DNA of 64,000 nt, from the NCBI RefSeq assembly GCF_005889735.1, contig NZ_VCKY01000021.1:1-64000 (forward strand). Reading direction: 5' to 3'. This DNA comes from Nonomuraea turkmeniaca. GTDB lineage: Bacteria; Actinomycetota; Actinomycetes; Streptosporangiales; Streptosporangiaceae. This document shows, in pieces, positions 1 to 64,000 of this stretch. A program made the position numbers and the translations under genes. Under the pieces are notes generated by a model. It had not been told where the DNA came from. It saw only the letters and a list, made by a program, of their open reading frames with translations, and did not search any database. Positions within the stretch are counted from its first letter, which is position 1, and every line of letters begins with the position of its first letter.

Positions 1-2
1 GC

Positions 3-116
3 CAACACGCCGAATTCGTGGCGGCCACCGAGCCGGTCTATGAAAAGTGGAAGAAGCAGATCGGCGCCGAACTGGTCGACCTGGCCGAGAAATCGATCGC
101 GGCCCGCAAGAAATAA
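3..116 (+). CDS. C-terminal end of TRAP-type solute-binding protein (foreign segment)
   Basis: This is the last 37 codons of a gene that enters from the left edge and stops at TAA 114-116. The tail is Lys/Glu-rich and helical (it contains VYEKWKKQIG and ends IAARKK), which resembles the end of DctP-type periplasmic binding proteins of TRAP dicarboxylate transporters. Such proteins capture organic acids in the periplasm of Gram-negative bacteria, so the gene is out of place beside the actinobacterial genes that follow. The IS481 end at 280 points to Bordetella. The family call rests on a short tail and is tentative; the foreign origin is much better supported. Confidence 0.5.
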   Translation, partial: QHAEFVAATEPVYEKWKKQIGAELVDLAEKSIAARKK

Positions 117-184
117 GCAGCAGCCAAAGGGGAACGGCGGCGCAAGCCGCCACGCAAGGCAGGGGCGCACAACCCTCCAACCCA

Positions 185-222
185 ACGGACGCCGGCCAAA
201 AGCTGGCGTCCGTTTCTTTTTC
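185..222 (+). terminator. Rho-independent terminator of the TRAP-type gene
   Basis: A 12-base stem with one mismatch (185-196 with 202-213) and a short A-rich loop is followed by a T-rich run (213-222). It lies about 70 bases after the stop codon of the upstream gene. Confidence 0.75.
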
Positions 223-227
223 CTCCC

Positions 228-255
228 GGAGCCTGTCCCCACGGGGACAGGCTCC
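228..255. repeat. Perfect 13-bp inverted repeat
   Basis: Arms 228-240 and 243-255 pair perfectly around a two-base loop. No T-run follows. It sits between the terminator and the IS481 end in the foreign segment; intergenic hairpins of this kind are, from memory, common in Bordetella. Confidence 0.6.
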
Positions 256-279
256 CCGTCACACGCCACGAACGCTAGC

Positions 280-538
280 TGTGAAGATTCAATAGGTTGT
301 ATGCATGGTTCATCCGAACCGGATTTGAGAAACTGGAAATCGCCACCCCCCCAGTTCACTCAAGGAGCCCGGCCGGATGAACACCCATAAGCATGCCCGA
401 TTGACCTTCCTACGTCGACTCGAAATGGTCCAGCAATTGATCGCCCATCAAGTTTGTGTGCCTGAAGCGGCCCGCGCCTATGGGGTCACCGCGCCGACTG
501 TGCGCAAATGGCTGGGCCGCTTCCTGGCTCAGGGCCAG
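280..538 (+). mobile_element. IS481 left end (Bordetella type), truncated
   Basis: The element starts TGTGAAGATTC at 280, directly after GCTAGC (274-279), which matches the known IS481 preference for NCTAGN targets. From memory, 280-538 reads as the left end of Bordetella pertussis IS481, the region used as a diagnostic target for whooping cough. The match appears to stop near 538, where an unrelated T-rich stretch leads into a sequencing adapter. Only about a quarter of the ~1.05 kb element is present. Confidence 0.88.
377..538 (+). CDS. IS481 transposase, N-terminal fragment
   Basis: The protein starts MNTHKHARLTFLRRLEMV and contains a helix-turn-helix (AARAYGVTAPTVRKWLGRF, about residues 32-50). 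This is the DNA-binding start of the IS481-family DDE transposase. The catalytic domain is absent because the reading frame runs into the adapter; residues beyond about 54 are artefactual. An SD-like AAGGAG lies upstream of the ATG. The fragment cannot be functional in this context and most probably never belonged to this genome. Confidence 0.85.
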
Positions 539-547
539 TTGTTTTTT

Positions 548-613
548 CAAGCAGAAGACGGCATACGAGCTGTCTTAGGGTCTCGTGGGCTCGGAGATGT
601 GGATAAGAGACAG
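548..613 (+). other. Illumina Nextera P7 adapter (artificial sequence)
   Basis: 548-571 matches the P7 flow-cell oligo (starts CAAGCAGAAGACGG). 572-579 is in the position of the 8-base i7 index. 580-594 (GTCTCGTGGGCTCGG) is the Nextera read-2 adapter, and 595-613 is the transposon mosaic end with one mismatch (ends TAAGAGACAG). The preceding T-rich 541-547 may be the oligo-T spacer of the flow-cell primer. The order P7-index-adapter-mosaic end is exactly that of a library molecule, so this junction is technical, not biological. The + strand continues from the mosaic end straight into actinobacterial insert at 614. Confidence 0.97.
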
Positions 614-2097
614 CCCCCGCCGGGCTGCTGGGACCCGCCCCCGCCTGGGCGCTGGAACCCGGCGCCGGCGGGCCGCCGGAAGCCGCCGCCCTGTCCACCA
701 CCGGGCCCACCGCCGGTGGAGGGCCCGGCCGTCGGGATGGCCCCGGTGTGCGGGGACGCGGCGGTGTCCACGGCGTACGCCGCCGGCCCCGCCAGGCACG
801 CCGCCAGGGCGACCGCGGCCACGGCCAGGACGCGGCGGGTCAGCACCAGCGCCAGCGCCGCCCCCAGGCCCGCCACCGCGACGGCGACCCCCAGCCAGGA
901 GTTCCAGTCGGCGCTGCGCGACAGCAGCACGTACGACCACACGGCCGTCCCCGCCGTGATCACGGCTGGCAGCCAGCGCGCGCCCCGCTCCCAGAGCACG
1001 GCGGCCCCCATGCCGACCAGCACGGCGATGGCCGGCGCCAGCGCCACGGTGTAGTACGCGTGGAAGATCCCCTGCATGAGGCTGAAGACCAGCCCCGTCA
1101 CGATCAGCCAGCTCCCCCACACCCAGAACGCGGCGCGGACCGGGTCGACCCGCGGCGCCCGGCGGGTCAGCCACGTGACCGCGACCAGCAGCACCAGGGC
1201 CGCGGGCAGCAGCCAGGAGATCTGCCCGCCCGCCTCGGTGTCGAACATCCGCAACCATCCGGCCTGCTGGTTGAGGTTCCCCAGCCCGCCGTAATCGGCT
1301 CCGTTGAGCCGGCCGATGCCGTTGTAGCCGAGCGCCAGCTCCAGCACGCTGTCGGTCTGCGAGCCCCCGATGTACGGCCGCTCCGAGGCGGGCACCAGCG
1401 CCACCGCCAGCAGCCACCACCCCGCGGCGGCCACCATCGCGGCCCCGGCCACCAGCAGCTGCCAGATCCGCCGCCAGAACGCCACGGGCGCGGTCAGGAG
1501 GTAGACCAACGCGAACCCCGGCAGTACGAGAAACGCCTGCATCATCTTCGCCAGGAACGCGAACCCGATCGCCGCCCCCGCCAGCACCAGCCACCGGGTC
1601 GCGCCCCGTTCCTGGGCCCGCACCACGCAATAGCCCGCGACGGTCAGCAGCAGGACCAGCAGCGCGTCGGGGTTGTTGAACCGGAACATGAGCACGGCCA
1701 CCGGCGTGACCGCCATGACCGCCCCGGCCAGCAGTGCCGCCCATGGGCTGAACAACCGGCGTACGGAGGCGTACACCATGGCCACCGCGCCGACGCCCAT
1801 CAGCGCCTGCGGGACGAGGAGGGCCCACGAGTTCAGCCCGAACAGCCGCACGCTGAGCACCATGGGCCAGAGCGAGGCAGGCGTCTTGTCGACGGTGATC
1901 GCGTTCGCGGCGTCGGAGGCCCCGAAGAAGAACGCCGTCCAGCTCTGGCTGCCGGCCTGCACGGCCGCCGAGTAATACGAATTGGCCCAGCCTGATGCCC
2001 CCAGGCCCCAGATGTACAACAGGCCGGTGCCCACGAGAAGGGCGGCCAGCGCCCAACGAGACTTAGCTTCGGTAACCACACCCGGAACGCTAGGCAT
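614..2097 (-). CDS. Polyprenyl-phosphate mannosyltransferase-like GT39/ArnT family membrane protein, 3' truncated
   Basis: The protein is a multi-pass membrane glycosyltransferase of the PMT_2/ArnT (GT39, GT-C fold) superfamily, which transfers sugar from a polyprenyl-phosphate donor to protein or lipid outside the membrane. About 494 codons are present. It has an early membrane helix, an extracytoplasmic loop with the conserved ITVDKTPASLWP segment near residue 67, about ten further membrane helices, and a Gly/Gln/Pro-rich tail after residue ~460. The C-terminus is missing: at 613 the sequence becomes adapter, and the open frame through the adapter is spurious. It lies downstream of the rplL terminator and is transcribed on the same strand. 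The substrate is not predictable from sequence. Confidence 0.85.
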
Positions 2098-2172
2098 GCC
2101 GATTGGCGAGGCGATGAGACCAGGATGAGAATCTCCTGAGCCCCACGCGGACGGCGCCGCTCAGGAAATGCG

Positions 2173-2216
2173 AAAAGGGGCGGAGACATCCGGCACCAGG
2201 ATGTCTCGCGCCCCTT
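2173..2216 (-). terminator. Terminator after rplJ-rplL
   Basis: A long stem pairs 2173-2191 with 2199-2216. Read on the minus strand it ends in CTTTTCG, a short T-run. It lies just after the rplL stop and separates the ribosomal genes from the mannosyltransferase. Confidence 0.8.
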
Positions 2217-2237
2217 CTCAGAAGAGACAGGACCGTC

Positions 2238-2630
2238 TTACTTCACGGTCACGGTGGCGCCGGCGCCCTCGAGGGCAGCCTTGGCCTTCTCCGCCTGCTC
2301 CTTGTTGACCTTGCCGTCGAAGACGTTCTTCGGAGCGCCGTCGACCAGGTCCTTGGCCTCCTTGAGGCCCAGGGACGTGAGGGCGCGGATCTCCTTGATG
2401 ACCTGGATCTTCTTGTCGCCGGCAGCCTCGAGGACGACGTCGAACTCGTCCTGCTCCTCAACAGCGGCGGCCTCGGCGCCACCACCGGCGGGGGCGGCGG
2501 CGGCGACCGCGACGGGGGCGGCGGCCTTGACGTCGAAGACCTCTTCGAACTGCTTCACGAACTCGGACAGCTCGAGGAGGGTCATCTCCTTGAACGAGTC
2601 GAGCAGCTCTTCGGTGCTGAGCTTCGCCAT
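2238..2630 (-). CDS. rplL: 50S ribosomal protein L7/L12
   Basis: The 130-residue protein has the usual L7/L12 architecture: an N-terminal dimerisation helix ([18 protein letters not shown]), an Ala/Pro/Gly hinge (about residues 38-55), and a C-terminal domain ([20 protein letters not shown], then [12 protein letters not shown]) that recruits translation GTPases to the ribosomal stalk. Length and every block are typical. It follows rplJ by 71 bases and should be cotranscribed with it, with dosage controlled by the L10 leader upstream of rplJ. Confidence 0.98.
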
Positions 2631-2701
2631 GATGCTTTCCTTACGTTTAGGACTTGCAGAAAACTAGGAACGGGACCGCGGTAGTGCGGCAATCCCCGGT
2701 A

Positions 2702-3226
2702 TTACTCGCCCGCCTCTTCGCGCTTCGCGCGGAGGGCGTCGGCCAGCTGAGCCATTTGCGTGGGCAGCGCGGCGAACATCGCGGCAGCAGCGCTCTGCTT
2801 CGCCTTGAGCGCACCGGCAAGCTTCGCGAGGAGGACCTCGCGGGACTCGAGGTCGGCGAGCTTGGTGATCTCGGTAGCGTTGAGCGTCTTGCCCTCGAGC
2901 ACGCCGCCCTTGATCACCAGAAGGGGATTGGCCTTGGCGAAGTCACGCAGACCCTTGGCCGCCTCCACGACGTCGCCCTTGACGAAGGCAACGGCGGTCG
3001 GGCCGACCAGCAGGTCGTCAAGACCATTCACGCCGGCCTGGTTGGCGGCGATCTTGGTCAGGGTGTTCTTCGCCACGGCGAACTTCGCATTCCCACCGAG
3101 AGAGCTGCGCAGCTCCTTGAGCTGAGCGACGGTGAGACCGCGGTACTCGGTCAGAACGGCCGCAGCGCTGCCCTCGAACTCGCTCTTGAGCTCGGCAACC
3201 GCTGTCGCCTTATCCGGCCTCGCCAT
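2702..3226 (-). CDS. rplJ: 50S ribosomal protein L10
   Basis: The 174-residue protein starts [20 protein letters not shown] and contains the L10 core ([30 protein letters not shown]). The Ala-rich C-terminal helix anchors L7/L12 dimers. L10 forms the base of the stalk on 23S rRNA and, with L12, is the classic autoregulator of its own mRNA leader. The ATG is preceded by a good ribosome-binding site (AAGGAGG). Confidence 0.98.
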
Positions 3227-3320
3227 GGGCCTCCTTCCAGATGTGCCGCCGGCGAAGGCCCCTGAACATGAGAACAGCCCCGGGCGCAGGAGCGCACACG
3301 GGGCTCACACACATGGATCA
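3227..3320 (-). promoter_or_regulatory. Candidate L10 leader (autoregulatory mRNA structure)
   Basis: Upstream of rplJ, the minus-strand transcript contains an AGCCCCG/CGGGGCT stem (3276-3282 with 3299-3305) followed by a GC-rich stretch up to the Shine-Dalgarno. Position and shape fit the ribosomal protein L10 leader that binds the L10-L12 complex. I judged this by eye; no covariance model was run. Confidence 0.5.
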
Positions 3321-3466
3321 GACCATGCGGGAAACTCGTATCACACCTGCGCGGGTCGTCCACATGATGTGGATCCTTCGGCCGCCAGGTTTGAGCACCT
3401 GACGACGACCGACGGTCTTCGGCAACGACCAGACTACGTCCTGGCCGCCGAGTTTCCAAATCGTTC

Positions 3467-4285
3467 TCAGTTGGTCGTGCCCTTGGGCAGCTCTCCGATC
3501 TGGTCCGCGGGCGGGGTCTCGATGGTCACGGGCTTGTTGAAGTCCTTGAAGAACAGCGTGGCGTCGAGCGTGGCGCCTTCCTTCTGCCCGTTCAGCGCGA
3601 GCTTGCGCGGCAGCCCGTCGGCGGCCACCCAGATGTCGAACTTGACGTCCTTGAGCTCGGCGAGGTTCGTACGGGCCTGCTGCTGCTCTTCGGCGGGCAG
3701 CAACAGCACGGCCGCGTCGACCGGGAAGCTACCGCTGTAGTGGGTGGTGTCCTCGCCGTTGACGCTCTCGTTGCCGACCGACTTCACGTCCTGCGAGGCC
3801 GTGACGAGCTTCGTCACGTTGGCCAGATCGAACTGCTGGATCTGGGACAGGTACTGGTTCACCTGGTTGGAGTCGCCCATCTCGGAGAGCGAGACCTTGA
3901 TCCACGGCTTGGTGCCGCCGACCAGCTCCTTGAGCGCCTCGACCTTGACGTAGACGGCGTCGCCCTGCAGCACGGCGCGCACGCCGCCCGGCAGGCTCTG
4001 ACCGCCCATATCGACGGTGTCCAGGGTCAGGTCCACGGCAAGGGGCTGCTTCTGGTAGAGCATGCGGCCCTGCACCCGGCCGTTGCCTTGCTGGGGGTGC
4101 GTCGCGTTCACCACGGCGTCGACGGAGTAGCTCGAGACCTCCGCCGTCTTCTGCGCGGCCTGCGCCAGGACCTCCGAGGCCGCCAAATTGACCTGGATGG
4201 GTTGGGCATTCGTGCCACAACCGGCAACCGCGGCCACGACGAGCGCGGCTCCGGCCGCGGCGAGACTTATCGTGCGCTTCAGCAT
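3467..4285 (-). CDS. LppX/LprG-family lipoprotein
   Basis: The 272-residue protein has a lipoprotein signal peptide with the lipobox VAGC (Cys23), so it should be lipidated and face outward from the membrane. The rest (SYSVDAVVNATH near residue 53, VQGRMLYQKQPLAVDLTL, later FDIWVAADGLPRKLAL) matches the LppX_LprAFG fold, a half-barrel with a lipid-binding cavity. Mycobacterial LprG and LppX shuttle lipids or lipoglycans across the envelope. The gene lies between the rplKA and rplJL units on the same strand. The ligand is unknown. Confidence 0.85.
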   Translation of the reverse strand: MLKRTISLAAAGAALVVAAVAGCGTNAQPIQVNLAASEVLAQAAQKTAEVSSYSVDAVVNATHPQQGNGRVQGRMLYQKQPLAVDLTLDTVDMGGQSLPGGVRAVLQGDAVYVKVEALKELVGGTKPWIKVSLSEMGDSNQVNQYLSQIQQFDLANVTKLVTASQDVKSVGNESVNGEDTTHYSGSFPVDAAVLLLPAEEQQQARTNLAELKDVKFDIWVAADGLPRKLALNGQKEGATLDATLFFKDFNKPVTIETPPADQIGELPKGTTN

Positions 4286-4532
4286 GTCTTGACCCTACGT
4301 TTGCTTTCCACGGCTGTAGCGCCTTCCCCGCATAATTAGGGGAAAACCCAGGGTTATCCCCCACAAGCCCTTCACACCATCTCCACAATCCACCATACGT
4401 AAGCTCCGGCCGCCCGCTGGAGGGTGCCCGGAGCTCCCGAGTACTGGGCGCACGTAACGGCGCTCAGCCGGTGAAGGGCTCAGTGGGCGTTTTCCTGGAG
4501 GGCCATCAGCCGCAGCGCACACCGCGGGCAAG

Positions 4533-4567
4533 CGAAAACCCCCGCCCGAACACGGGCGGGGGTTTCG
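4533..4567 (-). terminator. Terminator after rplA
   Basis: A stem of about 14 bp (4535-4548 with 4554-4567; core CCCCCGCCCG/CGGGCGGGGG) is flanked by an A-run on the + strand, which gives a T-run in the minus-strand transcript. It lies 13 bases after the rplA stop. Confidence 0.85.
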
Positions 4568-4580
4568 TGAAACAGCTGGA

Positions 4581-5300
4581 TCAGCTCTCCAGGTCGGCGG
4601 TGATGCCGCGGGTGACGTTGGGGTCGACCGGGACGCCCGGGCCCATCGTCGTGGAGAACGTGACCTTCTTCAGGTAACGGCCCTTGGCCGCCGACGGCTT
4701 GAGACGCAGCACCTCGTCAAGGGCGGCGGCGTAGTTCTCCAGGAGCTGGCGCTCGCCGAACGACGTCTTGCCGATGATGAAGTGCAGGTTGGCCTGCCGG
4801 TCGGTACGGAACTCGATCTTGCCGCCCTTGATCTCCGTCACGGCCTTGGCGACGTCGGGCGTCACGGTGCCGGTCTTCGGGTTGGGCATGAGACCACGCG
4901 GACCGAGCACGCGGCCCAGGCGGCCGACCTTGCCCATCAGATCCGGCGTGGCCACGACCGCGTCGAACTCGTTGAGCCTGTTGCCCTTGGAGATCTCGTC
5001 GATCAGCTCGTCGGCGCCGACGATGTCGGCGCCCGCCTCGCGGGCCGCCTCGGCACGGTCACCGGTCGCGAAGACCAGAACCCGGGCGGTCTTACCGGTG
5101 CCGTGCGGGAGGTTGACCGTGCCACGCACGATCTGGTCGGCCTTGCGAGGGTCGACGCCCAGCCGCAGCGCGACCTCGACGGTGGCGTCGAACTTGGTGG
5201 TCGACGTCTCCTTGGCGAGCTTCGCGGCCTCGACGGGCGAGTAGAGCTTGTCGCGGTCGACCTTGGCGGCCGCGTCTTTGTGCGCCTTGCTGCGCTTCAT
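4581..5300 (-). CDS. rplA: 50S ribosomal protein L1
   Basis: The 239-residue protein starts [20 protein letters not shown] and carries the L1 signatures ([43 protein letters not shown]). L1 binds 23S rRNA at the mobile L1 stalk and helps release deacylated tRNA. It sits 58 bases after rplK, the standard rplK-rplA pair. Confidence 0.98.
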
Positions 5301-5358
5301 TTTTGGCTCCTAGTGGTGAACGGGCCTGGCGGCCCTCCCACGAACGTCTGAAAGGGTG

Positions 5359-5790
5359 TTACTCGGCGACCGTGATGCCCATCGACCGGGCGGTGCCGGC
5401 GATGATCTTCTCGGCGGCCTCGATGTCGTTGGCGTTGAGGTCGGGCATCTTGGTCTCGGCGATGCTGCGCAGCTGCTCGCGGCTGAGCTTGCCGACCTTG
5501 TCGCGGTGCGGGACCGCGCTGCCCTTGTCGAGGCCGAGGGCCTTCTTGATCAGCTCGGGGGCCGGCGGCGTCTTCGTGATGAAGGTGAAGCTGCGGTCCT
5601 CGAAAATGGTGATCTCAACGGGGATGATGTTGCCCCGCTGGGCCTCCGTCGCAGCGTTGTACTGCTTGACGAAGTCCATGATGTTGACGCCGTGGGGACC
5701 GAGGGCGGTACCCACCGGCGGCGCCGGGGTGGCCTGGCCAGCGGGAAGCTGGACCTTCACCAACGCGGCGATTTTCTTCTTCGGAGGCAT
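5359..5790 (-). CDS. rplK: 50S ribosomal protein L11
   Basis: The 143-residue protein starts [20 protein letters not shown] and has the L11 Pro-rich switch region ([19 protein letters not shown]) and a C-terminal rRNA-binding domain ([10 protein letters not shown] at the end). L11 forms the GTPase-associated centre with 23S rRNA and is needed for stringent factor activation. It follows nusG; the ~120-base gap contains a GC-rich hairpin (about 5858-5882). Confidence 0.98.
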
Positions 5791-5909
5791 TTGTCCTTCT
5801 CCGGGTCTTTGATTCTGATGCCGTCCGGACTGCGGATTACAGCCCCGGACATGTCGGAGGCCGCCCTCGCGAAGGCGGCCGCCCGAACGTCTAAGTGTAG
5901 GTGATCGTC

Positions 5910-6674
5910 CTAGATCTTCGAGACCTGGTTGAACGACAGCTCGACCGGGGTCTCACGGCCGAAGATCGAGACGAGCACCTTGAGCTTCTGCGACTCGGGG
6001 CTGATCTCGCTCACCGAGGCGGGCAGCGTCGCGAACGGGCCGTCCATGACCGTGACCGACTCGCCGATCTCGAACTCGACCGTCGGACCCGTGGCCGTCT
6101 TGGCCGTGGCCTTCTTGGCCTCCTCGGTCGGCTCGGGCGCGAGCAGCTTGGCGACCTCGTCGAGGCTGAGCGGGCTCGGCTTGTTGGACAGGCCCACGAA
6201 GCCCGTCACGCCGGGCGTGTTACGCACCGCGGCCCAGGACTCGTCGGTCAGCTCCATGCGCACCAGCACGTAGCCGGGCAGCACCCGCTCCTTGACCGGC
6301 ACCTTCTTGCCGCTCTTGAACTCCTGGACGGTGTGCGTCGGCACCTCGACCTGGTAGATGTAGTCCTCCATGTTGAGCGACACGTTGCGGCTCTCGATGT
6401 TGGACTTCACGCGGTTCTCGTAACCGGCGTAGGAGTGGATGACGTACCACTCGCCGGGCAGACCGCGCAGCGACTGCTTGAACTCCTCGACAGGGTCGAC
6501 GTCGGGAAGGGCCGAAGCGTCTTCGGCGGCAGCGGCCTCGACCTCGGCCGCCTCGTCGCTCTCCGCGACCTCGGCCTCTTCGAGAGCCGCCTCGGCGGCT
6601 TCCTCAGTGGCCTCTTCCAGCTCGTCGCCCCACTCCTCGCGGGACTCGTCGGCCGGAACAGAAGACTCGGACAC
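5910..6674 (-). CDS. nusG: Transcription antitermination/termination factor NusG
   Basis: The protein is about 254 residues from a GTG at 6674, chosen because an AGGAAGAG motif lies just upstream; an in-frame ATG 36 bases earlier lacks one. An acidic Glu/Ala-rich N-terminal extension (about 70 residues), common in actinobacterial NusG, precedes the NGN domain ([19 protein letters not shown], then [13 protein letters not shown]) and a KOW domain ([34 protein letters not shown]). NusG binds RNA polymerase and couples it to Rho or the ribosome. Order secE-nusG-rplK-rplA is conserved in bacteria. Confidence 0.96.
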
Positions 6675-6754
6675 GGTGACTCTTCCTCTTTCGTCTAATC
6701 GATTGAGCACGTATCGATGGCGACTCCGTCAGGCAGGCACCGGCGGCGCCGGGA

Positions 6755-7000
6755 TCAGGCTCCGCCGAAGACGCGGAGCACCACCCATCCCAGAGCGGCG
6801 TCGAGGCCGTACACGATGCCAACCATGATCAGAACGAATATCAGAACGACCGTGGTGTAGGTGATGAGATCCTTGCGTGTCGGCCAGATGACTTTACGAA
6901 GCTCGCCGACGACCTGCCGGTAGAAAAGGGCAGGCGAAGTGCGCGTCTTCTTTTCGCCACTGGGCTTGTCTGCGGTCTCGCCGCGCGTGTCGATCGCCAC
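6755..7000 (-). CDS. secE: Preprotein translocase subunit SecE
   Basis: The protein is about 81 residues from GTG 7000 (SD-like AGGTGAGGA upstream); GTG 7009 is the alternative. It has a charged N-terminus, the SecE amphipathic motif (FYRQVVGELRKVIWPTRKDL) and a single membrane helix (TTVVLIFVLIMVGIVYGLD). SecE clamps SecY in the general secretion channel. It is transcribed with nusG, downstream of the tRNA-Trp gene. Confidence 0.95.
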   Translation of the reverse strand: MAIDTRGETADKPSGEKKTRTSPALFYRQVVGELRKVIWPTRKDLITYTTVVLIFVLIMVGIVYGLDAALGWVVLRVFGGA

Positions 7001-7080
7001 AGTCCTCACCTGAATTCGTCGGTATCCAACGCAGTTTTTGCGGCGCGCTTACACGCCTATCATTGCGCGGACCGCACTCG

Positions 7081-7153
7081 CAGGGCACGAGGGACTCGAA
7101 CCCCCAACCGCCGGTTTTGGAGACCGGTGCGCTACCAATTGCGCCAGTGCCCT
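7081..7153 (-). tRNA. tRNA-Trp (CCA anticodon)
   Basis: The minus strand folds as a full cloverleaf. The acceptor stem AGGGCAC pairs with GTGCCCT, the D-arm is GGCGCAATTGGTAGCGC, the anticodon stem-loop CCGGTCTCCAAAACCGG has anticodon CCA, and the T-arm carries GGTTCGAGTCC. CCA is not encoded. It lies just upstream of secE, a common arrangement in Actinobacteria. Confidence 0.96.
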
Positions 7154-7310
7154 ATGTCATCAACCAGAGTACCCTGATCGACTCACTGCCCGGACCGAAC
7201 CGCTCGGCGACATGCGGCGGAAGGACCAGGCGAAAGCATACGGGGGAATGCCCGGTACGTCGAACCCAAACCTGATCGCCCAGGTCACGCGCTCATGGGA
7301 CGATGGACCC

Positions 7311-8519
7311 ATGTCCACCCGACCTCGCGTCTCCGCAAGAATTTCCGCGATCTCCGAGTCCGCCACCCTCGCCGTGGACGCCAAGGCCAAGGCGATGAAG
7401 GCCGCCGGACGTCCCGTCATCGGCTTCGGCGCGGGCGAGCCCGACTTCCCGACGCCCGATTACATCGTCGAGGCGGCGATCGAGGCGGCCCGTCAGCCGC
7501 GCTTCCACAAGTACACGCCGGCGGGCGGGCTCCCCGAGCTCAAGCAGGCCGTCGCCGACAAGACCAGACGCGACTCCGGCTACGCCGTCGAGCCGTCCCA
7601 GGTGCTGATCACCAACGGCGGCAAGCAGGCCGTGTACGAGGCGTTCGCGACGCTGCTCGACCCGGGCGACGAGGTCCTGGTGATCGCGCCCTACTGGACC
7701 ACCTACCCCGAGGCGATCAAGCTGGCCGGGGGCGTGCAGGTGGACGTCGTGACCGACGAGACCACCGGCTACCTGGCGAGTGTCGAGCAGCTGGAGGCCG
7801 CGCGCACCGAGCGTACGAAGGTCGTGTTGTTCGTCTCGCCGTCCAACCCCACGGGCGCCGTCTACTCGCGCGAGCAGACCGTGGCGATCGGCCGCTGGGC
7901 GGCCGAGCACGGCCTGTGGGTCGTCACCGACGAGATCTACGAGCACCTCGTGTACGGCGACGCCGAGTTCACCAGCATCGCCACGGCCGTCCCCGAGCTC
8001 GGCGACCGGATGGTGATCCTCAACGGCGTGGCCAAGACGTACGCGATGACCGGCTGGCGGGTGGGCTGGCTGATCGGCCCGGCCGACGTGGTCAAGGCCG
8101 CCACGAACCTGCAGTCGCACGCCACCTCCAACGTCTCCAACGTCGCGCAGATGGCGGCGCTGGCCGCGGTCTCCGGTGACCTGTCGGCGGTTGCGGAGAT
8201 GCGCACGGCGTTCGACCGGCGCCGCCAGACGATGGTGCGCATGCTCAACGAGATCCCGGGCGTGTTGTGCCCCGAGCCGAAGGGGGCGTTCTACGCGTAC
8301 CCCTCGGTCAAGGAGCTGATCGGCAAGGAGTTGCGGGGCAGGCGGCCCCAGTCCTCCGCGGAGCTGGCCGAGCTGATCCTGGAGGAGGCCGAGGTGGCGG
8401 TGGTGCCCGGCGAGGCGTTCGGCACTCCGGGCTACTTCAGGCTGTCGTACGCGCTGGGCGACGACGACCTGGTGGAGGGCGTCAGCCGCGTGGCCAAGCT
8501 ATTGGCCGAGGCTCGCTGA
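7311..8519 (+). CDS. aspC: Aspartate/class I aminotransferase (PLP-dependent)
   Basis: This is a 402-residue fold-type I aminotransferase. Visible motifs are the substrate/cofactor loop ([14 protein letters not shown] near residue 36), [26 protein letters not shown], and the PLP lysine in [16 protein letters not shown]. It transfers the amino group between aspartate and 2-oxoglutarate or a related pair. ATG 7311 was chosen because the family N-terminus ([18 protein letters not shown]) follows it; the longer in-frame ORF runs back over the tRNA. Its 3' end overlaps a convergent lipoprotein gene by 21 bases. Confidence 0.93.
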
Positions 8520-9020
8520 CACTCCCCCGGCGATCTGCTTGATCTGGGGGGCCAGGCCGGGTGTCGCGCCGATGTAGACCGCGGTGCCCGGCCGCTCCAG
8601 CCACATGAAGTTGCGCAGGCCCTTCTTGGTGGTCCAGCGCAGCGCCGGCCGGCCCTTGTACACCGTCAGCGTCGACCTGGCGACCAGCGTGGCGAACTGC
8701 TCGGCGGTACGCACGCCGCACACCACGCCGACGTACAGGTGCTCGTCGTTCCTACGCCAGATCAGGCCCTCCACGTCGAGCCGGCGGACGAGCGAGGCCA
8801 GGTGGCCGAACGAGCCCGCACGTTTCAGCTTCGCGGGCATGGCGGGCAGGCGTACCTCGGCGCCGCCGCAGGACAGCGAGAAGGTCTTGCTCCTTGCCGG
8901 ATTCGGTGACGGCGGCGCGGTGATGCCGGTCGGCTCGGGGTCGGGCACGGTGTCACCGCCGCCGCAGCCGGTGAGCGAGAGCACGAGGAGCACGAGGAGC
9001 ACTGCCGCCAGACGCCGCAT
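8499..9020 (-). CDS. Putative lipoprotein
   Basis: The 173-residue protein has a short signal peptide ending in the lipobox LTGC (Cys19) followed by a Gly/Asp linker and a Pro-rich stretch. The body (about residues 45-170) contains two cysteines ([10 protein letters not shown] and VVCGVRT), possibly disulfide-bonded. No family is recognised. It converges on the aminotransferase gene, overlapping by 21 bases. Role unknown; surface location is the only safe inference. Confidence 0.7.
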
Positions 9021-9070
9021 CGACCCCCCATGACGTGTGGATACCCAGAGCGAGAGACTGGGAAGGTTTC

Positions 9071-9670
9071 CTAGTCTCCTACAGGAGCCTTCACAGAGGC
9101 GGCCACTGCGACGAGTTCCCCGCTGAGGGGTTCACTGACCCTGATCCACGCGCCCGTGCCGGTGCGTTCGAGCCAGACGATCACACGGCCGCCGTTCGGG
9201 TGCCTGCCGACCGCGGCGGGCCGGCCGCGCACGGTCGTGTCACGGGCGTCGAGCACGGTGACCCGGGAGCGGTAGCTCTGCCAGTCCGCCGCCACGATAC
9301 CGTGCTCGACCTGCGCTTCGACGAATCGGCCCGCGGTGCCGAACCTGGCCCAGCCGCCCTCGACCCCCGGCTCGGGCTCGATCGCTCCGCCGCCGCTGCG
9401 GTCGAGCCCGGCGGGGAGGTAGGTGAGCCAGAAGTCGTCGGAGACCACCGCGAGGGCGGCCGACGCCGGCCGGACCTCCGCCGGGCTCCCATCGAGCCGG
9501 GTCTCCAAAGGCGCCACGGCAAGGGGCAGGGGTGCCTTCTCGGCAGGACGGGCGATGCGGCCGTATCCCGAGGAGAACAGCGCGTAGATGATGAGACCCG
9601 TCGCCCCGAACGCCACCATCGCCACCGCCGCGCGCCATCCCCGACCGCCATCGCGTACCTCAGGGATCAT
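9071..9670 (-). CDS. Hypothetical membrane-anchored protein
   Basis: The 199-residue protein has one N-terminal membrane helix (AAVAMVAFGATGLIIYALF, about residues 14-32) and an extracytoplasmic domain of about 165 residues with evenly spaced beta-like segments (DDFWLTYLPAGLDRSGGG, VWLERTGTGAWIRVSEPL). No family was recognised. It follows a probable sigma or anti-sigma remnant on the same strand, so it may once have belonged to a sigma/anti-sigma unit like the one at 11-12.5 kb. Confidence 0.6.
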   Translation of the reverse strand: MIPEVRDGGRGWRAAVAMVAFGATGLIIYALFSSGYGRIARPAEKAPLPLAVAPLETRLDGSPAEVRPASAALAVVSDDFWLTYLPAGLDRSGGGAIEPEPGVEGGWARFGTAGRFVEAQVEHGIVAADWQSYRSRVTVLDARDTTVRGRPAAVGRHPNGGRVIVWLERTGTGAWIRVSEPLSGELVAVAASVKAPVGD

Positions 9671-9712
9671 GCATCGTTGATCCCCAGTTTCGCCCTACCC
9701 TTACCGCGAGGT

Positions 9713-9957
9713 TCACTCCTCCTCCTGGATACTTTCCGCGATCTTCTTCGGCTCCGCGACGCCGTCGACCTCCTTGACGTAGTCAGAGCTGAGTGACTCC
9801 CTGATGAGCGTGTCGCGCAACTCCAGGTCGGGGGTGTCGGCGGCGGTCTCGGGCGATCGTGCACGGTCGCCCCGCAGACCGGCATCGCCGCATGCGGCAG
9901 CGAGGTGCTCCGTGCGGCGAGGAACTCGTCGAACGCCGCTTCGTCGTCATCTGTCAT
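9713..9957 (-). pseudogene. Possible remnant of sigma-factor/anti-sigma-type gene, frameshifted
   Basis: An ATG at 9957 opens MTDDDEAAFDEFLAARSTSL, which resembles the start of SigE-family ECF sigma factors. The coding character then switches frame: a different minus-strand frame reads ETAADTPDLELRDTL and ends KKIAESIQEEE at a TGA at 9713. That tail resembles the end of the anti-sigma-like protein at 11038 (IKIAESLQ). I read this as a fused, internally deleted and frameshifted remnant. The match to sigma factors is short, so the identity is uncertain. Confidence 0.35.
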
Positions 9958-10026
9958 GAGCGAGGGACCCCCTCCTCCCTCCTCAACGCGCCAGCTCACC
10001 CCCAGGTTGAGTGGCAAGATAATCAA

Positions 10027-11049
10027 ATGCCACGGCCCCTGGACGCCCTTCCCAAAGCGCATCTCCACTTGCACTTCACCGGCTCGATGCGGCACACGAC
10101 GCTGATCGAGCTGGCCAGGGAGCAGGGGCTGCATCTGCCCGACGCGCTGGAGGAGGACTGGCCGCCGACGTTGCGGGCCACCGACGAGCGCGGCTGGTTC
10201 AGGTTCCAGCGGCTGTACGACATCGCCAGGTCCGTGCTGACCCGCCCTGAACACGTCTACCGGCTGTTGCGCGAGACGGCCGAGGACGAGGCGGCGGCCG
10301 GGTCGCGGTGGCTGGAGATCCAGGTGGACCCGTCGGGGTACGCCCAGCGGTTCGGCGGTCTGACGGCAACGCTGGACCTGGTGCTCGACGCCGTACGGCA
10401 AGCGGCCCACCACGCCGGGGTGGGGATCGCGGTGGTCGTGGCGGCGAACAGGACCCGGCATCCGCTCGACGCGAACACACTGGCCAGGCTGGCCACGCAA
10501 TACGTGGGCAAGGGCGTGGTCGGGTTCGGGTTGTCCAACGACGAGCGGCGGGGCGAGGCGAGGGAGTTCGAGCGGGCGTTCAGGATCGCCAAGCGGGGCG
10601 GGCTGCTGTCCGTGCCGCACGGGGGCGAGCTGATGGGGCCGCGCAGCGTGGCGCAGTGTGTGGACGACCTGGGGGCGGACCGGATCGGGCATGGGGTGCG
10701 AGCGGCCGAGGACGAGTGGCTGATGCGGCGGCTGGCCGACCGGCAGATCTGCTGCGAGGTATGCCCGACGTCCAACCTGGGCCTGGGGGTGGCCGAGCGC
10801 ACCGCCGACGTGCCGGTGCGGCGGCTGTTCGACGCGGGGGTGCCGATCGCGCTGGGGGCGGACGACCCGCTGCTGTTCGGGGCGCGGTTGTTGCGGCAGT
10901 ACGAGCTGGCCAGGGAGGTCTACGGCTTCAGCGACGCCGAGATCGCCGAACTGGCGCGGCAGTCCGTACGCTCGTCGGCGGCTCCTGAGTCCGTACGCAA
11001 AGAGCTGCTCAAAGGTGTGGACGACTGGCTGACCGGCTCATTGGAGTGA
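10027..11049 (+). CDS. Adenosine deaminase family protein
   Basis: The 340-residue TIM-barrel amidohydrolase has the ADA metal and active-site motifs: HLHLHFTGS near residue 12, VPHGGEL (equivalent to the usual HAGE), ADRIGHGVRA, EVCPTSNLGL and GADDPLLFG. Canonical enzymes deaminate adenosine to inosine with one zinc. The first motif has HLHLHFTGS rather than HxHLEGS, so the substrate may differ (adenine, or another aminopurine). It is divergent from the 9-9.9 kb genes and converges on the anti-sigma gene. Confidence 0.85.
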   Translation: MPRPLDALPKAHLHLHFTGSMRHTTLIELAREQGLHLPDALEEDWPPTLRATDERGWFRFQRLYDIARSVLTRPEHVYRLLRETAEDEAAAGSRWLEIQVDPSGYAQRFGGLTATLDLVLDAVRQAAHHAGVGIAVVVAANRTRHPLDANTLARLATQYVGKGVVGFGLSNDERRGEAREFERAFRIAKRGGLLSVPHGGELMGPRSVAQCVDDLGADRIGHGVRAAEDEWLMRRLADRQICCEVCPTSNLGLGVAERTADVPVRRLFDAGVPIALGADDPLLFGARLLRQYELAREVYGFSDAEIAELARQSVRSSAAPESVRKELLKGVDDWLTGSLE

Positions 11050-11958
11050 CTCGGCGATCTTGATGGCCTCCTCCTTGGTGCGCACACCCTCCAGGCGGTA
11101 GTTGATCGCGACCTGCCGCCAGATGAGCGTGGCGGCCGCCTGGCGCAGCGGCACGTGGGTGCCGTCCTCACGTGCGATGTAGCCGAGCGGGTGCTCGCCC
11201 TTGAGCCACCATGCGTCGTACGGGCCGACGTCCACGAAGTCGGGGTACGGCGGGCCCGCCTTCTTGAAGAAATAGGGGTCGATGTAGCCGTCGAACTGGT
11301 CGAGCCGGACACCGCCCGGCCAGAACATCGACACCACCCTGCCGTTGTCGGAGACCGACGTGCTCTGCGGCGGGCCCAGCCTGGACGGCACCTTGACCTC
11401 GAACCTGGCCTGGCTCCGCGCCTCGGACGGGGACACGGTGCGCTCGCCCGGCAGGGACGCCGTGGTGGTGACCGGTGGGGGCGTGCTCTCGCCGACCTCC
11501 AGCTCGACCCCGGCGAACCGCAGGATCCGCGCCACGGCGGCCCGGCCCTGGGGGGTGGCGGCCGTGATGGCGATGACGACGACCACCACCGCCGCCACGA
11601 TCGTCCACCGCGCCCGCCGCCCGCGCTTCGCCGGCCGCCGCCCGTCGTCCCGCCGCCCCGGCCGCCGGGCTCGCGCCGGCCTGACAGGGGAGTTGTAGGG
11701 GCCATGCGCCGGATCGGGCCCGTCCGCGAGATCGGGAGCCGAGACGGCGTCAGGAGGCGAGACGGGGTCAGGCGGCGAGACGGGCTCGGGAGGCGAGGGG
11801 GCGTCCGGAGCCGAGACGGGATCGGTGGGCTGGGATTCGAGGCGGGCGCGGACGGTGGCGGCCACGTCGGCGGGAGGGGGTGCGGGCACGTCGATCAGGT
11901 CGCCGAGCGCCATTAGCTCCGCCTCCAGCCCGTCGTCGAAAGGCTCACGCGAACTCAT
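11038..11958 (-). CDS. Membrane-anchored anti-sigma-like protein
   Basis: The 306-residue protein begins with a cytoplasmic segment (FDDGLEAELMALGDLID), followed by a long Pro/Asp/Ser-rich region (about residues 40-90). A basic stretch, one membrane helix (WTIVAAVVVVVIAITAA, about residues 117-133) and an extracytoplasmic domain ending IKIAESLQ complete it. The gene overlaps the sigma-factor gene by 14 bases, so translation is probably coupled, which supports an anti-sigma or co-sensor role. The outer domain resembles DUF4367-type domains but I could not confirm this. Confidence 0.7.
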   Translation of the reverse strand: MSSREPFDDGLEAELMALGDLIDVPAPPPADVAATVRARLESQPTDPVSAPDAPSPPEPVSPPDPVSPPDAVSAPDLADGPDPAHGPYNSPVRPARARRPGRRDDGRRPAKRGRRARWTIVAAVVVVVIAITAATPQGRAAVARILRFAGVELEVGESTPPPVTTTASLPGERTVSPSEARSQARFEVKVPSRLGPPQSTSVSDNGRVVSMFWPGGVRLDQFDGYIDPYFFKKAGPPYPDFVDVGPYDAWWLKGEHPLGYIAREDGTHVPLRQAAATLIWRQVAINYRLEGVRTKEEAIKIAESLQ

Positions 11959-12484
11959 TGCCCACCTCCTCCCGCAACCGGGCCAGCCCGCGATGGGTGC
12001 TGGACTTGACGGTGCCGACCGGCCAGTCGAGCACCTGTGCCGTCTCCGCCTCGCTCAGCTGTAAGAAGTACCGGCACACCACGGCCTGACGTTCCCGCTC
12101 GGGCAGCCCGCGGACCGCCACCAGCAACCGCGCCCGCCGGTCGGTGGCCACGGCCGTGCCCTCGGGGTCGTCGGGCGCGGTGGCATCGGCGGTCGCGCCG
12201 AGCCGGACCGCCAACTCGGCACGCCGCCCCCGCGACCGGGTCAGGTTGTGCGTCTCGTTGGCCACGATGCGCAGCAGCCACGGCCGGAACGGCGCATCCC
12301 GGCGGAAGCTCGCCAGGTGCCGGAACGCCTTGACGAACGCCTCCTGCACCACGTCCTCGGCTTCGTCGCCCGCACCCAGCATGTACGCGGTACGGTGGGC
12401 GAGCGCGCTGTAGCGGGCGACCAGCGCCTCGTAGGCAGCTAAGTCGCCGTCGAGCGAGCGCGCGACCGCCTCGTCGTCGTCCAT
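11945..12484 (-). CDS. ECF-type RNA polymerase sigma factor
   Basis: The 179-residue protein has sigma region 2 (AYEALVARYSALAHRTAYML, then DVVQEAFVKAFRHL and FRPWLLRIVANETHNL) and region 4 (RYFLQLSEAETAQVLDWPVG, TVKSSTHRGLARLREEVG). Together they recognise -10 and -35 elements of target promoters. The downstream gene, overlapping by 14 bases, encodes a membrane protein likely to hold it inactive. The inducing signal is unknown. Confidence 0.93.
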   Translation of the reverse strand: MDDDEAVARSLDGDLAAYEALVARYSALAHRTAYMLGAGDEAEDVVQEAFVKAFRHLASFRRDAPFRPWLLRIVANETHNLTRSRGRRAELAVRLGATADATAPDDPEGTAVATDRRARLLVAVRGLPERERQAVVCRYFLQLSEAETAQVLDWPVGTVKSSTHRGLARLREEVGNEFA

Positions 12485-12610
12485 GGCGAGTCAGATTCCA
12501 TCGCACCGAGGGGCCTGCGGGGAAGGGTGTTTCGCGGATCGCGTGACCCCCACCGCCGACAGGGGCATTAGACTCGGGCAATCCATGTGCCCGCTAGAAG
12601 GAACGGGATT

Positions 12611-13348
12611 ATGTCTTCTGGGTATGACCGTGTAGTACAACCGGCGGCCGGTGACGAGGCCCTGGAGAACCACCTAGGTGGGGACGAGGCCAAGAACTAT
12701 CGGCAGTACGAGTTCGACATGGTCGCCCCGCATGTCGGCCGCTCGATGCTGGAGATCGGCTCAGGACTGGGCCACTTCGCCGAGCAGTTCCTGCCGCGAC
12801 TCGACAGGCTGGTCGTGAGCGACTTCGACCCCTACTGCGTCGAGCAGCTGCGTACGCGCTTCGAAGGCCGCGACGACATCGACGTCCTGCAGTTCGGGCT
12901 GCCGACCGACATCCCGCTCGAGGACAAGGTCGACACCGTCGTCATGATGAACGTGCTGGAGCACATCGAGGACGACGCCGGGGCCCTGCGCTCGCTGGCC
13001 CGGGTCACGCTGCCCGGCGGCCGCATCATCATCTGGGTGCCCGGCTACATGCAGCTTTATGGAGACTTCGACCGCAAGGTGGGCCACGTCCAGCGTTACA
13101 CGCCCAAGACGCTGGCCTCGGCGGTCGCCAAGGCCGGTCTGGACGTCGAGGTGCTCAAGCCGATCAACTTCCTGGGCGGCATCGCCTGGTGGGCGGCGGT
13201 GCGCCGGGGCGGCGTCGGCTACCCGGACCCGCGGCTGGTCAAGATCTACGACCGGACGGTGGTCCCGCTGACCCGCCTGATCGAGCGGTTCGTCCGCCCG
13301 CCCTTCGGCCAGACGGTGTTCTGCGTGGCCCGGGTGCCGCAGAAGTAA
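12611..13348 (+). CDS. Class I SAM-dependent methyltransferase
   Basis: The protein is about 245 residues from ATG 12611, chosen for the AAGGAACGG motif upstream (an in-frame ATG lies 24 bases earlier). The Rossmann SAM site is visible (MLEIGSGLGHFAEQF, then VVSDFDPYCVEQL), followed by MMNVLEHIEDDAGALRSL and GGRIIIWVPGYMQLYGDFDR. The long C-terminal part (KIYDRTVVPLTRLIERFV) resembles methyltransferases linked to glycosyltransferase or polyprenol pathways. The substrate cannot be predicted. Confidence 0.85.
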   Translation: MSSGYDRVVQPAAGDEALENHLGGDEAKNYRQYEFDMVAPHVGRSMLEIGSGLGHFAEQFLPRLDRLVVSDFDPYCVEQLRTRFEGRDDIDVLQFGLPTDIPLEDKVDTVVMMNVLEHIEDDAGALRSLARVTLPGGRIIIWVPGYMQLYGDFDRKVGHVQRYTPKTLASAVAKAGLDVEVLKPINFLGGIAWWAAVRRGGVGYPDPRLVKIYDRTVVPLTRLIERFVRPPFGQTVFCVARVPQK

Positions 13349-13377
13349 GACCCAGGGGGAAGGCTCCCCCTGGGTCT
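13348..13377. terminator. Bidirectional terminator between methyltransferase and ABC permease
   Basis: A perfect 13-bp stem (13348-13360 with 13365-13377) with a four-base loop fills the 27-base gap between two convergent genes. There is no long T-run, but GC-rich terminators lacking one are usual in high-GC actinobacteria. Confidence 0.7.
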
Positions 13378-14263
13378 ACTTGATGGAGCCGGCGGTCAGC
13401 CCGCCCACCACCTTGCGCTCGATCAGCGCGAACAGGATGATCACCGGGATGGTGGCGATCACGGATCCGGCGAACAGGTTCTGCCAGTCCACCTGGTATT
13501 GCCCGATGAACGAGTTCAGCGCCACGGTGAGCGGCTGGTTCTCGGGCGTCGTGGTCAGGGTCAGGGCGACCACGAACTCGTTCCACGCTGCGATGAACGT
13601 GAAGATCAGTGCGGTGATCACGCCCGGCATGGCCAGCGGCAACGTGATCCTGAACAGTGCGCCGAAGCGCCCGTTCCCGTCGATGAAGGCCGCCTCCTCC
13701 AGCTCACGCGGGATCGAGGCGAAGTACGCGTTCAGGATCCACACCGCGAACGCCAGGTTGAACCCGCCGTTGACGAGGATCAGCGACCACACCGAGTCCA
13801 CCAGACCGAACTGGAAGAACTCGCGGTAGATGCCGACCAGCATGGCGGTGGGCTGGAACATCTGGGTGATCAGCACCAGGATCAGGAACGCGGTCCGCCC
13901 CCTGAAGCGGTGCCTGGCCGAGTAGTACGCCGCCGGCAACGCCACCAGCAGCACGAGGATCGTCGACCCGGCCGCCACCTTGATCGTGACCCAGAGGTTC
14001 CCGGCCAGCCCGCTGGTCCAGAAGTTGGTGAGGTTCGACCACACCCACTCGTCGGGCCAGAAGGTGACGTCCCGCAGCGAGTCCTGAGCCCGCAGCGAGG
14101 TGAGCAACATCACCACGTACGGGAAGAGGAAGACGAACGCGATGAGGTACGCGCTCGCCGCGACGATCACGGTCTTGAGCCGGGGCATGCCGCGCGCGGC
14201 GGTGGGCCGGGGCCGGGCGTGGTGGTGGGAGCCGGCCTTGCGCGGGATCGTGTTGACGGCCAT
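13376..14263 (-). CDS. Carbohydrate ABC transporter permease (MalG/DasC-like)
   Basis: The 295-residue inner-membrane permease has six predicted helices and the EAA loop that docks the ATPase (ELEEAAFIDGNGRFGALFRITLP split near residue 200). The ATG at 14263 overlaps the TGA of the preceding permease (TGATG), which decides the start over an ATG 21 bases upstream. It is the last gene of a binding protein-permease-permease set of the CUT1 family. No ATPase gene is adjacent, as in actinomycete sugar importers that share the multitasking ATPase MsiK. Confidence 0.92.
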   Translation of the reverse strand: MAVNTIPRKAGSHHHARPRPTAARGMPRLKTVIVAASAYLIAFVFLFPYVVMLLTSLRAQDSLRDVTFWPDEWVWSNLTNFWTSGLAGNLWVTIKVAAGSTILVLLVALPAAYYSARHRFRGRTAFLILVLITQMFQPTAMLVGIYREFFQFGLVDSVWSLILVNGGFNLAFAVWILNAYFASIPRELEEAAFIDGNGRFGALFRITLPLAMPGVITALIFTFIAAWNEFVVALTLTTTPENQPLTVALNSFIGQYQVDWQNLFAGSVIATIPVIILFALIERKVVGGLTAGSIK

Positions 14264-15147
14264 CACGCCACCTCCTTGTTCCACCGGGACACCCGAAGGA
14301 AGATCACGGTCAGCACGATGACCATGCCGAAGTTGACGACGGACATGGCGGCCGACTCACCGATGTCGGAGCCCTTGAGGATGAACATGAGGATCGTCGA
14401 GGTGGCCGTCGAATAACCGGGCTGCCCGTGCGTCATCGCCCAGATGATCGGAAAGCTGTTGAAGACGTTCATCACGTTGATGAGGGCCGCGACGGTGAGC
14501 GCCGGGCGCAGCAGCGGCAGCGTGATCGACCAGTACGTACGGAGCCGTCCGGCCCCGTCCATCCTGGCGGCCTCGTAGACGTCAGAGGGGATCGTCGCCA
14601 GCCCGGCGAGCAACGCGTACGTGGTGAACGGCACCGACACGAAGACCGCCACGAACACCAGCCACGGCATCGCGGTGGACGCGTCACCGAGTTGGTCGGC
14701 CGCGGCCCCGCCCATGGCGTCGATGAGTCCGAGCTTCAGCCGGATCTGGTTGATCACGCCGACCTCGGGGTCGAGCATCCACTTGAAGATGATCGCCGTC
14801 ATCAGGACCGAGGCCGCCCACGGCGCGATCAGCGCCCAGCGGGCGATCTTGCGGCCCGGGAAGCGCTGGTTGAACAGCTGGGCCAGAGCCAGCGAGATCA
14901 GCACGGTGAGCGCGACGACCGCGACCACCCAGATCACGCTGCGGACCATGATGTCGGCGAAGTCCTTCTCGTTGAAGAGCTTGTCGTAGTTGGCGAGCCC
15001 GTTGCTTCCCTGGACCACGCCGAACCGGCTGATCTTGAGGAACGAGGACCTGATCATCTCGATCACGGGCCAGAGCACGACCAGCACGATGAGCACCACG
15101 GCAGGCCCGACCCAGGCGATGGGCTCCAGGGCGCGCAACCTTCTCAA
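14263..15147 (-). CDS. Carbohydrate ABC transporter permease (MalF/DasB-like)
   Basis: The membrane permease is about 294 residues with helices starting at PIAWVGPAVVLIVLVVLWP and a CUT1 EAA loop (VYEAARMDGAGRLRTYWSIT). I place the start at TTG 15147 because a GGAAGG motif lies 8-13 bases upstream; the longer in-frame ATG 15201 would translate through a hairpin. The stop overlaps the next permease start. With its partner it forms the channel for a sugar or oligosaccharide delivered by the 15206-16468 lipoprotein. Confidence 0.88.
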   Translation of the reverse strand: MRRLRALEPIAWVGPAVVLIVLVVLWPVIEMIRSSFLKISRFGVVQGSNGLANYDKLFNEKDFADIMVRSVIWVVAVVALTVLISLALAQLFNQRFPGRKIARWALIAPWAASVLMTAIIFKWMLDPEVGVINQIRLKLGLIDAMGGAAADQLGDASTAMPWLVFVAVFVSVPFTTYALLAGLATIPSDVYEAARMDGAGRLRTYWSITLPLLRPALTVAALINVMNVFNSFPIIWAMTHGQPGYSTATSTILMFILKGSDIGESAAMSVVNFGMVIVLTVIFLRVSRWNKEVA

Positions 15148-15171
15148 TGCAAAGCCTTCCGTGAAAGGGAC

Positions 15172-15195
15172 GGCCCAGCGTGGGGACGCTGGGCC
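15172..15195 (-). promoter_or_regulatory. Intergenic hairpin between binding-protein and permease genes
   Basis: A perfect 10-bp stem (15172-15181 with 15186-15195) with a GGGG loop lies 11 bases after the binding-protein stop. Such hairpins usually stabilise the upstream message or cause partial termination, giving more binding protein than permease. Confidence 0.6.
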
Positions 15196-15205
15196 ATCCA
15201 CCGGA

Positions 15206-16468
15206 TCAACCGGCCTCGGCGACCTTCTGGAGCTCGCCGAGGACCTTGGCCGGGTCCTCCTTGACGGCTCCGCCGATGGTCTGCTTGATCGCCGGGTTCA
15301 CCTCGGCCCACTTGGGGTCCTGGAACGGGTAGAAGCTGGCGTTGGGCAGCGCGTCCAGGAACGGCTTCAGCTTCTCGTCGCTCGACAACTTCTCGATGCC
15401 GCCGTTGGTGACGGGCAGCAGCTTGTAGGTGTCGGAGATCTTCGTCGCGGCGTTGCCGGTGTAGAAGAAGTCGAAGAACTTCTTGATCTCGGCGGCGTGG
15501 CCGTTCTTGTTGAACGCCATGATCCAGTCCATGACGCCGAGCGTGGTGTCGAGCGGGCCGGCCTTGCCGGGGATGGGCGCGACGCCGTAGTTCTTCAGCC
15601 CGGCCGCGTCGAAGATCGGGATGGACATGGGGCCGCCGTTGACCATGCCGACCTTGCCTGCGCCGAAGTCCTCCCAGACCGTCTTGCGGTCCTTGGTGCC
15701 CGGGTTCGGGGTGGTCAGACCGGCGTCGACCAGGCCCTTCATGTACGTGAAGGTCTCGACGTTCTGCGGCGAGTTGATCGCCCACTTGCCGGAGGCGTCC
15801 TTGTAGCCACCGCCGTTGCCGAGCATCCACAGGAACGACTCGGCCTGGGCCTCTTCCTGGCCGAGCGGCAGGCCGAACGGCTGCGTCACGCCGGCCGCCT
15901 TCAGCTTCTCGGCCGCGGCCTTGAGCTCGTCCCACGTCTTCGGCGGCTCGGTGATGTTGGCCTTGGCGAACAGGTCCTTGTTGTAGAACAGGGCGCGGGC
16001 CGAGGAGACGAACGGGATGCCGTACGCGGTCCCGTCGACCTTGCCGAACTCGGCGAACTTCTGCAGCATGTCGCCGGAGACGTTCGGGGACAGGACCTCG
16101 TCCACCTTGTACAGGAGCTGGTCCTTGACGAAGCCGGAGTAGTCGCCGGTCTGCAGGATGTCGGGCACTTGGCCGTTCTGGACCATGGTGGCGACCTGCT
16201 TGTCGATGTCGTTCCAGTTGATGACCTGGACCTCGACCTTGATGTTCGGGTTCGCGGCATGGAACTCGTCCACGACGCCCTTCCAGAACGTCTCGCCCGA
16301 GTTCGGCTTGCCGGGCCCGTCGCCGTAGTCCGCGGCGACCATCTTGAGCGTGACCTGGCCGCCGCCCGACGCCTGGGTGTTGCCGCCGTCTCCGGAGCCG
16401 CCGGAGCCGCAGCTGGACAGGACCAGCACCGTGGCTAGGCCGAGAGCGGCGCCGCCCACAAGCTTCAT
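15206..16468 (-). CDS. Sugar-binding lipoprotein of ABC transporter (DasA/NgcE-like)
   Basis: The protein is about 420 residues from ATG 16468. It has a signal peptide with lipobox LSSC (Cys at about 20), a Gly/Ser linker, and the cluster B extracellular solute-binding fold (EVQVINWNDIDKQVATMV, GTAYGIPFVSSARALFYNKD, TWDELKAAAEKLKAAG, MDWIMAFNKNG). It is lipid-anchored outside the membrane and hands sugar to the two downstream permeases. Two DasR-like palindromes upstream suggest a chitobiose/N-acetylglucosamine or related substrate, but the sequence alone cannot fix the sugar. Confidence 0.92.
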   Translation of the reverse strand: MKLVGGAALGLATVLVLSSCGSGGSGDGGNTQASGGGQVTLKMVAADYGDGPGKPNSGETFWKGVVDEFHAANPNIKVEVQVINWNDIDKQVATMVQNGQVPDILQTGDYSGFVKDQLLYKVDEVLSPNVSGDMLQKFAEFGKVDGTAYGIPFVSSARALFYNKDLFAKANITEPPKTWDELKAAAEKLKAAGVTQPFGLPLGQEEAQAESFLWMLGNGGGYKDASGKWAINSPQNVETFTYMKGLVDAGLTTPNPGTKDRKTVWEDFGAGKVGMVNGGPMSIPIFDAAGLKNYGVAPIPGKAGPLDTTLGVMDWIMAFNKNGHAAEIKKFFDFFYTGNAATKISDTYKLLPVTNGGIEKLSSDEKLKPFLDALPNASFYPFQDPKWAEVNPAIKQTIGGAVKEDPAKVLGELQKVAEAG

Positions 16469-16601
16469 GTTCACTGGAGATACCGCCTTCTCGTCGGACG
16501 GGTGACGCTGGTCCGTACCAGCCACCGGAGCCCGCCCTGGGGGGATGGCACGCGCGAGGCGGGCCTCGACGCGTTTGCGTCAGCGTAAGCCAGCGTTCAG
16601 G

Positions 16602-16619
16602 AGCCGGTCTATACCGGCT
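16602..16619. promoter_or_regulatory. GntR/DasR-like operator 1
   Basis: AGCCGGTCTATACCGGCT is palindromic except for the centre. Its core GGTCTATACC resembles the DasR responsive element (ACTGGTCTAGACCACT). It lies about 135 bases before the binding-protein start. Confidence 0.6.
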
Positions 16620-16661
16620 TGTCTCGATTTGAAAACACTGTTACCAGTAAGGGCGCATAAC

Positions 16662-16675
16662 CGGTCTAGACCGGA
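16662..16675. promoter_or_regulatory. GntR/DasR-like operator 2
   Basis: CCGGTCTAGACCGG is a perfect palindrome with the DasR-type core GGTCTAGACC. It is 58 bases centre to centre from operator 1 and ends three bases before the acyl-CoA dehydrogenase stop. The pair probably controls the 13.4-16.5 kb transporter. Confidence 0.65.
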
Positions 16676-16677
16676 CG

Positions 16678-18549
16678 TCAGAGGATCTTCCTCCGGACGT
16701 TCTCGCCGCCCTCCGGCGCGCCGATCCACGGCCCCTCGATGGACGGGTCGAGTATGCCCTCCTCGACGAAGCCGTAGCGGCCTTCCAGCACGTATCCGGC
16801 CAGCCGCGCGTCATGGGCGTCGCTGTTGTCCCAGAGCCGTTCGAAGAGTGCGTCCACGCGGCGTCGTGCCTGGTGACAGAAGGTGTCGGCCAGCTCGTAG
16901 GGCCGGCGTCCCAGGTCCTTGGCATCCTCCTCGGCCTTGACGCAGGCGGCGGTCATGGCGAACAGCTCGGCCCCGATGTCGATGATCCTGCCCAGGAACG
17001 ACTGTTTGTGCTCCAGCCTGCCCTGCCAACGGGACATGCCGTAGAAGGTGGACCGAGCCAGCTTCCTGCTGGTCCGCTCCACGAAACGCAGGTGCGCGGC
17101 CAGCGGGCCGAAGTCGGCGTACGCGGTGGGCAGGTTGCCGGTGCCGGCCACCAGCGTGGGCAGCCATTTGGCGTAGAAGCGGCTGGCCCGTTTGAGCGCC
17201 TGGGTGCGCTCCTGGCGGGACGCCTCCGGGTTGATCAGCTCGCCGGCGGCCGACAGGTGCGCGTCCACCGCCTCCCTGGTGATCATCAGGCGCATGATCT
17301 CGGAGGAGCCCTCGAAGATGCGGTTGATGCGCGAGTCGCGGAGCATCTGCTCGGCGGGCACGCCGCGCTCGCCGCGGGCGGCCAGCGACTCGGCGGTCTC
17401 GTAGCCGCGGCCACCTCTGATCTGGACCAGCTCGTCGAGCGCCTGGTAGGACAGCTCCGTCGCGTAGAGCTTGCCCAGCGCGGCCTCGATCCTGATGTCG
17501 TTGCGCTTGTCGTCGGCCAGGCGGCTGGTGAGCTCCATGACGGCCTCCAGCGCGTACGCGGTGGCCGCGATGAAGGCGATCTTCGTGGCCACGGCCTCGT
17601 GCCGGCCGATCTTGTGTCCCCATTGCACGCGGGCGTTGCCCCACTCGCGGGCGATCTTCAGCGCCCACTTGGCATTCCCCGCGCACGTGGCCGGGAGCGA
17701 CAGGCGGCCGGTGTTGAGCGTGGTGAGCGCGATCCGCAGCCCATCCCCCTCACGCCCGATCAGGTTCTTCGCGGGGACCCTGACCTGGGAGAATTCGGTG
17801 ACGCCGTTCTCGATGCCGCGCAGTCCCATGAAGCTGTTGCGGCGCTTGACCGTGATGCCCGGCGAGTCGGCCTCGACCACGAACGCACTGATCTTCTTGC
17901 CGGTCCTGGCCATGACCACGAGCAGGTCGGCGACGACGCCGTTCGTCGTCCACAGTTTGACGCCGTCGAGCACGTAGTCGTCGCCGTCGCGGACGGCGGT
18001 CGTGGCCAGGCGGGCGGGGTCGGAACCGACGTCCGGCTCGGTCAGCAGAAAAGCCGAAATTTCGCCCGCCGCGCACCTTGGTAGGAATTGTCGCTTCTGT
18101 TCCTCCGTGCCGAACAACTTCAGCGGCTGCGGCACCCCGATCGACTGGTGCGCCGACAACAACGTCGCCAGAGCCGGGCAGTACGAGCCCACCAGCATGA
18201 GGGCCCGGCAGTAGTACAGGTACGGCAGTCCGAGGCCGCCGTACTCCTCGCCGATCGTGATCCCGAACGCGCCGAGCCCCGCCAGCCCCTTGACGACCTC
18301 GTCGGGCACCTGTCCGGTCCGCTCGATGAGCGCCGGATCGACGTGCGCGTCGAGGTAGCGGCGCACCGCGCGGACGAACTCCTCGCCGCGTTTGGTCGCC
18401 TCGTCGGGCAGCGCGGGTGCCGGATGCACCAGATCCAGCCGGAAGTCGCCGAGGAACAGCTGCTTGGCGAAGCTCGGCAGGGCCCAGTCCTTCTCGCGGG
18501 CCTGCTCGCCTACTGCCCTGGACTCCTCGTACTTGGCGTGCTCGGTCAT
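16678..18549 (-). CDS. Acyl-CoA dehydrogenase (long form)
   Basis: The protein is about 623 residues from ATG 18549 (GGGAGGTG upstream). It has the normal acyl-CoA dehydrogenase core: an N-terminal helical domain, a middle beta domain (LLTEPDVGSDPARLATTA, VKLWTTNGVVADLLVV) and a C-terminal domain (QIRGGRGYETAESL, then RIFEGSSEIMRLMITREA). An extra ~200-residue C-terminal region resembles that of ACAD9/VLCAD-like long-chain enzymes. It oxidises an acyl-CoA to the enoyl-CoA with FAD, passing electrons to ETF. Chain-length specificity is not readable. Confidence 0.92.
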   Translation of the reverse strand: MTEHAKYEESRAVGEQAREKDWALPSFAKQLFLGDFRLDLVHPAPALPDEATKRGEEFVRAVRRYLDAHVDPALIERTGQVPDEVVKGLAGLGAFGITIGEEYGGLGLPYLYYCRALMLVGSYCPALATLLSAHQSIGVPQPLKLFGTEEQKRQFLPRCAAGEISAFLLTEPDVGSDPARLATTAVRDGDDYVLDGVKLWTTNGVVADLLVVMARTGKKISAFVVEADSPGITVKRRNSFMGLRGIENGVTEFSQVRVPAKNLIGREGDGLRIALTTLNTGRLSLPATCAGNAKWALKIAREWGNARVQWGHKIGRHEAVATKIAFIAATAYALEAVMELTSRLADDKRNDIRIEAALGKLYATELSYQALDELVQIRGGRGYETAESLAARGERGVPAEQMLRDSRINRIFEGSSEIMRLMITREAVDAHLSAAGELINPEASRQERTQALKRASRFYAKWLPTLVAGTGNLPTAYADFGPLAAHLRFVERTSRKLARSTFYGMSRWQGRLEHKQSFLGRIIDIGAELFAMTAACVKAEEDAKDLGRRPYELADTFCHQARRRVDALFERLWDNSDAHDARLAGYVLEGRYGFVEEGILDPSIEGPWIGAPEGGENVRRKIL

Positions 18550-18616
18550 AGCACCTCCCGACATTGCGCCGTCCTGTGCTTATGAGTAGTGCCCGCCTGA
18601 CGGCGCCCTTCGCCGT

Positions 18617-19843
18617 TTATATGCCCTTTTTCAGCGGACGGCGAGCACCTACCGGCCGCACGGCGGTCGCCACGAGCGCGAGCACGACGGGAAGCACCAG
18701 GTAGACCCCGCAGAACGCGAGCGAGGCGACCGACATCACCGCGCCCACCACGGCCGTGTTCCGGTGCCGGCCCGCGGGCAACATCCGCACCGCCGCCACC
18801 ACGCCGGCCGCCGTGACCGCGGCCAGACACGCCGAGGTCGCCCGCATCAGCAGGTCCAGATCCACCGCCCACACCAGCACGGGCAGGCACAACACGGCCA
18901 GCAGCCCGAGGCTCCGGTACGGCACGCGCCCGGGCTCCCCGCCTACAGCGAACCAACCGGGCAGCGCCCCGTCCCTGGCCAGAGCCGCCCCCAGCCGCGC
19001 GGCTCCGGCGATGTAGGTGTTGACCGCCCCGAACGTCAGCAGCACGGCCACCACCCCGGTCACCGGACGGGCGGCCCCGCCGAGGCCGATCTCCAGCATC
19101 GCGGTCAGCGGCACGCCGGTCATGTCCGCGCCCAGCACGCCCACCGAGGTGACGGACACCCCGACGTACAACACGGCGATCACGGCGAGCGTCACGACCG
19201 TGGCCCTGACCAGGCCGTTCCTCCGGTCGGCGAACTCGGCCGACAGGTGGCTGGCCGCCTCCCAGCCGACGAACGCGAACATGAGCACCCCGGCCGCGGC
19301 GGCCACGCCCCCCAGACCGTACGGGGCGAAGGGGGTGAAGTTGGCCAGGTCGGCGTGCGGCGCGGCACTGATCACGGCGGCGGCCAGCAGGGCGACGAGG
19401 AGCACGACGAAGGCGATCTGCAGCCGACCCGAGGTCCGCAGGCCCGCCGCGTTGGCGGCGAAGGCAGCGATCATGATGAGCCAGGCGGCGAGGGTGCCGT
19501 CGACGCCGAGGCACGCCTCGACGTACTGACCGCCCACGAAGGCGCCGGCGACGGTGCCGATGGGGACGGCGCCGAAGAACCACCAGCCGGCCACGGCGGA
19601 GGCGCGCCGGCCGAACGCGAGCCCGACGAAGCTCGCCACCCCACCGCCGTCCGGGTGCCGCGCGCCGAGCGCGGCGAAGGTCAGCGCGACCGGGACGCTC
19701 AGCGCCAGTAACCCGGCCCAGGCCAGCACCGAGGCAGGTCCCGCGGCGTCCGCCGCCAGATGCGGCAGCACCAGCATCCCCGGCCCCAGCACCGCCCCGA
19801 CCAGCAGCGCCGTCCCCTGCCCAGCGGTCATCCGTTGTGTCAT
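18617..19843 (-). CDS. APC-family amino acid permease/exporter (YjeH-like)
   Basis: The 408-residue membrane protein has about 12 helices. It opens with the APC helix-1 signature (GTALLVGAVLGPGMLVLPHL) and has the unwound-helix motif in helix 6 (AFVGWEAASHLSAEF). Length and sequence resemble E. coli YjeH, which exports methionine and branched-chain amino acids. It is divergent from an Lrp-type regulator, the usual context of Lrp-controlled exporters; the 81-base gap should hold both promoters. Confidence 0.85.
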   Translation of the reverse strand: MTQRMTAGQGTALLVGAVLGPGMLVLPHLAADAAGPASVLAWAGLLALSVPVALTFAALGARHPDGGGVASFVGLAFGRRASAVAGWWFFGAVPIGTVAGAFVGGQYVEACLGVDGTLAAWLIMIAAFAANAAGLRTSGRLQIAFVVLLVALLAAAVISAAPHADLANFTPFAPYGLGGVAAAAGVLMFAFVGWEAASHLSAEFADRRNGLVRATVVTLAVIAVLYVGVSVTSVGVLGADMTGVPLTAMLEIGLGGAARPVTGVVAVLLTFGAVNTYIAGAARLGAALARDGALPGWFAVGGEPGRVPYRSLGLLAVLCLPVLVWAVDLDLLMRATSACLAAVTAAGVVAAVRMLPAGRHRNTAVVGAVMSVASLAFCGVYLVLPVVLALVATAVRPVGARRPLKKGI

Positions 19844-19924
19844 AACCCCAGAAATTACTCATCTGACCGAAACAGGCGCGTGCGTACCGAACGTCTGGCC
19901 GGACAGACGTGCAAATATCCCTAC

Positions 19925-20386
19925 ATGGATGAACTTGATTCGGCCATCGTGCGGCTGCTCCAAACGGATGCGCGGCAGTCCAACCGGGAGCTCGCTCGAC
20001 AACTCGGCATCGCACCCTCGACCTGTCTGGAGCGGGTCCGATCGCTCACCCGCCGCGGCGTCATCCGTGGCTACCACGCCGACATCGACCCGGCCGCGCT
20101 CAATCGCGGTGTGCAGGCCATGGTCTCGGTCCAGGTACGGCCGCTCAGCCGGGCGGTGATCAACGCGTTCAAGTCGTCCGCCGCGGAGATGCCCGAGGTG
20201 CTCAGCGTGTTCGTGCTCGCGGGCGGGGACGACTTCCTGCTGCACGTCGCCGTCCAGGACCTGGACGCCCTGCACTCGTTCCTGCTGGACAAGCTGAGCA
20301 AGCGCAAGGAGATCGTCGGCTTCCGCACCTCGGTGGTCTTCCAGCAGGTCCAGAAGGCCGTCCCGACCCGCCTCCCGGAGACCTGA
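19925..20386 (+). CDS. Lrp/AsnC-family transcriptional regulator
   Basis: The 153-residue protein has an N-terminal helix-turn-helix (MDELDSAIVRLLQTDARQSN, LARQLGIAPSTCLERVRSL) and a C-terminal RAM ligand-binding domain (MVSVQVRPLSRAVINAF, VLAGGDDFLLHVAVQDL). Lrp proteins form octamers that sense amino acids. The divergent neighbour encodes an amino-acid exporter, so local control of that gene is the likely role. Confidence 0.93.
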   Translation: MDELDSAIVRLLQTDARQSNRELARQLGIAPSTCLERVRSLTRRGVIRGYHADIDPAALNRGVQAMVSVQVRPLSRAVINAFKSSAAEMPEVLSVFVLAGGDDFLLHVAVQDLDALHSFLLDKLSKRKEIVGFRTSVVFQQVQKAVPTRLPET

Positions 20387-20568
20387 CGTTTTCGCCGACC
20401 TTTAATTCGGTTGCGGGGGGTTCCGGATGCCCCGTACTGTCATGGACATGCGCCTTTACCAGTAATTCGCAGCTTCAGTGCGTCCCGTCCGACCGTCCAG
20501 ACGCGGCAGCTGAGCATGTCGACCGGCCTTTCGTGTGCCGCGTCGTGACTTACGTAAAGGAGCTTCTC

Positions 20569-20709
20569 ATGCGAGTTCGCGCAGCCAAAAAGGGCAAGAA
20601 GACCCCGGCCTTCCCCGGGCGGGAGCTTCCGCCCGGGCCCAGACAGATGCCCCGGATGCCGCAGCGTCCGATCGCGCCGCCCCGGCGCATCCCGTCCAAG
20701 GGCCGCTGA
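20569..20709 (+). CDS. 46-residue basic proline-rich peptide
   Basis: An ATG at 20569 with a strong ribosome-binding site (AAAGGAG, 7 bases away) opens 46 codons. The product starts MRVRAAKKGKKTPAF, is rich in Pro and Arg/Lys (PRQMPRMPQRPIAPPRR) and has no membrane segment or cysteine. It is followed by a strong hairpin (20736-20777), so it looks like a complete transcription unit. A seven-codon ORF (20442-20465) lies upstream. No family is recognised; a nucleic-acid- or ribosome-binding small protein is possible given the charge. Confidence 0.55.
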   Translation: MRVRAAKKGKKTPAFPGRELPPGPRQMPRMPQRPIAPPRRIPSKGR

Positions 20710-20735
20710 GACCACTACCTGGATGGGTAGTTAGC

Positions 20736-20777
20736 GCGAGCGCCGCCTCCCTTCTTACGCCCGGAGGCGGCGCTCGC
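20736..20777. terminator. Hairpin between small peptide gene and thiolase
   Basis: A perfect 15-bp stem pairs 20736-20750 with 20763-20777, with a 12-base loop. It separates two convergent genes and probably terminates both; no T-run follows. Confidence 0.7.
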
Positions 20778-20783
20778 ATCCCC

Positions 20784-21929
20784 TCACAGTCTTTCGATGA
20801 TCGTGACGTTGGCCTGGCCGCCGCCCTCGCACATCGTCTGCAGCCCGTAGCGGCCGCCCGTGCGCTCCAGTTCGTGCAGGAGCTTGGTCATGAGGATCGC
20901 GCCCGTGCCGCCGAGCGGGTGGCCCAGCGCGATGGCGCCGCCGTTGGGGTTGACCTTGGCGGGGTCGGCGCCGAGCTCGTGCGTCCACGCCAGCGGCACC
21001 GGCGCGAACGCCTCGTTGATCTCCACGACGTCGATGTCGCCGATCGACAGGCCGGACTTCTCGAGCGCCCGCCGTGTGGCGGGGATCGGCGCGGTCAGCA
21101 TATAGATGGGGTCGTCGCCCATGAGCGCGAGCTGGTGAATCCGGGCGCGCGGCGTCAGCCCGTGGTCCCTGACAGCCTGTTCGGAGGCGATCAGCACCGC
21201 GCCCGAGCCGTCGGAGATCTGCGAGGACGTGGCGGCGGTGATCTGGCCGCCCTCCTTAAGCGTCTTCAGCGAGGCCATCTTCTCCAGCGTCGTGTCCGCA
21301 CGCGGGCCCTCGTCGTCCTCGACGCCGTTGATCGGCTCGATCTGGTCCTTGAAGTGGCCGTTCGCGATCGCCTTGGCGGCTCGCTGGTGGGACTCGAGGG
21401 CGAACTGCTCCAGCACCTCCCGCGTGTAGCCCCACTTCTCGCACATCAGCTCCGCGCCGCGGAACTGCGAGATCTCCTGCTTGCCGTACCGTTCGACCCA
21501 CTTGTCGCCGAACGGGAACGGCATGCCCTTCTCCAGGGCGGCCGTGATCGAGGAGCCCATGGGCACGATACTCATCGACTCGACGCCGCCGGCCACGACC
21601 AGGTCCTGGGTGCCGGACATGACGCCCTGCGCGGCGAAGTGGATCGACTGCTGCGAGGAGCCGCACTGCCGGTCGATCGTGACGCCGGCGGTCGTCTCCG
21701 GCAGACCGGCCGACAGCCAGGCGTTGCGGGCGATGTCCATGCTCTGGGGGCCGAACTGCATGACGCACCCCATGATGACGTCCTCGACCGCCGCGGGGTC
21801 GACGCCCGTGCGGTCGATCAGCGCCTTCAGCGTGTGCGCGGCCAGGTCAGTGGGGTGGACGGTGGAAAGGCCGCCCTTCTTTTTTCCGACCGGGGTGCGG
21901 ACCGCCCCGACGATGTACGCCTCTGCCAC
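20784..21929 (-). CDS. Thiolase (acetyl-CoA C-acyltransferase)
   Basis: The 381-residue thiolase has the nucleophilic cysteine in TIDRQCGSSQQSIHFAAQ (about residue 89), NEAFAPVPLAWTHELG, the histidine in NPNGGAIALGHPLGGTG and the second cysteine in TMCEGGGQANVTII. It performs the last step of beta-oxidation, or the reverse condensation. With the acyl-CoA dehydrogenases, enoyl-CoA hydratase and SDR elsewhere in the window it fits fatty-acid degradation, but these genes are not one operon. Confidence 0.94.
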   Translation of the reverse strand: MAEAYIVGAVRTPVGKKKGGLSTVHPTDLAAHTLKALIDRTGVDPAAVEDVIMGCVMQFGPQSMDIARNAWLSAGLPETTAGVTIDRQCGSSQQSIHFAAQGVMSGTQDLVVAGGVESMSIVPMGSSITAALEKGMPFPFGDKWVERYGKQEISQFRGAELMCEKWGYTREVLEQFALESHQRAAKAIANGHFKDQIEPINGVEDDEGPRADTTLEKMASLKTLKEGGQITAATSSQISDGSGAVLIASEQAVRDHGLTPRARIHQLALMGDDPIYMLTAPIPATRRALEKSGLSIGDIDVVEINEAFAPVPLAWTHELGADPAKVNPNGGAIALGHPLGGTGAILMTKLLHELERTGGRYGLQTMCEGGGQANVTIIERL

Positions 21930-22001
21930 AGTGCCTCCTGGGAACCGAGCATTATTCGGTTACTAGGGGCAGACTACAACAGAACGACGTTCGGGCGCTG
22001 C

Positions 22002-22664
22002 TCACGCCGGAGGCAGAAGATCCTCCGCCGAGTCCACCCTGAACCGCCAACGGTCCACGACCAGGCCGTTCAGCGCCTCGGACAGCTCCAGCGCCAACGT
22101 CCCCAGCTTGACCTGCTCGTCGCCGCGCAACTCGATCGCGGTGAGCTCCGTAGCGAAGGGCAGCAGCTCCTGTACGGCCGGAGGCTGGCCCTTCTGCGGG
22201 ACCAGCACGGCCTTGATGTCGCCGGCGGTGAACGTGAACTCGTCGTCCTCCTGCGGCTCCAGCAGCGGCGCCAGCTCCTCCGCGGTGGGACGTACCGGGA
22301 GGATGACCGCGGGACCCGCGTTCTCCTCGTCGGCCGGATCGCTCACCTCGCCGCGGCAGACCGCGAGCCCCTTGAGCCTGAAGGCGATGCCCTCGGCCAG
22401 GTAGCGGTCGAAGAAGTCCAGCGGCAGCGGCCCTTCCGCGGCCACCCGGACCGCCCAGACCTTCTCCAGCTCACCGCCCGTCAGGTCGGTGTCCGCCTCC
22501 ACGGGCGCGCAGATCCGGACGTCGGTGGCGACGATGTCGTCGCCGTCCTTCCTGGCACCCGGGTCGGCGAGCTGGACGATGCGTAGCAGCTCGGCCGGAT
22601 CAGGTTTGGCCGGCAATGCCGCCGTGGGCCCAGTACGCAGTCTCCGCTTCGCCATCCAGCCCAT
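22002..22664 (-). CDS. Hypothetical protein
   Basis: The 220-residue soluble protein has a basic N-terminus (MAKRRLRTGP), an acidic middle (EPQEDDEFTFTAGDIKAVLV) and no signal peptide or membrane helix. GGAGG lies just before ATG 22664. It is 14 bases downstream of the first sortase gene on the same strand and may be cotranscribed with the sortase/surface-protein cluster. No domain recognised. Confidence 0.65.
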   Translation of the reverse strand: MGWMAKRRLRTGPTAALPAKPDPAELLRIVQLADPGARKDGDDIVATDVRICAPVEADTDLTGGELEKVWAVRVAAEGPLPLDFFDRYLAEGIAFRLKGLAVCRGEVSDPADEENAGPAVILPVRPTAEELAPLLEPQEDDEFTFTAGDIKAVLVPQKGQPPAVQELLPFATELTAIELRGDEQVKLGTLALELSEALNGLVVDRWRFRVDSAEDLLPPA

Positions 22665-22678
22665 GTCCGCCTCCGCGC

Positions 22679-23440
22679 TCAGCTTCGATAGGAGCTCGTC
22701 ATCGTCGCGTAGACGATGATGTTGTCGGTGTAGTGCCCGGTACGCCGGTCGTAGGTCCCGCCACAGGTGATCAGGTGAAGCTGGGCGTTGTCCTGCGGCC
22801 CGTAGACCCGCTGGGTCGGGAACGTCTTCTTGTTCGCCTGCTCCACGCCACCCACGGTGAAGACCGCCGTGGTCCTGTCCTGGCGCTTGACCTCGATGGT
22901 GTCACCGTTCTTGATCTGGAACAACGCGCTGAACACCGCGCTGCGCGTCCTGGTGTCCTTGTGCCCGAGCAGCACGGCGGGACCCGCCTGGCCCGGGGTG
23001 GACATGTTCCGGTACCAGCCCACCAGGTTGGGGTTGTCCGGCGGCGGCACCTGGATCGTCCCGTCCTTGGCCAGGCCGACGGCCTTGATCGGCGCGTTGA
23101 TCCCCAGCCGCTTGATCACGATCCGGACGGGGGTGGACGGCATCATCGCCGGGGCCGGGGTGATCTGCGGCAGCGGCGGCGGCACGTCGGGGGCCGCCTG
23201 GAACAGCGCCTGCTCCGGCTTGCCGCTGCCGTTCGGCTGCGACTGCAGCGCCAGGCTGTCCCTGCTGGACTGGAGGCCGTACTCGTCCGGGGAGCGGAGC
23301 ACGATCAGCAGCCCGGCCACCACGGTGACGACGCCGGCGACGACGGCCACGATCAGCACGGTCCTGAGCGCCGTGCCCCCCTTGTCCTCGGGTGGGGGCG
23401 GTGCCGCCTGGCCGCCCCCGTACGGGTAGTACCCAGACAC
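22679..23440 (-). CDS. Class F sortase, copy 1
   Basis: The 253-residue protein has a Gly/Pro/Tyr-rich N-terminus, one membrane helix (about residues 27-47), a Pro-rich linker and a sortase barrel. Catalytic His is H160 (LLGHKDT) and catalytic Cys is C226 (LHLITCGGTY), followed by HYTDNIIVYA. Sortases cut a C-terminal signal and link the protein to a cell-wall amine. The gene starts 5 bases after the stop of a surface-protein gene that carries a sorting-like tail, its likely substrate. The catalytic Arg cannot be placed with certainty. Confidence 0.9.
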   Translation of the reverse strand: MSGYYPYGGGQAAPPPPEDKGGTALRTVLIVAVVAGVVTVVAGLLIVLRSPDEYGLQSSRDSLALQSQPNGSGKPEQALFQAAPDVPPPLPQITPAPAMMPSTPVRIVIKRLGINAPIKAVGLAKDGTIQVPPPDNPNLVGWYRNMSTPGQAGPAVLLGHKDTRTRSAVFSALFQIKNGDTIEVKRQDRTTAVFTVGGVEQANKKTFPTQRVYGPQDNAQLHLITCGGTYDRRTGHYTDNIIVYATMTSSYRS

Positions 23441-23445
23441 TTCAG

Positions 23446-24324
23446 TCAGCCCCTGGTCGCGTTACGGCGTCGCATGACCAGACCGCCCACGGCCGCGGCG
23501 GCGACCAGCGCGGTGCCGGTCAGAATGAACATCCGCCCGTCGGGGCCCATCTCGCCGCCCGCCCCGGTGTCCGCGCCTGCCTTGGGGGTCTTGGACTTGT
23601 TGGTGTTCTCGGACGGGGTAATGGTCACCGTGGCGGTGGTGGTCCTGGTGTTCCTGGGGGTGCTCGAAGTCGGCGGCGTGGTGCTCGGCGTGTTGGAGGT
23701 GGTTGGGGTATTTGTGCCGGTGGCGGTGCTCGTGCCGGTGCCGACGACCAGGGTGGCGGCGGGGCCGGCACCGGAAGCTGTCGGCTGACAGTTGTAGCTC
23801 GCGCCATTGACCTGGACCGCGAAGCCTTCACCCTTGAAAACGACCGTCCCGCTCGCAGTCGGTGTGACCACCATGGTCATCGTGGGGATGGGCAAGGGAG
23901 CACCCGACGTGATGGCCGTCGCAGGCGCGGCTGTACCGGTCGCCACCACCTGCGCGGAAGCCACCGGTGCGCCGCTGGGGCTGACGGTTCCCGCCGCCGT
24001 CACAATGCTGCTCGGACTGATCGAAGCCGTCGCCAGCAAGGGACTGGCCGCTGGCTGGATGATCTCCCACGTAAGGGTCGCTGTCGAGCTGGGGCTCGGA
24101 CGCGAGGCCGGAGTTTTCACCTCCATGGAGAAGGTGACGGTCGTGGTGGGGATTGCCCCGCCTGCTGGCGCCGCGCCCGTGCAGGCGTAGACCACGGGCA
24201 CCGGGGCCGCGATAGCAGCCACCACAGGTAGCCCGCCGAAGATCCCTGCGCCTAGGACGGCCAAAGCGGATGTCTTGAGGGCGAGGCGGCGCCGCGCCTT
24301 GGACGTCTGCACTTCCATCTCCAA
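23446..24324 (-). CDS. Secreted surface protein with sortase-type C-terminus, copy 1
   Basis: The 292-residue protein has a signal peptide (hydrophobic about residues 18-38, then AIAAPVPVVYACTG) and a domain starting YACTG and closing with a second cysteine (SYNCQPTASG). A Thr/Pro/Ser-rich stalk (about residues 190-245) follows. The tail has the motif KTPKAGADTG, then a hydrophobic helix and a basic end (MRRRNATRG). This is the architecture of a wall-anchored protein but without a canonical LPxTG. It lies between the two sortase genes. Function of the exposed domain unknown. Confidence 0.8.
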   Translation of the reverse strand: MEMEVQTSKARRRLALKTSALAVLGAGIFGGLPVVAAIAAPVPVVYACTGAAPAGGAIPTTTVTFSMEVKTPASRPSPSSTATLTWEIIQPAASPLLATASISPSSIVTAAGTVSPSGAPVASAQVVATGTAAPATAITSGAPLPIPTMTMVVTPTASGTVVFKGEGFAVQVNGASYNCQPTASGAGPAATLVVGTGTSTATGTNTPTTSNTPSTTPPTSSTPRNTRTTTATVTITPSENTNKSKTPKAGADTGAGGEMGPDGRMFILTGTALVAAAAVGGLVMRRRNATRG

Positions 24325-24443
24325 TACAGCGCAGTATCAACAGTCGTGCCAGAATCCCAGCCGATTGTCACGGTTAGGTTGAGATCATACGAACTGACCC
24401 TGTCAACTTCCCGTAAACCGCCAAATCGGCCACAGCCATCTCG

Positions 24444-25232
24444 TCACGTCTTCTTCTTGGACAACGTCGCGTACACGATGACGTTGTCCTTGTAGCTGTG
24501 CGCCCCCTTGTTGAAGACACCACCACAGGTGATGAGTCTGAGCTCGGCTCCACCGGTGTTGCCGTACACCCGCTTCGTCGGGAACGTCGACTTGCTCACC
24601 TGCTCGATCCCGCTCACGGTGTACCGGACAACCTTGCCGTCCGACCGGTACACGTAGATCTGGTCACCCTTGACCAGCTCCGACAGGCGGGCGAAAACAG
24701 CGGCGCCCTGGCGAGTGCTGACGTGGCCGTTGATGATCGAGGGCCCCGCCTCACCGGGGGCCGGCGAGAAGCGGTACCAGCCGGTCTGGTTCCGCTTGGA
24801 CAGCGGCGGGGTCCCCAGGTTGCCCTTGATGTCCACCGTGACCGGCCCCACCGGCGCATTCACCTTGATCTTGGGGATCTTGATGCGGGACGGCTTGGCC
24901 TTGACCTTGGCGGCCTTGGTCTTGGGCACCGGGATCGGGGCCACGGTCGGCACGGCGGCGAGCGGCGGCGGGGCGTCGAGGCGGGCCGGGGTGAGCCCGG
25001 ACTGACCGCCGGGGCCGACGGTCGGCGGCAGGACGAACGCGCCCGCGTTCTCGATCTGGACCGCACCCGGCTCCTCCATGGCCGCGAGGCCAGGTCCTGA
25101 GCCGTCGTCCACCGGGGGCGCGAGGGAGAGCAGGCCCACCATGACAGCGCCCACCCCGGCCAGCGAACCGGCGATCAGCAGGCCCGGCAGCGCCTTGTTG
25201 AGCGGCGACTTCTGCTGCTGCTGCTCGGTCAT
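24444..25232 (-). CDS. Class F sortase, copy 2
   Basis: The 262-residue sortase has one membrane helix (about residues 15-37), a Pro/Lys linker, catalytic His H170 (SIINGHVST) and Cys C236 (LRLITCGGVF), then SYKDNVIVYATL. It is clearly related to copy 1, but its residues after the Cys are FNKGAHSY, whereas copy 1 has YDRRTGHY. The ATG overlaps the stop of the upstream surface-protein gene by one base, so the two are translationally coupled and likely act as enzyme and substrate. Confidence 0.9.
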   Translation of the reverse strand: MTEQQQQKSPLNKALPGLLIAGSLAGVGAVMVGLLSLAPPVDDGSGPGLAAMEEPGAVQIENAGAFVLPPTVGPGGQSGLTPARLDAPPPLAAVPTVAPIPVPKTKAAKVKAKPSRIKIPKIKVNAPVGPVTVDIKGNLGTPPLSKRNQTGWYRFSPAPGEAGPSIINGHVSTRQGAAVFARLSELVKGDQIYVYRSDGKVVRYTVSGIEQVSKSTFPTKRVYGNTGGAELRLITCGGVFNKGAHSYKDNVIVYATLSKKKT

Positions 25233-26608
25233 TACTTCACACCTCCGGCGTGCGCGGCGCGACGGCGCCAGAACAGCAGGCCTCCGGCCGCACTACCCAT
25301 GATCATCACGGATCCGCTCGCGATCAGTCCGTACGCTCCCGTATCCATGGGCGGATCGGGCGCCTCACCGGTCTCCACTCCCCCCTTGGGGGTCTTGGCG
25401 ACCTGCGGCCTCACATACTTCGTCGCCGTCGGCTTCACGGACGTCGTGGTGCTGGTGGTCGGTGTCGCGGTACTCACGACCCCGGGGACGACGACCACGA
25501 CCCCAGGATGGGTGTACTGCGAGGTGGGGTTCGGCGTGCCCGTGGTGGGAGTGTTCGAGGGGCTGGTCCCGTTGGTGGGAGTCCCAGTGCTCGTGGGGTC
25601 GGTCGTCGGCGTCCAGGTCGGGCTGGACGTCGGCGTGCTCGTCCCGCCGACGACGATCTCGACGACGTCCGGCGCGCTGGTCACCACGCACGTGCTCCGG
25701 TGCAGCGTCGGCGGCTCGATCATGGACCTGGTGTGCAGTTTGAACGCGTCCAGGTGGATGGGGGCGTTGTCCAAGGCCTCGATCGTGACCGTGTGCTCGC
25801 CGTAATCAAGGTCGGTCCGCTTCCAGAGGGACTGGTTCCCCTCGATGGCGTTCGTCGGCTGGCCACTCGTGGTCTTCGTGGGATCGACTTCGCCAGAAGT
25901 GTCGTCGTCCACGGTCACCCGCACCCTGCTCACGTCGGGCATGCGGCGGCCGATGTACTCGAACCCGGTGCCACGGAACGTGATGCTCGCACTGTCCCCA
26001 ACGCCGGGGTTGGTGAGGGTGTGGACGTCCCGGAGGTAGTCGTGGTACTCCTCCCGAGTCGACGAGTCATGCGCCCAGGAGCCCGAGTACGACACGCGAT
26101 CCAGCTTGTCGTTGTTGACCACGGTCACACCCTCCGGCGGGAGGAAGTCCACGGTCATGCCCCGGGGACGGAGCTGGATCACTCCTTCTTCGGTGAGATG
26201 GGCGGAAGAGCTCAGCCCTTCCGGCGTCTCGACCCGGACGTTGGGCTGCAGCGCGGCCTGCGCCCTGGTGCCGTCGGCCGTCAGTATGCCGTTCCACGCG
26301 CCGTTGAGCTCCATGTTGGCGCGGACGGAGGTCAGGGCCCCCGCCTCGTAGTAGTCCGGCGACATGAACCGGCGGTTGCCGGTGTACCGCAGCGTCCACG
26401 CGAGATTCATCGATCCGCCGACCTGCACCGCGGTCGGGATGTTCACGCGCGCCTCGAGCGTCACGGGTCCGTTGCCGGCGATGCCGCCCGTGCACCTGTA
26501 CCCGACCACGAGATTGAACGACTGCGCGTCCGCGGGCGTCATCACGAACGCCGCTGACGCGGCCACGCCCACCGATGCGGCGATCAACGCCTTGCGCCAC
26601 CGACTCAC
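25232..26608 (-). CDS. Secreted surface protein with inserted lectin-like domain and sortase-type C-terminus, copy 2
   Basis: The 458-residue protein has a signal peptide (ends TPADAQS). A domain starts YRCTGGIAGNG and closes with STCVVTSAPD near residue 309. Between them lies a beta-sandwich-like insert (SITFRGTGFEYIGRRMPD ... YGEHTVTIEALDNAPIHLDA) resembling carbohydrate-binding modules of secreted glycosidases. A Thr/Pro/Ser stalk follows, then KTPKGGVETG, a hydrophobic helix and a basic tail (WRRRAAHAGG). It shares the Y-x-C-T-G start and the tail motif with copy 1. It is the first gene of the four-gene sortase cluster. Confidence 0.8.
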   Translation of the reverse strand: MSRWRKALIAASVGVAASAAFVMTPADAQSFNLVVGYRCTGGIAGNGPVTLEARVNIPTAVQVGGSMNLAWTLRYTGNRRFMSPDYYEAGALTSVRANMELNGAWNGILTADGTRAQAALQPNVRVETPEGLSSSAHLTEEGVIQLRPRGMTVDFLPPEGVTVVNNDKLDRVSYSGSWAHDSSTREEYHDYLRDVHTLTNPGVGDSASITFRGTGFEYIGRRMPDVSRVRVTVDDDTSGEVDPTKTTSGQPTNAIEGNQSLWKRTDLDYGEHTVTIEALDNAPIHLDAFKLHTRSMIEPPTLHRSTCVVTSAPDVVEIVVGGTSTPTSSPTWTPTTDPTSTGTPTNGTSPSNTPTTGTPNPTSQYTHPGVVVVVPGVVSTATPTTSTTTSVKPTATKYVRPQVAKTPKGGVETGEAPDPPMDTGAYGLIASGSVMIMGSAAGGLLFWRRRAAHAGGVK

Positions 26609-26746
26609 GGGAGACTCCGATCACCACAAATAGACCGAGGGTAGATCTTAGAGTCGAAAACACCTGCAACACATGCTGAATCCGGCATCTTCCAACACTT
26701 GTGATAAAGACGTGTCCAGCAACAGAATCCTGTTCGGGAGGCGAGA

Positions 26747-27892
26747 ATGGAACGAGACCTCTTCGACGAGGAACACCTGCTCTTCAGGGACACGGTGCGC
26801 GAGTTCATGGCTCGCGAGGTCGTGCCGCACCACGCGCAGTGGGAGAAGGACGGCATCGTCCCGCGCGAGGTGTGGAAGAAGGCCGGCGAGCTCGGCATGT
26901 TCGGCTTCTCGGTCCCCGAGGAGTACGGCGGCGCCGGCGTCACGGATTTCCGGTACAACACCGTGATCGTCGAGGAGATCATGCGGCACGGCGCGACCGG
27001 GCTCGGCTTCTCGTTGCACAACGACGTCATGGCCCCGTACGTGGTGGATCTGACCAACGACGAGCAGAAGCAGCGGTGGTTGCCCGGATTCGCCGGCGGG
27101 GAGCTGATCACCGCGATCGCGATGAGCGAGCCGGGCGCGGGCAGCGACCTGCAGGGCATCAGGACCACGGCCATCCGCGAAGGCGACCACTACGTCGTCA
27201 ACGGTCAGAAGACGTTCATCACCAACGGCATCAACGCCGACCTCGTGGTCGTGGTGGCCAAGACCGACCCGGAGGCGGGGGCCAGGGGGACGACGCTGAT
27301 CGTCGTGGAGCGGGGCATGGAGGGGTTCGGCCGGGGCCGGAACCTCGACAAGGTCGGCATGAAGGCACAGGACACCGCCGAGTTGTTCTTCGAGAACGTC
27401 CGCGTGCCCGTCGCCAACCGGCTCGGCCCGAACGACGGCGAAGGTTTCTTCCAGCTCATGCACAACCTTCCCCAGGAACGCCTGTCGATCGCCGTGGCAG
27501 CGGTGGCCGCGGCGGAGTCCGTCCTGGAGCAGACCATCGAGTACTGCAAGACCCGCCAGGCCTTCGGCCGCAGCATCGGCTCGTTCCAGAACACCCGGTT
27601 CGTCCTGGCCGAGCTGGCCACCGAGACCGAGATCGCCCGCCACTACGTCGACAAGTGCATCGTGGCGCTCAACGCCAAGCAGCTCAGCGCGGTGGACGCG
27701 GCCAAGGCCAAGTGGTGGACGACCGAGCTGCAGACCAAGGTCATCGACCGCTGCGTCCAGCTCCACGGCGGGTACGGCTACATGACGGAGTACCCGGTCG
27801 CCAAGGCGTGGCTGGACAGCCGCGTCCAGACCATCTACGGCGGCACCACCGAGATCATGAAGGAGATCATCGGCCGGTCATTCGGGTTCTGA
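26747..27892 (+). CDS. Acyl-CoA dehydrogenase
   Basis: The 381-residue standard-length enzyme has FSVPEEYGGAGVTDF, AMSEPGAGSDLQGI (FAD site), NGQKTFITNGINADLVVV, the C-terminal LHGGYGYMTEYPVAK and IYGGTTEIMKEIIGR. The ATG follows GGGAGGCGAG. It performs FAD-dependent alpha,beta-dehydrogenation of acyl-CoA. It is divergent from the sortase cluster and ends about 45 bases before the TnpB element. Confidence 0.95.
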   Translation: MERDLFDEEHLLFRDTVREFMAREVVPHHAQWEKDGIVPREVWKKAGELGMFGFSVPEEYGGAGVTDFRYNTVIVEEIMRHGATGLGFSLHNDVMAPYVVDLTNDEQKQRWLPGFAGGELITAIAMSEPGAGSDLQGIRTTAIREGDHYVVNGQKTFITNGINADLVVVVAKTDPEAGARGTTLIVVERGMEGFGRGRNLDKVGMKAQDTAELFFENVRVPVANRLGPNDGEGFFQLMHNLPQERLSIAVAAVAAAESVLEQTIEYCKTRQAFGRSIGSFQNTRFVLAELATETEIARHYVDKCIVALNAKQLSAVDAAKAKWWTTELQTKVIDRCVQLHGGYGYMTEYPVAKAWLDSRVQTIYGGTTEIMKEIIGRSFGF

Positions 27893-27936
27893 TTCCTGGC
27901 GCGCGGGCAAGCGGGCGACACCGCATACTGGACAGC

Positions 27937-29080
27937 GTGACTCCTCCGCTCCCTGAGGGGAGCGGCTTCTCGCTAAGCCGCACCCGCAGCGTCGCGAAGG
28001 GCAAGCCCTGCCCTGAGAACGTTGATCGCCGCATTGACGTCGGCGTGCGTCGCATGACCGCAGGCGGTGCATCGGAACGCGGCTTGGCTGATGCGGTTCT
28101 CCTTCGCGCTGTGTCCGCAGCGGGCACAGATGCGGGAGGTGTTGGCGGGGTTCACTGCGATCAACTCTCGACCGGCGCTTTCAGCCTTGTGCGCGAGGAC
28201 CGTCAGGAACACCCCCCAACCCGCATCGAGGATCGAACGATTCAGGCCGGATTTGGCGGATGCGCGATTAGGCAGGAATCCACTCTGGCCATCAGGCTGG
28301 GGCGCAGCTCGCCTAGTCATGTTCGCGACGTGCAAGGCCTCGTGCACAATCACGTCGTAGGCGCGAACCAGCGAGAGCGTGGCTTTGTGAGTGCCGTCCA
28401 AACGCTGACGGCGCACCTTCGCATGCAGTCGGGCAACCCGTGCGACGGCCTTGACGCGGCGCTTGCTGCCTCGTGTCTTACGGGCAAGGTCTCGTTGGGC
28501 CGTCGCAAGACGGTCAGCGGTCTTGGCCAGGTGGCGCGGGTTGACCAGGTGGTTGCCATCGCTAGTGGTGACAAGCGAGGCCACGCCCATGTCAATCCCG
28601 GCCATCGCGCCAGTCGCAGGCAAGGTATCGGCAGGCACCTCATCACACGACAGCACGACGTACCAGCGAACGCCCTCCCGCTTCACACTGATCGTCTTCA
28701 CTCGGCCCTTGATAGGGCGGTGCTGGTGGACACGTCCGTGACCCACATCCTGAAGGCGAACAAACGTCGTTGTCGGGTGCGCTGGCTGAGAGTCCCATCG
28801 GCAGCCGTCACCATCCTTGGGCCACTCCACCGTGTCAAACCAGCCTCGCCCCTTGAAACGAGGGAAACCGGGCGTGCGTCCCCGACCGATCCGCCGGAAG
28901 AACGCCGTGAACGCCTTATCCAGGCGGCGGAGCGTGGCTTGCTGGGAGGAGAACGACCACCGTCCCTGCCCGCCTGGGTCGTCGGCGCGAATTCCCTTCA
29001 TCTCTGCCGATTGATCGCTGGGCCGCAGCAAGAACTTGTACGACCTACGCACGCCCACCTCCCTGGGCCTTTCACGCTTG
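27937..29080 (-). mobile_element. IS200/IS605-type (IS1341-like) element carrying only tnpB
   Basis: The element consists of a minus-strand tnpB followed by a right end with a perfect 8-bp hairpin (27946-27953 with 27958-27965) and the terminal GAGTCAC typical of this family. On the left it abuts TTGAT (minus strand, 29085-29081), a known target/TAM sequence in this family. No tnpA is present, so it cannot move on its own. Boundaries are inferred from these signals. Confidence 0.65.
27973..29052 (-). CDS. tnpB: TnpB RNA-guided nuclease-like protein with N-terminal deletion
   Basis: The protein is about 359 residues from GTG 29052 (AGGGAGG upstream). The RuvC nuclease residues are all visible: Asp in AGIDMGVASLV, Glu in IVHEALHVANM, Asp in THADVNAAINVL. 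The CARCG...CTACG zinc finger is intact. The N-terminus jumps from SYKFLLRP directly to SDQSAEMKG; relatives as I recall them carry about 40-45 residues there, so part of the recognition domain is missing. TnpB uses a guide RNA from the element's right end to cut DNA; this copy is probably impaired. Confidence 0.85.
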   Translation of the reverse strand: MRRSYKFLLRPSDQSAEMKGIRADDPGGQGRWSFSSQQATLRRLDKAFTAFFRRIGRGRTPGFPRFKGRGWFDTVEWPKDGDGCRWDSQPAHPTTTFVRLQDVGHGRVHQHRPIKGRVKTISVKREGVRWYVVLSCDEVPADTLPATGAMAGIDMGVASLVTTSDGNHLVNPRHLAKTADRLATAQRDLARKTRGSKRRVKAVARVARLHAKVRRQRLDGTHKATLSLVRAYDVIVHEALHVANMTRRAAPQPDGQSGFLPNRASAKSGLNRSILDAGWGVFLTVLAHKAESAGRELIAVNPANTSRICARCGHSAKENRISQAAFRCTACGHATHADVNAAINVLRAGLALRDAAGAA

Positions 29081-29174
29081 ATCAAACCGTACCGACCAGC
29101 ACCGACAAAATCCGAAGGGAGGGAGCGCGGATTCCCCGCCGCCCGAAGCAGGCGAGCCCCTCCGCGCGACCCCG

Positions 29175-29336
29175 ATGGACAGCGGCCTGATCCTTCTGGT
29201 CTTCCTGGCGCTGCTGGTCGCCTGGGGGCTCAATCGTGTGCGCCGGGCGTTCCGCCTGGGTCCCGTGGGCTATGCCGGCGTGATGATCGTGTTCATCATC
29301 GCCATGCTGCTCGTCTGGGGCCAGACCAAGGTCTAG
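29175..29336 (+). CDS. Small membrane protein (53 residues)
   Basis: An ATG at 29175 opens 53 codons. The product has two membrane helices (LILLVFLALLVAWGL and YAGVMIVFIIAMLLVWG) joined by a basic loop (NRVRRAFRLGP) and ends QTKV. It has strong GC3 bias and a clean stop before the convergent MarR gene. The ribosome-binding site is weak. Role unknown; a small inner-membrane accessory protein is the likeliest reading. Confidence 0.55.
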   Translation: MDSGLILLVFLALLVAWGLNRVRRAFRLGPVGYAGVMIVFIIAMLLVWGQTKV

Positions 29337-29351
29337 GGCCCAGGCCAGGAT

Positions 29352-29774
29352 CTAGGCGATCGCGTCGACGAAGCGGGTGAGCAGGCGGGCGAACTCGGCG
29401 CGCTCGGCCGCCGACCAGCCCTCCATCGCCGCCGCGAACGCCGCCTGCCGGGCGCGGTGGGCGTGCTCCAGCGCGGCACTCCCCTCGTCCGTCAGCGCCA
29501 GGTGCGACCTGCGCCCGTCCGCCTGGTCGGCCTCGCGCCTGACCAGACCCGCCTCCACGGCCGCGGCCACCAGCCGGCTGGCCCGCGGCTGGTCCACGCT
29601 CAACGCCTGCGCGACGGCGGTCACGGTGACGGGCTCGCGGGCGCCTTCGATCACGTCCAGCACGTCGTACTCGGGTCCGGCACCTTGGGCCTTCGCCAGC
29701 ACCCGCCTGCTCTGCCTGCGCCTGATGGCGACCATCGCCCGCTCGATCGCCACAATTTCCTTGTCTTTATACAT
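29352..29774 (-). CDS. MarR-family transcriptional regulator
   Basis: The protein is about 140 residues with the MarR winged helix: helix pair VAQALSVDQPRASRLVAAAV, wing VRREADQADGRRSHLALTDEG. I prefer ATG 29774 over 29792 because TACAAT, a good -10 hexamer, lies 7 bases before it, implying a leaderless transcript. It is divergent from another MarR-like gene whose start is 20 bases away. MarR dimers usually repress a divergent neighbour and respond to small phenolic ligands. Confidence 0.85.
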   Translation of the reverse strand: MYKDKEIVAIERAMVAIRRRQSRRVLAKAQGAGPEYDVLDVIEGAREPVTVTAVAQALSVDQPRASRLVAAAVEAGLVRREADQADGRRSHLALTDEGSAALEHAHRARQAAFAAAMEGWSAAERAEFARLLTRFVDAIA

Positions 29775-29794
29775 ATAGTTGTTATTGTACATGC

Positions 29795-30160
29795 ATGGAG
29801 AAGCACATTGGCTATTGGGTGAAGAATCTGGACACGGTGCTGGAAAGCGCCATGGACGACGCGCTGCAGATGTCCCGGCGCGAGTGGCAGGTGCTCAATA
29901 CCGCCGCGCATGGAGCCCAGCCGGACGAGCTGGCGCCGTTCACCGGGGTGGAGGAGGCGGTGGCGCAGCTCACTGCCCGGGGATGGCTGGCGGACGGCCG
30001 GATCACCGAGGCAGGGAGGGCCGCGCACGTGGAGATCGCCGAGCGGGTGGGCCGGTTCAGGCGGCAGGCGGGCGCGGGCGTGACCCCGGAGGAATATCGG
30101 ACGACCGTGGACGTGCTTCGCCGCATGGCCGACAACCTCACGGCGCCGGTGGCCTCATGA
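29795..30160 (+). CDS. MarR-like winged-helix protein
   Basis: The 121-residue protein starts MEKHIGYWVKNLDTVLESAM and contains MSRREWQVLNTAAHG and VEEAVAQLTARGWLADGRIT, the layout of a small MarR-type winged helix. A TTGTCT/TATTGT pair with 16-base spacing ends about 7 bases before the ATG, so the mRNA may be leaderless. It is divergent from a second MarR gene and overlaps the convergent hydrolase gene by 6 bases. Confidence 0.75.
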   Translation: MEKHIGYWVKNLDTVLESAMDDALQMSRREWQVLNTAAHGAQPDELAPFTGVEEAVAQLTARGWLADGRITEAGRAAHVEIAERVGRFRRQAGAGVTPEEYRTTVDVLRRMADNLTAPVAS

Positions 30161-30931
30161 AGCCGAGGCCTCCAGGAGGACGCGGGCCACCAGCTCCGGG
30201 TCATCGCTCATCGGCACGTGCCCGCAGCCCTTCAGCAGCTTGACCCGCTGCCCCGACCACCGGGCCGCGCGTACGGCCTGGCGGCGCAGCAGCAGGCGGT
30301 CGTGCTCGCCCCAGGCGATCGTGATCGGCGACTTGGGCGGCGCGGGCGGCATCACTCCGGCGAACGACTCCAGCGTCTCGTCGAAGCCGCTCGACTCGGC
30401 CAGCGCCCGCGTGGCGGCGATCAGCGCGGCCGGCTCCATCCTGGACGGGTGGGCGACCAGCACGCCGGTGGACAGAGCACGCAGGAGCGGGCTCTCCGCC
30501 GTCCTGACGGCCTGCTCGGGCGGCATCGCCCGCGCGGTGGCCCGCAACGCGCGCAGCACGGTCTGGCAGTAGAGCAGCTCGGATCGGGACCAGAAGCCGG
30601 CGGGCGACAACGCCGTGGCCGTGCGTACGACCCCGCGCGCGGCCAGCTCCAGCGCGATGTAGCCGCCGAGCGAGTTGCCCGCCACGTGCGGCTCGCGGAT
30701 GCCGAGCAACGCGCAGAACGACTCGACCGCGTCGGCCAGCGACTCCGCGGTGTACGGCGTGCCGTCAGGCAGCCCTCGCGACGCCCCGAACCCGGGCAGG
30801 TCGATCGCGATCACGGTACGGGAGGCGGCCAGGCGGTCCAGCACCGGCGTCCAGGCCTGCCAGTGGTGGCCGATGCCGTGGACGAGGATCAGCGGCGGAC
30901 CGGCGCCACGCCGTTCGAAGGCCAGCTCCAT
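30155..30931 (-). CDS. Alpha/beta hydrolase
   Basis: The 258-residue protein has the alpha/beta hydrolase fold: oxyanion segment ILVHGIGHHWQAW, nucleophile elbow GNSLGGYIAL (Ser), acid region WGEHDRLLL and catalytic His in GCGHVPMSDDP. All triad residues are visible. It probably hydrolyses an ester, lactone or similar; no subfamily stands out. It lies immediately downstream of the SpoIIE-type phosphatase gene (17-base gap) and may share its transcript. Confidence 0.88.
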   Translation of the reverse strand: MELAFERRGAGPPLILVHGIGHHWQAWTPVLDRLAASRTVIAIDLPGFGASRGLPDGTPYTAESLADAVESFCALLGIREPHVAGNSLGGYIALELAARGVVRTATALSPAGFWSRSELLYCQTVLRALRATARAMPPEQAVRTAESPLLRALSTGVLVAHPSRMEPAALIAATRALAESSGFDETLESFAGVMPPAPPKSPITIAWGEHDRLLLRRQAVRAARWSGQRVKLLKGCGHVPMSDDPELVARVLLEASAS

Positions 30932-30947
30932 GCCGCCAGTGAATCAC

Positions 30948-33170
30948 TCATCGGCCGCGCGTGGGAATCTCGAACCAGACGGCTTTGCCTTCCCTGGTGG
31001 GTCGCGAGCCCCAGCGCCTGGCCAGTTGGTCGACGAGGTAGAGGCCGCGCCCGCCCTCGTCGTTCTCCCCCGCGCTGCGGATCCGTGGCAGGCGCAGGTC
31101 CTGGTCGAACACCTCGACCCAGACCGACTCCTCGCCCCTGCGCAGCCGCAGGATGAACTCCTTGTCGCCGACCACTTCGTCCTCGAAGCCCGGCATGTCC
31201 CAGGACTCCTCGAACGGCAGCGGCGGGCCCTCCACGACCAGCTCCCTGCGCGGCACGCTGGCGCTGGCGGCGTGCAGGACCACGTTCGTCACGACTTCGG
31301 AGACCAGCAGGCAGGCCAGCTCGGCCCGCTCCTCGGGCACGTTCCAGCTCGCGAACGCCTCCGAGGCCATCCGGCGCGCCTCGCCGACCATGATCGGCTG
31401 TGCGGGGAACGTCCGCTCCTCGACGTCGAGATCCACATCGCTGGAGCGCACGACCAGGATCGCCATGTCGTCGTCGATCTCGCCGGGCACCGCGACCGTG
31501 GCGGCGTCGGCGATGCGCTCGACGTCGGCGTCGGCCATCTTGGCCAGCTTGTCGCAGAGCACGCCGAGCGTCTCCTCCTCGCTCGGCATCCTGCCGTCGC
31601 GGCCGGGACGGCGGTCGACCAGGCCGTCGGTGTACAGGAGCAGCGCCGCGCCCGGCGGGAGCGTGCGGGTCTCCTCCTTGTAGACCAGGTCGGCGTGCAT
31701 GCCCTTGGCGCGTACGCCGAGCGGCTGGCCGACCTCCTCGATGTCCAGCTCCACGCACTGGCCGTCGACCAGCAGCAGCGGCGGGGCGTGCCCCGCGTTG
31801 GCGAAGGACAGCTGCCTGGACCAGGCGTCGTAGACCAGGTATTGGCAGGTCACGATGGGCGGGATGCTGACGTCGGCGCCGTTGTCGTCCTGCTCGGGGG
31901 TGGCGATGATGCGGGTCCACTCGTCGAGCCGAGCCAGGATGTCGGCGGGCGACTTGTCGTCCTGCGCGAAGGCCCGCAGCGCGGCCCGCAGCTGGCCCAT
32001 GATGGCCGCCGCCTTGGCGCCCCGGCCCTCGACGTCGCCGATCACGATGCCGACGCGACCCGCGGACAGCGGGATCACGTCGTACCAGTCGCCGCCGACC
32101 TGAGTCTGGATGCCCTGCCCGTGGGAGGCCAGCGGCGCCGCGGGGTAGTAGCGCACCGCGATCTCCAGGCCGTCGAGCTGCGGCAGCGCCCTGGGCAGCA
32201 GGTATTTCTGAAACGATTCGGCGGTGTGCCGCTCCTCCTCGAACAGCAGCGCGTTGTCGATCGCGAGCGCGACCCTGGTGGCGATGGCGCCCACGAAGTC
32301 GCGGTCGAACGCGTCGTAGTGGGGGCTGTGGCGGTCGGTGAGGTTGGACAGGCCGAGGTACATCAGGCCGAGGGTCTCACCGCGCACCAGCAAGGGGGCG
32401 ACGATGGCCGAGGTCATGCCGATCTCGCCGCACAGCCGCGCGCTGTCGTCGTGTGGGGACGGGTAGTTGCTGCTGGAGAAGTCCTCGACGAGGATGGTCT
32501 CCTGGCGGCGCAGCGCCGTGTCCGCGTAGTGGCCGGAGGGGTAGCGGATCTCCGCGCCCACCGGCTTCCATGTGCCCGACGGCGGCGTCCACCCCTGCAC
32601 GTGTTGTGAGACCCGGCGGACGAGCCGGTCACCCTCCATCAGCTCGATGAAGCAGTGGTCGGCGAACTGCGGGACGAGCATCTCGGCGACGCGCTTGAGC
32701 GTCTCCTCGACGTAGAGCGAGCCGGCCAGCCGCTCGCCGATGCGCTCGAGCAGCCCGAAACGGTCCTTTTCCCGCTCGTTGCTGCGCAGCGCCTCGCGGG
32801 CCACGATGACGATGCCCGTCACCGATCCCGAGGGGTGGCGCAACGGCACGGCCTGGGCGCGGACGTAGACGATGGTGCCGTCGCCGCGCTTGATGTCGAA
32901 CGTGCCCTCCCACACACCGCCCTTGAGCACGTGCTTGGCCAGCTCGACCGCCAGCGGGTGGTCCCGCTCCATGATTCCGAGGGACAGGACGGACGTGCCC
33001 CGGGTGGGCGCGCCGCCCGGACGGCCGAAGAGCTTCTCGGCGAACGGGTTCCAGTAGAGGAGGTTGCTGAAACGGTCGGTGACGACCACCGCCATTTCCG
33101 CGTGGTCTAGCACGGATCCGGCAGCAAGGTGATCAGCCGCATCTTGTGACAGATCCCCCCAACGCTTCAT
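30948..33170 (-). CDS. PAS-GAF-SpoIIE phosphatase-HATPase signalling protein
   Basis: The protein is about 740 residues from ATG 33170. A PAS domain (MAVVVTDRFSNLLYWNPFAE) is followed by GAF (residues ~145-305, VAPLLVRGETLGLMYLGLS) and a PP2C-type SpoIIE phosphatase (about 325-545). The phosphatase has metal motifs GGDWYDVI, VGIVIGDVEGRG, LLLYTDGLVDRR and IDDDMAILVV. A C-terminal GHKL ATPase of the anti-sigma (RsbW) type (ELACLLVSEVVTNVVLHA ... GGRGLYLVDQLARRWG) ends the protein. It combines phosphatase and kinase arms of a partner-switching system that controls anti-sigma antagonists; a STAS protein is encoded at 44.1 kb but is not linked. Confidence 0.9.
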   Translation of the reverse strand: MKRWGDLSQDAADHLAAGSVLDHAEMAVVVTDRFSNLLYWNPFAEKLFGRPGGAPTRGTSVLSLGIMERDHPLAVELAKHVLKGGVWEGTFDIKRGDGTIVYVRAQAVPLRHPSGSVTGIVIVAREALRSNEREKDRFGLLERIGERLAGSLYVEETLKRVAEMLVPQFADHCFIELMEGDRLVRRVSQHVQGWTPPSGTWKPVGAEIRYPSGHYADTALRRQETILVEDFSSSNYPSPHDDSARLCGEIGMTSAIVAPLLVRGETLGLMYLGLSNLTDRHSPHYDAFDRDFVGAIATRVALAIDNALLFEEERHTAESFQKYLLPRALPQLDGLEIAVRYYPAAPLASHGQGIQTQVGGDWYDVIPLSAGRVGIVIGDVEGRGAKAAAIMGQLRAALRAFAQDDKSPADILARLDEWTRIIATPEQDDNGADVSIPPIVTCQYLVYDAWSRQLSFANAGHAPPLLLVDGQCVELDIEEVGQPLGVRAKGMHADLVYKEETRTLPPGAALLLYTDGLVDRRPGRDGRMPSEEETLGVLCDKLAKMADADVERIADAATVAVPGEIDDDMAILVVRSSDVDLDVEERTFPAQPIMVGEARRMASEAFASWNVPEERAELACLLVSEVVTNVVLHAASASVPRRELVVEGPPLPFEESWDMPGFEDEVVGDKEFILRLRRGEESVWVEVFDQDLRLPRIRSAGENDEGGRGLYLVDQLARRWGSRPTREGKAVWFEIPTRGR

Positions 33171-33293
33171 CCGGAGACCACTCCTCGGGGTGGCGAGCAT
33201 GCAAAGCGAACCACGAGCGCTCCTGCAACAGTCTTGGCCAGGGGGGAGTGGAGGGTCTCCCAGGAGGGATTCAACCAAGCAGCTGCGCGCGCG

Positions 33294-33995
33294 TCAGCGC
33301 TTGGAGACAAAAACGTGCGCGGCAACATCGCGCGGAAGCTCCGCGGGAGTGTCGTTCGCGTCACCGTCACCTGTCACCCGCACACCGTCGTCGCTCGCCG
33401 CGAGCGTGACCTCGCGTCCGGGTTGTATCCCAACTTGCTTGAGTTTAAGCATCACAGCGGGATCACTTTGCACTTGTTCGCTAATTCGCCGGACCACGAC
33501 GGGTATATCTCTCGGCCCTGCCAGGTCGCTCATGGAGGTCAGCTGATTGGTGCCGGCGTCTGCCTCCTTCGCGCCCAGCTCGGCGAGCCCGGGGATCGGG
33601 TTGCCGTGCGGGCACACCGTTGGGTTGTCCAGCAACGTGACCAGCCGCGCCTCCACGGACTCCGACATGACGTGCTCCCAGCGGCAGGCCTCGATGTGCA
33701 CCTCTTCCCAGGGAAGTCCGATCACCTGGGTCAACAGGCACTCCGCGAGCCGGTGCTTGCGCATCACCCGCGTGGCGAGCTGACGGCCGAGCTCCGTCAT
33801 CGACAAGTGCCGGTCGCCCTCCACCCGGACGAGGCCGTCACGCTCCATGCGCGCGACGGTCTGGCTCACCGTGGGGCCGCTCTGCTGCAGCCGCTCGGCG
33901 ATGCGCGCGCGAAGGGGGACGATGCCCTCCTCCTCGAGCTCGTAAATCGTGCGGAGGTACATCTCCGTCGTATCGATCAGGCCGTGTGCGGTCAA
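33294..33995 (-). CDS. DtxR/IdeR-family metal-dependent repressor
   Basis: The 233-residue protein has an N-terminal winged helix (MYLRTIYELEEEGIVPLRAR, RLQQSGPTVSQTVARMERDG), a dimer/metal domain (HRLAECLLTQVIGLPWEEVH, IEACRWEHVMS with Cys, Glu and His ligands) and a C-terminal SH3-like domain. This is the full architecture of IdeR/DtxR, which binds Fe(II) and represses iron-uptake genes. No obvious target operon is adjacent. Confidence 0.93.
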   Translation of the reverse strand: MTAHGLIDTTEMYLRTIYELEEEGIVPLRARIAERLQQSGPTVSQTVARMERDGLVRVEGDRHLSMTELGRQLATRVMRKHRLAECLLTQVIGLPWEEVHIEACRWEHVMSESVEARLVTLLDNPTVCPHGNPIPGLAELGAKEADAGTNQLTSMSDLAGPRDIPVVVRRISEQVQSDPAVMLKLKQVGIQPGREVTLAASDDGVRVTGDGDANDTPAELPRDVAAHVFVSKR

Positions 33996-34131
33996 GACAG
34001 TCCTCCCAACTGAATGTTACGCCGGTCGTGGCGTTTTGGGCCCCTCCGGAGGCTGACCACCCGACCCAGGACTGAGCCCGTCCGCCTTGGGCACAGGCCT
34101 CACAAGAACCCTATTGGGAGAACGACCGACG

Positions 34132-34749
34132 ATGGATAAGGACGGCAACAACAGCGCGGCCGAGTTCCTTCCCGACCAGTTGGACCTCGAGTCGCTGCGG
34201 CGCGCCGCGGCCTGCTGCGAAGGGTGCGAGCTGTACAGGAACGCCACGCAGACGGTGTTCGGCGAGGGGCCGGCCCAGGCGACGTTCATGCTGGTGGGCG
34301 AGCAGCCCGGGGACCAGGAGGACCGCCAGGGGCATCCGTTCGTCGGTCCGGCCGGGCGCATTCTGGACAAAGGGCTGGCGGAGGCGGGGATCGCGCGTGA
34401 CGACGTTTACGTCACCAACGCGGTCAAGCATTTTTCCTTCGTGCCGAGGGGAAAAAGGCGTATTCACCAGAAGCCGACCGCGGCCGAGATCGAGGCCTGC
34501 CATCCATGGCTCGACGCGGAGCTGGCCGTGGTGGATCCCCGGGTGGTCGTGGTGCTGGGGGCCACGGCCGCGCGGGCGCTGCTGGGACGGACGTTCCGGG
34601 TGACGCAGCACAGGGGCGAGCCGGTGCCGCTCGGGGACGCGCTCGCCGTGGCCACCATCCACCCGTCGGCCGTGTTGCGCGCGCCGGACAGGGACACGGC
34701 GTACAAGGGCTTCCTCGCCGACCTCCAAGCGGCGGCGCGGGTGGCCTGA
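34132..34749 (+). CDS. udgX: UdgX-type uracil-DNA glycosylase
   Basis: The protein is about 205 residues. The UDG core is visible (LVGEQPGDQEDRQGHPFVGP, YVTNAVKHFSF, ATIHPSAVLRA), as are cysteines fitting a 4Fe-4S site (CCEGC near residue 29, EACHPW). The loop GKRRIHQKP (about 107-115) is the hallmark of UdgX, where the His (here H112) becomes covalently bonded to the abasic sugar after uracil removal. UdgX binds uracil-DNA extremely tightly instead of turning over. ATG 34132 was chosen for the GGGAG upstream. Confidence 0.93.
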   Translation: MDKDGNNSAAEFLPDQLDLESLRRAAACCEGCELYRNATQTVFGEGPAQATFMLVGEQPGDQEDRQGHPFVGPAGRILDKGLAEAGIARDDVYVTNAVKHFSFVPRGKRRIHQKPTAAEIEACHPWLDAELAVVDPRVVVVLGATAARALLGRTFRVTQHRGEPVPLGDALAVATIHPSAVLRAPDRDTAYKGFLADLQAAARVA

Positions 34750-34760
34750 CCGCTCGCGGC

Positions 34761-36041
34761 CTAGTCAGGGGCGGGCACCTGGTCATGCTTGCCGGCCGTA
34801 CCCGCCCGGTAGTTCCTGAAGGTGGCCACGGACAGGCCCACGACGAGGACCGCGACCGCGCACGCCAGTCCGCCGCCCACCCACGCGCCGGTCAGCCCGA
34901 ACGCCGTCGCCGTCGCGCCGGCCCGCAGGTCGCCCAGGCGCGGCCCGCCCGCCACGACCACCATGAACGCGCCCTGCAGCCGTCCCCGCATCTCGTCGGG
35001 CGCGTACAGCTGCAGGATCGACTGCCGCCACACCGACGACACCACGTCGGCCGCGCCTCCGACGGCCATGAACGCCACCACCAGCCACAACTCCTGGACC
35101 AGCCCCGCCGCGGCCACGGCCAGCCCCCAGACGGCGATGACGACGACCAGCGCCATCCCCTGCCGGGTGACCCGACCCACCCATCCGGAGAACAACGCGC
35201 CGATGACGGAGCCGCCGGCCATGGCCGAGTTCAGCAGGCCGAGCGCGATCTCCGACCCGCCGAACGACTTGTCGGCCAGCTCCGGGAACAGCGCCCGCGG
35301 CAGCGCGAACACCATCGCGATGATGTCCACCACGAACGACATCAGCAGCACCCGGCTCCTGACGATGAAGCTGAGCCCCTCCAGCACCGCCCGTGCACCC
35401 GGACGGCTCACCTCGCCCTTCGGAGGCAGTGAGGGCAGCCTGAGAGCCGCGTAGAGGCTTGCGGCGAACAGCAGGGCATCCACCGCGTACGCCGCCGCGA
35501 ACCCGCCCGTGGCGAGCAGCACGCCCCCGACCATCGGCCCGATCACCGCGCCCATGCTGTACACCAGCGAGTTGAGCGCATTGGCGGCGGGCACCAGCTC
35601 GGGCTCCAGGAGCCTCGGGATGATCGCACCCCTGGTCGGCCCGGTGATGGCGAATCCGGTGGCGTTCAACGCGACGGCCGCGAAGATCAGGTAGACGTTC
35701 CCCAGCCCGAGCAGCGCCTGGACCAGGATGAACAGGGTGGCCGCCCAGGCCACGAGCGAGCCGACGACCAGCACCCTGCGCCGGTCCAGGGCGTCGGCGA
35801 CCGCCCCGCCCCACAGGCCGAACACCACCAGTGGCACCAGGTTGGCCATGCTGAGCAGCCCGACCCAGAACGAGGAGTGCGTCAGCTCGTAGACCTGCTG
35901 GCCGACCGCCACGACGGTGACCCCGACCCCGACGTGCGAGACGGCCTGGCCGACCCAGATCCGCCGGTACGCGGGCACGCGCAGCGGACGAGTGTCCACC
36001 AGATGACGTTTGACGAACTCCCCGAATGCCACTCCATGCAC
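34761..36041 (-). CDS. MFS transporter
   Basis: The membrane protein is about 426 residues with ~12 helices. The motif A region between helices 2 and 3 is GGAVADALDRRRVLVVG, and the mid-loop is VLLMSFVVDIIAMVF. It resembles MdfA/enterobactin-exporter-like (EntS) major facilitator proteins. The start is uncertain: GTG 36041 sits two bases after the pdxH stop (36043), while an ATG at 36104 would overlap pdxH. Substrate unknown. Confidence 0.85.
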   Translation of the reverse strand: MHGVAFGEFVKRHLVDTRPLRVPAYRRIWVGQAVSHVGVGVTVVAVGQQVYELTHSSFWVGLLSMANLVPLVVFGLWGGAVADALDRRRVLVVGSLVAWAATLFILVQALLGLGNVYLIFAAVALNATGFAITGPTRGAIIPRLLEPELVPAANALNSLVYSMGAVIGPMVGGVLLATGGFAAAYAVDALLFAASLYAALRLPSLPPKGEVSRPGARAVLEGLSFIVRSRVLLMSFVVDIIAMVFALPRALFPELADKSFGGSEIALGLLNSAMAGGSVIGALFSGWVGRVTRQGMALVVVIAVWGLAVAAAGLVQELWLVVAFMAVGGAADVVSSVWRQSILQLYAPDEMRGRLQGAFMVVVAGGPRLGDLRAGATATAFGLTGAWVGGGLACAVAVLVVGLSVATFRNYRAGTAGKHDQVPAPD

Positions 36042-36042
36042 A

Positions 36043-36696
36043 TTAAGGTGCGAGTCTCTCCAGGGCCCAGCCGGGTCGGGTCCTCCGGTAACGAAGCCGG
36101 TCATGCATCCGGTCGAGCTGCCCCTGCCAGAACTCCACCTCGATCGGGGCGACGCGGAAGCCGCCCCAGAAGTCGGGCACCGGCGGATCGTCCGGCCAGC
36201 GGTCAGCCAGCTCGCGGTAGCGGTCGTCCAACTCCTCCCTGGAGCGGACGACGGCCGACTGGCGCGAGGCCCACGCGCCGATGCGCGAGCCGTACGGGCG
36301 GGAACTGAAGTATTCGGCCGACTCCTCGTGGGAGATCTTGGCGACGGTCCCCTCGATGCGGACCTGGCGGCGGATGGGGTGCCAGGGGAACAACAGCGAG
36401 GCGCGGGGGTTCTCGGCGAGGTCGCGGCCCTTGCGCGACTCGTAGTTGGTGTAGAAGACGAATCCGCGTTCGTCGTAGCCCTTCAGCAGGACCGTCCTGG
36501 CGCTGGGCCGGCCGCCGGCGGAGGCGGTGGCCAGGATCATGGCGTTGGGTTCCGGCAGACCGGCCTCGACCGCGTCCTGGAACCAGACAGTGAATTGCGC
36601 TATGGGATCGGACGCGAGGTCTGATTCGAGCAGCGGCTCGCCCTCGTACGTACGGCGAAGCCCCGCCAACACGGGCGGGCGCGGGGTGGCATCCAC
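36043..36696 (-). CDS. pdxH: Pyridoxamine 5'-phosphate oxidase
   Basis: The protein is about 217 residues from GTG 36696; a longer form from GTG 36738 is possible. It has FMN- and substrate-binding motifs of PdxH (EPNAMILATASAGGRPSART, GYDERGFVFYTNYESRKG, SRPYGSRIGAWASRQS) and the C-terminal signature VAPIEVEFWQGQLDRMHDR. It oxidises PNP/PMP to pyridoxal 5'-phosphate. A -10-like TACCGT lies 4 bases before GTG 36696, suggesting a leaderless or near-leaderless mRNA. Confidence 0.92.
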   Translation of the reverse strand: MDATPRPPVLAGLRRTYEGEPLLESDLASDPIAQFTVWFQDAVEAGLPEPNAMILATASAGGRPSARTVLLKGYDERGFVFYTNYESRKGRDLAENPRASLLFPWHPIRRQVRIEGTVAKISHEESAEYFSSRPYGSRIGAWASRQSAVVRSREELDDRYRELADRWPDDPPVPDFWGGFRVAPIEVEFWQGQLDRMHDRLRYRRTRPGWALERLAP

Positions 36697-36743
36697 GAGA
36701 CGGTATTCTTGCGCGCTTGCCTGGAAGATCCCACGCACCGTCG

Positions 36744-36854
36744 TGTCACGGCGATCTCACGCCGATCTGTCACGGCGATCTGTCATGGCGATCTCATGCA
36801 GACTACTGAGACCGCTGTGTCATGGCGATCTCATGCCGGCTTCTGAGACCGCTC
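36744..36854. repeat. Tandem repeats upstream of citrate synthase
   Basis: TGTCAYGGCGATCT occurs four times (36744, 36768, 36781, 36818). The last two are part of a 37-bp unit repeated in tandem (36781-36817 and 36818-36854) that differs mainly in a 6-base stretch. The spacings are 24, 13 and 37 bases. The block lies in the 291-base gap between pdxH and citrate synthase, where the promoters should be. Confidence 0.85.
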
Positions 36855-36987
36855 CGACCAGCGGGTTTGGCCTTACGGCGGGTCCCGAGACCAAGCATGA
36901 CCTGCTAGGGGGTTAAATTGACCCGCCGGTATCTCGACATCAAGGCTTTGCATTGCCGGAACATGGCAGAAAGGGAGGCGGCCGAGT

Positions 36988-38094
36988 ATGTCCGACTTCA
37001 AACCCGGGCTCGAAGGCGTCGTAGCTTTCGAGACCGAGATCGCGGAACCGGACAAAGAAGGGGGCGCCCTTCGATACCGGGGCGTTGACATCGAGGAGCT
37101 GGTCGGCCGTGTCCCGTTCGGGGCAGTGTGGGGCCTGCTGGTCGACAACACGTTCCAGCCGGGCCTGCCCCCGGCGGAGCCGTACCCCATCCCTGTCCAC
37201 TCCGGTGACATCCGCGTAGACGTGCAGAGTGCGCTGGCCATGCTGGCTCCCGCCTATGGCTTCAAGCCGCTGCTCGACATCAGTGACGAGGAGGCCCGCG
37301 ACCAGCTGGCGCGTGCTTCCGTGATGGCGCTGTCGTTCGTGGCGCAGTCCGCTCGCGGGCTCGGCCTCCCGATGGTGCCGCAGAGCCGGGTCGACGAGGC
37401 GAAGACCATCGTCGAACGTTTCATGATCCGCTGGCGCGGTGAGCCCGATCCCAAGCACGTGAAGGCCATCGACGCTTACTGGACCTCCGCCGCCGAGCAC
37501 GGCATGAACGCCTCGACGTTCACCGCCCGCGTCATCGCGTCCACCGGCGCGGACGTGGCGGCCGCGCTCTCCGGCGCCGTGGGCGCCATGTCCGGCCCGC
37601 TGCACGGCGGCGCCCCTGCCCGGGTGCTGCACATGATCGAGGGCGTCGAGCAGCTCGGCGACGCCAAGAAGTACGTCCAGAGCGAGCTCGACAAGGGCAA
37701 CAGGCTCATGGGCTTCGGCCACCGCGTCTACCGCGCCGAGGACCCGCGGGCCCGCGTGCTGCGCCGTACCGCCAAGGAGCTCGACGCACCTCGCTACGAG
37801 GTCGCGGCGGCGCTGGAGCAGGCCGCGCTGGAGGAACTGCACGCACGCAAGCCCGACCGGGTGCTCGCCACCAACGTCGAGTACTGGGCGGCCGTGGTGC
37901 TGGACTTCGCCGAGGTGCCGTCCCACATGTTCACCTCGATGTTCACCTGCGCCCGCACGGCCGGCTGGGCCGCGCACATCCTGGAGCAGAAGCGCACGGG
38001 CAGGCTGGTCCGCCCCAGCGCGAACTACGTCGGCCCCACGACGCGTCCGCTCAGCGAGGTGCCCGGCGCGGACCAGGTGGTCGGCGCTTACTGA
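36988..38094 (+). CDS. Citrate synthase family protein (type II, short form)
   Basis: The 368-residue enzyme starts MSDFKPGLEGVVAFETEIAE. Active-site residues are in SGPLHGGAPARVLHM (His), MGFGHRVYRAEDPRA (His) and the C-terminal VLDFAEVPSHMFTSMF (Asp). It condenses acetyl-CoA or propionyl-CoA with oxaloacetate. Length and motifs resemble the CitA/GltA2-like enzymes of actinobacteria; 2-methylcitrate synthase cannot be excluded. GGGAGG precedes the ATG. Confidence 0.92.
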   Translation: MSDFKPGLEGVVAFETEIAEPDKEGGALRYRGVDIEELVGRVPFGAVWGLLVDNTFQPGLPPAEPYPIPVHSGDIRVDVQSALAMLAPAYGFKPLLDISDEEARDQLARASVMALSFVAQSARGLGLPMVPQSRVDEAKTIVERFMIRWRGEPDPKHVKAIDAYWTSAAEHGMNASTFTARVIASTGADVAAALSGAVGAMSGPLHGGAPARVLHMIEGVEQLGDAKKYVQSELDKGNRLMGFGHRVYRAEDPRARVLRRTAKELDAPRYEVAAALEQAALEELHARKPDRVLATNVEYWAAVVLDFAEVPSHMFTSMFTCARTAGWAAHILEQKRTGRLVRPSANYVGPTTRPLSEVPGADQVVGAY

Positions 38095-38104
38095 TCCACG
38101 TCAC

Positions 38105-38147
38105 AACGGCTACTGCGCGGCTTGCACCCGCCCGGTAGCCGTTTTTC
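38105..38147 (+). terminator. Terminator after citrate synthase
   Basis: AACGGCTAC (38105-38113) pairs with GTAGCCGTT (38135-38143), followed by TTTT. It lies 10 bases past the stop codon. Confidence 0.85.
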
Positions 38148-38150
38148 GTG

Positions 38151-38225
38151 GGAAGGCCTTTGAGCGGAACAGCCTTGAGCGGGACAGCCTTGAGCGGGAC
38201 TGCCTCGGACGGAAAGCCTTAAGGG
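38151..38225. repeat. 15-bp tandem repeat, about five units
   Basis: Units of 15 bases follow directly on the terminator; the best are GGAACAGCCTTGAGC (38166-38180) and GGGACAGCCTTGAGC (38181-38195), with degenerate units on both sides. They are back to back, so not CRISPR. The rest of the stretch to 38363 contains no gene I can support. Confidence 0.85.
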
Positions 38226-38363
38226 AAAGTCGTCCTTGACCGCCTCTTGTCGAGGGACCAGCCTTGGCCCAGGCACCCCCCAGTCTCCCACGAGCAGGCC
38301 GGACAATCACGCGTAGCGGGTTGTCGGCGCGCGCCTGCCCTCCTTCGGTGGGAGACCAGCAAG

Positions 38364-38887
38364 GAGGCACGTCATACTCCAGTCGACCGACGACTCGGCC
38401 GGATCTTCAACCTCACCCCGTTCGCCGACTTCAACGCGCCCTCCCTGAGGCAGGCTCTGATGGCGATGGGCCGGCCCGGCGGCGTCATCGACGCGCGGGA
38501 CCCGCTGCAGGAGGGACCGGTCCGGCTGGTCACGAACCCGGAGCTCAGTCCGAGCAACGTCGACAAGACGGCGCACACCGCGGGGGTGACGTTCCTGGGC
38601 CAGTTCATCGACCACGACGTCACGTTCGACGAGACCTCACCGCTCGGCGTGCCGACGAGCCCCGAGCAGTCGCCCAACAGCCGAACGCCGGGGCTCGACC
38701 TCGACTCCGTCTACGGCGGCGGGCCCGCCGCCGACCCGCAGCTCCACAACCCCTCCGACCCCGCCAAGCTGCGGCTGGAGAGCGGCGGCAGGTTCGAGGA
38801 CCTGCCGCGCACGTCGAGCCGGGCGACTTCCGGATGGTGGACCTGCTCACGTTCGCGCGGGTGGACCCGGCAAGCCGCGGCCAGTGA
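38364..38887 (+). pseudogene. Animal-type heme peroxidase, remnant with central deletion
   Basis: The first frame reads FNLTPFADFNAPSLRQAL, TFLGQFIDHDVTFDETSPLG and LDLDSVYGGGP, the start of the animal haem peroxidase domain including the distal-His motif (QFIDHD). Near 38810 the coherent reading moves to another frame, which ends VDLLTFARVDPASRGQ at TGA 38885-38887 and looks like the normal C-terminus of the same family. Several hundred residues of catalytic domain are missing and no clear start codon is present, so the gene is dead. Confidence 0.7.
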
Positions 38888-38911
38888 GCGACGGCGGGGC
38901 CGTGCGCCGGG

Positions 38912-39648
38912 TCAGTCCCCGGCGCACGGCCCCGGCGGGATCAGGCCCGCCCGGTAGGCGTTGGTGAATGCTTCCGACCGGTTGCGCGCGTCGAGCTTCC
39001 TGAACAGGCGGGCCCTGGTGCTCTCCACGATCTTGCTCGCGATGCCCAGCAGGCGGGCGGTCTGCCTGATCGTGTGGCCCCCGGCGATGGAGACCAGCAC
39101 GTCGTGCTCGCGGGCAGTGAGGCGGGGGCGGGCAGGAGGCGGCGGCACATGTTCGCGCCGAGCACCACGTACTCCCTGGACACCAGGTCGAGGACCGCGC
39201 AGAGGTGGTCGGGCACGTCCTCCAGCCACAACACGGCGAACGCGCCGCGGGCACGGCGTCGGCCACGGCGGCGGGTCCCGGCGGCGCGGACGGCACGGCG
39301 ACGGTGCGGGCATCGAGGCGTGCCGGCAGCAGCCAGTCCGCGGGCAGCGGGTCCACGAGCACCGCGGTGAACCGCAGGCCGGCTGCCCAGGAGGCGTCGT
39401 GGACGGTCCAGTCCCGGACGGCGTACAACGCCCGGCCGCCCCGGATGATGGCCCGCGTCACCACCTCGGCCGCCACGACGCACCTGGCGTGCATCACCAC
39501 CAGCTCGCGGCCGCACGGCACGCGCGGGCGGCGCGCACCCGGGTAAAGATCCAGCAAATCGAGCGCCAGCCCCCTGGGCGCTGTGGCCTGAGCCGGCCAG
39601 GGAGAGGACCTCCAGTTCCCTGGCGCTGAGGACGTCGACGTCAGCCAT
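38912..39648 (-). pseudogene. LuxR-family regulator, frameshifted
   Basis: Three minus-strand frames together give one LuxR-type protein. MADVDVLSARELEVLSLAG opens at ATG 39648. A middle part contains DWTVHDASWAAGLRFTAVLV and, in another frame, WLEDVPDHLCAVLDLVSREY. The C-terminal helix-turn-helix (LTAREHDVLVSIAGGHTIRQ, LFRKLDARNRSEAFTNAY) ends at 38912. The first break coincides with a run of five G (minus strand, near 39570-39580), so some shifts could be sequencing errors, but at least three are needed to restore the protein. Confidence 0.65.
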
Positions 39649-39685
39649 GGCCGTCACCGCTTCTCGCGACTTGTGAGGAACGTGA

Positions 39686-40961
<1,276 letters not shown>

Positions 40962-41102
40962 CTGACGGCGTAACCGTCCCTCCGCGACGCGCTGCGCGAA
41001 CCGCGCCGGCACCGCCAACCGGTCGGTGCCGGCTGCGGCGTGCCTGAAGGCGTCGCGGTACGGCGTGCGGACCTTCCCCCCTCGAGCAGTAGGAAACGAC
41101 TC

Positions 41103-41687
41103 TTGCCCGATATCCCCCCACGCCTGGTTACCGTGCGCCCCAAGAGCCTCGGTTATCTGATGTTCGCCAGCCGCTGGCTCCAGGTGCCGCTCTACCTGGG
41201 CCTGATCGTGGCGCAGGCGGTCTACGTCTGGCAGTTCGTGCTGGAGCTCTGGCACCTGATCGAGACGGTGTTCCTGCACGCCGCCCCGGCATCGTCCGGC
41301 ACGCCGTCGGCCGAGGTCGTGGTGATGCTCACGGTCCTGGGGCTCATCGACGTGGTGATGATCTCCAACCTGCTGATCATGGTGATCATCGGCGGTTACG
41401 AGACGTTCGTCTCCCGCATCAACCTCAACGACCATCCCGACGAGCCGGAGTGGCTCTCCCACGTCAACGCCAACGTGCTGAAGGTCAAGCTGGCCACGGC
41501 CATCATCGGCATCTCGTCGGTGCACCTGCTGCAGACCTTCATCAGGGCGCAGTCGACCCCCAACGACAAGATCATGTGGCAGACGATCATCCACCTGGCG
41601 TTCGTGGCCTCCGCCGTGGGCCTGGCCTTCATCGACCGCCTGCTCTCGGCGTCCCCCGCCGAGCACACGCGGTCGCACCTTCAGTAA
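41103..41687 (+). CDS. UPF0114/YqhA-family membrane protein
   Basis: The protein is about 194 residues from TTG 41103 (AGGAAA upstream; the longer ORF has no ribosome-binding site). It has four membrane helices and the family core (SLGYLMFASRWLQVPLYLGL, LGLIDVVMISNLLIMVIIGG, YETFVSRI, VKLATAIIGISSVHLLQTF). The function of this widespread family is unknown. It converges on the rhomboid gene with a 7-base overlap. Confidence 0.88.
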   Translation: MPDIPPRLVTVRPKSLGYLMFASRWLQVPLYLGLIVAQAVYVWQFVLELWHLIETVFLHAAPASSGTPSAEVVVMLTVLGLIDVVMISNLLIMVIIGGYETFVSRINLNDHPDEPEWLSHVNANVLKVKLATAIIGISSVHLLQTFIRAQSTPNDKIMWQTIIHLAFVASAVGLAFIDRLLSASPAEHTRSHLQ

Positions 41688-42307
41688 GCCGGGATCTCCC
41701 GCTGCTTCTTGTGGCGCAGCACCCAACCGGCCACCACGCCGCCGATGAGGCCGAACAGGTGCCCCTGCCAAGAGATGCCCTCCTGGTTGGGCAGCAGCCC
41801 AGCCAGGATCCCGTAGTACGCGATGCCCACGCCCACGGCGATGACGATGTCGAGCAGGCGCCGGTCGAACACGCCCCTGGACAGGATGTAGCCGAAGTAG
41901 CCGAACACCAGCCCGCTCGCCCCGACCGTGTAGACGGCAGGGCTGGTCAGCCAGGTGCCCAGGCCGCCGATCACGATGATGATCAGGCTCGCCCACAGGA
42001 ACTTGCGCACGTCACGCAGCCCGGCCAGGAAGCCCAGCACCAGCAGGGGCAGCGAGTTGGCCATGAGGTGCGCGAAGCCGCCGTGCAGGAAGGGCGCGAA
42101 CAGGATGCCGACCAGCCCTTCGGGGTCCCAGCCCAGGATGCCGAACTGGTCGAGCGCGCCGTTGAGCACGAAGTCGATGCCTTCGACGACCCACATCACG
42201 ACAAGCATGCCGACCACGATGATGAGCGCGCTCAGCGCCCCGGAGAACAGGGCTCCAGCACCGCGTTTGGCGGACTCGAACCTCGGCGGACCCGAATAAT
42301 CGCTCAT
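41681..42307 (-). CDS. Rhomboid-family intramembrane serine protease
   Basis: The 208-residue membrane protein has six helices and rhomboid hallmarks: FLHGGFAHLMANSLPLL in helix 2, catalytic Ser in YTVGASGLVFGYFGY (GxSG) and catalytic His in WQGHLFGLIGG. Rhomboids cleave substrates within the membrane. Natural substrates are unknown. It is separated from the next minus-strand gene by about 170 bases. Confidence 0.92.
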   Translation of the reverse strand: MSDYSGPPRFESAKRGAGALFSGALSALIIVVGMLVVMWVVEGIDFVLNGALDQFGILGWDPEGLVGILFAPFLHGGFAHLMANSLPLLVLGFLAGLRDVRKFLWASLIIIVIGGLGTWLTSPAVYTVGASGLVFGYFGYILSRGVFDRRLLDIVIAVGVGIAYYGILAGLLPNQEGISWQGHLFGLIGGVVAGWVLRHKKQREIPAY

Positions 42308-42440
42308 GCGCCCTCCTCCGGACGTCGCATGAGCGACAGTCGGCTGTGTTCGACTGGTCGCTCGCCACGCTCGCTCATGCGCACTCCCAGTAGCTCGTCT
42401 TCTCCCTTTACCGTACGCAGGAAGAGCTATGAATGCGCTA

Positions 42441-42472
42441 AAAGTATCCCCCTCCCGATCCCGGGAGGGGGA
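42441..42472 (-). terminator. Terminator after enoyl-CoA hydratase gene
   Basis: An 11-bp stem (42447-42457 with 42462-42472) with a four-base loop is followed on the minus strand by ACTTTTAG. It begins four bases after the enoyl-CoA hydratase stop. Confidence 0.85.
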
Positions 42473-42475
42473 CGG

Positions 42476-43240
42476 CTATTCGCCCTTCCATTGGGGCGCG
42501 CGCTTCTCGGCGAAGGCCGCGGCGCCCTCCATGGCGTCCTTGGAGCCGAACACCGGATTGATGATCGCGCCTTGCTTGGCGAACATCTCCTCGAGCGACC
42601 AGTCCTGCGACTCGATGATCACCTTCTTGGTGGCCGCAAGGGCCAGCGGGGCGTTGCCGGCGATCTTGCGGGCCAGCTCCAGCGCTCCCTCCAGGGCCGC
42701 GCCCGGCTCGGTGATCCGGTTGACCAGGCCGAGCTCGTACAGGCGGGAGGCTGGATAGTGCTCGCCGGTCAGCGCGATCTCCATGGCAACGTGGTACGGG
42801 ATCCGCCGCGGCAGCCGCATGATGCCGCCCGCTCCGGCCACCAGCCCGCGCTTGGGCTCTGGCAGCCCGAAGGTCGACTCCGACGACGCCACGATGACGT
42901 CACAGGCCAGCGCGAGCTCGAACCCGCCTGCGAGCGCGTACCCTTCGACGGCGGCCACGAGCGGCTTCTTCGGCGGCGCCTCGGTCACCCCGCCGAACCC
43001 GCGCCCCTCCACCACCGGGAAGTCGCCGGTCAGGAACCCCTTCAGGTCCATCCCCGCCGAGAACGTGCCCCCAGCGCCGGTCAGGACATATGCAGAAATG
43101 TCGGGACGTGTATCGAGTTCGTCGAGCGCGCCCGCGATCCCGCGCGCCACCGCCCCATTGACGGCGTTGCGGGCCTTGGGCCGGTTGATGGTAATGATCG
43201 CGACATTGCCGGACTCCTCGACGAGCACTTCGTCAGACAC
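42476..43240 (-). CDS. Enoyl-CoA hydratase/isomerase (crotonase family)
   Basis: The 254-residue protein has the crotonase oxyanion-hole segments (GTFSAGMDLKGFL near residue 59 and GYALAGGFELALACD near 105) and FGLPEPKRGLVAGAGG. The glutamates of the classical hydratase are less clear, so a dehydratase, isomerase or hydrolase activity is possible. It is 6 bases downstream of an SDR gene, consistent with a two-gene acyl-CoA operon. Confidence 0.9.
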   Translation of the reverse strand: MSDEVLVEESGNVAIITINRPKARNAVNGAVARGIAGALDELDTRPDISAYVLTGAGGTFSAGMDLKGFLTGDFPVVEGRGFGGVTEAPPKKPLVAAVEGYALAGGFELALACDVIVASSESTFGLPEPKRGLVAGAGGIMRLPRRIPYHVAMEIALTGEHYPASRLYELGLVNRITEPGAALEGALELARKIAGNAPLALAATKKVIIESQDWSLEEMFAKQGAIINPVFGSKDAMEGAAAFAEKRAPQWKGE

Positions 43241-43246
43241 GAGACC

Positions 43247-44020
43247 TCACTTGGGCTGGAAGCGGATGCCGCCGTCGAAGCGGATGACCTCGGCGTTCAT
43301 GTAGTCGTTCTCGATCAGGCTGCGCACCAGGTGGGCGAACTCGTCGGCCCGGCCCATGCGCTTGGGGAAGACCACCGGCGCGACCAGCTTGGCCTTGAAC
43401 TCCTCGGCGTTGGACGAGAAGCCGTAGATCGGGGTGTCGATGATGCCGGGGCAGATCGTGTTCACGCGTACGCCGATGGCCGCCAGATCCCGGGCCGCGG
43501 GCACCGTCATGCCGACGATGCCGCCCTTGGAGGCCGAGTACGCCAGCTGCCCGGTCTGACCCTCCAGGGCCGCCACCGACGCCGTGTTGATCACCACGCC
43601 GCGCTGCCCGTCGGCGTCGGCCGGCTCGGTCTTGGCGATCGCGGCCGCCGCGATGCGCATGAGGTTGAACGTGCCGATCAGGTTGACCTCGATGACCTTG
43701 CGGTAAGTGGCCGGGTTGTGCGGGCTGCCGTCCCGGTTGACCGTACGCTCCGCCCAGCCGATGCCGGCGCTGTTGACCACCACGCGCAGCGGCTTGCCCG
43801 TGGCCACGGCGGCGTCCACGGCCGCCTGCACCTGCTCGTCATCCGACACATCCGTCCTGGCGAAGACGCCGCCGAGCTCGTCGGCGACGCTCTTGCCACG
43901 TTCCTCGTTGAGGTCGGCGACGACCACCGTGGCGCCGGCGCGGGCCAGCTCGCGGGCCGTGGCCTCGCCGAGGCCGCTGGCGCCGCCGGAGATGATTGCT
44001 GCAGATCCGTTCACGTCCAT
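43247..44020 (-). CDS. SDR oxidoreductase, 3-hydroxyacyl-CoA dehydrogenase type II-like
   Basis: The 257-residue protein has the NAD site [19 protein letters not shown], catalytic Ser in [13 protein letters not shown] and YSASK (Tyr-x-x-x-Lys). The pattern [28 protein letters not shown] is typical of HSD10-like 3-hydroxyacyl-CoA dehydrogenases. The adjacent enoyl-CoA hydratase supports a role in beta-oxidation or branched-chain acyl-CoA breakdown. Confidence 0.9.
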
Positions 44021-44068
44021 AGACCGGACCCTAACCCGGCGACCGAATGAAGTTCTACTCGGGGGTCG

Positions 44069-44407
44069 TCAAATCTCACCCACGGCGCTGTCGACGTCGG
44101 AGTACACCTTGATCCGCCGATCCAGCCCCGTGGTGCGGAGGATGCGCGCCACGGGCGCCTGCGGCGCCGCCAGCGACACTCCGCCGCCCTCTCCGGTCGC
44201 CAGCCGCCAGGCCTCGATCAGCACCGACAGCCCGCTGGAATCCATGAACGACAGCTGCTGCAGATCGAGCACGAGTCTGGCGCTGTCCTGCTTGATCGCA
44301 TCGCGCACCTCGTCGCGGAGGAACGGTGCGGTGAACAGGTCGAGCTCGCCCTCAACGGCCACCACCACGGCGTCTCCCAGGGCATGTCGCGCAAGCCGCA
44401 GCTTCAT
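44069..44407 (-). CDS. STAS-domain anti-sigma factor antagonist
   Basis: The protein is about 112 residues from ATG 44407 (GAGGAGG upstream). The STAS fold is clear: VVVAVEGELDLFTAPFLRDE, LVLDLQQLSFMDSSGLSVLI (the phosphorylatable serine lies in MDSSGL). Such proteins bind anti-sigma kinases of the RsbW type and are reset by SpoIIE phosphatases like the one at 31-33 kb; that link is inference. Confidence 0.93.
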   Translation of the reverse strand: MKLRLARHALGDAVVVAVEGELDLFTAPFLRDEVRDAIKQDSARLVLDLQQLSFMDSSGLSVLIEAWRLATGEGGGVSLAAPQAPVARILRTTGLDRRIKVYSDVDSAVGEI

Positions 44408-44490
44408 TTGGCCCCTCCTCGATGAGCCACTGTACTTCGACATCCCCGGAAACCGGACATGCAAGACTACGAAGATTGGCGCCGAACGCC

Positions 44491-45225
44491 CTACACGGCG
44501 GGGATGGCGAAGCCGTACGGGAGCTCCAGGCGATGCCTGGCGAGCAAATCAGCGTCGGCGAGCAGCTCGCGGGTGGGCCCGTCGGCGGCGATCACGCCGT
44601 CGGAGAGGATGAGCGAGCGCTCGCACAACTCCAGTGCGTACGGCAGGTCGTGCGTGACCATGAGCACCGTCACGTCCAGGGAACGCAGGATCTCGGCCAG
44701 CTCCCTGCGGGCGGCCGGGTCGAGGTTGGACGAGGGCTCGTCGAGCACCAGGATCTCCGGCTCCATGGCCAGCACCGTCGCCACCGCCACCCGGCGCCGC
44801 TGGCCGAACGACAGATGGTGCGGCGGCCGGTCCATGGCCTCCAGCATGCCGACCCGCTCCAGGGCGCCCTTGACCACCCGGTCCAGCTCCTCGCCCCGCA
44901 CGCCGGCGTTGGCCGGGCCGAAGGCCACGTCGTCACGGACCGTGGGCATGAAGAGCTGGTCATCGGGGTCCTGGAAGACCAGGCCGACGCGCTGCCTGAC
45001 CTCTTTGAGCGTGTCCTTGCGCACCGGGGTGCCGGCGACGGTGACAGTGCCGTGCCCTGCGGTGAGGATTCCGTTGAGATGCATGACCAGCGTGGTCTTG
45101 CCGGCGCCGTTCGGGCCGAGCAGGGCCACCCGCTCGGCGCGGGAGATCGACAGGTCCACGCCGAACAACGCCTGCGTGCCGTCGGGATAGGCATAGGCGA
45201 GCTGGCTGACTTCGAGAGAGTTCAC
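44491..45225 (-). CDS. cbiO: Cobalt/nickel ECF transporter ATPase CbiO
   Basis: The protein is about 244 residues from GTG 45225, which overlaps the cbiQ stop (GTGA). It has Walker A (LLGPNGAGKTTLVMHLNG), Q-loop (FQDPDDQLFMPTV), signature HLSFGQRRRVAVATVL and Walker B (EILVLDEPSSNLDP). It powers metal uptake through CbiQ and CbiMN. Metal (Co or Ni) cannot be decided by sequence alone. Confidence 0.94.
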   Translation of the reverse strand: MNSLEVSQLAYAYPDGTQALFGVDLSISRAERVALLGPNGAGKTTLVMHLNGILTAGHGTVTVAGTPVRKDTLKEVRQRVGLVFQDPDDQLFMPTVRDDVAFGPANAGVRGEELDRVVKGALERVGMLEAMDRPPHHLSFGQRRRVAVATVLAMEPEILVLDEPSSNLDPAARRELAEILRSLDVTVLMVTHDLPYALELCERSLILSDGVIAADGPTRELLADADLLARHRLELPYGFAIPAV

Positions 45226-45977
45226 AGTCCGAGTCCCAACACTGCCAGTGCCACGGCGGGTAGCGCGAGAGCAGTGCCCCATTGGGGTACGGATGCCGAC
45301 ATGTCATGAATTATCGGCATCTGCCCGGAGTATCCGCGACTCAGCATCGCCAGATGCACCCGCTCGCCCCGCTCGTACGAGCGGATGAACAACGCACCGG
45401 CGGACCGCGCGATCACGGGGATGTGCCGGAAATTTCGGGCCTCGAACCCCCGGGACTCCCGCGCCACCCGCATCCGCCGCATCTCATCCATGATCACGTC
45501 CATGTACCGCAACATGAACATGGCGATCTGCACGAGCAGGCTCGGCAGCCGCAGCCGCTGCGCCCCGATGAGGATGACCCGCGGCTCCGTGGTAGCCGCC
45601 AGCAGGATCGAGGCGGCCACCCCCAGTGTGGCCTTGGCCAATATGTTCCAGGCCGCCCAGAGACCGGGCACGCTCAGCGAGAGCCCCAGCACGGTGACCC
45701 GCTCCCCCAGCCCGATGACCGGGATGAGGAACGCGAACAGCACGAAGGGCACCTCGATCACCATCCGCCGCACGATGTACGTGGCCGGCACTCGCGCCAG
45801 CGCCGCGACGACGCCGAGCAACACCGCATAGGCCGCGAAAGCCCAGAACCGCTCACGCGGCGTGGCCACCACGACGACGGCGAACGCGAAGACCGCGATC
45901 AGCTTGCACTGCGGCGGCAGCCGGTGCACGACCGAGCCGCCCGGTAGATAGAGCTGGTGATGATGCCCGGCGCCCAC
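45222..45977 (-). CDS. cbiQ: ECF transporter T component CbiQ
   Basis: The 251-residue membrane protein has five to six helices and the ATPase-coupling motifs of EcfT/CbiQ (MRVARESRGFEARN and LAMLSRGYSGQMP, both with the Ala-Arg/Ser-Arg-Gly core). It starts 3 bases after cbiM(N) and overlaps cbiO by 4 bases, so the three genes form one coupled operon. Confidence 0.93.
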   Translation of the reverse strand: MGAGHHHQLYLPGGSVVHRLPPQCKLIAVFAFAVVVVATPRERFWAFAAYAVLLGVVAALARVPATYIVRRMVIEVPFVLFAFLIPVIGLGERVTVLGLSLSVPGLWAAWNILAKATLGVAASILLAATTEPRVILIGAQRLRLPSLLVQIAMFMLRYMDVIMDEMRRMRVARESRGFEARNFRHIPVIARSAGALFIRSYERGERVHLAMLSRGYSGQMPIIHDMSASVPQWGTALALPAVALAVLGLGL

Positions 45978-45980
45978 GTC

Positions 45981-46985
45981 TCAGACCTTGATCCTGTCTC
46001 GGCTCCTGGCGGCGTAGGCCACACCTCCGGCGACGAGCAACACGAGCCCGACGCCGACGATCCCGGCCACTCCGACGGGGATCCCGCCCACCTCACCGTA
46101 GTCGGCCAGCGCCCACCCGCTGAACACGTGGTCGGTGGCCCGGTCGAGGAAACCCTTGCTCTCGGCCACCGACTCCAGCCCGTCAGGCGAGGAGGAGGCG
46201 AAGAACGACACCAGCCCGGCGAGCACCAGCGTCACCCCGATCCCGCCGAGCAGGAACGGCCGGCCGGCGCCGCGGACAGGAGCGGGCTCGGGCGCGCCTA
46301 CGGTGGTCGTGCCCTCCGCGCCGCGCAGGACGAGCGGTTTGGCCAGGCCGCGGGCGCCGTACACGAGGTCGGGGCGGACGGCGAGCACCGCGCCGACGGT
46401 CAGCGCCGTGATCACGCCCTCGCCGATGCCGATCAGCAGGTGCACGCCGCCCATGGCGGCCGCCACCGCCGACACCTCGATCGGCGCCGTGCCGCCGATC
46501 GAGAACAGCAGTGTGAACACCATCGCGGAGGCCGGAACGGAGATCAGCGCGGACAGGAACGCCGCCAGCGTGACCCCGCCCTTACCCCTGGCCAGTCCGG
46601 CGACCAGCCGGAAGACCGCCCAGCCGACCAGCACGCCGACGAGGCCCATGATCGTGATGTTGACGCCCAGCGCGGTCAGCCCGCCGTCGGCGAAGAACAC
46701 GCTCTGGACGAGGAGGACCACGGCCATGCACAAGACGCCGGTATAAGGCCCGACGAGTATCGCGGCCAGCGCCCCGCCCATCAGGTGGCCGCTGGTCCCC
46801 GCCGCGACGGGGAAGTTGAGCATCTGCACGGCGAAGATGAAGGCCGCGACGAGCCCGGCCATGGGCGCGGTGCGGTCGTCGAGCTCACGCCGGGCCCCGC
46901 GGAGGCACACCGCGACCCCAGCAGCAGCCACGACCCCGGCCGACACCGACGTAACTGCATTGAAGAAGCCATCGGGTACGTGCAC
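45981..46985 (-). CDS. cbiM: CbiM-CbiN fusion, metal-binding S component
   Basis: The protein is about 334 residues. CbiM occupies roughly residues 1-215, beginning VHVPDGFFNAVTS. The N-terminal Met-His-Val is expected to supply the metal-binding site, so GTG 46985 is the likely start (GGGAGG upstream). The C-terminal ~110 residues contain a CbiN-like two-helix module (FLLGGIGVTLVLAGLVSFFA ... FLDRATDHVFSGWALADYG). No cobalamin riboswitch could be recognised in the short upstream region. Confidence 0.9.
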   Translation of the reverse strand: MHVPDGFFNAVTSVSAGVVAAAGVAVCLRGARRELDDRTAPMAGLVAAFIFAVQMLNFPVAAGTSGHLMGGALAAILVGPYTGVLCMAVVLLVQSVFFADGGLTALGVNITIMGLVGVLVGWAVFRLVAGLARGKGGVTLAAFLSALISVPASAMVFTLLFSIGGTAPIEVSAVAAAMGGVHLLIGIGEGVITALTVGAVLAVRPDLVYGARGLAKPLVLRGAEGTTTVGAPEPAPVRGAGRPFLLGGIGVTLVLAGLVSFFASSSPDGLESVAESKGFLDRATDHVFSGWALADYGEVGGIPVGVAGIVGVGLVLLVAGGVAYAARSRDRIKV

Positions 46986-47060
46986 GACAATGCCTCCCAA
47001 AGGGGACGAACAACCGCTCCTACTTTAGAGCATCGTGTTGCACCTGCACATAGATGGCAA

Positions 47061-48872
47061 TTAGCGCATGATCTTTCTGACGACCGACCCGGCCGTCAGC
47101 CGCCGCACGACCGTGCTCAGCCGCCCCTTGTCCGGCGTCGCGTACGGCCGCACGCTCCGCAGCAGGGCGGCGAACCACCACCTGCGCGGCGGCGCGACCG
47201 CCTCGGCCTCGGCCTCGATCCTGAACCGCGCGGGCGGCCCACCCAGATCGAGCTCCAGATAGGCGTCCCAGGTGCCGGGCGCGAGCTTGCCCACCGCGGG
47301 CCTGGCCGTGAACCCGCCCCCGGGCAGCGCCGTCACCGGCTCGGTACGCTCGCGGCCGGTGCGCCGCTCGCGCCAGACGATCCGCCTGATCGCCGCGGCC
47401 GCCGGGGTGGTGCCGGCGACGGCGACCTCGCCGTCCACCTGCAGCCGGCGTCCGAGCCCCCATCTGGTCCTGATCAGCCTGGCCGTGCCCGGTATCCCGA
47501 TCACGTGCCCGCCGACGTCGATGCTCAGGTTGCCGTTGTCCCTGGTGAAGTACGGCAGGACCGCCCGGTCGCCGACCAGCCTGGGGAGCGGCAGGGTGAT
47601 GCCGCTGTCGCGCTCCGCGCCGAGCCTGCCGAAGCGCACGACCCCCTCCAGCTCGACCGCCACCCGCAGGTCCCAGATGCCGGAGTCGAGCGCGCCCGCC
47701 TCGACGCGGACGGTGAACTCGCCGCCCTTGCGCTGCGCGGGCACGACCAGCTCGGTGTGCGGGGCGTACCGTGAGCGCAGCACCACGGCCACGCCGTCGT
47801 CCCTGCTGATGCCGTCGAGCCGGGCGGCGCCCGTCACCACCAGGCGGTCGCCGTCCCAGCGCAGCCCGGTCAGCGTGCGCCGCACGGTGGCGCTCTCGAT
47901 GCGGGCCAGGCGCACCAGGCGGTCGATGTCGTCCAGCGCACCCGCACGCTGCCGGTCGATGCTGGCCAGCCGCTCGTGCACGCCCGGCGTGTACCACTCG
48001 TCGCAGAGAGCGGCGACCTCCCGCGCGATGTCCTTGCGCCGGATGTCGTCGCTCTCCAGGAACACCGCCCCCAGCTGCGCGAACGCGTCAAGCCTGAAAT
48101 GCCTGCGGAGCAGGTGGTCACGGATCGGGCCAGGCTCGATGTGCCTGGCCATGAGCCGGATCGGCTCCCTGATCATGGCGAGCCAGGCGAGCGGGTCCCT
48201 GCTGCCCGGCTGCTGCATGACGCTGCTGCCGTCGGGCCTGGCGACGAGGTGGTAGCAGTCATAGTCGGCGACCACCGAGATCACGCGGGCGTGGCAGTAG
48301 GCGTGGACCGTGAAGATGATGTCCTCGCCGACGCGCATGCCCTCGCCGAACCTGATGCGGTGGCGTTCGAGCAGGTCCCTCCTGAACAGCTTGAAGCAGC
48401 ACAGGCTGTTGTAGACGGTGCTCTCGCCGAGCTCCGCCCGGTCGGCGCTGTGCTGGAACATCGACGCCGGCGCCCGCCTGCCGTGCCCCACGATCTTGCC
48501 CAGGACGATGTCGGAGCCGTTCCTGTCGCCCATGGCGACCATCCGCTCCAGCGCCTCGGGGCCGAGGTAGTCGTCGGCGTCGCAGAAGAACACGTATCGC
48601 CCGGTGGCGTGCTCGAGGCCGACGTTGCGCGGGCGGCCCGCGCCGCCGCTGCGCTCGACGCGCACCACCTTGATGCTGGCCTTGTGGTAGGCGGCGTAGA
48701 GGTCGAGCAGATCGGCACTGCCGTCCGTGGAGCCGTCGTCGATGACGACGATCTCCTTCTTGACCCGCTGCACGAGCACGGATGTGAGGCATCTGTCGAG
48801 GTAGTCCCGGCAGTTGTGTGCGGGGATGACGACGCTGACGTCCACCGCGTCGTCGTTGCCTGTCGCCGGCAT
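47061..48872 (-). CDS. Family 2 glycosyltransferase with C-terminal beta domains
   Basis: The protein is about 603 residues. The GT-A domain (1-~230) has VSVVIPAHNCRDYLDRCL, VIDDGSTDGSADLL and the DxD motif in VFFCDADDYLGPEALERM. The following region is helical, then about 280 residues of repeating beta-strand units (GARLDGISRDDGVAVVLRSR; GGEFTVRVEAG). This resembles TarS/TarP- and TagF-type enzymes that glycosylate or polymerise wall teichoic acid. The acceptor is unknown. Confidence 0.88.
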   Translation of the reverse strand: MPATGNDDAVDVSVVIPAHNCRDYLDRCLTSVLVQRVKKEIVVIDDGSTDGSADLLDLYAAYHKASIKVVRVERSGGAGRPRNVGLEHATGRYVFFCDADDYLGPEALERMVAMGDRNGSDIVLGKIVGHGRRAPASMFQHSADRAELGESTVYNSLCCFKLFRRDLLERHRIRFGEGMRVGEDIIFTVHAYCHARVISVVADYDCYHLVARPDGSSVMQQPGSRDPLAWLAMIREPIRLMARHIEPGPIRDHLLRRHFRLDAFAQLGAVFLESDDIRRKDIAREVAALCDEWYTPGVHERLASIDRQRAGALDDIDRLVRLARIESATVRRTLTGLRWDGDRLVVTGAARLDGISRDDGVAVVLRSRYAPHTELVVPAQRKGGEFTVRVEAGALDSGIWDLRVAVELEGVVRFGRLGAERDSGITLPLPRLVGDRAVLPYFTRDNGNLSIDVGGHVIGIPGTARLIRTRWGLGRRLQVDGEVAVAGTTPAAAAIRRIVWRERRTGRERTEPVTALPGGGFTARPAVGKLAPGTWDAYLELDLGGPPARFRIEAEAEAVAPPRRWWFAALLRSVRPYATPDKGRLSTVVRRLTAGSVVRKIMR

Positions 48873-48881
48873 CGCCACCAC

Positions 48882-49194
48882 TCCCGGGCTACGGTCCGCT
48901 GTCGCTCCGTTTCAGTATGTGACGAACGGTCGGCGTCATGGGCCCGATCGCAGGTCTTCATCCCCTGCTTTTCCGGAGAACGGATATTCACGGCATTCTT
49001 CGAATAGGCCCCGGCAAGGGCGTCAAGTACCACATTCAGCCGCGACCGAACGGGCTTCAGGAAAGAGGTTTTCCCTCCGGGGAGGAGAAACCTCTCCGGA
49101 GGGTGCAGGGACGTCTTCCACCGGCGGTCCGAGTGATCCGCCGGCGAGGGTTGCGCGTCTACAGTTAGGCAACCTTGACCGGGAGGTGGCGGGA
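48882..49194. other. Divergent intergenic region
   Basis: This 313-base gap separates the divergent glycosyltransferase and coiled-coil genes. It contains one imperfect 13-bp hairpin (49073-49085 with 49091-49103). No supported gene was found; promoters for both flanking genes should lie here. Confidence 0.5.
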
Positions 49195-49551
49195 ATGGGA
49201 GCGGATCTCCGCAGGCGAACGGCTGGATCATCTGTGCACACTGCCGAGTTCATCGTCTCTTCGGCTCGATTGACGGAGCTGCACGAATGCGCCGCCCTGT
49301 TGCGCCGCACGAGGATGCGGGCCGAAGAGATCGTCGACGAGGCCCGCACACTGCTGGCCCGGGCCGAACGCCTCGGCGACGCCGATCGCATCCTGTGCCT
49401 TCGGGCCCAGGTGGAGCAGGCCCGCCAGGCGTACTCCAAAGTGCTGACCGCGTATGTGACGATCTGCCGCAGGATCACCGAGGAGCGGCAGGCCATCCTG
49501 CAGGCGCAGATGGAACATGATCGGCGTGCGGGGTTGTCAGGTGCCGCCTGA
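49195..49551 (+). CDS. Hypothetical coiled-coil protein
   Basis: The 118-residue protein (GGGAGG 8 bases before ATG 49195) is almost entirely helical with heptad-like Ala/Leu/Glu patterning (ARLTELHECAALLRRTRMRA, EEIVDEARTLLARAERLGDA). No family recognised. It is followed 18 bases later by the ClpX-zinc-finger gene on the same strand and may be cotranscribed. Confidence 0.65.
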   Translation: MGADLRRRTAGSSVHTAEFIVSSARLTELHECAALLRRTRMRAEEIVDEARTLLARAERLGDADRILCLRAQVEQARQAYSKVLTAYVTICRRITEERQAILQAQMEHDRRAGLSGAA

Positions 49552-49569
49552 CAGGATTAGTGTCAGGGC

Positions 49570-49935
49570 ATGCCTGACTGGAAAGACAAGATCCGCTGCT
49601 CCTTCTGCCACAAGAAGAGCACGGACGTGGAGAAAATCATCGCCGGTCCTGGTGTGCACATTTGTGACCAATGCGTCGAGCTGTGCAATGCAATCCTCGA
49701 AGAGGAACGACTCGCCTCCTCCACCGAGCCCCGCCTTCCCATGTGGGAGTCGATGACCGAAGAGCAGATACTCGACCATCTACCGAAAATCGCGGCCGTG
49801 CAGGCTCAAGTCGACGACAATCTGCGCGACTGGGTGGGGCACCTGCGCGGCAGGGACGTCAGCTGGGAGCGCATCGGCGCCTCGCTCGGAATGACACGCC
49901 AATCAGCGTGGGAACGGTTCAGAAGCGAGACGTAG
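49570..49935 (+). CDS. ClpX C4-type zinc-finger domain protein
   Basis: The 121-residue protein has a C4 zinc finger (IRCSFCHKK ... [10 protein letters not shown]) matching the N-terminal zinc-binding domain of ClpX, but no AAA+ domain follows. The C-terminal half ends in a helix-turn-helix-like segment ([20 protein letters not shown]). In ClpX this finger binds substrates and adaptors; here a DNA- or protein-binding regulator is plausible. Confidence 0.85.
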
Positions 49936-49986
49936 CAGGTAAACCACTGTGACTTGTGGGGCGTCGTTCAGTCAGGGAGGCCCATT

Positions 49987-50094
49987 ATGCGCGTCCTTGA
50001 CGGCCTTGCGGCGCCGGATCTGGAAAAGCTCCAGCTGGAGCTGGTCCTCATCCTCGCGCTGCACGAAGAGGCAGAACGGCTGGCCGCCGAATGA
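49987..50094 (+). CDS. 35-residue acidic helical peptide
   Basis: ATG 49987 is preceded by AGGGAGG at good distance. The product (starts MRVLDGLAAPDLEKLQ, ends HEEAERLAAE) is a single amphipathic acidic helix without cysteine or signal peptide. It lies 52 bases after the zinc-finger gene on the same strand. No family recognised; the strong ribosome-binding site is the main support. Confidence 0.45.
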   Translation: MRVLDGLAAPDLEKLQLELVLILALHEEAERLAAE

Positions 50095-50146
50095 ACGGGC
50101 TCCAGCTCCCCGGCCCGCGCCGGGGAGCTGGAGCAGGGGCTCACCT

Positions 50147-50512
50147 CTAGCCGAGCTGGCCACGGATGGCGCCGGCCGGGAACTTCTTGTTGTGGACGTT
50201 GACGTAGTACAGGTGCGGCCACTTCACGATGCCGCGCAGCTCACGGAAGGTGAGGACGACGACGGCGTTCTTCTTGTTCTGGTGCCTGACCGCCTTGACG
50301 CAGCCGCTCGCGAAGCCCTTCGCCGGGGCCTTGAGCGTGACGACGACCGGGCCTGCCACACCCTTCTTGCCCGCGTGGATGTGGGCCATCGTGGCCGATC
50401 TGATCTTGCGGGCCGTGATGGTGTAGCAGAGCTTGCCGTCGCGGATCTGGTACGCGAAGACGCCGAAGCCGTTCCGGTCGCCGGGACCGGGGACTTCCTG
50501 CTTGCCGGTCAT
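50147..50512 (-). CDS. CHRD-domain protein, apparently without an intact signal peptide
   Basis: The 121-residue protein from ATG 50512 is a CHRD domain (TGKQEVPG, GVFAYQIRDGKLCYTITARK, MAHIHAGKKGVAGPVVVTL, YYVNVHNKKFPAGAIRGQLG). CHRD proteins are normally secreted. Upstream, the same frame stays open and encodes a signal-peptide end (TTLVALPGAASAETP), but no ATG, GTG or TTG is found in frame before it. Either the signal peptide has been broken by an indel, or the start is non-standard. Confidence 0.75.
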   Translation of the reverse strand: MTGKQEVPGPGDRNGFGVFAYQIRDGKLCYTITARKIRSATMAHIHAGKKGVAGPVVVTLKAPAKGFASGCVKAVRHQNKKNAVVVLTFRELRGIVKWPHLYYVNVHNKKFPAGAIRGQLG

Positions 50513-50648
50513 CTTGACCCGGTTGATGTGGTTATTGGGGGTTTCCGCGCTGGCCGCGCCGGGGAGCGCGACGAGCGTGGTATGTGCGGTTCGACCTAGT
50601 AAGGGGAAAGCCGCCCTGCGGTAAGAGGGCTCTCTCGATGCCGAATGA

Positions 50649-51218
50649 TCAGTCAGCCTTGGTCCTGGCGCGGAAGGCAGCCGTCTTGACGCGGTTCTGG
50701 CAGGCCGTGGAGCAGAACCTGCGGGTGCCGTTGCGGGACACGTCCACGTAGACGCGGTCGCAGTGCGGCGCCGTGCAGACCCCGAGGCGGTCGCTGAACT
50801 CGCTGCCCAGCACGATCGCCAGCCCGGTCGCGCAACTGGCCGCCCAGTCGCCGGCCATGGTGCCGCCGCGGCCGTGGAAGTGCAGGTGCCAGGGCTCGCC
50901 GTCGTGCTTCTCGAGCAGCGGTCTGGCGCGGGTCTCCTCCAGGAGCTCGTTGACCCGCGTGGCCGCGGCGTCGATGTCTCCCGCGGCGACGGCGGCGAAG
51001 ACCATCCGCAGCCGGGCGGCGACCTCGGCCAGCTCCGCGCCCTCTTCCGCGGTGATCTCGCGGTAGGACGAGTAGACGCTGCCCAGGCCCTCGGCGGCGG
51101 CGGCGCCGGCGTCGGCAGGCGCTGGAAAGGCGCGTCCGCGCTGCTCGCCCGGGGTCAGGGCGTTCACCAGGGCGACCGTGACCCTGACCACGGCATCTGT
51201 GTGACTGTTGTAATCCAA
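50649..51218 (-). CDS. CGNR zinc-finger (ABATE domain) putative regulator
   Basis: The 189-residue protein has an ABATE-type N-terminal region with the HLHFH segment (WHLHFHGRGG) and the C-terminal CGNR zinc finger (LGVCTAPHCDRVYVDVSRNG, RRFCSTACQNRVKTAAFRAR). These are putative DNA-binding regulators of actinobacteria. It is divergent from a methyltransferase gene, its possible target; the intergenic region contains short inverted repeats. Confidence 0.9.
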   Translation of the reverse strand: MDYNSHTDAVVRVTVALVNALTPGEQRGRAFPAPADAGAAAAEGLGSVYSSYREITAEEGAELAEVAARLRMVFAAVAAGDIDAAATRVNELLEETRARPLLEKHDGEPWHLHFHGRGGTMAGDWAASCATGLAIVLGSEFSDRLGVCTAPHCDRVYVDVSRNGTRRFCSTACQNRVKTAAFRARTKAD

Positions 51219-51290
51219 TTGACCGGTTACACCTTCGTAGTTTACGTTGTGACTACCGAAAGCTTAAACGACAGTCACAGGGAGATGTTC

Positions 51291-52049
51291 GTGCTCACTC
51301 ACGATGCCGCACTCGCATGGATCGCGCGCTGGGACCGGCAGCAGGAGGGCTACCTTCCCGACCGCGAGGAGCGGTTCACCGCGTTGATCGACGCCGTGGA
51401 GGCGCTGGGACGGCCCGATCCGCTGGTCATCGACCTGGGGTGCGGGCCGGGGTCGTTGTCCGCGCGACTGCTCGACCGGCTGCCCAAGGCCACCGTCGTG
51501 TCGGTCGACGCCGATCCGCTGCTGCTCGGGCTCGGGCGGGCCGCGTATCCGCAGCTGACGTTCGTGCCCGCCGACCTGCGGACGAGCGGGTGGACGGGGC
51601 TGCTCGGCCTGGACCGGCCCGCCGACGCCGCGGTCAGCACGACCGCGCTGCACTGGATCTCCGGTCCTGACTTGCGCCGCGTTTACGCGGAATTGGCGGA
51701 GGTGCTGCGGCCGGGCGGGGTGCTGCTCAACGGTGACCACATGGACACCGACGACGCCACGCCCGTCCTTGCGCGGCTGGAGCGCGCCGTGCACGACCGC
51801 CAGACCGAGCGGGCGTTCGGCGCGGACCGGCCGGAGGAGTGGCGGGCCTGGTGGGAGGCGATCACGGCGGACCCGATGTTCGCCGAGCTCGACCAGGAGC
51901 GCACCACGGCCGGGGCCACCCACGACGGCTCCGAGTCACACCTGATGTCGCACCACGTCGAGGCGCTGCGCGCGGCCGGCTTCACCGAGATCGGCACGCT
52001 CTGGCAGCGCGGGAACAACCGGCTGCTGTGCGCCGTGCGCGGTCACTGA
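51291..52049 (+). CDS. SAM-dependent methyltransferase
   Basis: The protein is about 252 residues from GTG 51291 (GGGAG six bases before; ATG 51285 is too close to it). The SAM-binding motif is LVIDLGCGPGSLSARLLDRL, followed by VVSVDADPLLLGLGR and AVSTTALHWISGPDLRRVYA, typical of trans-aconitate- or ubiquinone-type methyltransferases. A hairpin (52071-52078 with 52083-52090) follows. Substrate unknown. Confidence 0.88.
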   Translation: MLTHDAALAWIARWDRQQEGYLPDREERFTALIDAVEALGRPDPLVIDLGCGPGSLSARLLDRLPKATVVSVDADPLLLGLGRAAYPQLTFVPADLRTSGWTGLLGLDRPADAAVSTTALHWISGPDLRRVYAELAEVLRPGGVLLNGDHMDTDDATPVLARLERAVHDRQTERAFGADRPEEWRAWWEAITADPMFAELDQERTTAGATHDGSESHLMSHHVEALRAAGFTEIGTLWQRGNNRLLCAVRGH

Positions 52050-52219
52050 TCGGCTCCTGGCCGTCCGGTGACACCTGCACACGCAGGTGTCCCGGCTCGA
52101 CCAGGTCGCAGGTTCATCGGACGCAGCCGGCTCGACTCGTCGCAGAACTCGTGCTCGCCGATCCCGTACAGCGCGAACTCGTCGAGATCCATCTCATCGA
52201 CGAGGCTCTTGAGCGTCAT
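52043..52219 (-). CDS. Possible 58-residue acidic ORF downstream of the PemK-like gene
   Basis: ATG 52219 opens MTLKSLVDEMDLDEFALYG, an acidic helical start with good GC3, and ends at 52043, overlapping the methyltransferase stop. It overlaps the end of the PemK-like gene by 26 bases. There is no ribosome-binding site and the second half looks non-coding, so this is only a candidate (for example an antitoxin-like partner). Confidence 0.25.
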   Translation of the reverse strand: MTLKSLVDEMDLDEFALYGIGEHEFCDESSRLRPMNLRPGRAGTPACAGVTGRPGADQ

Positions 52220-52733
52220 AAACCCAGCCAGGTTGGTGGTATTGCGTTACGACATTCCACACCCGGGCATCACAGGATCCGAGAAGACGGCGAACTCGGT
52301 GGTTGTCCACAAACCGCGGCGTGCCACTGAAGTCAAGCGTGCTGTCCGTACGCGCCTTCGGGTCCCATGATTTCGTCGGGATTTGCATGCGGAAGGGCAG
52401 GTGGGGCTTGGCTTTGCTGGTTATCTGGAGCACTTCGATCCCGTCCTGGTGTGTGCGTACGACGAGGCAGGGACGTTCCTTGGATCCCTCTCCGCCGCGG
52501 TACGGGACATCTGCCCACCAGATCTGGCCAGGGCGGGCACGCCACGCCCAAGACCCGTCCGGCGGGGGGGCCGAGTGTATCGAACGGCGCGGGCTTTTCG
52601 TCCGCGCGACGAGCACGGGAACGAGAATGAGAATGGCCAACGCGATTAACGCCGAAAGCACGATGCCGGGCAGGATCACCATGAGGTCGGCTAATGACTC
52701 CTCGGCGAGCGAGCCATAAGCGGTCATCGCCAT
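52194..52733 (-). CDS. Membrane-anchored PemK/MazF-like protein
   Basis: The protein is about 179 residues from ATG 52733 (AAAGGTGG upstream). Residues ~18-43 form a membrane helix (LMVILPGIVLSALIALAILI), then a basic/Pro linker. A PemK/MazF-type barrel follows (about 67-168): RPGQIWWADVPYRGG, RPCLVVRTHQDGIEVLQIT, DSTLDFSGTPRFVDNHRVRR. MazF/PemK toxins are soluble mRNA endonucleases beside an antitoxin gene; here the domain is tethered and no clear antitoxin is present, so the activity may differ. Confidence 0.75.
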   Translation of the reverse strand: MAMTAYGSLAEESLADLMVILPGIVLSALIALAILILVPVLVARTKSPRRSIHSAPPPDGSWAWRARPGQIWWADVPYRGGEGSKERPCLVVRTHQDGIEVLQITSKAKPHLPFRMQIPTKSWDPKARTDSTLDFSGTPRFVDNHRVRRLLGSCDARVWNVVTQYHQPGWVYDAQEPRR

Positions 52734-52880
52734 CACCAGATCCACCTTTCTCGGCCGGAGGGGGTCGGCGGGAGCACTGCTTGCCCAATCATGATCGAAA
52801 CGTTCAGCTGTGTCCCCCTCCTTGCCGCTAATCGCCCCGCCCTCTTCCCAGCGGTTCGTGTTGATGATGGAGTGGACAGT

Positions 52881-53306
52881 GTGAGTAGGGGGCATCGCGC
52901 GGTGCCGCACATCGCCGGCATCGCCGTGGAGGCATGGGCGGACACTCGCGAGGAGTGCCTGGCGGAGGCAGTGCAGGCGCTGGTGGAGAACTTCGCCGAC
53001 GTGGGCGACGCCGTGCCGGACGACAGCATCGTGATCGTCTCGGCCGAGGAGACGGACGAGGCGCTGCTCCTCGATGTGCTGGACGAGGCGATCTACCAGG
53101 TGGAGGCGTGCCGGCGGGTGGCGGTGGACGTCTCTGTCGACGAGCGCACAAAGGCCACTGCAGGGCAGGTCGAGGTACGCCTGGCCACCGTGCCGGTCGC
53201 CACCGTGGACCGGGTGGGCCCGGTGCCCAAGGCGGTCGCCGTACGCCACCTGCGCTTCGGCAAGACCGACGGCGTGTGGCAAGCCCACGTGAATGTCGAC
53301 GTCTAG
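52881..53306 (+). CDS. Archease
   Basis: The protein is about 141 residues from GTG 52881. The archease pattern is clear: HIAGIAVEAWADTREECLAE, VQALVENFADVGD, LLLDVLDEAIYQVEACRRVA, VPKAVAVRHLRFGKTDG (C-terminal). Archease stimulates the RNA ligase RtcB in tRNA/RNA repair. No rtcB is in this window. It is divergent from the PemK-like gene, an RNA-cleavage/RNA-repair neighbourhood that may be coincidental. Confidence 0.85.
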   Translation: MSRGHRAVPHIAGIAVEAWADTREECLAEAVQALVENFADVGDAVPDDSIVIVSAEETDEALLLDVLDEAIYQVEACRRVAVDVSVDERTKATAGQVEVRLATVPVATVDRVGPVPKAVAVRHLRFGKTDGVWQAHVNVDV

Positions 53307-53443
53307 CCCCGCCCAGCCCGGTCTTACGCTGCCGTTCTGTGAACTCTCGTGAAAACTAGGTTACGCCCCCGCGTGTCCTATTCCTCCCGACTCTCCAGCC
53401 CCATCAAGCTAGGGGCGTTCCCCGCCCCCCGGGAGGATTTGCC

Positions 53444-53719
53444 ATGCTCAGGCGTACGCCCCTGTTCGGTACGAAGACCCGCATCACCTTCACCCTGCCC
53501 CCGGACCAGCCAGCCGGCATCGTCAGCGTGGTCGGCGACTTCAACGACTGGTCACCCGGCCGCCACGAACTCCTGCCCCGCCGCAACGGCCTGCGTACGG
53601 TGTCGGTGATCCTCCCTCCGGGGACCCACCGCTTCCGCTACCTGGCAACCGGCGGCGTGTGGTTCGACGACGAGTCGGCCGACCGCATCGACCACCACGG
53701 CAGCCTGCTTCAGCTCTGA
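53444..53719 (+). CDS. Isolated CBM48 (glycogen-binding) domain protein
   Basis: The 91-residue protein (GGGAGGATTTGCC before the ATG) is a single CBM48/isoamylase N-terminal domain: ITFTLPPDQPAGIVSVVGDF, NDWSPGRHELLPR, VILPPGTHRFRYLATGG. Such domains bind alpha-glucans in branching and debranching enzymes and AMPK beta subunits. Stand-alone copies are common in actinobacteria; their role is not established. Confidence 0.88.
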   Translation: MLRRTPLFGTKTRITFTLPPDQPAGIVSVVGDFNDWSPGRHELLPRRNGLRTVSVILPPGTHRFRYLATGGVWFDDESADRIDHHGSLLQL

Positions 53720-53744
53720 CAGCAGCAGGAACACGCCGGCGACG

Positions 53745-54200
53745 TCATGGCTGGTCGAGGCGTACGAAAGTCGCGCCGGCGGCGGCCGCGCGGGCGCCGA
53801 GGACGTGCCCGTCGCACATCCTCGTCTCCGTTCCGGCCCGGTCGAGCACCTTCCACGTCACCGGCTCCACGCACGGCTGGCCGAGCTGGCTGTAGTTCCA
53901 GGTGCGACCGCACACCCGGCATGTGGAGACGCCGGCTCTGGAGGCGAGGGTGTTGCCGTGCTCGGGGCAGACCCGCCACGGCAGGCCGCACGGCTGCGCC
54001 TGGAGCTGGGCCAGCTCTGTGGCCGCGCGCTCCAGGTCCGCGGCGCCTCTGGCCAGCCAATCCGCGGCGTTCCTCGCCACCGCGAGGTGGTCCGGCTCCG
54101 GCGAGCCGTTCGGGGCGCTGCCGCAGAGTGCACGAACCTCGGCGGTGAGCGCCTCGGCGCGGCTCGCGAGGGCGCGCAGGTGCGCGGGAGTGACGGTCAT
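53745..54200 (-). CDS. Hypothetical protein with cysteine pairs
   Basis: The protein is about 151 residues from ATG 54200 (GGGAG upstream). The N-terminal half is a helical Ala-rich coil (ALASRAEALTAEVRAL; LERAATELAQLQAQP). The second half has Cys/His motifs (RVCPEHGNTLASRAG, TCRVCGRTWNYSQLGQPC, MCDGHVLGARA) resembling a zinc ribbon. No family recognised. Confidence 0.65.
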   Translation of the reverse strand: MTVTPAHLRALASRAEALTAEVRALCGSAPNGSPEPDHLAVARNAADWLARGAADLERAATELAQLQAQPCGLPWRVCPEHGNTLASRAGVSTCRVCGRTWNYSQLGQPCVEPVTWKVLDRAGTETRMCDGHVLGARAAAAGATFVRLDQP

Positions 54201-54306
54201 GCATGCTCCCATCTCGCAAAGGCCGACGTGGTCGCGGCCGGGGACTGGTTGCTGTGTGGACCCTACGTCGTGTACGGCGGCACCGGACCGACGCGGCTCG
54301 GGGTAG

Positions 54307-54912
54307 TCATGGGCGGCCGGTGGGCGAGCGCGCGTACCACGTCGTGGCGCTCACCGTGGCGGGACCGCGTTCCCAGCTCAGCGGGGTATCAGGGGTCAGG
54401 ACGTCGGCCGCCCAGGCTTGCGCGTCGTCGTCAGTGACGATGCGCGGCCGGGGAACCCGGCTGACCACGTCGAGCAGGTACCAGCCGCCGGGATGGCGGA
54501 AGAGGGCGTACTGCTCGACCAGCAGGCCGCTGGTGGTGTGCCAGCCACCGTCCGGATCGGCCTCGTCGAGCGGCTCCCACGGCCGCAGCCGGGCGACGAC
54601 CTGGCGAGCGGCCCAGGACTTGGCCATGGACGTGGTGCAGGCGCGCGGCATGCGGGCAAGGACGATGCCCGCCACCAGGTGCTGCCGGTGCCGGCGCAGC
54701 ACGTAGACGGTGCCCGTCTGCGCCGGCGCGGGAGCGGCGCGGTCGAGTCCTGGATGGACGCGCTGCGAGACCACCGTGTCGAGCAGGCCGACGGAGGCCG
54801 TGCCGCCGAGGTCGTGATGGAACGACGCGGTGTCGGAGAGGTCCATGGTGAGATCCGGCAAGGTGTCGGAGAGCTTGCGGGGATGATCGTCGCTATCGCC
54901 GGCTCCAGTCAC
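54307..54912 (-). CDS. Hypothetical protein
   Basis: The protein is about 201 residues if started at GTG 54912; ATG 54846 is an alternative and neither has a clear ribosome-binding site. It is soluble, with segments such as LRPWEPLDEADPDGGWHTTS and QYALFRHPGGWYLLDVVSRV but no recognised domain. It is divergent from the MFS gene at 55219 across an operator-rich gap. Confidence 0.55.
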   Translation of the reverse strand: MTGAGDSDDHPRKLSDTLPDLTMDLSDTASFHHDLGGTASVGLLDTVVSQRVHPGLDRAAPAPAQTGTVYVLRRHRQHLVAGIVLARMPRACTTSMAKSWAARQVVARLRPWEPLDEADPDGGWHTTSGLLVEQYALFRHPGGWYLLDVVSRVPRPRIVTDDDAQAWAADVLTPDTPLSWERGPATVSATTWYARSPTGRP

Positions 54913-55020
54913 CCACCGACGATAGAACGATCCGGGCCAGATGATCCAACACTCCGGACGGCGTTCCGCAGCCGACTGCCGGACGGCTCCGCACGTGCCG
55001 GCTAGCACTTAGCCACCATG

Positions 55021-55034
55021 CGGACAATCGTCCG
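55021..55034. promoter_or_regulatory. Operator-like inverted repeat 1
   Basis: CGGACAATCGTCCG has 5-bp perfect arms around four bases. It is the upstream member of a pair flanking a promoter-like sequence before the MFS gene. The form resembles TetR-family operators. Confidence 0.5.
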
Positions 55035-55060
55035 TGACGTTACATCTGCGGTACAGCCTC

Positions 55061-55089
55061 TTGACAGGCATTCTCGTGCACATCATTCT
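55061..55089 (+). promoter_or_regulatory. Candidate promoter of the MFS gene
   Basis: TTGACA (55061-55066) and CATTCT (55084-55089) are separated by 17 bases. The promoter lies between the two operator-like repeats, consistent with repression of the gene at 55219. Confidence 0.4.
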
Positions 55090-55114
55090 GAGGCCAACTC
55101 ATGCGACCACTGTA

Positions 55115-55128
55115 CGGACGACCGTCCG
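55115..55128. promoter_or_regulatory. Operator-like inverted repeat 2
   Basis: CGGACGACCGTCCG matches repeat 1 in both arms. It lies 94 bases downstream of it and 91 bases before the MFS start codon, within the predicted 5' leader. Confidence 0.5.
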
Positions 55129-55218
55129 CTTGATAATTCCCCATACCCGCCGTGCCGGCATCCCAGCTTTGACGTGCAGCAAGCCGGGTTGTACCCCTCC
55201 CGCACCTAGGAGAGCGAG

Positions 55219-56484
55219 ATGAGCAGCACCACCGAGCGTCCACAAGGCGATTCCCCCCACGCGAGTTCCCAGCAGTTGACGAAAGCCTCTGTCGCGATCG
55301 GGTTCGCGGTCCTGTGCGCCTCGTACATGCTCAACGCGATGGACCGGCAGATCTTCTATCCCCTGCTGCCCGAGATCCGGACCGAGCTCGGCTTCTCCCT
55401 TGAGCAGGGCGGGCTGCTGGCCACCGGATTCACGCTGGGGCTGGCGCTCGCCGGGCTGCCGACCGGCTATCTGGCCGACCGGCTCTCCCGCAAGGCCATT
55501 GTCGTCGTCAGCGTGCTGGTCTACTCCCTCGGCACGCTGGCCATCCCACTGGCCGTGGGCTTCGTCGACATGAGCGTCTACCGCCTGGTCTCGGGTATCG
55601 GCGAGGGCGTCCAGGCCACCGCGCTGTACGCGGTGATCGGGGCGTTCTTCTTCCACCGCCGCGCGCTGGCCGCAGGCGTCGTGGGGGTGGCCTTCGGTCT
55701 GGGCGTGTTCCTGGGTCCGCTCATCGGCACCGGATTCGCCGAGAGCTGGGGGACATGGCGGGCGCCGTTCTTCCTGTTCGCCGCCGCCGGTCTCGTCATG
55801 AGCCTGCTCATCGTGGTCACGGTGTCTCGCAAGATGACCGAGTCGGTCACCGGCGGGACCACGGAAGCCGATGCCACGTCCTATGACCACGTGCCGGCGT
55901 CCCCGTACAACCGCAACACCCTCGGGATCGGCATCGCCTGCGCCGTGTCCGGCCTGGTCTTCTACGGCTACCTCGGCCTCTACCCCACCTTCCTGCGCGA
56001 AGCGCTCGGGTTCGCCCCAGACCAGGCGGCCTTCGCCGTGTCGATGGGTGGCCTTGGCGCCATGATGGCCCTGCCGGCCGGCTGGCTGGGCGACCGGTTC
56101 AACCAGGCCCGCCTCCTGATGTTCGCCATGGTCGCCACCGCGGTCACCGCGTACCTGATGTACCAGGTCGCCACCGCCGCCCCGGCCCAGTACCTGCTGT
56201 CCTTCCTTATGGGCACCTTCGCCAGCGGCTTCCTGTTCACCAACTGCTCCACCGCCATGCAGCGCGCCGTCCGACCGCGACAAGTCGGCCGCGGAGCCGG
56301 CCTGTTCATCCTCACCTACTACGTCGCCGCGGCCTTCTCCGGTCTCCTGTTCGCCCGCCTGGTCGGCGCACTCGGCTGGGACGGCGCCGGCCTGTGGCAG
56401 CTCACGCTCCTTCCCGTACTCGGTGTCGCGGGCCTCCTGCTGGTCGACCCGGCCAGGATGGTCCTCCCGCGAGCCCCTAAGTAG
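55219..56484 (+). CDS. MFS transporter
   Basis: The 421-residue membrane protein has 12 helices and an intact motif A (TGYLADRLSRKAIVVVS) and its repeat (PAGWLGDRFNQARLLMF). AGGAGAG precedes the ATG. It resembles sugar-phosphate/aromatic-acid type major facilitators. Paired operator-like repeats upstream suggest control by a TetR-type repressor not encoded within the window. Substrate unknown. Confidence 0.9.
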   Translation: MSSTTERPQGDSPHASSQQLTKASVAIGFAVLCASYMLNAMDRQIFYPLLPEIRTELGFSLEQGGLLATGFTLGLALAGLPTGYLADRLSRKAIVVVSVLVYSLGTLAIPLAVGFVDMSVYRLVSGIGEGVQATALYAVIGAFFFHRRALAAGVVGVAFGLGVFLGPLIGTGFAESWGTWRAPFFLFAAAGLVMSLLIVVTVSRKMTESVTGGTTEADATSYDHVPASPYNRNTLGIGIACAVSGLVFYGYLGLYPTFLREALGFAPDQAAFAVSMGGLGAMMALPAGWLGDRFNQARLLMFAMVATAVTAYLMYQVATAAPAQYLLSFLMGTFASGFLFTNCSTAMQRAVRPRQVGRGAGLFILTYYVAAAFSGLLFARLVGALGWDGAGLWQLTLLPVLGVAGLLLVDPARMVLPRAPK

Positions 56485-56889
56485 AGGTCGGCGGCTCCGT
56501 CGCGGAAACCTCGAGCCATAGGCGCAGTGACACGCCAAATTTCGAGCGGTTTATTCCACCATCCGTCCAGGCGAGCTTGGCGGTCAGTGCGTCAGCTTCC
56601 ATCGGGACTTGAAAACTCTCGCGCCCATCGGTCCAGCACCGCCGACGACGGGCGGCGGAAAGTCTCCGGGTCAGTTCAACGACACGCCTGAAGTCATGAG
56701 TGACCACGAACAGTCTCGCGTGGAGCTTGCTGTCAGAACAGGCGAGCTGCAGCCGTGCGACGGACTGACCGATGCGCGGAACGACTCCATTGCCGTGCCA
56801 TGGTCGGCGGCTCCGAACCCGGTGGAGGCCACGATGGCCCGCACCGGACGATGGGGGTGACCGCGTGAACCTCGCCTCGCCCTCCTGGC
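56485..56889. other. Stretch without a supported gene
   Basis: About 400 bases between the MFS gene and an MFS remnant. The open frames on both strands lack good starts and recognisable domains. One minus-strand frame (ending near 56477) has protein-like composition over about 90 codons, but no start or family could be supported. Confidence 0.4.
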
Positions 56890-57254
56890 GGGAGTTGCTG
56901 GGCGGCTTCTCGGCTTCGCCACGTTCACGGCGGGTTGGCTGGCCTGTGCGGTGAGCCCGGCGATGGCGGTGCTGCTGGCTTCGCGCGGAGTTCGGGGGCT
57001 GGGTGCGGGCCTGCTGTCCGGGCTGGGGTTCGCCGTCATCCGTTCGGCGCTGCCATCGCGGCTGTGGACGCGCGGCGCTGATGTCGGCGATGTACGGTGT
57101 CGGCAACTTCGCCGGTCCGGCGCTCGGCGGCCTGTTCGCCCAGTTGGGCTCGTGGCGGCTGGCGTTCGCGGTGATGGCGGTGGTCGCCGCGATGTGCGGT
57201 GCGCTCCGCAACCACTGGAGCTCACGCGCGGGACATCGATCGGCGGCAACGTGA
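56890..57254 (+). pseudogene. MFS transporter fragment, frameshifted and truncated
   Basis: Two frames join into one MFS piece: FATFTAGWLACAVSPAMAVL and RGLGAGLLSGLGFAVIRSAL, then after a shift near 57075 MSAMYGVGNFAGPALGGLFA and QLGSWRLAFAVMAVVAAM. This matches the drug-exporter (DHA2-like) helices 3-6. Both ends are missing, so the gene is dead. Confidence 0.7.
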
Positions 57255-57355
57255 ACCGGCGTTGTCATCACCCGGCAAGGGGGCGGCCACCTCGGGCACC
57301 CCGCGCTAGTCCCGCGCTAGTGAGGCGCTAACACGGAGCAGAAACATACCTCGGC

Positions 57356-57871
57356 ATGGCTCTAGTGGTGGTGGCCTGCCAGGTCTTGCTCGCTGCGGTG
57401 TTCGCCGTGTCGGCTTTCACCAAGCTGCGTAGCCGTGCGGCGCTGCGGGCCTTCTCGTCTTCTCTGGTGATGTTGCCCGTGCGGGTTCGATGGCCGGCGG
57501 CCGTGGTGGTGGCAGCCGTGGAGGCCGTCGTGCCCGTCGCGATGTTGTTCCCAGCGCTGGGGCTGGCCATGAGCGGGACACTGCTGGTCTGTTTCTCGGC
57601 GTGGGTCGCCGTTTCCATCCGGCGGGGGACGCGGGCCTCGTGCCGCTGTTTCGGCGCTTCGGAGGTCCCGCTGGGCCCGTCGCACCTGGTGCGCAACAGC
57701 CTGCTGCTGGCGGTGGTCGTGCTGGGCTGGGCAGGTCTGGCAGCCCCCGGCGATGTCACGGCTGCCGGGCTGGCGATCGCCGCAGTCGCCGGTCTGGTAG
57801 GAGCCATCCTCTTGATCGTCTTCGACGACCTCGCCGATCTGTTCATGGAAAGACCCGGGGAGCGGGTGTGA
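57356..57871 (+). CDS. MauE/DoxX-like membrane protein
   Basis: The 171-residue protein has four to five membrane helices and the family cysteine motif (RASCRCFGASEVPLG, about residue 97-111), typical of MauE. In methylamine dehydrogenase maturation MauE works with the thioredoxin-like MauD to form disulfides. The stop overlaps the ATG of the next gene (TGATG), which encodes a MauD/TlpA-like protein, so the pair is translationally coupled. It is the first gene of the 57.4-59.3 kb peptide locus. Confidence 0.88.
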   Translation: MALVVVACQVLLAAVFAVSAFTKLRSRAALRAFSSSLVMLPVRVRWPAAVVVAAVEAVVPVAMLFPALGLAMSGTLLVCFSAWVAVSIRRGTRASCRCFGASEVPLGPSHLVRNSLLLAVVVLGWAGLAAPGDVTAAGLAIAAVAGLVGAILLIVFDDLADLFMERPGERV

Positions 57872-58388
57872 TGGAATATCTCGCCGCGGCCGTCGTTGCG
57901 GTCGGTCTGCTGTGCATGGTGAATCTGCTGCTGATGGCCGGAGTGATCCGTCGGCTCCGCAAGTTGGCCGCGCAACCCGCGTTCGGTCCGCCGATGATGG
58001 ATGGGCTTGTCATCGGCGAGAGGATGCCGGAGTTCGCGGCCATGACCACCGCCGGCGAGCCGGTCTCTCATGAGCTTCTGGGTGGGCCCGCGCTCATTGC
58101 CTTCTTCTCCCCAGCTGCCTGCCTTGTCAGGAGCTGCTGCCGCGGTTCATCGCACGAGCCCGCCGGTCCTCAAGCCAGGCTTTCGCCGTGGTCGTCGCCG
58201 ATCCCGGTGAGGACGTCGCCGAGGAGATCGAGCGCCTGGGTGACGTGGCGAGGGTCGTGGTCGAGGCACCGATGGGTGACCTGCAGAGCACGTTCAAGGT
58301 CAGCGGGTACCCAACCGTCTACGTGATCGATGCCGACGGCACGGTAGCGGGCACCGACCTGGACGCGCTGGCCCTGGTGGGAGCGTGA
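57871..58388 (+). pseudogene. Thioredoxin-like (MauD/TlpA) protein, single frameshift at the active site
   Basis: ATG 57871 opens an N-terminal membrane anchor (MEYLAAAVVAVGLLCMVNLL) and a thioredoxin-like lead-in (PALIAFFSP). After the C-run 58109-58112 the coherent reading continues in another frame as SCLPCQELLPRF (CxxC active site), VVVADPGEDVAEEIERLGDV and VSGYPTVYVIDADGTVAG, ending at TGA 58388. Adding one C to that run restores a complete ~170-residue protein. It may be a real mutation or a homopolymer sequencing error. Confidence 0.75.
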
Positions 58389-58595
58389 TCGCCGCCACGA
58401 AGGCGGCCGCCCTGCCACATCGTTCGCAGTATCTCGACACTCGGATCGGGCGAGTCTTCACCGCTCGCGCAAGTGCGGGGCCGGCCCCAGAGGCCGAAGC
58501 ACGACCTCATGGCCATCGGCGGGTCGTACGCCCCGCTGTTCCGCCCGCGGGCCGGCGGCTACCAGCAGCAGGAAGAGGAGGTGGTCCTGCGGTGA
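58385..58595 (+). pseudogene. ABC exporter remnant (C-terminal end)
   Basis: One frame ends KHDLMAIGGSYAPLFRPRAG and GYQQQEEEVVLR at TGA 58593-58595, the characteristic C-terminus of ABC-type exporters with fused ATPase domains (the HDxLM...YxxLFxxQ tail). A GTG at 58385 overlaps the preceding stop, as a normal start would. Only about 60-70 codons remain of the ~580 expected, so an internal deletion removed the transporter. Its stop overlaps the signal-peptidase GTG. Confidence 0.65.
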
Positions 58596-59104
58596 CCGCC
58601 TCGATCCTCCTCGCCACCGGGTGCGCTGCCATTGCTCTCATCGCGCTGATCGTATGGCTGCGCCGGGCGTACTCGATCATCCGCGTGGACGGCTACAGCA
58701 TGGCGCCCACTCTCACCGACGGCGATCAGCTCGTGGCCCGGCGAGTGGCCCCGTCTGCCCTGAGAAACGGCCATATCGCCGTGGTGCTCAGCCCACTGCC
58801 GATGGGCGGCCCCTTCCTCATCAAGCGCATCGTCGCGCTGCCCGGCGATCCGGTCCCTTTATCCGTGCGGCCCCTGGTGCCCGATGCCCGTGTACCCGAC
58901 GGACAACTCATCCTGATCGGCGACAACACCGACGCCAGCTTCGACTCTCGCGACCACGGCTACTTCCCCATCGCCGATGTCCACGCCATCACCCTTCGAA
59001 AGCTAACCCCTGCCAGAGACCCCAGCAGAAGGGAGAGCGAGCCGGTAAGAGAATTTTTCACTGCAAATCAAATCGGCAACACAGAAATGGAACAAACGAA
59101 GTGA
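58592..59104 (+). CDS. S26-family signal peptidase
   Basis: The protein is about 170 residues from GTG 58592 (GGAGGTG upstream), with one N-terminal membrane helix. Catalytic Ser36 is in VDGYSMAPTLTDGDQ and Lys78 in LIKRIVALPGDPV. The GDNTDASFDSRDHGYFPI box follows. It is a small type I signal peptidase with the full dyad. A charged extension (about 25 residues) ends the protein. The stop overlaps the ATG of the cysteine-rich peptide gene (TGATG), so it is most likely dedicated to that peptide. Confidence 0.9.
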   Translation: MTASILLATGCAAIALIALIVWLRRAYSIIRVDGYSMAPTLTDGDQLVARRVAPSALRNGHIAVVLSPLPMGGPFLIKRIVALPGDPVPLSVRPLVPDARVPDGQLILIGDNTDASFDSRDHGYFPIADVHAITLRKLTPARDPSRRESEPVREFFTANQIGNTEMEQTK

Positions 59105-59313
59105 TGCGATCCATCGGAAGTATCGGCGACCGTCTTCTTGCGCTGGTCGTTCCAGAACACCGCGCTGCGGCGGACGAGTGCTCCACGCAATATCGCTGCA
59201 ACCCGGGCGGCTGTGTTGGGTACTCGATGCACGGGAGAAGGCAGGCCAGAACTGTCTGCCGGGCAGCCGGTATAGGACCGTGGCGGAATACAGCTTATTG
59301 CTGCTACCTTTGA
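59104..59313 (+). CDS. 69-residue six-cysteine peptide precursor
   Basis: ATG 59104 overlaps the signal-peptidase stop. The peptide has a leader-like N-terminus (MRSIGSIGDRLLALVVPEHR), an AAA that could be a cleavage site (residues 21-23), and a C-terminal part with six cysteines (C26, C32, C37, C52, C66, C67), Gly and aromatic residues, ending YCCYL. Spacing suggests up to three disulfides. Context (MauE, thioredoxin-like protein, exporter remnant, peptidase) supports a secreted disulfide-rich peptide, possibly a bacteriocin. No family was recognised with certainty. Confidence 0.7.
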   Translation: MRSIGSIGDRLLALVVPEHRAAADECSTQYRCNPGGCVGYSMHGRRQARTVCRAAGIGPWRNTAYCCYL

Positions 59314-59860
59314 TTGCTGGCTGGGCGCTTGGAGCACCTGAAGATGTGCGCGCAGGCATGCTTGGTAGGCTTTCCGGCGCTCAGCCTGGATCCACGGCCT
59401 GAACATGGGAGCGAGGGTCCGAAAGGCAAATGAGGTGCTCTTTGAGCTGGGATGATGGAGTTCTTGACGCTTCCAGCCGCCCAGCTCCAAGGACGCCTCT
59501 TGCTAATCAGAAACTAGGCATCGCTCCGCCGCCGTCACCGTGTCCTGTTCAACCGGCTTCACCGCGCGTCTTCAAGAAGCGTCCCCCGGAATCCGCTCAG
59601 CGAAGAGCTCGACCGGAAAGCACCCGAGGCCGAGGTATGACGAGGAGACTAGACCCTGCCATCGTGGCCTCATCCGAGCAGGTAAAGGATCTGCTGATCG
59701 CCGTGAGCTACGCGGATGGCGGCGCGGGGATCGGCTATGAGGTGGCGATGGCGCAGCCCAAAGTCCACGGTCGAGTTGTACGCGGCGATCCGCCGGATTC
59801 TCGACGGTGCGCCCATACGTTGGTGCCGGGCAGGCATTCACCAGAGCTCGCATGCTGATG
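59314..59860. other. Stretch without a supported gene
   Basis: About 550 bases follow the peptide gene. A 73-codon frame (59637-59858) begins MTRRLDPAIVASSEQVKDLL and looks coding for its first ~45 codons, then loses character; it may be a gene remnant. A minus-strand frame (59068-59490) lacks a start context. Nothing else is supported. Confidence 0.4.
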
Positions 59861-60781
59861 CTAGGCATCCGCTCGGCGGAGGCGTTCGGCTGCTTGTGCC
59901 CGGAGCGCATTGCCGGACACCGGGATGTCGCCGTGCAGTGCTTCCCATCGGGCGTTGTGCGCTGCCGGCCACAAGCTGGCCGCCCACGCGATCTCCTGCT
60001 CCACGGCCGTGAACAAGCGCCCCCGAATGTCCTGATAGGCCACCAGGAACGCCTCGGAACTTTCGATCGGTGCCAGCGTGGGCGGCCCGGCGCTGGCGAA
60101 CGCCCCACTCGCCGCTCCCACCAGCGCCGCCTCCGGTTGCCACGCCAGGCTGTCCCAGTCGTGCACCGCCCACACCTCTCGACCGTGCCACCGGAGGTTC
60201 TGCGCCTCGAAGTCGGCGTGGCCCAGCACGCACGGCAGGCCGGCGGCCAGTATCCGCCCGCGGGCCCGGTCGGCCGTGTCAACGACGAATGCGGGCACGG
60301 CACTCTGGTCCGGCTCATCGAGGAACTCGATCGCCGGCCACACCCCGGAATCCGAGTGGTCCCAACGCACCCAGCGCGGATTCGGCAGCGGCGGCGCGAC
60401 GGTCACGTCGGCCAGTTCGGCCATCAACTGAGCGAACACCTCCGCGTAGCGCACGGCCACGTCCGGCGAGTCCCCGTGCAACACGTCGCCGCCGGGCCTG
60501 AACTCCTCGGCGTGCACGGCCAGCGAACCGACACCGACCACCGGCGTGAGCGGCCGGGCACATGGAAACCCGCGCTTGGCCAACCGGGCCTGCGCCGCGA
60601 CACACGACCCGGCCCGACCGTCATCGGCGCGCGTCTTGACCACGACGTTCGTACCATCTGCCAACCGGAGACCGAACACCATCGACATCTGTTGCAGCTG
60701 GAACAGCACGTCGGCGGGTTCGCCACCCAGATGGTCCAGACACCAAGCCGGCAACCAGTCCGGCAGATCGTCCAACGGCAC
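59861..60781 (-). CDS. Aminoglycoside phosphotransferase-family kinase
   Basis: The 306-residue protein has a protein-kinase-like APH fold: VVVKTRADDG (ATP lysine), CVLGHADFEAQNLRW (catalytic HxDxxxxN) and WAVHDWDSLAW (metal Asp). All catalytic residues are present. APH-family kinases act on aminoglycosides, choline, homoserine or other small substrates; resistance should not be assumed. It stands alone between degraded regions. Confidence 0.88.
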   Translation of the reverse strand: MPLDDLPDWLPAWCLDHLGGEPADVLFQLQQMSMVFGLRLADGTNVVVKTRADDGRAGSCVAAQARLAKRGFPCARPLTPVVGVGSLAVHAEEFRPGGDVLHGDSPDVAVRYAEVFAQLMAELADVTVAPPLPNPRWVRWDHSDSGVWPAIEFLDEPDQSAVPAFVVDTADRARGRILAAGLPCVLGHADFEAQNLRWHGREVWAVHDWDSLAWQPEAALVGAASGAFASAGPPTLAPIESSEAFLVAYQDIRGRLFTAVEQEIAWAASLWPAAHNARWEALHGDIPVSGNALRAQAAERLRRADA

Positions 60782-61011
60782 AGTGAGGACTGTGCCATGT
60801 GCACGAAGGCAGCGGAAGCGCTGGCTATGGACACAGGCAATGGGAGCCGGCCCCGCCCCGCTGGGCGCTGCTGCTTCTCACCGACATCCCCGAGCCGCCA
60901 CATGACTGAACGCCGTCTCCAAATCGACCGGCAAACGCTCCAGCCTTCATCGGCAGAATCAGCATGCGGTCACCTGGGCGTCAGCGCCTCTCCAGTCCCC
61001 ACTCCTGTCAC

Positions 61012-61232
61012 CAACCAAAGGCTGCCTGGGCGACCCGATCGGCATCCTCCAGGTGCTCCACAGCGAGCGTTCGGCCGAGCGGACGCTGTGGGACAGCATG
61101 GACGCCGCGAGCCGGGAGCAGCACATGCACAGGGAGGGCGTGGGCCGGCTGCTGGTGCGGCTGCCGACCGGTGACTTCGTGTAGGCCGTGGCCGGGCGCA
61201 AGGAGAAGCGCCCGCCGCAGTTCCGCGACTGA
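61012..61232 (+). pseudogene. Small gene remnant with in-frame stop
   Basis: One frame reads LGDPIGILQVLHSERSAERT, LWDSMDAASREQHMHREG and GRLLVRLPTGDFV, then a TAG, and continues sensibly as AVAGRKEKRPPQFRD to a TGA near 61232. The part before the TAG has coding character but no clear start codon with a ribosome-binding site. The family is unknown; a nonsense mutation in a decaying gene is the simplest reading. Confidence 0.4.
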
Positions 61233-61283
61233 CGGCGTACGACGACCTGGCGGCCCACCCGTGCATCGGCGATGCTGTGACGC

Positions 61284-62123
61284 GTGGAGTACGTGTCCAG
61301 AGTGCCGCGACCGCCGCTGGACGGGCTGATCGACGACCTCTACTACCTGGAGGGTGCGCCGCCGTACGCCCGGCTGACGCTGCCGCCGAGTCCGTCGGCG
61401 TTGCTCATCGTCAACCTCGGGGCGCCGTTCCGCATCCGCGCCGGCACCGACATCGAGACGGCCGAGTACGCCGACGGCTGCGTGGTCACCATGCCCACCC
61501 GCGCCTTCGAGTTCGGCTATCCGCCGGGGACCCGGTCAGTCGGCGTGCACGTCAAGCCGTGGGGGCTGGCGCCGTTCCTGCCGATGCCCGCGGCCGAGCT
61601 GTGTGACCGGCCGGTGACGGTGGAGCAGGTTTGGGGCCGGCCCGCCATTGCTGAGCTGCGGGACCGGCTGGCCACGGCGGCCGGGCCGTACGAGATGCTG
61701 ACGCTGCTCGAGGAGGAGCTGATGCGACGGCTGTGCGAGACCGCCGGTCTGGGGCTGGTCCGCCATACGAGCAGCGTCATCGCGGCGGCCAGCGGGGCGG
61801 TGGCGATCGGCGACCTGAGCGTGGCTGCCGGTGTCAGCAGCACTCATCTGGCGCAGCGGTTCAAGGAGCTCATCGGCGTCACGCCGAAGCGGCTGGCCCG
61901 CACCTACCGCTTCACCGCCACCGTGTTCGCGATCAACCCCGCCGGACCGATCGACTGGGGCGACCTCGCCGGTGCCGCGGGCTACTTCGACCAGGCCCAC
62001 TTCGGCCACGAGTTCCGGGCATTCACCGGGCTCACGCCGACCCGGTACGTCGAAGTCCGGCGGCGGTTCCTGCGCGAACATCCCGGCCACGCGCTGGACG
62101 GCTGGCCGCTGCCGGCCGATTGA
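61284..62123 (+). CDS. AraC-family transcriptional regulator
   Basis: The protein is 279 residues from GTG 61284. The N-terminal domain (about 1-150) resembles DUF6597-type sensing domains. The C-terminal double helix-turn-helix is clear (IGDLSVAAGVSSTHLAQRFK, then LAGAAGYFDQAHFGHEFRAF, TGLTPTRYVEVRRRFL). It is followed 66 bases later by a dihydrofolate-reductase-like gene on the same strand, its possible target. Confidence 0.9.
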   Translation: MEYVSRVPRPPLDGLIDDLYYLEGAPPYARLTLPPSPSALLIVNLGAPFRIRAGTDIETAEYADGCVVTMPTRAFEFGYPPGTRSVGVHVKPWGLAPFLPMPAAELCDRPVTVEQVWGRPAIAELRDRLATAAGPYEMLTLLEEELMRRLCETAGLGLVRHTSSVIAAASGAVAIGDLSVAAGVSSTHLAQRFKELIGVTPKRLARTYRFTATVFAINPAGPIDWGDLAGAAGYFDQAHFGHEFRAFTGLTPTRYVEVRRRFLREHPGHALDGWPLPAD

Positions 62124-62189
62124 TTTCTTACAAGAGCGACAGCTCACGACACGCTAATTTGGGGGCACCCCAAAGCAGAGGAGAGCCCC

Positions 62190-62771
62190 GTGGGCAAGGT
62201 GGTCATGTACAGCTCGGTGTCGGTGGACGGCTTCGTCGCGGACGAGAATGACCAGCCCGGACCGCTGTTCGACTGGTTGTCCAGCGGTGACGTCCCGTTG
62301 GACGAGAGCGGCGAGCTGAAGGTGTCGCAGACGTCCTACGACTACACCCGGGCGTACTGGGACCAGATCGGGGCGACAATCGTCGGCCGCCACGTCTTCG
62401 ACATCACGGACGGCTGGGACGGGAAGCCTCCAGGTGGGGTCGACCACGTGGTCGTCGTGACGCACCGGCCGGAGCCCGAGGGCTGGGACCCCGAGGCGCC
62501 GTTTCACTTCGTCGACGGCGTCGAGGCAGCCGTGGCCAAGGCGCAGGAGCTTGCGGGTGACCGCATGGTCGAGGTCGCCGCTGGCGACGTCGGCGGCCAG
62601 GTGCTTGCCGCGGGCCTGGTCGACGAGGTGCGCATGGACGTCGTACCCGTCGTGTTCGGGTCCGGCAAGCGCTACTTCGGGTCAGTCCACGCGCAGCACC
62701 TGTTGGAGGACCCTGACGTGGTGATCCAGGGCAACCGGGTGCTCCACCTGCGCTATCGGGTGCGCCGATGA
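62190..62771 (+). CDS. Dihydrofolate reductase/RibD C-terminal domain protein
   Basis: The protein is 193 residues from GTG 62190 (GAGGAGAG upstream). It has the DHFR-like pattern VVMYSSVSVDGFVADENDQP, ATIVGRHVFDITDGW and VEVAAGDVGGQVLAAGLVDE. This NADPH-binding family is widespread in actinobacteria and mostly uncharacterised. Cotranscription with the AraC gene is likely. Confidence 0.9.
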   Translation: MGKVVMYSSVSVDGFVADENDQPGPLFDWLSSGDVPLDESGELKVSQTSYDYTRAYWDQIGATIVGRHVFDITDGWDGKPPGGVDHVVVVTHRPEPEGWDPEAPFHFVDGVEAAVAKAQELAGDRMVEVAAGDVGGQVLAAGLVDEVRMDVVPVVFGSGKRYFGSVHAQHLLEDPDVVIQGNRVLHLRYRVRR

Positions 62772-62976
62772 CCGAGCTGAGCGGGTACGCGAAGAAGCTC
62801 GCACTACCGGCGGGCTGACGATCGCGACCAAACTTCCGAACCCGACACCGATGCGGCCCCGATCACCCTGATCCACTGAGGAGTCACAAGTTCGGCAAGC
62901 TAGCTATCTATGCCCGGCATCCGCACGTGTGTTCGATCGCCATCCCGGATGTCAGTCAGTTTGCCACTCGCGGTGG

Positions 62977-63207
62977 TCAGGCCGCATAGGTGTAGTGGTG
63001 TGGCCAATCGTCGGTCTTCGACTTTCCCCTGAAGATGGCCCGCAGAGCGATCCGGGCCTGCCCCGGCAGGGCGTCTTCATCCACTGGGGTGCCGGTCGCC
63101 TTATGAATGCTCACCACGCCCACGAGGTCGTCGGGGCCTCCGCCGTACCCATAAGTCACGATCTCCTCGGTTTCGGCGGTCTTGATGACAAAGACCAAAA
63201 GCCCCAT
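62977..63207 (-). CDS. Hypothetical small protein
   Basis: The protein is about 76 residues from ATG 63207 (GGGAG upstream). It starts MGLLVFVIKTAETEEIVTYG and ends KTDDWPHHYTYAA; it is soluble and acidic in the middle. No family recognised. The longer ORF (start 63312) lacks a ribosome-binding site. Confidence 0.6.
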   Translation of the reverse strand: MGLLVFVIKTAETEEIVTYGYGGGPDDLVGVVSIHKATGTPVDEDALPGQARIALRAIFRGKSKTDDWPHHYTYAA

Positions 63208-63801
63208 TTCACACTCCCACAGCGGCGGCCACTGCCACCCAGCTCGGTAGTACCGATCAAGTGCCCCCTGACGCGACCGGCAAGCCTTCAGCCCCCGCTG
63301 AGCGTCAGCCAACCACGCTCCTGGCCTGCCCGCCTGCCGTCGTCCACCGTCAGGGTAGCGGGCCGGCCGCGGGGCTGCCCGGACGCGTGCCCGGTGTCAG
63401 GGGCGTGATGGAGAGAAGGCGGGCCCGCGGCCGGTCTGCTAGGGCTTGCCCTGGGACGGCGGCAGACGGGCAGGCTTCCACGGCAACCCACTCAGATGGA
63501 CAGGAACGATCTTGGCTGCGCGGAACCGGAGCGCCCGACGGAGGCATGCAGTAAGTCCGACTCTGTGACCGCGCACGCCGGCGCTGACTGGCCCGCCTCG
63601 TGACCCGAGAAGTGCGCTCCCCTGTGACCGGAACTGTACTGTCGCACGGCGGCCCCCTCCCCTCGTCCCGGCCAGCCGTCCGCCGGGTGCTTTTAGCCGT
63701 CCGCAGGGAGCGCCAGCGGGAGGCGGCGGCGTGCCGAGACGGCGGCGCGTGCGGCCCCCAGCCGTGCCGCAGCACGGTGCCACAGAGGTGAGTGAACTCC
63801 C
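63208..63801. other. Stretch without a supported gene
   Basis: About 590 bases between the small gene and the IS256 fragment. Open frames on both strands are Arg/Pro-rich and lack starts or domains. It may include the degraded end of the IS256 element, but no terminal repeats were recognised. Confidence 0.4.
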
Positions 63802-64000
63802 CTAACCCTTGTGCACCCGGCAGCACTGCTCCTTGGTCTCGGGGAACACCTCGCGCAGCGCCTTCCAGAAGCCCAGCGCCCCGTCGCCGACGGCAAGATG
63901 CGGGGCGCGCATCCCGCGCCGGGCGCAGTCGCGCAGCAGATTCGCGCACGACTCCGACGACTCCCCGGTAGCCCTCGTCCAGAGCTATCAGCTCTTTGCT
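63802..64000 (-). pseudogene. IS256-family transposase fragment, frameshifted
   Basis: The minus strand enters at the window edge with KELIALDEGYRG. One extra G near 63964 shifts the frame, and the other frame continues SSESCANLLRDCARRGMRAP, HLAVGDGALGFWKALREVF and PETKEQCCRVHKG, ending at TAG 63802. The motif VGDGALGFWKAL...VHK is typical of mutator-type (IS256) transposases, where the protein normally continues well past VHK. Partial, frameshifted and prematurely stopped. Confidence 0.8.

Follow-up and report, generated by a model that had tools for sequence, protein, structure and literature searches.

IS481 is described in a passage of PMC6321869 as an element of 1053 bases that is present in up to 300 copies per Bordetella pertussis genome. 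PMC7236299 gives BP-1 and BP-2MOD as primers for IS481 of B. pertussis, and their sites serve in diagnostics. For library construction, an excerpt of PMC7589761 gives the index part of primer N726-B as GTCTTAGG, which is read as CCTAAGAC. The window analysed here, a stretch of 64,000 bases at the start of contig C133 (75,089 bases), contained a part of IS481 and a Nextera adapter directly beside a mannosyltransferase-like gene. We conclude that this join arose in the assembly as an artefact, with a trace of Bordetella-type contamination, and is not a biological feature. The first-pass annotation had reported the adapter, and this finding is correct and ordinary. The fact added here is a Bordetella-type IS481 contaminant.

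Adapter stretches were also present in deposited records. Window positions 1-700 matched 52 of 50,697 phage records, and positions 500-640 matched 13 of 72,556 plasmid records. All 20 phage matches listed and all 13 plasmid matches hit the adapter part, in some cases under annotated genes. In the phage records, the adapter was located within 100 bases of the record end in 12 of the 20 listed and was internal in the other 8. In the plasmid records, it was at the record end in 1 of 13 and internal in 12 of 13. We took these stretches for artefacts too. However, the start of C133 differed from ordinary untrimmed Nextera ends, since another organism's DNA was located beyond the adapter.

The adapter was searched for with a 66-position pattern that consisted of P7, eight free index bases, a part of read-2, and the mosaic end in fixed order and spacing. 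The letters of P7, read-2, and the mosaic end were taken as the usual Nextera ones; in the literature, the P7 and read-2 letters co-occurred with the word Nextera. The pattern gave one match in the window, at 548-613 on the forward strand with two mismatches, and none in 100 dinucleotide-preserving shuffles of the window. The four parts followed one another as expected and at the expected distances, with 8 of the 66 positions free. Thus, the coordinates and the order proposed in the first-pass annotation held, whereas its word "complete" was slightly strong for a structure with two mismatches. All parts were on the forward strand. The Illumina P7 flow-cell sequence occupied 548-571, with an exact core at 548-568 and one mismatch close to its end (GAGCT instead of the expected GAGAT). 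It was followed by the i7 index GTCTTAGG at 572-579, the read-2 part of the Nextera adapter at 580-594, and the Tn5 mosaic end at 595-613. The mosaic end also had one mismatch (GATAAGAGACAG in the window, TATAAGAGACAG expected), and an exact 22-base piece of read-2 and mosaic end was found at 580-601. The genomic insert started at 614. Exact pieces of the P5, read-1, and TruSeq adapters had no match anywhere in the window. The index reads as CCTAAGAC, that of N726; the window had the index in common with primer N726-B, whereas the read-2 part differed from the primer as printed in the excerpt of PMC7589761.

A T-rich linker at 539-547 on the forward strand preceded P7. It was probably part of the adapter construct and probably arose where the read ran on beyond the P7 molecule. 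Contig C146 began with a longer T run followed by the same parts in the same order, and 17 of the 20 phage matches listed (of 52) began at window position 539. We assume that these T-rich bases are explained by the T-spacer of the flow cell.

We then considered the whole assembly, which comprised 11,350,886 bases in 592 contigs with a completeness of 99.98 and a contamination estimate of 3.08. The mosaic end was found with up to three mismatches in 39 copies on 39 contigs, and a reversed control pattern gave 0 copies in the same assembly. A contig end lay within 60 bases of 38 of the 39 copies, and 16 of the 39 finished on the very last base. The only deeper copy was that of the window, 594 bases in. 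End sequences were inspected for 24 of the 38 contigs other than that of the window. Of 21 adapter matches, the ten with E <1e-10 were of P7 type, and the index GTCTTAGG was exact in seven of these ten (the window, C146, C42, C25, C266, C562, and C398). It had one mismatch in C19, and in the remaining two it was cut by the contig end, being exact as far as present in C361 and having one mismatch in C563. Thus, the window carried the library index common to the other adapter copies of the assembly. Because this index recurred, the P7-type copies were assigned to one library that was assembled untrimmed. Some other contig ends carried the Nextera read-1 adapter, which was complete at C309; the letters by which such ends were recognised are those we take to be read-1. 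The first-pass annotation had called the join technical, and this was borne out by the ordered adapter, the empty shuffles, and the one index recurring at contig ends.

To the left of the adapter, window positions 275-538 on the forward strand corresponded to the 5' part of IS481. Two IMG/VR records matched this piece at 99% identity, and a third record was 100% identical over 275-327, where the record ended. A search with one 30-base piece had retrieved these three records and no others. The transposase gene started at 377, and its start matched Pfam LZ_Tnp_IS481 (7.1e-09). Both long IMG/VR copies ran on as IS481 after ...GGGCCAG, whereas the window switched to TTGTTTTTT and the adapter. The cut at 538 was located inside the transposase gene. 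Accordingly, the piece was nearly identical to IS481 DNA, but with 264 of about 1053 bases present it lacked the far end of the element and the rest of the transposase gene. At a C-run, a few bases differed from the compared copies. The left flank of the window was unlike the flanks of the three IMG/VR records.

The likeness to IS481 of B. pertussis consisted in exact sites for BP-1 and BP-2MOD within the piece, at 286-310 and 413-432. A reverse IS481 primer printed in a part of PMC4667485 was located at 442-466 with one mismatch to the window. The piece matched one place in the assembly when 40 of 72 candidates were scored, and one 16S match was found with 26 of 185 candidates scored. Related DNA of 71-76% identity was present in 15 plasmid records from proteobacteria. 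Some other Bordetella carry IS481 as well, so the species of the contaminant is not certain. The source was probably B. pertussis or a close relative. When 7,900 bases of the IMG/VR locus L066 were compared with phage records, 9 of the 182 matching records were Bordetella phages, which did not name the host of that locus.

The remaining part of the foreign flank, 1-274 on the forward strand, contained the end of an open frame at 3-116 that resembled the C-terminus of a DctP-type TRAP transporter binding protein, followed by a hairpin-like stretch. In tblastn, 37 amino acids of this frame gave weak matches to 10 plasmid records (E up to 0.1), the best at 7e-3, and 6 of these 10 carried a TRAP/DctP annotation. 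The fragment had no Pfam match when searched with a query that carried an extra leading M and T absent from the window. The hairpin-like stretch was at 228-255, between the DctP-like frame and IS481, where 28 bases matched their own reverse complement at 93%. Positions 1-541 were compared with 150 genomes of the family, with up to four candidates scored per genome. Matches were obtained in 24 genomes including the own genome, and in the 23 matching genomes among the other 149 no match was longer than 48 bases. Exact scans of genome_contigs with 37 bases of the flank and with 28 bases of IS481 gave no match, and hence no match to a named Bordetella genome. The flank and the IS481 piece probably share one contaminant source, and we infer that it supplied all of 1-538. 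The GC content was 64.6% in 1-274 and 57.2% in 275-538, compared to 68.5% in 615-64,000. This contrast was rejected as proof of a join, because 538-base stretches with GC down to 57.6% were present elsewhere in the window. The Bordetella-type IS481 part and its flank to the left of the join meant that C133 starts with a cross-organism chimera and not merely with an adapter-tailed contig end.

To the right of the join, the mannosyltransferase-like gene was located at 614-2097 on the reverse strand (Pfam PMT_2, 5.5e-29), adjoined by the L7/L12 and L10 genes. Its 3' part was absent at the join. Within the genus, 14 of 21 genomes had a match to the gene, the own genome included. The high GC and the gene content suggest that the genome is that of an actinomycete. 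The six best other genomes showed 85-93% identity and open frames of 653-831 codons. In a protein alignment, two relatives continued about 139 residues further, starting in a glycine-rich stretch. A 122-residue piece of this C-terminus from a relative (G019) was matched best by the end of contig C359 (4236 bases), with 88% identity over query positions 15-91 (E 2e-42), and a second matching piece adjoined the first on the same contig. Elsewhere in the assembly, only weak matches of this C-terminus were observed, 37% on C195 and 32% on C556. The C-terminal part occupied 3885-4235 of C359 (L069) as two adjacent pieces with overlapping query ranges. This overlap may reflect either an error in sequencing or a true minor difference.

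C359 and window positions 615-4000 were compared as separate pieces with nine relatives. The end of C359 aligned in eight of the nine. In the ninth (L053) it was unaligned, and that locus begins at the first base of its own contig. Both contig ends aligned in seven relatives, where arithmetic on the alignments placed them 55 to 145 bases apart; the gap was 73 bases in the closest relative (L050). In the eighth (L058), the window aligned only further in. Window positions 1-614 had no match in this nine-relative comparison. Since the order in the relatives predicts C359, the true neighbour of the contig end is C359 and not the IS481 piece. The first-pass annotation had also stated that the mannosyltransferase was truncated by artefact. 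We reached the same result, because the proteins of the relatives continue and the 3' part was found on the C359 end, so that the gene was cut only in the assembly. GC at the break was 84% (618-800), which likely led to poor coverage there.

These results suggested, with a probability of about 0.97, that an untrimmed Nextera read-through of the own library was retained and that the assembler attached a contaminating, IS481-bearing stretch to it. A short Nextera fragment of the own library would end at 614, read in the reverse direction. The read would then pass the mosaic end, the read-2 part, the i7 index, and P7, and run into an A-rich homopolymer tail. Such read-through tails were kept at many contig ends, and at the start of C133 the assembler would have continued into contaminant DNA that held a part of IS481. 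The bridge was most likely a chimeric or low-quality read tail. A trace contaminant may show up as IS481 because of the up to 300 copies per genome given in the passage of PMC6321869. It is also conceivable, although unlikely, that reads beyond the end of their own molecule picked up the signal of a neighbouring cluster and so produced a cross-sample chimera with Bordetella DNA. Within the read-through reading, the chances are about even that index misassignment or carry-over from a different sample of the same run supplied 1-538, rather than Bordetella DNA present in the culture or library. The single IS481 place and the single 16S match among the candidates scored make the contaminant look like a trace, and an element as abundant as described in that passage would be the easiest trace to assemble. 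However, cross-sample origin and trace DNA in the library look alike at the level of the assembly, and the contamination estimate of 3.08 may speak against the former.

A genuine move of IS481 into this organism, with only the adapter at the break being artefactual, would agree with the occurrence of IS481-family elements in many bacteria and of the related DNA on the proteobacterial plasmid records. However, such a move is very improbable. The copy in the window is 99% identical to the IMG/VR copies and was the only one found in the assembly among the 40 of 72 candidates scored, and it stops within its own gene exactly where the adapter tail starts. In addition, the real neighbour of the mannosyltransferase-like gene is C359, and in the 23 matching genomes among the other 149 of the family no match exceeded 48 bases, with up to four candidates scored per genome. 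An engineered construct in the strain, for example Tn5-tagged DNA, is more improbable still. Tn5 is the origin of the mosaic end, whereas P7, a library index, and a read-2 site are established to be out of place in a living strain, and the index GTCTTAGG was also found at other, unrelated contig ends. The read-through of the own library with an attached contaminant was thus retained as the explanation of the join.

The value of this finding is mainly for curation. Left unmasked, the contig start suggests a high-GC bacterium with a whooping-cough diagnostic element, and it also reports a truncated mannosyltransferase. Adapter screening of contig ends and masking of C133 1-613 would clear this false signal. 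The assembly has 38 further contigs with the mosaic-end sequence at an end. One contig, C162 (L034:1-77), started with 58 T-rich bases that were not adapter-like and were followed by the mosaic end; these bases are perhaps a similar junk tail.
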